A model generated the notes under the pieces. That model worked only from the letters and a program-made list of their open reading frames with translations. It searched no databases and was not told the origin of the DNA. Of a stretch of DNA of 20,083 bases, positions 1 through 20,083 are shown in pieces; the first letter of the stretch is position 1, and every line of letters starts with the position of its first letter. The DNA is taken from IMG/VR virus record IMGVR_UViG_3300006916_000540, positions 1 through 20,083 of that record; one strand, given 5' to 3'. The position numbers and the translations under genes were made by a program. Source of the stretch: a virus.

Positions 1-128
1 CAACACTTTTTTCACGCTCAGGTTTATTTATGTTTTTGGGTTGTTTATGTTTTTAGTTAGTTTTGTTTTTTTTGTTAATGCGTGTCGTGCGTTGTTGTTG
101 TATGTTTCTGTAAGTTGGGGGGTTGTAA

Positions 129-1577
129 ATGTCTAATAAAAAACACGGAATAATAAGCGATCTAATAAATTTGGCTACGCCAATCGAGCTGTTTAAGGCT
201 TTGCCTGGTAATCCAAGAAAGGGCAACGTCGAGGCTGTTGTTAAAAGCTACGAAAAGTTTGGGCAGCGTAAGCCAATCGTTGCTCGTCGTGAGCCTGATG
301 ATTCTCTTGTAGTTATTTCAGGGAACCATCAACTGCTTGCTGCTATAAAACTTGGGTGGACTCATATTGCTGCATCGATTGTCGATGAGGATATTTCTGT
401 ATCGGAGGCTTTTGCTTTAGCCGATAACCGAACTGCTGACCTTGGCACTTATGATGATAAGGCCTTGGCTGAAATGCTGGAGCGTATTGCTGTTGATGAG
501 TCAATGCTTGACGCTACTGGTTACGACTTGGCTGACCTTGAAAAATTATTAGGTATCGTTCCTGAACTTCCTGATGAAAATGAAATTATTGAGCCGCCTG
601 AGGATCCTGTTACGAAGCCTGGTGATGTTTATAAGTTTGGTGGTCATGTTGTTGTTTGTGGTTCTGCTACTGAGCCTGCAAGTTATAAATTTATGAAAGG
701 TCAGGCTGGTCTTTGCTTAACTGACCCGCCTTACAATGTTGATTACAAAGACGTGCATGGACGTTCGATTGAAAATGACAAAATGGCCGAGGCAAGTTTT
801 ACGCAGTTTCTTTACGATGCTTTGTCATTGATTCATGTTTTTACTGATGGAGCGGTCTATATGTTTTATGCTACTGCTGCTACTCGTTCTGTTTTTGAGG
901 CCTGGTCAAATGCAAAGATGCATTATTCAAGCAATATAATTTGGGTTAAGGATTCATTTGTCCTGGGGCGTTCGGACTTCCACTGGAGGTTTGAGCCTAT
1001 TATGTATGGTTGGCCTGAGGGTAAGTCGCATTATTTCATTGGTAAAAGAGACATTTCTAATGTTTGGGACGACCTGGAGTCTGAGTCTTTGGGTTCAGCT
1101 CAACTTGACACTTTTGATTCAGGTTTTTCTTTGACTGTTGACTTAAATGAAAAGGCCAAAGCTGAGGAGTTCCTGGAGCATATTAATAAAGCTAAAAACG
1201 AGGAGTTGAGCCTTGGTTTGTTTTCAAGGCCTGAGTCGGAGTTTGTTGAGGGATCTCGTCATTTTAATGTTGCTGACATGGTTTGGGGTCCGTCTAATGT
1301 TTGGAATATTCCAAAGCCTAGAAATAATAAAGACCATCCAACTATGAAACCCTTGGAGCTTTTAGCTCGTGCCATAATGTATTCGAGTAAACCTGGGGAC
1401 ATTGTCCTGGACCCTTTTGCTGGTTCAGGTTCTACACTTATTGCTGCTCATGCACTTGGTCGTAAGTGTTACACGATTGAACTGGACCCTGCTTATGTAG
1501 ATGTCATTATCATGCGTTTTCAAAATGCATACCCCGATGTTGAGATTCAACATTTGAAAGGTGGATTAAATGGGTAA
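129..1577 (+). CDS. ParB-like nuclease domain / DNA methyltransferase fusion
   Basis: 482 residues. The first ~110 residues match a ParB/sulfiredoxin-like domain (GNHQLLAA at 65-72, then the typical ADNRTADLG segment at 99-107). From ~165 on it is a beta-class N6-adenine or N4-cytosine methyltransferase: catalytic DPPY at 199-202, HPTMKP at 413-418 and the SAM-binding FAGSGST at 430-436. Such fusions are common beside terminase genes in phages and presumably modify phage DNA against host restriction. The start follows GGGGGG (117-122) six bases upstream, which can pair with the anti-Shine-Dalgarno through G-U wobbles. Residues ~314-388 are an acidic insert between two SNVW motifs that most relatives lack (see findings). 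The last 8 bp overlap the small terminase gene. The methylated base and target site cannot be read from the sequence. Confidence 0.93.
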   Translation: MSNKKHGIISDLINLATPIELFKALPGNPRKGNVEAVVKSYEKFGQRKPIVARREPDDSLVVISGNHQLLAAIKLGWTHIAASIVDEDISVSEAFALADNRTADLGTYDDKALAEMLERIAVDESMLDATGYDLADLEKLLGIVPELPDENEIIEPPEDPVTKPGDVYKFGGHVVVCGSATEPASYKFMKGQAGLCLTDPPYNVDYKDVHGRSIENDKMAEASFTQFLYDALSLIHVFTDGAVYMFYATAATRSVFEAWSNAKMHYSSNIIWVKDSFVLGRSDFHWRFEPIMYGWPEGKSHYFIGKRDISNVWDDLESESLGSAQLDTFDSGFSLTVDLNEKAKAEEFLEHINKAKNEELSLGLFSRPESEFVEGSRHFNVADMVWGPSNVWNIPKPRNNKDHPTMKPLELLARAIMYSSKPGDIVLDPFAGSGSTLIAAHALGRKCYTIELDPAYVDVIIMRFQNAYPDVEIQHLKGGLNG

Positions 1578-2082
1578 ACGAGGGCCGCTTGCAAAGCCGC
1601 CTGAGGACGCTCAAGGTCATCGATCTCGTGAGTTACAAATAATTTCGGGCAGTTCTGAACTTAAAACTGACCCACCAAAGCCTACCCGTGGATGGTTAAA
1701 ACAAACCAGGGACCGTTGGTATGAATATTGGGACTCTGATGTTGCTGGTGTTGCTCAAAAAGTTGACATCCCAGCTGTTGAGAGGTTGTTTGGTATGTAT
1801 GACCAATATGCCAGGGTTCAAAAAGTTGTTAAAAAATCACTAGTTGTCCGTGGTTCAACGGGGCAGATTAGAACTAATCCGCTTGCTGAACACGCTTTGA
1901 AACTAGAAACGCAAATATTGAGGCTAGAGAATGAGCTGGGTTTAACACCGATGGCTCGTCAAAGGTTAGGGATTGCCGTTGGCGAGGCTGCTACTTCTCT
2001 AGCATCAATTAATGAATTGTTAAATGCAAGCGAGGACCCAGCAAATGATCCAAGGATTTTGGAACTGTTAGAGGAGGAATAA
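1570..2082 (+). CDS. terS: terminase small subunit, P27 family
   Basis: 170 residues, within the usual range for P27-type small terminases. Two signatures are visible: the MGKRGPLAKP start, and near the C terminus LGLTPMARQRLG, which in this family precedes the last helices. The protein is expected to recognise the packaging start on phage DNA and hand it to the large subunit. The start codon overlaps the methyltransferase stop by 8 bp, so translation is probably coupled. The stop overlaps the next ATG (TAATG). Position just upstream of the large terminase supports the call. Confidence 0.9.
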   Translation: MGKRGPLAKPPEDAQGHRSRELQIISGSSELKTDPPKPTRGWLKQTRDRWYEYWDSDVAGVAQKVDIPAVERLFGMYDQYARVQKVVKKSLVVRGSTGQIRTNPLAEHALKLETQILRLENELGLTPMARQRLGIAVGEAATSLASINELLNASEDPANDPRILELLEEE

Positions 2083-2228
2083 TGGCTGAAACTGAAAAAT
2101 GCAATAGATGCAACTCAACTGAAAACATAATACATTCTGGTGTCGATGGTATTTACTTGGGTGTCTTAGATGAACTTCATAAGATTTGTTACGAATGTGC
2201 TAATAAGGTTTTTAATGACGAAGTCTGA
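2082..2228 (+). CDS. small zinc-ribbon protein
   Basis: A 48-residue gene. It starts at the ATG that shares an A with the small-terminase stop, directly behind GAGGAGG in the end of that gene, a strong ribosome-binding site. It contains two Cys pairs, C7-N-R-C10 and C36-Y-E-C39, spaced like a single treble-clef or zinc-ribbon fold. Its 3' end overlaps the start of the large terminase by 14 bp. The position between the two terminase subunits suggests a DNA-packaging accessory or an HNH-like remnant, but no HNH histidines are visible, so function is unknown. Coupling at both ends and the strong Shine-Dalgarno make it a real gene. Confidence 0.75.
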   Translation: MAETEKCNRCNSTENIIHSGVDGIYLGVLDELHKICYECANKVFNDEV

Positions 2229-3681
2229 GATTGAAAAAAAACTGGCTAAATCAAAGGGCGGCCGTGTTGTAAAGTTTATTGAGAATTTTTGCGTGCATGG
2301 CGAGGGTGACTACTTTGGTCAACCGTTCAAACTTGATTTATGGCAGAAGCAAATAATTTATAATTTGTATGAATTAAATGATAACGGCGAGCGTCGTCAT
2401 CGTGAGGCTTTGTTGGGCGTTCCAAAAGGAAACGGAAAGTCCGCATTAATTTCCGCTTTGGGTCTTTATGAACTCCTGGGCAATGGCACCACTTCCCCAC
2501 TGGTGACTGTTGCAGCTGCAAGTTTTGAACAGGCCGACATTGTTTTTGGAAATATGAGGAGTATGTGTGAACAGTCGCCTTATCTTAAAAGCATTACTGA
2601 GGTCTATCAAAATTCAATAGGTGTAAAAAATGGACCTGGTCGTGTCTATCGTGTTGCTGCTAAAGCTGGAACAGCTGACGGTGGTCGGAACTCAGCATTC
2701 ATTGCTGATGAAGTTCACGAATGGTCCACTCCAAACTTGCAACGGGTTCATTATGTTTTATCTAACAACACAGCCAAGCGTAAGGATTCATTAATTTTAA
2801 ATATTACAACTGCTGGTTATGACCTGGACACTCTTTGTGGCCGTCTTTACTTACGTGGAAAGCGTAAACAATCAGGTGAGTCTAACGATCCCGATTTTTA
2901 TTTTTACTGGTTGGAGCCTGATGAAAAAGACGATTTTGAAAGTGAGGACACCTGGCGAAAAGTAAACCCTGCACTTGCTGGTGGTTGGTGGCCGATTGAG
3001 AACTTACGCCGTCGTCGTGCTGCTTTGCCGTTGCCTGAGTTCCAGCGTTATCATCTCAATATGTGGACTCGTACCCAGGATGAGTCCTGGTTGCCTGATG
3101 GTTTGTGGTCTGAGTTAGCTGACTCATCAATAAAATTAGAACCTGATTGGCCTACTTATGTTGGTGTTGACATGGCTATCAAGCATGATTCAGTTGCTGT
3201 TGTTTGGGGACAGATGGACCCTGAGTCAGGTTTGATTTATGTCGATGCGAAGATTTGGCGTAATGAGGGAGTCATGTTTGACTATGCTGAAATTGAAACC
3301 TTTATAGTTAATTTAAACCGTGACTTTAATTTGGTTGAGGTTGCTTATGACCCTGCTTTCTTTGAACGTTCGGCTCAGGCTTTGTATGACCAAAACGTAC
3401 CGATGGTTGAGTTTCCTCAATCTCACGGCAGGATGGTTCCTGCTTGCGGAGTCAGTTATGAGTTAATAACTTCAAAGAAAGTCAGGCATAAAAATCAAAG
3501 CACGTTTAACGATCAAGTCTTGTCTGCGGTTTCACGTCCTACTGACCGTGGTTTTCGATTGTCAAAAGGTAAAAGCAAGAGAAAAATTGACGGTGCTATC
3601 GCCATGGTTATGTGTTTGGACCGTTTAACCTACCCAACTAGGCCAGCTGAACCATCCAACATCGGTATTGTAGAATGGTGA
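2215..3681 (+). CDS. terL: terminase large subunit (ATPase and nuclease)
   Basis: 488 residues from the ATG at 2215. A longer in-frame reading from 2170 (15 extra residues) lies wholly within the zinc-ribbon gene, whereas 2215 has AAGG upstream. Walker A is GVPKGNGKS (68-76) and Walker B with catalytic Glu is AFIADE (161-166), so the N-terminal half is the packaging motor ATPase. The C-terminal RNase H-like nuclease shows acidic residues in GVDM (D319), AYDP (D379) and KIDGA (D459), matching the metal ligands of HK97-like terminases (Terminase_1 family). It cuts concatemeric DNA and pumps it into the prohead through the portal. It overlaps the next small gene if that gene starts at 3675. Confidence 0.95.
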   Translation: MTKSEIEKKLAKSKGGRVVKFIENFCVHGEGDYFGQPFKLDLWQKQIIYNLYELNDNGERRHREALLGVPKGNGKSALISALGLYELLGNGTTSPLVTVAAASFEQADIVFGNMRSMCEQSPYLKSITEVYQNSIGVKNGPGRVYRVAAKAGTADGGRNSAFIADEVHEWSTPNLQRVHYVLSNNTAKRKDSLILNITTAGYDLDTLCGRLYLRGKRKQSGESNDPDFYFYWLEPDEKDDFESEDTWRKVNPALAGGWWPIENLRRRRAALPLPEFQRYHLNMWTRTQDESWLPDGLWSELADSSIKLEPDWPTYVGVDMAIKHDSVAVVWGQMDPESGLIYVDAKIWRNEGVMFDYAEIETFIVNLNRDFNLVEVAYDPAFFERSAQALYDQNVPMVEFPQSHGRMVPACGVSYELITSKKVRHKNQSTFNDQVLSAVSRPTDRGFRLSKGKSKRKIDGAIAMVMCLDRLTYPTRPAEPSNIGIVEW

Positions 3682-3815
3682 GAGCCATGTTTATTGCTAT
3701 TGAAGTCATCGGCTTGCTATTTATTGTGGCTGGTGTCTATGCATATAGTCAACCTATGGCTTACATTGTATTTGGTGCTGGTCTTTTGATGGGGAGCTAT
3801 TTTTATAACCGATGA
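3675..3815 (+). CDS. small two-helix membrane protein
   Basis: 46 residues from ATG 3675, which overlaps the terminase stop by 7 bp. An alternative ATG at 3687 gives 42 residues and has GGTGAG four bases upstream, so the start is uncertain. The product is almost entirely hydrophobic: two probable transmembrane helices (roughly residues 6-20 and 23-42 of the longer form) and a short NR tail. The stop overlaps the portal ATG in the compact ATGA arrangement typical of coupled genes. No function is known. A tiny membrane protein between terminase and portal could be involved in lysis or envelope effects, but that is a guess. Confidence 0.6.
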   Translation: MVRAMFIAIEVIGLLFIVAGVYAYSQPMAYIVFGAGLLMGSYFYNR

Positions 3816-5005
3816 GTATATTTGCTAGAAAAACTGAACAACGAGACGCTGCTTTAGGCAATCTTGCCGATTTGTTAGCTCAAAGAGACGGACTTCCTGC
3901 TTGGGCTGGCGAAAGTGTCACTGAAAATACAGCACTTGGTGTGTCAACGGTTTTGGCTTGTGTATCTATCTTGGCAGATTCAATTGCTGCACTTCCTATA
4001 AAAGTTTATCGTGAGTTTGACGACAGAAATATTAATTTAAAGACCCCTAGATTTATAAAAACACCGAACATGAACCAGTCAAGGTTTGAGTTTATTCATC
4101 AGCTTGTTGCGTCTATGGCTTTGCATGGAAATGCTTATATTCTTGTGGATCGTGACACGGCTGAGCGTCCAATTGCTTTGAGTAACTTGCATCCTGATAA
4201 AGTCAAAATAAAAATGGAAGGTAACCAAAAATTATATAAATTTAACGATCGCATTTACTCTAAAAATAATATTTTGCACTTCACTTGGTTCACATATCCT
4301 GGTTCTTATCTAGGTGTTTCGCCTTTAAAAACTCAAAAGAACACCATTGGTGTTGCTCTTGCTATGGAACGTCACATCGGTCAGTTCTACGGTCAGGGTG
4401 CTACCCCATCATCAATCCTGGAAACTGACCAGGCCATGACTAAAGAGCAGGCGGAAGTTTTACAAGCTACCTGGACTAATTCTCACAATCGTCAGAGAAA
4501 GCCTGCGGTTTTAACTGGTGGTTTGAAATGGAAGGCCATATCTGATTCTGCTGGTGACGAGCTTGTTAGAGCTAGGGATCAAATTGTGAAAGAAATAGCT
4601 AGGGTTTATCGGATTCCGAGTTATCTAATTCATGCTGAGGGTTCAACTGGTCTTTACTCAAATGTTGAGAGTTCAGGTATTCAATTTGTACGCCACACTT
4701 TGTTACCTTGGTTGTCAAGAATTGAGGAAGGTTTTACTAGTCTTTTACCTGGAAGTTCATACGCCAAGTTTGATGTTGCTGAATATCAAAGAGGTGACCG
4801 TGCGAACACCATTCGTGCTGCTCAAGTTGCAATTACTTCAGGTATCTTTACGCCAAATGAAATTAGGCAGCAGCTTGACTATGAACCATATGAGGGTGGT
4901 GATAATTTTTACCTCGGCTTGCAAGGAGCACCTGTTGGTCCTGACATTCCGCCGCTTGGCCAGGATTCCGTTGAGCCTGAACTTACTGAAAATGAAGAGC
5001 AGTAA
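3812..5005 (+). CDS. portal protein, HK97 family
   Basis: 397 residues, typical for HK97-type portals. Recognisable segments are STVLACVSILADSIAALP (residues ~45-62), which is the conserved family N-terminal block, and GVSPL followed by a helix-rich region with YGQGATPSSILE. The family forms a dodecameric ring at one capsid vertex, acting as the DNA entry channel and tail attachment point. The C terminus is acidic (ELTENEEQ). The start ATG overlaps the preceding stop (ATGA), and no clear Shine-Dalgarno is needed if translation is coupled. Flanking terminase and protease genes fit the standard head-gene order. Confidence 0.93.
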   Translation: MSIFARKTEQRDAALGNLADLLAQRDGLPAWAGESVTENTALGVSTVLACVSILADSIAALPIKVYREFDDRNINLKTPRFIKTPNMNQSRFEFIHQLVASMALHGNAYILVDRDTAERPIALSNLHPDKVKIKMEGNQKLYKFNDRIYSKNNILHFTWFTYPGSYLGVSPLKTQKNTIGVALAMERHIGQFYGQGATPSSILETDQAMTKEQAEVLQATWTNSHNRQRKPAVLTGGLKWKAISDSAGDELVRARDQIVKEIARVYRIPSYLIHAEGSTGLYSNVESSGIQFVRHTLLPWLSRIEEGFTSLLPGSSYAKFDVAEYQRGDRANTIRAAQVAITSGIFTPNEIRQQLDYEPYEGGDNFYLGLQGAPVGPDIPPLGQDSVEPELTENEEQ

Positions 5006-5024
5006 TTATTAGATTGTTGTCCTG

Positions 5025-5411
5025 ATGATTCAAAAAATAAAAGAAAATTTAGGCTTAGTTGCTACGGCTATAGCTCTTATGGGTTCTGTTGGTGCTGGTC
5101 TATCTACTGCTGGTGACATAGTCAATACATTACAAAATATTGATGACAGAATGAACCAGGTAGAAGTAGATTTTGAAATGCTAAAAGAAAGCACTTTTGT
5201 CCAGGGCGATATTGCTGTTCTGTTTGAAAAAGTCCAGAAATTAGAAATGACTAATGACACTAATCAATATGTGCAAATAGAAAAATGGGAATGGGACGAT
5301 ATAAAAAGACAAATTACTCGCCTTGAAACTCAATTCATTGACCAAGAACAGGATTTGAATGTACTTAGAGAACTTGAAGATAGGATTAGTTGGTTGGAGG
5401 TTAATAGGTAA
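5025..5411 (+). CDS. membrane-anchored coiled-coil protein
   Basis: 128 residues, not recognised. Residues ~9-30 (GLVATAIALMGSVGAG and following) form one probable N-terminal membrane helix or a hydrophobic oligomerisation helix. The remaining ~95 residues are charged and heptad-rich, for example LEKVQKLE-like spacing, RQITRLETQ and LRELEDRISWLE, so a long coiled coil is likely. It lies between portal and prohead protease, where few phages carry a conserved gene. The stop overlaps the protease ATG (TAATG). The layout resembles a membrane-tethered stalk, but the location argues for head assembly rather than lysis. Function is unknown. Confidence 0.75.
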   Translation: MIQKIKENLGLVATAIALMGSVGAGLSTAGDIVNTLQNIDDRMNQVEVDFEMLKESTFVQGDIAVLFEKVQKLEMTNDTNQYVQIEKWEWDDIKRQITRLETQFIDQEQDLNVLRELEDRISWLEVNR

Positions 5412-6757
5412 TGCCTTATTCAATAATCCACGACCATCCTGAATGTCCTATTGAGTCAGGGGAACCTGGACCAGACCAGGTTGGTGGTCATGCTGTTGTC
5501 AAAGATGATGACGGTCAATTGATGGGTTGTCATAAATCGCATGAGTCAGCTGAGGACCAAATCAAAGCACTTTATTCTGCTGAAAATGAGAGAGCTAAAC
5601 ATTCTGATGCGTCAACGCCTGCACCAAAAGAGGACCAAATCGAGGGATCTAAAGAAAAGAAAAGTTTAAGGCATGAGATTAATGTTCCTGAGTTTATCCG
5701 CAATAATGCTGCTCGTGGTTTAGAAAATTTACAGTTTGCTGGTCAAGGTTTAACTGATAAAACTAAAAGGGAGGCACGTCAAATGCGTGATGGTGTTGTA
5801 TCTCATGATAAAGCACTCCGCATGCAGGCATGGTTCAAAAGACACTTACTGGATTTTGAAGGTGAGGCTGCTAAGAAGTTTTTAAGTGGCGAAAGCGACC
5901 GCATGAGTCCTGGACTCGTGGCGTGGCTTTTGTGGGGTGGCTCTTTGTCAAAAGCTACCCGTCTTGATGCTATGCGTTGGGCCGAGCGTCAAGTTGCACG
6001 TCATGCTGATGATCGTGCAATGTCTAGGCCACAGCCTGCTAGTCAGGCGATTGGTATTATAAAACGCATGAGCGAAAATAAAGAAACCCGTTTTTTTGAA
6101 CTGCGGGCTGAAGCTGATATTGATAGCGACGATTTAATTTTTACTGGTTATGCATCTGTTTTCGATTCGCCTTATCGTGTCGCTGATTCTCGTGGTGTTT
6201 ATAACGAAACTGTAACCCGTGGAGCTTTCTCAAAAACTCTAAATGAACAGGACGATGTAAAGTTTTTAATTAATCATGATGGCATTCCATTGGCTCGCAC
6301 TAAGTCTAAAACTTTAGAACTTAGAGAGGATGAGCATGGTTTGTTTGTAAAAGCCAAGTTAGATGAGTCAAACCCTAAAGTTGCAGAGATCGCGTCTGCA
6401 CTAAAAAGAGGCGATTTGTCAGAGATGAGCTTTGGTTTTCATGCTATCAAAGATGAATTTACCGAGAATGGCGAAACTAGAACGCTCAAAGAACTTAGAT
6501 TATTAGATGTATCTGTTGTCACATGGCCTGCAAATCCAGCAACACTTGCGAGTATTCGTGGTGTTGACCTGGGCGAACTCCAGGAAGTCTTAGCTGAGGT
6601 TAGGTCTGACCAGGAGCCAACTGAGGACCAGGTGGCGAAAATAACTGAAGTAATTGGTCAATTAAACGATCTCTTACCGAAGGCTCAAGTTACTAAATCA
6701 AATATTAGGGCTGCGGTTCGTGATTTAGAAGTTTGGGCGATGCAGAGCCGTTCTTAA
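5411..6757 (+). CDS. prohead (capsid maturation) protease with long N-terminal extension
   Basis: 448 residues, roughly twice the length of HK97 gp4-type proteases. The U35-like protease occupies ~220-395: it starts at MSENKETRFFE, has candidate catalytic H289 (FLINHDG) and S340 (LSEMSFGF), and ends in the family motif LLDVSVVTWPANP. The extension has two parts. Residues ~25-58 carry a GHAVVKDDDGQLMGCHKS-type motif that in my recollection also occurs in other phage head proteins. Residues ~88-200 form a helical segment (VPEFIRNNAARGL, AWLLWGG, MRWAERQVA). After 395 there is an acidic tail. The protease removes the capsid protein's delta domain during maturation. No good ribosome-binding site precedes the internal Met220, so a single fused product is favoured. 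Confidence 0.9.
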   Translation: MPYSIIHDHPECPIESGEPGPDQVGGHAVVKDDDGQLMGCHKSHESAEDQIKALYSAENERAKHSDASTPAPKEDQIEGSKEKKSLRHEINVPEFIRNNAARGLENLQFAGQGLTDKTKREARQMRDGVVSHDKALRMQAWFKRHLLDFEGEAAKKFLSGESDRMSPGLVAWLLWGGSLSKATRLDAMRWAERQVARHADDRAMSRPQPASQAIGIIKRMSENKETRFFELRAEADIDSDDLIFTGYASVFDSPYRVADSRGVYNETVTRGAFSKTLNEQDDVKFLINHDGIPLARTKSKTLELREDEHGLFVKAKLDESNPKVAEIASALKRGDLSEMSFGFHAIKDEFTENGETRTLKELRLLDVSVVTWPANPATLASIRGVDLGELQEVLAEVRSDQEPTEDQVAKITEVIGQLNDLLPKAQVTKSNIRAAVRDLEVWAMQSRS

Positions 6758-6773
6758 AAGCCGACTACTCACT

Positions 6774-6802
6774 TTTGCGAACACTCACACTTTGTATATA
6801 AA
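6774..6802 (+). promoter_or_regulatory. possible promoter before the capsid gene
   Basis: TTGCGA (6774-6779) is followed by a TATA-rich stretch that can be read as TATAAA at about 16-17 bp spacing, preceded by TG. It lies in the only sizeable gap (69 bp) within the head block and could boost capsid expression. No experimental support, and AT-rich sequence makes such matches frequent. Confidence 0.35.
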
Positions 6803-6826
6803 AAAACTATTTAATTAGGAGTTAAA

Positions 6827-8152
6827 TTGAAAATTAAGGAAATGTTAGAGAAGAGAGAGTCCTTAATCACTGAAGTCAAAGGTTTAACCGAGCTCGCCGA
6901 AAAGGAAGAGCGAGACTTCAATGAGGACGAAACTTCAAAATATGAAAGCCTTAAAAGCGAAATTAATGACCTTGGCGAAAGAATAACTGAAGCTGAGGAA
7001 ATTAGAAAAGCTGAAAAAGAAATAGAGGAAAGCCGCCAAAAATTAGGCGTTGACGAAGAGTCATTAGACCCTGTTGTTGAGTCAATTGAAGAGCCTGGTG
7101 TTTATCATCGTGGTTCTGACCATGCATTCCTTACTGATGCTTTTAACGCTAGAAATGGTGACTACCTAGCTCAAGATAGAATTGAGCGACATCAAAAAGG
7201 AAACGGCGAAAAGAGAGACGTTGGAACTGGTGCATTTGCTGGTTTAGTTGTTCCTCAATATTTGACCGACCTTGTCGCTACTAAAGCTAGAGCTGGTTCC
7301 CCATTTTATAATGCTCTACCAAAGGCACCTTTACCAGATAAAGGTATGAAGGTTGAGCTATCAAGAATTACAACAGGTTCAACTAATGCTTTTCAAGCTA
7401 GTGAAAACTCAGCACTCGATGAGACCAATATTGATGACACTCTTTACACTGTAAATGTCAACACTATCGGTGGTCAGCAAGATGTAAGCCGTCAAGCAAT
7501 TGAAAGAGGCACCGATCTTGAGGCTATTGTTTTCTCTGACTTGATTTCAGCTTATTACACTGAGCTTGATAAGAATTTAATTAATGGCGGTGGAACTGGC
7601 CAACCTGTAGGTATCAGCCAAGTCGGCGGTATAAACTCCGTGACTTATACTGATGCATCCCCTACTGTTGCTGAATTGTATCCAAAATTAATTGATGGAA
7701 TTCAAAAAATAAATAGCAATAGATTTGCTGCTGCTACAGCTATCATCATGCATCCTAGAAGGTGGGGATTCCTCGCTGCTGGTGTTGATGGAAATAGCAG
7801 ACCATTGGTATTGCCTGCTGGAAATCAGCCTGACAATGTTTATGGTGTTGGCGAAGCAGCCGCTTATGGTCAAGTCGTAGGTCAACTTGCTGGTTTACCA
7901 GTAATTGCTGACGCTAATATCAGAACTGACCTAGGTGCTGGCACTGAGGATGCTATCTATATTGTCAAAGCTGACGACCATATTCTCTTTGAAGAGACAG
8001 GTAGTCCGTTCAGACTTAGATTCGACGATGTCGGTTCAGGTTCATTGACAGTCAAACTTGTTTGTTATGGTTATGTTGCTTATGCATCAGGCCGTTATCC
8101 AGCAGGTATCTCTGCAATAACTGGAACTGGTTTAATCGCACCTACATTTTAA
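6827..8152 (+). CDS. major capsid protein, HK97 fold
   Basis: 441 residues from a TTG codon. The choice rests on AGGAG at 6817-6821, five bases upstream; the first ATG (6841) is 19 bases from it, too far. Residues 1-75 are a charged coiled coil, the scaffold-like delta domain normally removed by the prohead protease. The HK97-fold shell domain starts near GAFAGLVVPQYL (135-146) and contains typical segments such as GGQQDVSRQAIERG, NGGGTGQPVG and a final GYVAYASGRYP. Hundreds of copies form the icosahedral shell. It follows a 69-bp gap with a possible promoter and is followed by an 11-bp hairpin, consistent with separate control of this abundant product. Confidence 0.95.
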   Translation: MKIKEMLEKRESLITEVKGLTELAEKEERDFNEDETSKYESLKSEINDLGERITEAEEIRKAEKEIEESRQKLGVDEESLDPVVESIEEPGVYHRGSDHAFLTDAFNARNGDYLAQDRIERHQKGNGEKRDVGTGAFAGLVVPQYLTDLVATKARAGSPFYNALPKAPLPDKGMKVELSRITTGSTNAFQASENSALDETNIDDTLYTVNVNTIGGQQDVSRQAIERGTDLEAIVFSDLISAYYTELDKNLINGGGTGQPVGISQVGGINSVTYTDASPTVAELYPKLIDGIQKINSNRFAAATAIIMHPRRWGFLAAGVDGNSRPLVLPAGNQPDNVYGVGEAAAYGQVVGQLAGLPVIADANIRTDLGAGTEDAIYIVKADDHILFEETGSPFRLRFDDVGSGSLTVKLVCYGYVAYASGRYPAGISAITGTGLIAPTF

Positions 8153-8165
8153 TTAGGTAATTATT

Positions 8166-8192
8166 TAGCCAGGGTCCTAGTGATCCTGGCTA
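8166..8192 (+). terminator. strong hairpin after the capsid gene
   Basis: Stem TAGCCAGGGTC (8166-8176) pairs with GATCCTGGCTA (8182-8192) across a five-base loop, 11 bp with one G-U pair. No T-run follows, so it is not a classical Rho-independent terminator. It may be a partial terminator or an mRNA-protecting hairpin that raises capsid mRNA stability. The next gene begins 24 bases downstream with its own Shine-Dalgarno. Confidence 0.6.
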
Positions 8193-8215
8193 GATAAAAT
8201 AAAGGAGTTTTAAAA

Positions 8216-8422
8216 ATGGCGAAAATTAAACTTTCAAAAGAGCAGATTGCTGCTCTTAAGGAGGAACTGAAGGGTTATTTAGTTTATAAAAAAACTAAAA
8301 GAGCTGCTGAAGTTAAAAAGATTTTAAAAGATGCTGGCGTTCCTGAAACTGCAATGGCTAAGCCAAAAGCAGAGACAGCTGCAAAGAAAAAACCAGCCGC
8401 TAAATCTAAACCAAAAAAATAA
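8216..8422 (+). CDS. small Lys/Ala-rich basic protein
   Basis: 68 residues with AAAGGAG eight bases before the ATG. The N-terminal ~45 residues look helical (LSKEQIAALKEELKG, then KKTKRAAEVKKILKDAGVP). The C-terminal ~22 residues are a low-complexity Lys/Ala/Pro tail (AAKKKPAAKSKPKK) of the kind seen in histone H1-like and DNA-compacting proteins. It sits immediately after the capsid gene, where decoration or head-internal proteins often lie. A nucleic-acid-binding or head-interior role is plausible from charge, but there is no domain match I can name. Confidence 0.8.
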   Translation: MAKIKLSKEQIAALKEELKGYLVYKKTKRAAEVKKILKDAGVPETAMAKPKAETAAKKKPAAKSKPKK

Positions 8423-8425
8423 ATT

Positions 8426-9052
8426 ATGGCGATAACTAATGGCTACTGTACCTTGGCAGAGATAAAGGCTTTCGTCAACATTGTTGATTCCAATGATGAT
8501 AATGAACTTGAGGATGCTGTAAACTCAGCAAGTCGTCAAATCGATGCTTTTTGTGGCCGAAAATTTTACGCTGATGGATCAACTTCTGCGAAAGTGTACA
8601 GAACTCGCAATCCTTATATGGTCGTTGTGGATGACATTTCTACTTCAACTGGTCTTGTTTTAAAATATGATGACTCTGATGATGGCATTTATGAGACCAC
8701 TGTTGCGTCTACTGATTTTGTTTTATTGCCTTTAAATGGTGAGGCTTTTGGGATCGATGGCCTGGGTTTTACTTCTATCGAGCTTTTTACCGATGGTCCT
8801 CATGAGTTTCCAACAACTCACACCAATAATCGACCAAGGGTCCAAGTAACCGCTAACTGGGGTTTTGCTGCTGTGCCTGAACCAGTCCGTCAGGCCTGTT
8901 TGATGCTTAGTAGTGAAAACTTTGCAATGCGTAACACTCCCCTGGGCATCGCTGGTGTTGGTGAGTTTGGTGTTCTTGCTGTTCGTCAAAATAGACAAAT
9001 AACCAGGATGCTTGACCCATATCGTCGCGGGGATTCAGTTGGGATAGCCTGA
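8426..9052 (+). CDS. head-tail connector (gp6-like adaptor)
   Basis: 208 residues. The N-terminal pattern CTLAEIKAFVN, an acidic stretch, then ASRQIDAFCGRKF is typical of gp6-like head-tail adaptors that bind beneath the portal. The C-terminal PEPVRQACLMLSSENF and final DPYRR also fit the family. It begins three bases after the preceding stop without a Shine-Dalgarno, and its TGA overlaps the next ATG (TGATG). The place after the capsid gene is the usual one for this component. Confidence 0.8.
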   Translation: MAITNGYCTLAEIKAFVNIVDSNDDNELEDAVNSASRQIDAFCGRKFYADGSTSAKVYRTRNPYMVVVDDISTSTGLVLKYDDSDDGIYETTVASTDFVLLPLNGEAFGIDGLGFTSIELFTDGPHEFPTTHTNNRPRVQVTANWGFAAVPEPVRQACLMLSSENFAMRNTPLGIAGVGEFGVLAVRQNRQITRMLDPYRRGDSVGIA

Positions 9053-9474
9053 TGGCTAGTTTTTCAACGGTCCGAACTGCCGTTAAGACAACAATTGGAA
9101 ATAATATATCGAGCATTCGTGTTTATGACACTATTGATGACATGATTAATGTACCTGCTGCGGTCTTGATTCCTACTTCAATTAATTTTACTGAGGCCAT
9201 GGCTCGTGGCACTGACCGTTATGAATTTGATATTTTAGTCGTTGTATCAAGGACCGATTCACGATCGGGCCAAAATCAACTAGATGCTTTTATTAATGGT
9301 TCAGGTTCTAGTTCTATTCGCCAAGTTATATTTCAAAATTCAGACCTAGGCCAATCTGAGACGTCTGCTGTTGTCACTACAATGAGTGACTATGGAGCAA
9401 CTTATGCGGTCAATGGTGTTGAGTGCATTGGTGCAAGGCTCGGACTTACTGTATATACCAAGGGGTCAAGTTAA
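9052..9474 (+). CDS. probable tail terminator / tail completion protein
   Basis: 140 residues. Alternating beta strands and an internal LDAFINGSGSSSIRQ segment resemble the tail-terminator (neck) proteins of actinophage-like siphoviruses, which commonly have a similar LDAYL...GSSSVR motif. The protein would cap the finished tail tube and join it to the head. Its ATG overlaps the connector stop by one base, and its stop overlaps the next ATG (TAATG). The call rests on gene order plus a short motif, so it is less certain than the neighbouring head genes. Confidence 0.65.
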   Translation: MASFSTVRTAVKTTIGNNISSIRVYDTIDDMINVPAAVLIPTSINFTEAMARGTDRYEFDILVVVSRTDSRSGQNQLDAFINGSGSSSIRQVIFQNSDLGQSETSAVVTTMSDYGATYAVNGVECIGARLGLTVYTKGSS

Positions 9475-9629
9475 TGAAATTTAAAATTATTGGAAATAAA
9501 AAAATCAACGGTGTAGAGCCTGGCGATGTTGTCGAGATAAAAGACGATTTAATTGCAGACTCACTTGTCGCTGGTGGTCATCTTGAAAAGATTAAAAGCG
9601 ATTCTAAAAAGAAAAAGGGAGCTAAGTAA
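9474..9629 (+). CDS. 51-residue protein with basic tail
   Basis: The start at ATG 9474 overlaps the upstream stop and has AAGGGG upstream. An in-frame upstream reading from 9423 lies within the previous gene and is not favoured. The N-terminal part (MKFKIIGNKKINGVEPGDVV and following) looks like a small beta-barrel, with a GDVVEI turn common in SH3-like folds. The tail SDSKKKKGAK is strongly basic. The stop overlaps the next ATG. Small proteins of this type occur between neck and tail-tube genes in marine phages. Function is unknown. Confidence 0.75.
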   Translation: MKFKIIGNKKINGVEPGDVVEIKDDLIADSLVAGGHLEKIKSDSKKKKGAK

Positions 9630-9700
9630 TGCCTAAGCACTACGGTGGTGGAAAGAAAAAAAAGGGCGGCATGAAAAAAGGCGGAGGTCGTCGTAGATAA
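9629..9700 (+). CDS. 23-residue Gly/Lys/Arg micropeptide
   Basis: A 24-codon reading frame starts at the A of the previous TAA stop (TAATG) and ends in a TAA that overlaps the next ATG in the same manner. Composition is extreme: apart from MPKHY and one internal Met it is only Gly, Lys and Arg, ending GGGRRR. Purine-rich AAAGGGAGC upstream can serve as a ribosome-binding site. The exact one-base overlap at both ends is strong evidence that it is translated, because a chance frame would not be expected to tile perfectly. Function is unknown; the charge suggests RNA, DNA or membrane binding. Confidence 0.65.
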   Translation: MPKHYGGGKKKKGGMKKGGGRRR

Positions 9701-10431
9701 TGGCGACATTTGTTTTAACTGACGGCCGATTGTTTATGGATGGTTATGATTTTTCAAGCCATACGCAATCAATGACCCTGGATTTGTCTGCTGATGAGGT
9801 TGATGTAACCCCTATAAATTCAGGAGGTTTTAGGTCAAGAATTGCAGGACTTCAAGATGCAAGCCTTGCCGCTAATGGGTTTTTTGAGGCTGGTGTTGGT
9901 AAACCTGACGCTTTGTCAGGGATCTCTGCTGGTTCAGAAATAATTTCAACTGTATCTGCTACTTCGTCTGCTGGTGACATTGCTTATATTTTAAAATCTA
10001 GACAATTCTCTTATCAGATTGGTGGATCGATTGGCGACGCTATGCCTTTTAGTATTAATAATTCTAACAGTTCTGACCGTGCTGTTCGAGGCACTATCAT
10101 GGTTGACGACTCTGCAAATTTAACCGCTACTGGTAATTCAACAGGCCGCCAACTTGGAGCTGTTGCTGCGGGCAAGTCTTTATATGTTGCTGCTCATGTG
10201 GTTTCCGTATCAGGGACTTCGACACCTACTTTGGCTTTGAAAGTTCAAAGTGATGATAATGCATCTTTTACTTCTGCAACTGATCGAATAACTTTGACTA
10301 ACTTTACTGCTGTTGGAGCTCAATATTCAAAAGTCGCTGGTGCTATTACTGATGATTACTTCCGTATAAATTACACTTTGTCAGGAACTTCCCCATCGTT
10401 TAAAGTTTTTATAACTGTGGGGATCGTTTAG
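9700..10431 (+). CDS. tail-tube-like structural protein with extra C-terminal domain
   Basis: 243 residues. The first ~60 residues (MATFVLTDG, SMTLDLSADEVDVT, FRSRIAGLQDASL) match the start of the smaller tail protein encoded at 18017, so the two are paralogues. After ~residue 115 comes a beta-rich domain, with segments GKSLYVAAHVVSVSGTS and YFRINYTLSGTSPSF, typical of a module seen in many marine phage structural proteins and probably a surface jelly-roll or Ig-like fold. It follows the tail terminator and ends before a strong terminator. It could be the major tail protein, a tail decoration or a neck component; 18017 is the better placed tube subunit. Confidence 0.75.
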   Translation: MATFVLTDGRLFMDGYDFSSHTQSMTLDLSADEVDVTPINSGGFRSRIAGLQDASLAANGFFEAGVGKPDALSGISAGSEIISTVSATSSAGDIAYILKSRQFSYQIGGSIGDAMPFSINNSNSSDRAVRGTIMVDDSANLTATGNSTGRQLGAVAAGKSLYVAAHVVSVSGTSTPTLALKVQSDDNASFTSATDRITLTNFTAVGAQYSKVAGAITDDYFRINYTLSGTSPSFKVFITVGIV

Positions 10432-10479
10432 TTTTTTATTGTCGGGCAACCGATAGGACTTCCTTTTAGTTGCTAACTT

Positions 10480-10538
10480 AAAGGACCCGCACCATCTGTA
10501 TGCATTGCAGCCTTCAATGGTGCGGGTTTGTCCTTTTT
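10480..10538 (+). terminator. long-stem transcription terminator
   Basis: CCCGCACCAT (10486-10495) pairs perfectly with ATGGTGCGGG (10517-10526). A lower stem AAAGGA (10480-10485) pairs with TCCTTT (10531-10536) across a four-base TTTG bulge, and five T's follow (10534-10538). The 21-base loop can itself form a small CTG...CAG hairpin. It would end transcription of the packaging/head block before the fibre genes. Confidence 0.8.
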
Positions 10539-10584
10539 ATGGGCTTTTGGTCCTGGCACTACTAGGCCTGGTCTTTATTTAAAT

Positions 10585-10608
10585 GTCTTAGAATGGCTTA
10601 AAGTGGCC
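10585..10608 (+). repeat. 24-nt intergenic box, copy 1
   Basis: Begins GTCTTAGAATGGC and ends AAAGTGGCC. It matches the box at 17868-17891 at 22 of 24 positions and contains two GTGGC/ATGGC half-sites 10-11 bases apart, about one helical turn. It lies after the terminator and 48 bases (start to start) before the CTAGGCCA element. A protein-binding site for a transcription activator is the simplest reading. Confidence 0.6.
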
Positions 10609-10632
10609 TGTTTATTTCTTGTTTTTTTGGCT

Positions 10633-10675
10633 CTAGGCCATAACTCTAGGGATCCGTGGTTTTTCTAGTATTCTT
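10633..10675 (+). promoter_or_regulatory. bipartite late-promoter-like element, copy 1
   Basis: CTAGGCCA (10633-10640), 26 bases, then AGTATTCTT (10667-10675). The same two words with the same 26-base gap occur at 17944-17986. Within it TAGTAT (10666-10671) fits a -10 box, leaving nine bases to the ATG at 10681, so the transcript would have almost no leader. Confidence 0.6.
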
Positions 10676-10680
10676 TGCTC

Positions 10681-11151
10681 ATGCCTAGTGGATTTAAAAC
10701 TTTCGCCGTTAGTGAAGTCTTGACGGCTGCTGATGTTAATAATTATTTAATGGAGCAGGCCGTTGCTGTCTTTGCTGATTCAACTGCTCGTGACGCTGCA
10801 ATAACTTCGCCTGAAAATGGCCAGGCTTGTTTTTTACTCGACTCAAATTCTTTGCAGTTTTATTATTCGTCTGCCTGGAATAACTTTATTGGCGAAGGTG
10901 ATATCACTGGTGTAACTATCACAACTGCTTCAACTTCAGGACTTGCAGGTGGGTCCAGCTCTACTTCAGGTGCTTTTGCATCTACTTTAACTATTGCACC
11001 TGCGTCTGCAAGTTCTGCAACTGTTGCTGGTTCTGATATTGTTCTGATTGGTGACGCTGATGACTCGAATAATTTAAAAAGGACCACGGCTCAAGATATA
11101 GCTAACTTGGCTGCATCGGGACTGGACCCATTTTTATTAATGGGTGCTTAA
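10681..11151 (+). CDS. tail fibre / baseplate-associated protein
   Basis: 156 residues from ATG 10681; a TTG two codons upstream (10675) is the only alternative. There is no Shine-Dalgarno, consistent with a leaderless message from the TAGTAT box. The N-terminal pattern FAVSEVLTAADVNNYLMEQ followed by FADSTARDAA and an aromatic FYYSSAWNNF turn is a common start of fibre-like proteins in marine phages. The rest is Ser/Thr/Ala-rich and low in aromatic residues, as in extended trimeric fibres, and includes ASSATVAGSDIVLIGDADDSNNLKR-like segments. It is the first gene of the fibre cluster after a terminator and promoter. Confidence 0.7.
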   Translation: MPSGFKTFAVSEVLTAADVNNYLMEQAVAVFADSTARDAAITSPENGQACFLLDSNSLQFYYSSAWNNFIGEGDITGVTITTASTSGLAGGSSSTSGAFASTLTIAPASASSATVAGSDIVLIGDADDSNNLKRTTAQDIANLAASGLDPFLLMGA

Positions 11152-11169
11152 TAAAAGAAAGGAGTATGA

Positions 11170-11499
11170 ATGGCGACAGCATATAAAGTTCTAGGTCAAA
11201 CTGGTGACGCAAGTGCTAACAATGTAACTCTTTACACTTGTCCATCAAGTACTGAGACAATTGTAAGCACTTTAGTTATTGCTAACAGGGAGGCTGCGGT
11301 AAACACTTTTAGAGTTGCTGTAAGACCTGACGGGGCTACTTTGGCTAATGAGCATTATTTAGCTTATGACGTTAGCATTGCAGCAAATGACACTTTGACA
11401 CTCACATTGGGTATAACAATGGATGCGTCTGATTTATTAACTGTTGGTGCAAGCGATGCAAATGTATCTTTTAGTTTATTTGGCAGTGAGATATCTTAA
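11170..11499 (+). CDS. small structural (fibre-associated) protein
   Basis: 109 residues with AAAGGAG upstream of the ATG. The pattern YKVLGQTGDAS, then LYTCPSSTETIVSTLVIANR, then LAYDVSIAANDTLTLTLGIT is a compact beta sandwich that I recognise from many marine phage fibre clusters, where it lies beside adhesin genes. Its role is not established; decoration or attachment of the fibre is likely. The stop is directly abutted by the ATG of the glycine-rich gene. Confidence 0.65.
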   Translation: MATAYKVLGQTGDASANNVTLYTCPSSTETIVSTLVIANREAAVNTFRVAVRPDGATLANEHYLAYDVSIAANDTLTLTLGITMDASDLLTVGASDANVSFSLFGSEIS

Positions 11500-12432
11500 A
11501 TGTCTATAGTTTTAGCATCAAACAGTGGCAGTGAAGGTGGTAAATTCAAAACTGTATCAGCAACTGCTGGAACGGTTACTGTCACTACTTTTCAGCCTGA
11601 CTACTTAGTTGTAGCGGGCGGCGGTGGTGGTGGTAATAACTACGGCGGCGGTGCTGGCGGGGGCGGTTTTCAAACTTTTTACTCTACAGATCGTAACGGT
11701 GGTTCTTTTAATGATGTAACTTTTCCAATAGATTGTGCCGTCGGTATTGAATATACCGTGACCGTTGGTGCAGGTGGTAGCTCAGGTTCAACAGGTTCAG
11801 ATAGTGTATTTTCAACAATAACCGCTAAAGGCGGTGGTGAGGGTGGAACATTAGATAATACTGACGCTGCGTCAAGGGACGGCGGAAGTTCAGGTGGTGG
11901 TGGAGCTAGAATTGGTGGCACTAGTGCTGGGACACAGTATGCACGTCAAGGCAACAAAGGTGGAGCTGGTGGTGGTGTTGGTTCTGGAGTTGGAGCCGCA
12001 GGCGGCGGCGGCGGTGCTGGTGGAGGCGGTGGTGCTGGCGATAATAGTGGTTTAACAACAGGTGGTAATGCAGGAACAGGTAGAAACTCAAATATAACAG
12101 GTAGTGCAGTTGGTATGGCTGGTGGCGGTGCTGGCGGGGCTGGTAATAACTCGGTTCCAAATAATTCAGGTAATGAAGGAGGCGGAAATGGCGGATCTAA
12201 TCAGAACGGTGTTGACGCAAATGCAGGCACTGTGAACACTGGAGGCGGCGGCGGCGGCGGTCGTGCTGGTGGCGGCGGAGGGGCTGGCGGAAGTGGTTTA
12301 GTAGTTTTAAGATTTCCAACTGCTGATAGGTCCATAACTGTTGGTGCTGGTTTAACTTCATCAAGTGCTACTGATGGTTCAGACACCGTTGTTTCGTTTA
12401 CAGCTGGCACAGGAACGGTTGTATTTTCATAA
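11500..12432 (+). CDS. polyglycine-rich candidate receptor-binding adhesin
   Basis: 310 residues. About residues 35-270 contain repeated runs of Gly (up to seven in a row) broken by Ala, Ser and Asn, framed by an N-terminal beta segment (VSATAGTVTVTTFQPDYLVV) and a closing GSGLVVLRFPT motif. Similar proteins in T-even-like phages (gp38-type adhesins) fold as polyglycine-II sandwiches whose loops contact the host receptor; that comparison is inference here. The last ~40 residues (ITVGAGLTSSSATDGSDTVV) look like a separate beta domain. Long G-rich tracts raise strand GC far above neighbours and create proline-rich antisense frames with no gene value. Confidence 0.7.
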   Translation: MSIVLASNSGSEGGKFKTVSATAGTVTVTTFQPDYLVVAGGGGGGNNYGGGAGGGGFQTFYSTDRNGGSFNDVTFPIDCAVGIEYTVTVGAGGSSGSTGSDSVFSTITAKGGGEGGTLDNTDAASRDGGSSGGGGARIGGTSAGTQYARQGNKGGAGGGVGSGVGAAGGGGGAGGGGGAGDNSGLTTGGNAGTGRNSNITGSAVGMAGGGAGGAGNNSVPNNSGNEGGGNGGSNQNGVDANAGTVNTGGGGGGGRAGGGGGAGGSGLVVLRFPTADRSITVGAGLTSSSATDGSDTVVSFTAGTGTVVFS

Positions 12433-12842
12433 TGGCACACTACGCATTTTTAAATGACAGCGATGAGGTTATTGAAGTAATTACTGGCATTGATGAAAAT
12501 GAAACAGCAACCTTGCCAGATGGTTTTGCAAATTGGGAGGCTTTTTATTTATCAATGCGTCCAAATGCAGTGAAGTGTTTAAGAACAAGTTTTAACACTT
12601 TTCAAAATAATCACGTTTTAGGTGGCACTCCTTTTCGTGGTAATTATGCAGGTGTGGGTTATATTTATGATGAAGATGATGATTTTTTCTACCCGCCAAA
12701 GCCTTTTAACAGTTGGGTCAAAGACTCAACAAACGTTAAATGGGTTGCACCTATAGCTTGTCCTGGTCAAGAAATTTTGTATTCCTGGGATGAAGATTCT
12801 TATCAAGCAGATAATTCAACTGGTTGGGTGGAGCTTGTTTAA
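12432..12842 (+). CDS. fibre-cluster protein (marine phage hypothetical)
   Basis: 136 residues. It starts at the A of the upstream stop (TAATGG). The pattern MAHYAFLNDSDEVIEVITG, then TSFNTF, RGNYAGVGYIYDEDDDFFYPPKPF and W-rich YSWDEDSY is a widespread small protein next to tail fibres of marine phages. Its role is not known; a fibre tip, fibre chaperone or assembly catalyst are all possible. It closes the fibre cluster, and the following 34-base gap contains a candidate promoter. Confidence 0.65.
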   Translation: MAHYAFLNDSDEVIEVITGIDENETATLPDGFANWEAFYLSMRPNAVKCLRTSFNTFQNNHVLGGTPFRGNYAGVGYIYDEDDDFFYPPKPFNSWVKDSTNVKWVAPIACPGQEILYSWDEDSYQADNSTGWVELV

Positions 12843-12861
12843 AAATAAATTTTAAAGTACA

Positions 12862-12870
12862 TGCTATAGT
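12862..12870 (+). promoter_or_regulatory. extended -10 promoter, probable leaderless start
   Basis: TGC plus TATAGT (12865-12870) is an extended -10 box. Six bases later is GTG at 12877. A transcript starting at its usual distance would begin at or next to that start codon, and there is no Shine-Dalgarno. It would drive the DUF6065-like gene separately from the fibre cluster. Confidence 0.5.
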
Positions 12871-12876
12871 TTGTTT

Positions 12877-13632
12877 GTGGAAGTTAAAGTCATACCAAAA
12901 ATCGATAAATATAAAGAAATATTAAAACTTTATCCGCCGCAAAGTTCTAATAAGTTTTTACCAAATTGGTATAAAAAACAAAAAATAGGAAACCAACTAG
13001 ACACTTTTAAGCATTTTAATGGTCATCCGCATGAAGGTGTCATGACCGCTAAGAATTGTCCAGCTATCCAGGATTATTTAACTAGTGGATTTATTATTCC
13101 AACTTGGTTTAATATGACTTTTACAACTAGTCTTGATGAGCACGGTCAAAAAGTGCAAAGTTGGGACACTTCAATCCGCAAGTCTTATGATGATAAAATT
13201 GAATATCATATTGATGACCATATTTTAGACCAAACTGTTTATATGGATATTGGCAGGACTGTTGATAACAGAATATTAAAGTTTCAACTTCCTTATGTTT
13301 TTAAAATTCCTGACGGTTATAACATAATGTATCAAGACCCGTTTTATCATTTTAGAAAAGATATTAGGTGTTTGACAGGAATTGTTGAGGGAGATAAATG
13401 GGGATCAATTGCTTTTCCTTTTGAAATATTAAAAGACGAGTTTGAGTTAAAAGCTGGCACTCCCTTGGTTCATTGTTTTTTGTATAAAAGAGAAAATTAT
13501 AACCTAGACTTAAATATTGAACCTGACCCAACCAAAAAGGAATATGACGAGATTCAACTGGCTTATAAAAAATTGCATATTTCAGGTAAAACTTACAAAA
13601 CCGATAAAAATTGGGGCAGTTATTTAAGTTAA
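12877..13632 (+). CDS. DUF6065-like uncharacterised protein
   Basis: 251 residues from GTG 12877; a TTG two codons upstream (12871) is the alternative. I chose GTG because it sits six bases behind the TATAGT box. Features recalled from a family widespread in cyanophages and marine phages, which I believe is DUF6065, are FLPNWYKK, TAKNCPAIQDYLTSGFIIP, PYVFKIPDGYN, PFPFE and a late KAGTPLVHCFLYKRE. Family members are ~230-260 residues and lack an assigned activity. It lies between fibre and lysis genes, probably as its own transcription unit. The family assignment is from memory of motifs. Confidence 0.6.
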   Translation: MEVKVIPKIDKYKEILKLYPPQSSNKFLPNWYKKQKIGNQLDTFKHFNGHPHEGVMTAKNCPAIQDYLTSGFIIPTWFNMTFTTSLDEHGQKVQSWDTSIRKSYDDKIEYHIDDHILDQTVYMDIGRTVDNRILKFQLPYVFKIPDGYNIMYQDPFYHFRKDIRCLTGIVEGDKWGSIAFPFEILKDEFELKAGTPLVHCFLYKRENYNLDLNIEPDPTKKEYDEIQLAYKKLHISGKTYKTDKNWGSYLS

Positions 13633-13667
13633 AATTTAGGCCACGTTTTTGCCTTGGTTTTAATGTT

Positions 13668-13673
13668 TAAAAT
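13668..13673 (+). promoter_or_regulatory. candidate -10 box before the lysin gene
   Basis: TAAAAT (13668-13673) lies eight bases before ATG 13682, with no Shine-Dalgarno between. A TTTAGGCCAC word occurs upstream (13635-13644), the same word as at 17833-17842. Leaderless expression of the lysin is possible; -35 sequence is poor. Confidence 0.35.
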
Positions 13674-13681
13674 TAATCTAT

Positions 13682-14422
13682 ATGAAGTTAAAAGTAGTTA
13701 GGACTCAACTTGGTTCTGATGCAACAAATGGCACGCTTTACATTGATGGTGTTGAGGAGTGCTTTACTCTTGAGGATGAAGTTCGCAGTGGGCCTAAGGT
13801 TTACGGCGAGACGGCCGTTCCTGCTGGTAAGTATGAGATAACTTTTAGAACCATCGGCGGTTTTCACACTAAAACTAAAAAATATTACGATTCACAGCAC
13901 GCTTTTGGTCCTGGTTGGCATCAAGGTATGCTTTGGATTCGTGACGTTCAAAATTTCCAATTCATATTAATTCATCCTGGAAACGATCAATTTGACACCT
14001 ACGGGTGTCTGCTGGTCGGCCAAACTCAGGAGGACCTTGATAAAAATAAAGATGGTTTTATTGGCAGGTCCAGGGCTGCGTATGAGGCCTTGTATCCAAA
14101 AGTTCGAGATGCTTTGCTTGCTGGCGAAAAAGTGACCATTGAATATGTCAATCTAGGCCAGGTTTTGCCTGACCCTGGTAATGATAAAATTGATAAAAAT
14201 AAGGAGCATCTGTTGTCTAAAGGTGATAATGGTTTAAATGTACAATTTTTGCAGACGTTACTGCTTAATTGGGAGGCTGATTGCCTACCTAAGTTTGGAG
14301 CTGACTCTGACTTTGGCGGCGAAACTGAGGAGGCTGTAAAGTCATTCCAAAGCGAAAAAAAATTAGAACCTACTGGCTCAATCAATTTTATGACCGCAGT
14401 TGCTTTAACTAAATATATTTAG
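13682..14422 (+). CDS. lysin-like protein: DUF5675 domain plus peptidoglycan-binding domain
   Basis: 246 residues. Residues 1-~135 resemble DUF5675: TLEDEVR, VPAGKYEI, then ILIHPGN (H98) and YGCLLVG (C109). That His...Cys arrangement recalls L,D-transpeptidase-like folds. Residues 120-131 form a DKNKDGFIG loop with EF-hand-like calcium ligands, often seen in this family. Residues ~178-244 are a PG_binding_1-type domain (GDNGLNVQFLQTLL, FGGETEEAVKSFQ, TGSINFMT). Together they point to a cell-wall enzyme or wall-bound lysis factor, supported by the holin gene ten bases downstream. No signal peptide is visible, so export would depend on the holin. The exact bond attacked is unknown. Confidence 0.75.
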   Translation: MKLKVVRTQLGSDATNGTLYIDGVEECFTLEDEVRSGPKVYGETAVPAGKYEITFRTIGGFHTKTKKYYDSQHAFGPGWHQGMLWIRDVQNFQFILIHPGNDQFDTYGCLLVGQTQEDLDKNKDGFIGRSRAAYEALYPKVRDALLAGEKVTIEYVNLGQVLPDPGNDKIDKNKEHLLSKGDNGLNVQFLQTLLLNWEADCLPKFGADSDFGGETEEAVKSFQSEKKLEPTGSINFMTAVALTKYI

Positions 14423-14431
14423 GAGCAATAA

Positions 14432-14635
14432 ATGGATTTCAAAGATTGGGCCATGAAAGTTGGGATTAGAACTCTCAGGACTTTCATCCAGGCTTTTCTT
14501 GGTATTCTAACTGCATCGGGGACTGGGATGGTTGAGATGGATGTTTTGACTAATGCACTCGTTGCTGGAGCTGTCGCTGCTGTGACCGCTTTACAGAATG
14601 GCCTTGAAGAGTGGACGCCAAAAAATAAAGGCTAA
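14432..14635 (+). CDS. holin-like membrane protein
   Basis: 67 residues with AGGAG about six bases before the ATG. Residues ~13-33 (TLRTFIQAFLGILTASG) and ~38-58 (DVLTNALVAGAVAAVTALQ) form two membrane helices, with a charged EEWTPKNKG tail. The pattern resembles r1t-type phage holins of Gram-positive hosts. It follows the DUF5675 lysin, as expected for a lysis pair. It would form membrane lesions that release or activate the lysin. Assignment is by topology, size and position. Confidence 0.75.
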   Translation: MDFKDWAMKVGIRTLRTFIQAFLGILTASGTGMVEMDVLTNALVAGAVAAVTALQNGLEEWTPKNKG

Positions 14636-14640
14636 ATTAA

Positions 14641-16470
14641 ATTAATTTAGTTAAAAAATTAAATACTATATTTCGTGTTGGGTTAGTTATTTTCTTGATT
14701 ACTCCGTTCCCAGTCTTTGCTGACCATGTACCAACCCAGCCGCCATATGACCAATCGTTAGCTTTGGATTCTACGACTGGTGATTTAACTGTTGGCATTT
14801 ACTCGTCTGATGGTTTTGAGGACTCCCCGCCTACTAAATACACCATATTTTTCACGATCTCTGATTCTGAGATTGACACTTCTAGTTCGTTTTGCGTATC
14901 AACTTCTTTTGGTCATGGTCAAAACTTAACCTGGCAGTATTTTGTTTTTAAGCTCGATGATTTAAAAACCTATTTTGAAAACCCTTATGGAACTTTTAGG
15001 ACTAGGATTCGTGCTGATAATGACACCGATAATTCTTTTAGCACTCTAACTGAGGAATTAACCATTTTTATTCCAAATCAGGAGCCTTTTGTTGGTTCTG
15101 CTGATTGGTCTGCACCAAGTTCTACTTGTTTCGATACTTCAACAACGACAACAACTTCGTCAACTACTTCGTCAACTACTTCGTCTAGCACCACTTCGTC
15201 AACTACTTCGTCTAGCACCACTTCGTCAACGACAACTATGCCACCAAAGCCTGAACCTCCACCGCCGCCGCCAACTACTACTACGACTCTTGCACCAGTG
15301 ATTGTAAAAATTGACGGTGAGGAAGTGGAATATACCCAGGGTGAGCTTGAGGATGGAACCATTGACCGAGATAAAGAAAGGGCTGAAAATGAAAACCTTT
15401 ACGGTTGTTATATGACTAATGCTCAAATTGAGCGAGGTGATTGCGATGTTTTTAATGATGGTAAATCAAGCGATCAAAAGGATGAAACTCTTGAAATTAA
15501 AAATGATGATGACTTTGTTAAAGATGAAAATGCAGGCGAAAATTTGGAGCCTGAAAATGAAAGCATTTTATCTGATGTGGAGATTCAAGAGTTAGAACTT
15601 GAGGCTGAAAAAGAAGCCGAAATCAAAAAAGAATTAGAGGACTCCCCTCTTGCTGAAATAATTGGCGATGATGATGAAAAGGTCCAGGAGTTTGTTGACA
15701 CCATGAAAAAAATTGAGGAAGAGACCGACTTCGATTCTTTAGGTGTTGAGGATGAAGTGATTGTAGTTGACGTTCCTGATGACTTTGAGATTGTAATTGT
15801 TGAGCCTGAAGTTAAGGAAACACCACCAATAATTGAGGACTTTGAGTCTGATGAAGTCCTGGAGCCTAAAAAAGAAATAATTGAAGTTGTTGAGGATGTC
15901 ATTCCTGAATTGCCTGATCGTGAAACTGAAAACGTTGAGGAAGTTGTCGAGGAGTTTGTTGAGTCGCTTAAGCCTGAGACCAAGGTGGAAATAATAGAAG
16001 ATGTTGTTGAGGTTGGTGTTGAGGAATTGACCGAGGAGCAGGTTGCTGTTGTTGCTGAAGTTGTTGAGTCTGCAATTAATGACGTTGAGGATTTAACCGA
16101 GGAGCAGGTTGCTGTTGTTGCTGAAGTCCTTGGCCTTGAGGAGTCTAATGATGTTGCTGTAATTGCTGAGGCTGTAAAGTCAGATAAAGCTGTTGCTGAG
16201 GCTGTTGAGGTTTTTGTTGAGCGTGCTGTTCAGAATGCTAACGTTGAGGACTATAACTTGTCTGATGTTGTTGTTGAGGTTCAAATTGAGGAGTTTCTTG
16301 AAAATCCTGCTGTAATATTCCAGGTGGATTTTGATGAAATTGTTTTCTCTAAATTGGGCGATGACCTTACTAATCAACAAAAAGAAAAGGCACAGGAGGT
16401 CGTCGTTCCTGTAATTATTGCTAGTCAGATAATATCGGCTAGTGTTGTGCCGTTTAGGAGGATAAGATGA
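14641..16470 (+). CDS. large acidic secreted/membrane-anchored protein with Ser/Thr/Pro linker
   Basis: 609 residues if read from ATT 14641; the first standard start is TTG 14695 (591 residues). I prefer upstream because the in-frame codons 14641-14721 give a near-perfect signal peptide: VKKL and an Arg, then a hydrophobic VGLVIFLITPFPVFA ending before DHV. AAAGG lies nine bases before the ATT. A beta-rich head of ~150 residues follows, then a Thr/Ser tract (15139-15240) and a PPPPPP/TTTTT linker. A YGCYMTNAQIERGDC segment comes next, then a very acidic, Val/Glu-rich helical region (from ~15540), and a final hydrophobic helix VVPVIIASQIISAS before RRIR. This suggests an envelope-anchored surface protein. 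It overlaps the next gene by 4 bp. Confidence 0.75.
   Translation: MNLVKKLNTIFRVGLVIFLITPFPVFADHVPTQPPYDQSLALDSTTGDLTVGIYSSDGFEDSPPTKYTIFFTISDSEIDTSSSFCVSTSFGHGQNLTWQYFVFKLDDLKTYFENPYGTFRTRIRADNDTDNSFSTLTEELTIFIPNQEPFVGSADWSAPSSTCFDTSTTTTTSSTTSSTTSSSTTSSTTSSSTTSSTTTMPPKPEPPPPPPTTTTTLAPVIVKIDGEEVEYTQGELEDGTIDRDKERAENENLYGCYMTNAQIERGDCDVFNDGKSSDQKDETLEIKNDDDFVKDENAGENLEPENESILSDVEIQELELEAEKEAEIKKELEDSPLAEIIGDDDEKVQEFVDTMKKIEEETDFDSLGVEDEVIVVDVPDDFEIVIVEPEVKETPPIIEDFESDEVLEPKKEIIEVVEDVIPELPDRETENVEEVVEEFVESLKPETKVEIIEDVVEVGVEELTEEQVAVVAEVVESAINDVEDLTEEQVAVVAEVLGLEESNDVAVIAEAVKSDKAVAEAVEVFVERAVQNANVEDYNLSDVVVEVQIEEFLENPAVIFQVDFDEIVFSKLGDDLTNQQKEKAQEVVVPVIIASQIISASVVPFRRIR
15154..15231 (+). repeat. 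tandem repeats in the Ser/Thr linker
   Basis: Units of 12 bases (ACTTCGTCAACT) and 15 bases (ACTTCGTCTAGCACC) alternate. Two exact 27-base composite copies lie at 15166-15192 and 15193-15219. They encode a TTSSTTSSSTT-type linker. Length is likely to vary between strains by slippage, changing the reach of the surface domain. Confidence 0.85.
16030..16127 (+). repeat. two exact 32-base direct repeats in the acidic region
   Basis: Positions 16030-16061 and 16096-16127 are identical and encode TEEQVAVVAEV, with the surrounding 66-base unit partly conserved (GTTGAGGA before each). This is a recent in-frame duplication of a 22-residue acidic helix. Confidence 0.85.
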
Positions 16471-16697
16471 AAAAAATAATAGGGCTGCTGAAAAAACTTA
16501 ATTTCAAAATGTTTAGTTTTGGTAAGTTTTTCAAATGGCTTAAAAGCATATTAAAAGAGACACTGGCTCAAACTTTTACATTGCTTGGTTTTTTTATTGC
16601 ATGGTTGACTTTGACTGGAACAGCCAAGGACATAGTTGGTGTTGCTATAATTGTGTCGCTTGGTCTTTGGTTATTGACCATTGGCTTTAGAAAATAA
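16467..16697 (+). CDS. two-helix membrane protein
   Basis: 76 residues with AGGAGG seven bases before the ATG, which overlaps the preceding stop (ATGA). The first ~33 residues are basic and amphipathic (MKKIIGLLKKLNFKMF, FFKWLKSILKE). Two membrane helices follow (TFTLLGFFIAWLTLTG and VGVAIIVSLGLWLLTIGF). The GLWLLTIGFRK ending is familiar from marine phages where it follows an acidic secreted protein like the one upstream, so the pair probably works together. It may act as a second holin or a membrane partner; neither can be shown from sequence. Confidence 0.75.
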   Translation: MKKIIGLLKKLNFKMFSFGKFFKWLKSILKETLAQTFTLLGFFIAWLTLTGTAKDIVGVAIIVSLGLWLLTIGFRK

Positions 16698-16709
16698 CCG
16701 AGGAGGTTT

Positions 16710-17141
16710 TTGCTAAGTTTATTAATTGCTTGCTCTTTGTCTTTGCCTGCAACGACTAACGATGTTGCGGTTTATCAGCATTGTATGGACCATCAAGATG
16801 TTTGGGTCCTGGGGAGCAAGTGGTCTGATTTAGTTGAGGAACATTTTAAGCCTGAGGATCATGAAACCGCTTATCGTGTTATTGGTTGTGAAAGCAACGG
16901 GTTTGCGTCTGCTAAAAATCCAACATCAACAGCAAAGGGTTTATGGCAGTTTATTGATAAAACCTGGACCTGGGTGGAGTCCGTGTTAAAAATTGAGGGA
17001 TCTGCATATGACCCTTACCTCTCTACCCGATATGCATCATTTTTAGTTTACAAAACAGAGCAAGGCTGGGGTCATTGGTCTGAGTCTGCTCATTGCTGGG
17101 AGGCACCTAATGAAAAAATTGAACCTACAGAAATTAATTAA
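16710..17141 (+). CDS. SLT/Rpf-like lysozyme (lytic transglycosylase)
   Basis: 143 residues from TTG 16710, with AGGAGG (16701-16706) only three bases upstream. The start is the only one possible after the in-frame TAA of the previous gene. The N terminus is a short hydrophobic LSLLIACSLSLPA segment, a minimal signal peptide with a lipobox-like LIAC. The catalytic domain has IGCESNG with probable catalytic E61, then STAKGLWQF and DPYLSTRYASFLVYK followed by WGHWSESAHCW. That matches transglycosylase-like/Rpf-type muramidases. C60 and the late Cys may form a disulfide, fitting an extracytoplasmic enzyme. It is a second wall-active enzyme beside the DUF5675 protein and could work at entry or lysis. 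Confidence 0.8.
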   Translation: MLSLLIACSLSLPATTNDVAVYQHCMDHQDVWVLGSKWSDLVEEHFKPEDHETAYRVIGCESNGFASAKNPTSTAKGLWQFIDKTWTWVESVLKIEGSAYDPYLSTRYASFLVYKTEQGWGHWSESAHCWEAPNEKIEPTEIN

Positions 17142-17250
17142 TTTAAAATACGAGCTTTACTGGGAGTTTTACTGGTGGCTTGACTCTTTAAATAACAAAA
17201 TTTATAGAAAGTTAATCAAAAAAGAAAAGGACCGACCTAAGTTCTTATAG
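17110..17250 (+). CDS. small basic aromatic protein
   Basis: 46 residues, overlapping the lysozyme gene by 32 bp in another frame. GGGAGG (17098-17103) lies six bases before the ATG, a near-ideal ribosome-binding site, which is the main reason for calling it. The product is rich in Lys and aromatics (YELYWEFYWWLDSL then IYRKLIKKEKD), so it could form an amphipathic membrane-associated helix. It ends just before a promoter-like sequence. No family is recognised; a lysis accessory role would fit the neighbourhood. Confidence 0.55.
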   Translation: MKKLNLQKLINLKYELYWEFYWWLDSLNNKIYRKLIKKEKDRPKFL

Positions 17251-17251
17251 T

Positions 17252-17262
17252 TATGGTAATAT
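17252..17262 (+). promoter_or_regulatory. candidate promoter for the 17299 gene
   Basis: Overlapping -10-like boxes TATGGT (17252-17257) and TAATAT (17257-17262) precede the gene. A start near 17269 gives a ~30-base leader carrying the perfect Shine-Dalgarno at 17287-17293. Confidence 0.4.
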
Positions 17263-17298
17263 CACGCCATGGTTAGCAACGAAATTAAGGAGGTCGTT

Positions 17299-17706
17299 AT
17301 GAGTAAAAAACCTAGGCGGGTACAGCCACCCGTCGTTATAAAGCTACCTAGTGATCCGCAGGTCAATTGGACTAATGGTGAGCTGGTAATTACGGACCGT
17401 CAACTTAATAACTTCTTTGTGGAAGTTAAAAAGCACTGGGACCGTAAGCTCTTGAGGAAACCTAAGAGTCGAGTTGTCCGTCTCAATGAGGCGGTCGATA
17501 AAGTTCTTGAGGCTAAGCAAGAGGTCGAGGACATCAAGTATGAAATTGAGGAATGGAAAGAAAACCTTGAAGGCACCAACTTTGAGGGTACCTTAAAATA
17601 TGAAATGCTTGAGGAGTGCTTGCAGGGCCTTGAGGAGGTCTTTGACCAACTTGAGGAGGTCACTTACAGTGATGGTGACATAATTTTTCCTGGTATGTTC
17701 GACTGA
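17299..17706 (+). CDS. uncharacterised single-gene unit, basic head and acidic coiled-coil tail
   Basis: 135 residues from ATG 17299, chosen because AAGGAGG (17287-17293) lies five bases upstream, the best Shine-Dalgarno in the window. An ATG at 17269 would add ten residues (MVSNEIKEVV) read through that site and is less likely. The N-terminal third is basic (MSKKPRRVQPP and KKHWDRKLLRKPKSRV). The remainder is a heptad-like acidic helix (VEDIKYEIEEWKENLE, LEECLQGLEEVFDQLEE). It stands alone between a candidate promoter and a strong terminator, suggesting separate expression, possibly as a regulator or abundant small protein. No family is recognised. Confidence 0.75.
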   Translation: MSKKPRRVQPPVVIKLPSDPQVNWTNGELVITDRQLNNFFVEVKKHWDRKLLRKPKSRVVRLNEAVDKVLEAKQEVEDIKYEIEEWKENLEGTNFEGTLKYEMLEECLQGLEEVFDQLEEVTYSDGDIIFPGMFD

Positions 17707-17735
17707 GCAGGGATCTCAAGTCACTGAAAATCAAA

Positions 17736-17761
17736 GCCAGGCCTACGGGCCTGGTTTTTTT
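17736..17761 (+). terminator. Rho-independent terminator with UACG tetraloop
   Basis: CCAGGCC (17737-17743), loop TACG, then GGCCTGG (17748-17754), followed by seven T's. The C(UACG)G loop belongs to the exceptionally stable UNCG class. It ends the 17299 unit 30 bases after the stop codon. Confidence 0.92.
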
Positions 17762-17867
17762 ATGCTTATTTAATTGAATATAAAAATATGCGTTTAACTG
17801 CTCTCACGTTGCGTTCTAAGGCGTTAATGTTGTTTAGGCCACCGTTATGCGTAGGTACATTAAAAAC

Positions 17868-17891
17868 GTCTTAGAGTGGCTAAAAGTGGCC
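17868..17891 (+). repeat. 24-nt intergenic box, copy 2
   Basis: Begins GTCTTAGAGTGGC and ends AAAGTGGCC; 22 of 24 bases match copy 1. Its AGTGGCC end (17885-17891) is mirrored by GGCCACT at 17947-17953, so a dyad spans the region. The rest of the 310-base gap (17707-18016) holds the terminator, a TTTAGGCCAC word (17833-17842), an inverted repeat TAGACA/TGTCTA (17924-17946) and the bipartite element; I see no gene or tRNA in it. Confidence 0.6.
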
Positions 17892-17943
17892 AGTACAGAC
17901 GGTTTTAGGCACTGTTTTTTTGTTAGACACGTTTTAGTCTTGT

Positions 17944-17986
17944 CTAGGCCACTAATACGAATATCATTGTTGCTATAAGTATTCTT
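17944..17986 (+). promoter_or_regulatory. bipartite late-promoter-like element, copy 2
   Basis: CTAGGCCA (17944-17951), 26 bases, then AGTATTCTT (17978-17986), the same words and spacing as copy 1. TATAAG (17974-17979) can serve as the -10. Here the tail gene starts further on and has its own AAAAGGA ribosome-binding site, so the message has a normal leader. Confidence 0.6.
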
Positions 17987-18016
17987 GGCGTAAGTAAAAA
18001 AAGAAAAGGATATTTT

Positions 18017-18424
18017 ATGGCTACTTTTGTATTCACTGATGCGTCAGTGACTATCAACACAGTTGATTTAAGTGATCATGTTCGTTCCGTTACCCTGGAT
18101 ATCTCAGCTGAAGAGCAAGATGATACGGCCATGGGTTCAACTTTTAGGTCAAGAAAAGGTGGATTGAAGGATGCGAGCTTGAGTCTTGAGTTCAACAGTG
18201 ATTTTGCAGCTAGCGAAATCGATGCAACTATATTTCCAATACTTGGGACATCAGTTGCTTTTGTAGTTAAACCTACAAGCGGTGCAGTTAGTTCTACTAA
18301 TCCAAGTTATTCAGGTAACTGTTTAATAACTCAGCACGTTCCTGTTGGGAATGCCGTTGGGGATTTGGCCACGACTTCCGTGACCTGGCCTACAAGCGGA
18401 ACCATCACGAGAGCTACGAGTTAA
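18017..18424 (+). CDS. major tail tube protein (probable)
   Basis: 135 residues with AAAAGGA six bases before the ATG. The start MATFVFTDASVTINTVDLS, then HVRSVTLDISAEEQD, and FRSRKGGLKDASLSLEF is the signature of the short tail tube proteins of actinophage-like siphoviruses. The DFAASEIDATIFPILG and late GNAVGDLATTSVTWP segments also fit. Copies would stack into the tail tube. The immediate neighbours, tail assembly chaperones and tape measure, are the expected partners. It is paralogous to the N-terminal part of the 243-residue protein at 9700. Confidence 0.8.
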   Translation: MATFVFTDASVTINTVDLSDHVRSVTLDISAEEQDDTAMGSTFRSRKGGLKDASLSLEFNSDFAASEIDATIFPILGTSVAFVVKPTSGAVSSTNPSYSGNCLITQHVPVGNAVGDLATTSVTWPTSGTITRATS

Positions 18425-18426
18425 TC

Positions 18427-18696
18427 GTGGCTGGAACATCAGGGTTACACCAGCTCACTTTGGTGTATGTAGATGAAACTAAGCAAGAGCTTGATTTAAG
18501 GCCGATTGACTTTGTTGCTGTTGAGCGTAAATTTGGAACTCGTCCAGCTGCTGAACTTCAAAATTTAGCATTTGAGGAGTTAATGTATTTATGCTGGCAC
18601 GCATCTAAGCGTTTAGGTGTATCTGAGTCATTTGATAAATGGCTAGAAGGCGTTGCATCTATTGACGGTCTTGAAGGGGATGATTCCCCAAACTAG
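18427..18696 (+). CDS. tail assembly chaperone, short form (gpG-like)
   Basis: 89 residues from a GTG start two bases after the tail tube stop. The helical, acidic protein (PIDFVAVERKFGTRPAAEL, FEELMYLCWHASKR, SFDKWLEGVASI) matches the size and pattern of short tail assembly chaperones. In the lambda model these coat the tape measure protein and recruit tube subunits. The last two sense codons CCA AAC form part of a slippery heptamer just before TAG, producing the long form listed next. Confidence 0.85.
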   Translation: MAGTSGLHQLTLVYVDETKQELDLRPIDFVAVERKFGTRPAAELQNLAFEELMYLCWHASKRLGVSESFDKWLEGVASIDGLEGDDSPN

Positions 18697-18848
18697 ATGA
18701 GGGTCACTTTGTCAGTTTAATTTGCGATGTCGCAGTTGCTGCGGGTTTATCCCCAATCGAGGTGGCTCATCTACCGATCGAGTATTTTGTTGGTTTACAA
18801 AATTCACTAGTAAAACGAAATGAACAGGAAAGGCAAGCGAGCAAGTAA
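18427..18848 (+). CDS. tail assembly chaperone, long form by -1 frameshift (gpGT-like)
   Basis: Joined reading 18427-18693 then 18693-18848, 140 residues. After -1 slippage the ribosome continues with CTA GAT GAG, giving LDEGHFVSLICDVAVAAGLS and ending ERQASK. The 51-residue extension is helical and hydrophobic at its start, like other T domains. It has no good independent start, but its stop overlaps the next ATG exactly (TAATG), which supports it being translated. Long/short pairs of this kind occur in most siphophages between tail tube and tape measure genes. Confidence 0.85.
18687..18693 (+). other. programmed -1 ribosomal frameshift site C_CCA_AAC
   Basis: The heptamer CCCAAAC fits X_XXY_YYZ in the zero frame (CCA AAC), and the TAG stop follows at once, which should raise slippage. 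The -1 frame is open for 51 codons beyond, the +1 frame meets TGA at 18698. It joins the two chaperone segments. Confidence 0.85.
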
Positions 18849-19507
18849 TGGCTAAAGGTATAACCAAACAGACAACTGGCTCAGGTATTGCTGCGACTGG
18901 TCTTAATGATGTAATTTCTGGACTTAAAGGCTTGGAGCAAGCTGGCGAGATTCGTAAGGAGTTCAGGGGTTTTCATAAGTCATTGGCCAAAGAAGTTGAG
19001 GCTAAAACACGAGCTGAGGCTTTGCGGCAACGTGAGCAGGGTGCTGCTGTACCTAAAAGACAGCGGGGTTCTGCTGGTTATGTTGGTAATGGTACCGATA
19101 AAACTGCATTTTTAGATATCCGTAAAACTAACCAATTTGTTAGAAACCTTGAGTTTGGTCGTAAATATCAATTTATACCAAACCTTGTAGTTGGTCGAAC
19201 TAAGGAAGGTTCGTCAAATACGTTGAGTAAGACGCAGCGTGGTGTTGTTGGTCGTGCTAAACAGCCAGGTGTTGCTCTTAATAATCGAGGGATCAAGGGT
19301 TCTTATTATCCTGCTGAAAAAATGAAACGTAGAGTTTTTAAGGAGTGGGTTGGTGATTTTTGGAGTCGTCAGGGTGGTTTTCCTGAAGGGACTAAGTATG
19401 GCGGTTATGTTGCTGAGAAAACAATAGCCAGGGTAGTTCCTGGACTTTCTTTGGAATATAGCGATCAAATGTACGGAATTGTAAAAAAGGCCATCAAAGG
19501 TAAATAA
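18848..19507 (+). CDS. uncharacterised tail gene between chaperone and tape measure
   Basis: 219 residues, basic overall. The N-terminal ~60 residues are helical (LNDVISGLKGLEQAGEIRKEF, then LAKEVEAKTRAEALRQ), a layout like HK97-gp10-type tail or neck proteins. The middle (RQRGSAGYVGNGTDKTAFLDIR, FVRNLEFGRKYQFIPN) and the repeated Arg/Gly-rich turns suggest a structural protein. The ATG overlaps the chaperone stop and the stop overlaps the tape measure ATG, both by one base. The resemblance to HK97 gp10 is weak; minor tail protein is the safe label. Confidence 0.65.
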   Translation: MAKGITKQTTGSGIAATGLNDVISGLKGLEQAGEIRKEFRGFHKSLAKEVEAKTRAEALRQREQGAAVPKRQRGSAGYVGNGTDKTAFLDIRKTNQFVRNLEFGRKYQFIPNLVVGRTKEGSSNTLSKTQRGVVGRAKQPGVALNNRGIKGSYYPAEKMKRRVFKEWVGDFWSRQGGFPEGTKYGGYVAEKTIARVVPGLSLEYSDQMYGIVKKAIKGK

Positions 19508-20083
19508 TGGAAAAGAAAACATTAAGGTTTGAGTTTTTAGCGGACACTAAAAAGTTTTTAGGTAAAGTTGGAGCCGTCGGTAAGAAGTTTGAGGCCCTGG
19601 GCCAAGACATGAACCGTGTAGGCGGCCAAATTAATAAAGTTTTTGCAGGCATTGGTGTTGCTGCTGGTGCTGTTGCTACTAAAGCTATCGGTGAGTTCCG
19701 TGCTTTTGAGGATGGCATGAATGAAGTATTTACTCTTTTGCCTGGCATCACTTCTGAGGCTATGGATCAAATGTCCGCAGATATTTTAACGTTATCTAAA
19801 GAGATTGGCAGGCTACCTGAGGATGTTATTCCATCTCTTTATAACTCTTTGTCTGCTGGTGTACCACCTGGAAATGTTTTTGATTTCTTAGAAACTGCGA
19901 ATAAATTAGCTGTTGGTGGTGCTACTGATTTAGGCACAGCTGTTGATGGTTTAACTACGGTTGTCAATGCTTTTGGTTCTGACATTATCAGCGTTGGTGA
20001 GGCATCCGATATTATCTTTACTGCTGTTAAGGGTGGTAAGACCACGGTTGAGGAATTGTCCAACGCTATGTTTAACGTGGCAC
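19507..20083 (+). CDS. tail tape measure protein, TP901 family (N-terminal part, runs off window)
   Basis: 192 codons are present with no stop before the window edge. The start MEKKTLRFEFLADTKKF, then a Gly/Ala hydrophobic segment (FAGIGVAAGAVATKAIGEFRAFEDGMNEVFTLLP in shorter pieces: FAGIGVAAGAVAT, FEDGMNEVF) and LSKEIGRLPEDVIPSLYNSL, ANKLAVGGATDLGTAVDGL, GKTTVEELSNAM match the conserved N-terminal domain of TP901-type tape measures. The full protein sets tail length and later forms part of the DNA channel through the envelope. It follows the chaperones as expected. Confidence 0.93.
   Translation, partial: MEKKTLRFEFLADTKKFLGKVGAVGKKFEALGQDMNRVGGQINKVFAGIGVAAGAVATKAIGEFRAFEDGMNEVFTLLPGITSEAMDQMSADILTLSKEIGRLPEDVIPSLYNSLSAGVPPGNVFDFLETANKLAVGGATDLGTAVDGLTTVVNAFGSDIISVGEASDIIFTAVKGGKTTVEELSNAMFNVA

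Follow-up and report, generated by a model that had tools for sequence, protein, structure and literature searches.

A probable regulon of six predicted activator-type promoters, four of them within genes, over the structural and lysis region of a likely marine actinobacterial phage

The window—that is, the whole stretch of DNA analysed here—is a virus contig of 20,083 bases, in which head, tail, fibre and lysis genes are laid out as follows. The portal, protease and capsid genes are named from their sequences and from the gene order in Pontimonas phage phiPsal1.

129-1577: DNA methyltransferase gene, followed in order by the terminase, portal, protease and capsid genes
9700-10431: gene of the first major tail protein
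10681-17706: fibre/lysis block
18017-18424: gene of the second major tail protein, followed by the start of the tape measure gene

The two major-tail-protein paralogues that flank the fibre/lysis block match PHROGs 9522 and 4574. A megablast comparison of the window with 50,697 phage records gave 0 matches, named phages being without a DNA match; by protein, the closest named relative is phiPsal1, a phage of a marine actinobacterium (52.6% identity in the tail tube and 32.8% in the terminase). Longer relatives contain a tyrosine integrase gene, as read from the sequence, a gene for WhiB (an actinobacterial family), and an attP-like core, CGGYGGTGTCCTACTCTCCC, the complement of which closely matches a repeated sequence of actinobacterial genomes that is read as the 3′ end of 5S rRNA. 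Thus, the window likely derives from a temperate marine actinobacterial phage. An Rfam scan of the window, G003 and G004 and a tRNA scan of the relatives returned no match. One contig (L263) with a tail tube 90% identical lies in a metagenome-assembled genome named Flavobacteriaceae, and is probably a misbinned phage contig.

Two intergenic modules precede the fibre gene and the second tail-tube gene.

10480-10540, + strand: intrinsic terminator after the first tail-tube gene (−26.6 kcal/mol, z −5.8), with a T-rich tail
10578-10608, + strand: 10-bp direct-repeat array with the first 24-nt box (TTTAAATGTC TTAGAATGGC TTAAAGTGGC C; periodicity scan)
10633-10640, + strand: CTAGGCCA of the predicted fibre promoter, exact in the window, centred at −44.5 from the predicted +1
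10669-10674, + strand: −10 hexamer TATTCT of the predicted fibre promoter, predicted +1 at A10681
17733-17758, + strand: intrinsic terminator closing the fibre/lysis block
17861-17891, + strand: 10-bp direct-repeat array with the second 24-nt box (TAAAAACGTC TTAGAGTGGC TAAAAGTGGC C; periodicity scan)
17944-17951, + strand: CTAGGCCA of the predicted tail-tube promoter, centred at −44.5, kept in all close relatives covering the site
17980-17985, + strand: −10 hexamer TATTCT of the predicted tail-tube promoter, predicted +1 at A17992

As the initial annotation had described, exact copies of the two-part word CTAGGCCA-N26-AGTATTCTT stand at 10633-10675 and 17944-17986. The window has no others; the same two matches, and no others, were returned when up to three mismatches were allowed, with shuffled sequences expected to give 0.06. 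Its further observations, namely that the sequence between the two words differs and that a terminator and one of two boxes identical at 22 of 24 positions stand upstream of each module, were borne out, the latter by position and by the folding of strong terminators (for 17725-17765, −19.7 kcal/mol, z −4.6, with a T-rich tail after it). An exact scan of 2.9 million IMG/VR viral contigs detected the two-part word in 15 stretches, in each case upstream of the fibre gene (MPSGFKTF/MANGFKVF) or the second tail-tube gene (MATFVFTD), and in one relative (G009) at both places. Further copies in relatives, the lack of which would have spoken against the annotated module, were thus found at the same two places.

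At the fibre site, the word reads CTAG[GA]CCA in every close relative covering the site, and a TAnnnT hexamer lies 6-8 nt upstream of the ATG in all of them (TATAAT in G004 and TATCAT in L193, for example). The predicted +1, A10681, is the first base of the fibre gene ATG, and the predicted mRNA is therefore leaderless. At the tail-tube site, AGTATTCTT is replaced across lineages by AGTACCAT, AGTACCCT, AGTAGTCT, AGTAGCCT, AGTATTAT or CCTACTCT; the inner bases of the hexamer change, with the TAnnnT frame, a distance of exactly 6 nt and the A opening a conserved AAGTA-like start remaining constant. The mRNA predicted there has a 25-nt leader with an AAAAGGA Shine-Dalgarno site and an ATG at 18017. 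In G003, the fibre and tail-tube sites have both changed to CTAGACCA. The choice of −10 is ambiguous in places; the fibre site of G002, for example, also offers TATAGT at N22. The gap between CTAG[G/A]CCA and the −10 is 27-28 nt at the intergenic sites of every relative, and the sequence within it varies freely, except for a GATC word in many fibre promoters. Hence, both intergenic sites have in all lineages the form of a sigma-A-type promoter, with TAnnnT and a start about 6-7 nt further on. In relatives, the word, its distance of 27-28 nt from the −10 and the interval between the −10 and the A are all retained. This comparison strongly supports the core proposal of a phage-specific late promoter or activator site under selection, in which promoter activity is predicted and lateness is inferred from the kinds of gene concerned, structural and lysis.

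The initial annotation had considered CTAGGCCA by itself to be uninformative, a view that is not upheld: the window contains six copies, all on the + strand, where 0.2 are expected, and the reverse-strand word is absent from the window and from G001-G004. Four of the six copies lie inside genes, in the same codons in 9-19 lineages, with adjacent synonymous sites variable.

3638-3676, + strand: promoter-like site at the end of terL (CTAGGCCA, N25, TAGAAT; synonymous-conservation rank 1/479)
6024-6060, + strand: promoter-like site in the protease region (CTAGGCCA, N23, TATTAT; rank 1/368, tied)
9346-9383, + strand: promoter-like site in the tail-completion gene (CTAGGCCA, N24, TACAAT; rank 1/138, tied)
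14153-14190, + strand: promoter-like site in the endolysin linker (CTAGGCCA, N24, TAAAAT; NLG window 1.0)

The word is retained in 19 of 19 lineages in terL, 14 of 15 in the protease region, 9 of 9 in the tail-completion gene and 16 of 16 in the endolysin gene, counts that are not independent, as the lineages share ancestry. Because the intragenic words are read in different frames (CT-AGG-CCA or CTA-GGC-CA), a single peptide motif does not explain them. Nucleotide profiles showed an invariant block amid variable surroundings at these words, most plainly in the endolysin linker, and the fractions of gene windows as conserved as the word were 0.005, 0.013, 0.034 and 0.007, as compared with 0.78 for a control in the tape-measure gene. 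This control, which has the same tripeptide, is a clean negative one for synonymous constraint: the copy of CTAGGCCA in the tape-measure gene, found only in G001 and G002, was dismissed as a chance occurrence, with its LGQ codons varying freely elsewhere (rank 153/186).

Each conserved intragenic word is followed 23-25 nt on by a −10-like hexamer that is retained in relatives, with some variants (TAGAGT for TAGAAT; TAATAT or TAGTAT for TAAAAT), and in the protease and tail-completion genes the −10 bases constitute a second fully conserved patch. When codons were shuffled synonymously under the given proteins, the probabilities of a chance −10-like hexamer were 0.07, 0.54, 0.07 and 0.37 (product 0.001); taken alone, the intragenic hexamers are only modest evidence. 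The intragenic copies of the word are the strongest evidence for the promoter set.

If +1 is placed 7 nt beyond the −10, predicted starts lie 0-25 nt upstream of a start codon at five of the six sites. At the terL end, a gene for a 42-aa membrane protein has its ATG at 3687, 4 nt downstream of the predicted +1 (3683). In the protease region, where the −10 is invariant across relatives, the predicted +1 coincides with or adjoins the ATG (6068) of the protease proper, within a longer fused frame, suggesting a leaderless mRNA. In the tail-completion gene, the −10 codons are invariant and the predicted +1 (9390) is 84 nt upstream of the next gene (9474). In the endolysin gene, the word is located inside a variable linker in which N24 is retained and indels fall downstream; the predicted +1 (14197) is followed by AAGGAG (14202) and by a TTG (14213) 16 nt after the start, with the PG_binding_1 domain beginning at 14231, so that initiation at the TTG is predicted to yield a 69-aa peptidoglycan-binding domain alone.

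Counted from the predicted +1, the word centres are at −39.5, −40.5, −40.5 and −41.5 in the genes and at −44.5 at both intergenic sites—as far as position goes, the class II layout, in which the activator site lies at about −41.5, in place of or overlapping the −35; the in-gene copies have the classical class II position. The spacing is fixed per site and is 23, 24, 24, 25, 28 and 28 nt between sites, and is therefore not the constant spacing of the class; a single spacing for all six promoters was ruled out, with 23-25 nt within genes and 27-28 nt between them, and word-to-−10 spacing is looser between sites than in most class II activators. Inspection by eye against TTGACA revealed no −35 consensus at the promoters. 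Given that the in-gene words occur on one strand and in the same codons, with a −10-like hexamer and class II centring, the six sites are probably activator-dependent promoters. They would form one regulon over the structural and lysis region, in which a host sigma-A-type RNA polymerase would use the TAnnnT hexamer as its −10, and the asymmetric CTAG[G/A]CCA, oriented with transcription in every case, would stand in for the −35 consensus. An activator bound to this word would contact sigma region 4, as in class II activation, and would turn on all units as a group, probably late. Transcription would then begin on or shortly ahead of start codons, giving leaderless fibre and protease mRNAs and leaders of 4, 16 and 25 nt at other sites. 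TAnnnT −10 hexamers and leaderless transcripts are among the features reported for actinobacteria (PMC3898074, PMC3160421).

The 24-nt box, at 10585-10608 (GTCTTAGAATGGCTTAAAGTGGCC) and 17868-17891 (GTCTTAGAGTGGCTAAAAGTGGCC) with no third copy, spans two whole units, and a portion of the next, of a direct repeat with a unit of about TACAAATGGC/TTAAAATGGC; three units at exactly 10 bp occur at both 10578 and 17861, as in tandem repeats of the BldC/Cox type. Window arrays scored 28-29 in the periodicity scan, where shuffled controls gave 12-18 and once 26, making weaker single scores untrustworthy. The + strand carries every array that is both strong and clearly placed. An array precedes the tail-tube site in most relatives and the fibre site in the window and in G004. 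Others follow the integrase gene in G004 and G008, each of these two holding one further CTAGGCCA, and in G003 and G004 an array lies about 125 bp ahead of the attP core. The box is absent from the fibre site of L007, L015, L016, G001 and G003 and from the tail-tube site of L023, and is thus optional, rather than a core part of the module. The array would be a separate element for another DNA-binding protein. The relatives encode an HTH_17 excisionase-like protein, and the box may have a part in excision, although the array is not consistently at attP, none being seen there in G001, G002, L023 and L032. Probable attP stretches are located in L087/L088 (G003, about 24040-24240), L089/L090 (G004, about 25020-25310) and L086 (G002), with GAGCCAAA arm-type repeats on both sides of a core that corresponds to the 3′ terminus of the 5S rRNA gene.

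Other short words recur in these genomes. Scattered, stoperator-like words are genome-specific and strand-biased: GGGATC occurs in the window 11 times forward (1250, 4575, 5644, 8750, 9919, 10420, 10649, 13401, 16997, 17710 and 19289) versus once in reverse, AGATCCC 12 times forward in G004 (L089/L090) versus 0.25 expected, and GGTCTTG in 29 copies in G003. In L092 (G009), AAAAGCCTAATTT is repeated about 9-11 times versus 0.1 expected. A similar-looking motif, TTAGGTTATTAATGACA, which precedes this fibre gene in a different group of phages, was discarded; it occurs at most once per scanned locus and can be read as the last codons (DKLGY-stop) of the tail gene before it.

An asymmetric word present in one orientation (six forward, none in reverse) and scattered over the late region of a probably temperate phage might also be expected of a repressor or stoperator site that blocks initiation or elongation in the lysogen, as in Cluster A mycobacteriophages. 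This is unlikely, given that each site keeps its own distance to the −10 from lineage to lineage, including within the variable endolysin linker, and that the word centres occupy class II activator positions, whereas a repressor requires neither such centring nor such spacing. Furthermore, CTAGGCCA is at the same positions in all relatives, whereas the better stoperator-like words, GGGATC and AGATCCC, differ between genomes both in the word and in its location.

The location of the modules at both ends of a variable block between two paralogues would suit borders at which the fibre/lysis cassette is recombined or exchanged, or a duplication together with the major-tail-protein genes; yet the spacers differ while the spacing stays, and the word is also selected at four places inside genes. 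This origin is very improbable, although a loss of the promoter-like features at the borders, which would count against it, was not seen in relatives with exchanged blocks. Equally little credit is given to a polar DNA signal outside transcription, acting in recombination, packaging or modification: although the word is strongly one-stranded and the phage has a DNA methyltransferase gene, the fixed distances from CTAGGCCA to −10-like hexamers and gene starts are at odds with such a role, as are its near-confinement to the head, tail and lysis region and its low copy number for a signal of this kind. The best explanation, and a fairly probable one, is a regulon of six activator-type promoters, for which the sequences, positions, conservation and synonymous constraint are observed, and the promoter activity, start sites, timing and activator are predicted.

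A candidate for the activator can be proposed from the relatives, which encode a WhiB protein (PF02467, 1.9e-9) whose nearest solved chains include WhiB1. Its C-terminal part is a zinc-finger region like endonuclease VII, and is conserved in relatives (L086, L088 and L090). WhiB proteins hold sigma-A region 4, and the phage WhiB-zinc-finger protein is for this reason a reasonable candidate. The further proposal that this fusion drives a late regulon of six promoters, with its WhiB half bound to sigma-A region 4 and its zinc half recognising CTAGGCCA, is tentative, possible but doubtful. phiPsal1 has a WhiB gene and lacks the forward word; thus, WhiB alone does not predict the presence of the word. 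If the proposal were true, a WhiB-zinc-finger regulon would be mostly embedded in coding sequence and would lead to leaderless or domain-only products.

More generally, the predicted promoters would provide uncultured marine actinophages with a late regulon that is defined and testable, its start sites being predicted at single-base resolution, and in which a regulatory word is selected within structural genes. Leaderless phage mRNAs are predicted, and the promoter predicted inside the endolysin gene would determine how much free wall-binding domain is made. What appears to be new is the regulon, together with its in-gene promoters and the leaderless or domain-only products predicted from them, and not the kind of mechanism.

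Class II activator-dependent promoters are known in phages from Mu C, lambda CII and T4 MotA. The predicted promoters resemble these in having a sigma-type −10, no −35 consensus and a short asymmetric site near −40, and in serving coordinated late or middle genes; they differ in the word itself, in the location of four of the six within coding sequence, in the variable spacing and in an activator that is solely predicted. As rightward promoters for structural and lysis genes, they are also similar to actinobacteriophage late promoters, of which, according to a 2022 review, few have been characterised in mycobacteriophages, more work being warranted (PMC9262239); no matching late-promoter motif was found in the literature searched on actinobacteriophages. 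Cluster A mycobacteriophage stoperators (PMC9262239, PMC9283540) share the asymmetric word repeated in one orientation; the present set is distinguished by the fixed distance to a −10, the same positions in all relatives, the roughly six copies and the prediction of promoters rather than of terminating sites.

The box array is comparable with those of BldC, Cox and RdfS, in which direct repeats about one helical turn apart have an AT-rich block followed by a GC contact, and small wHTH proteins of this type act at att sites and promoters (PMC5859096, PMC11963761); its unit is 10 bp versus the 9 bp of the BldC whiI repeat. Two-polypeptide endolysins, in which single genes give domain-only products via internal translation starts, have been described (PMC9430671, PMC4777826), an internal promoter for the domain-only product not being mentioned in PMC9430671. 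The window endolysin is like these in its internal in-frame start, predicted to yield the wall-binding domain alone, and unlike them in that an internal promoter is predicted as well.
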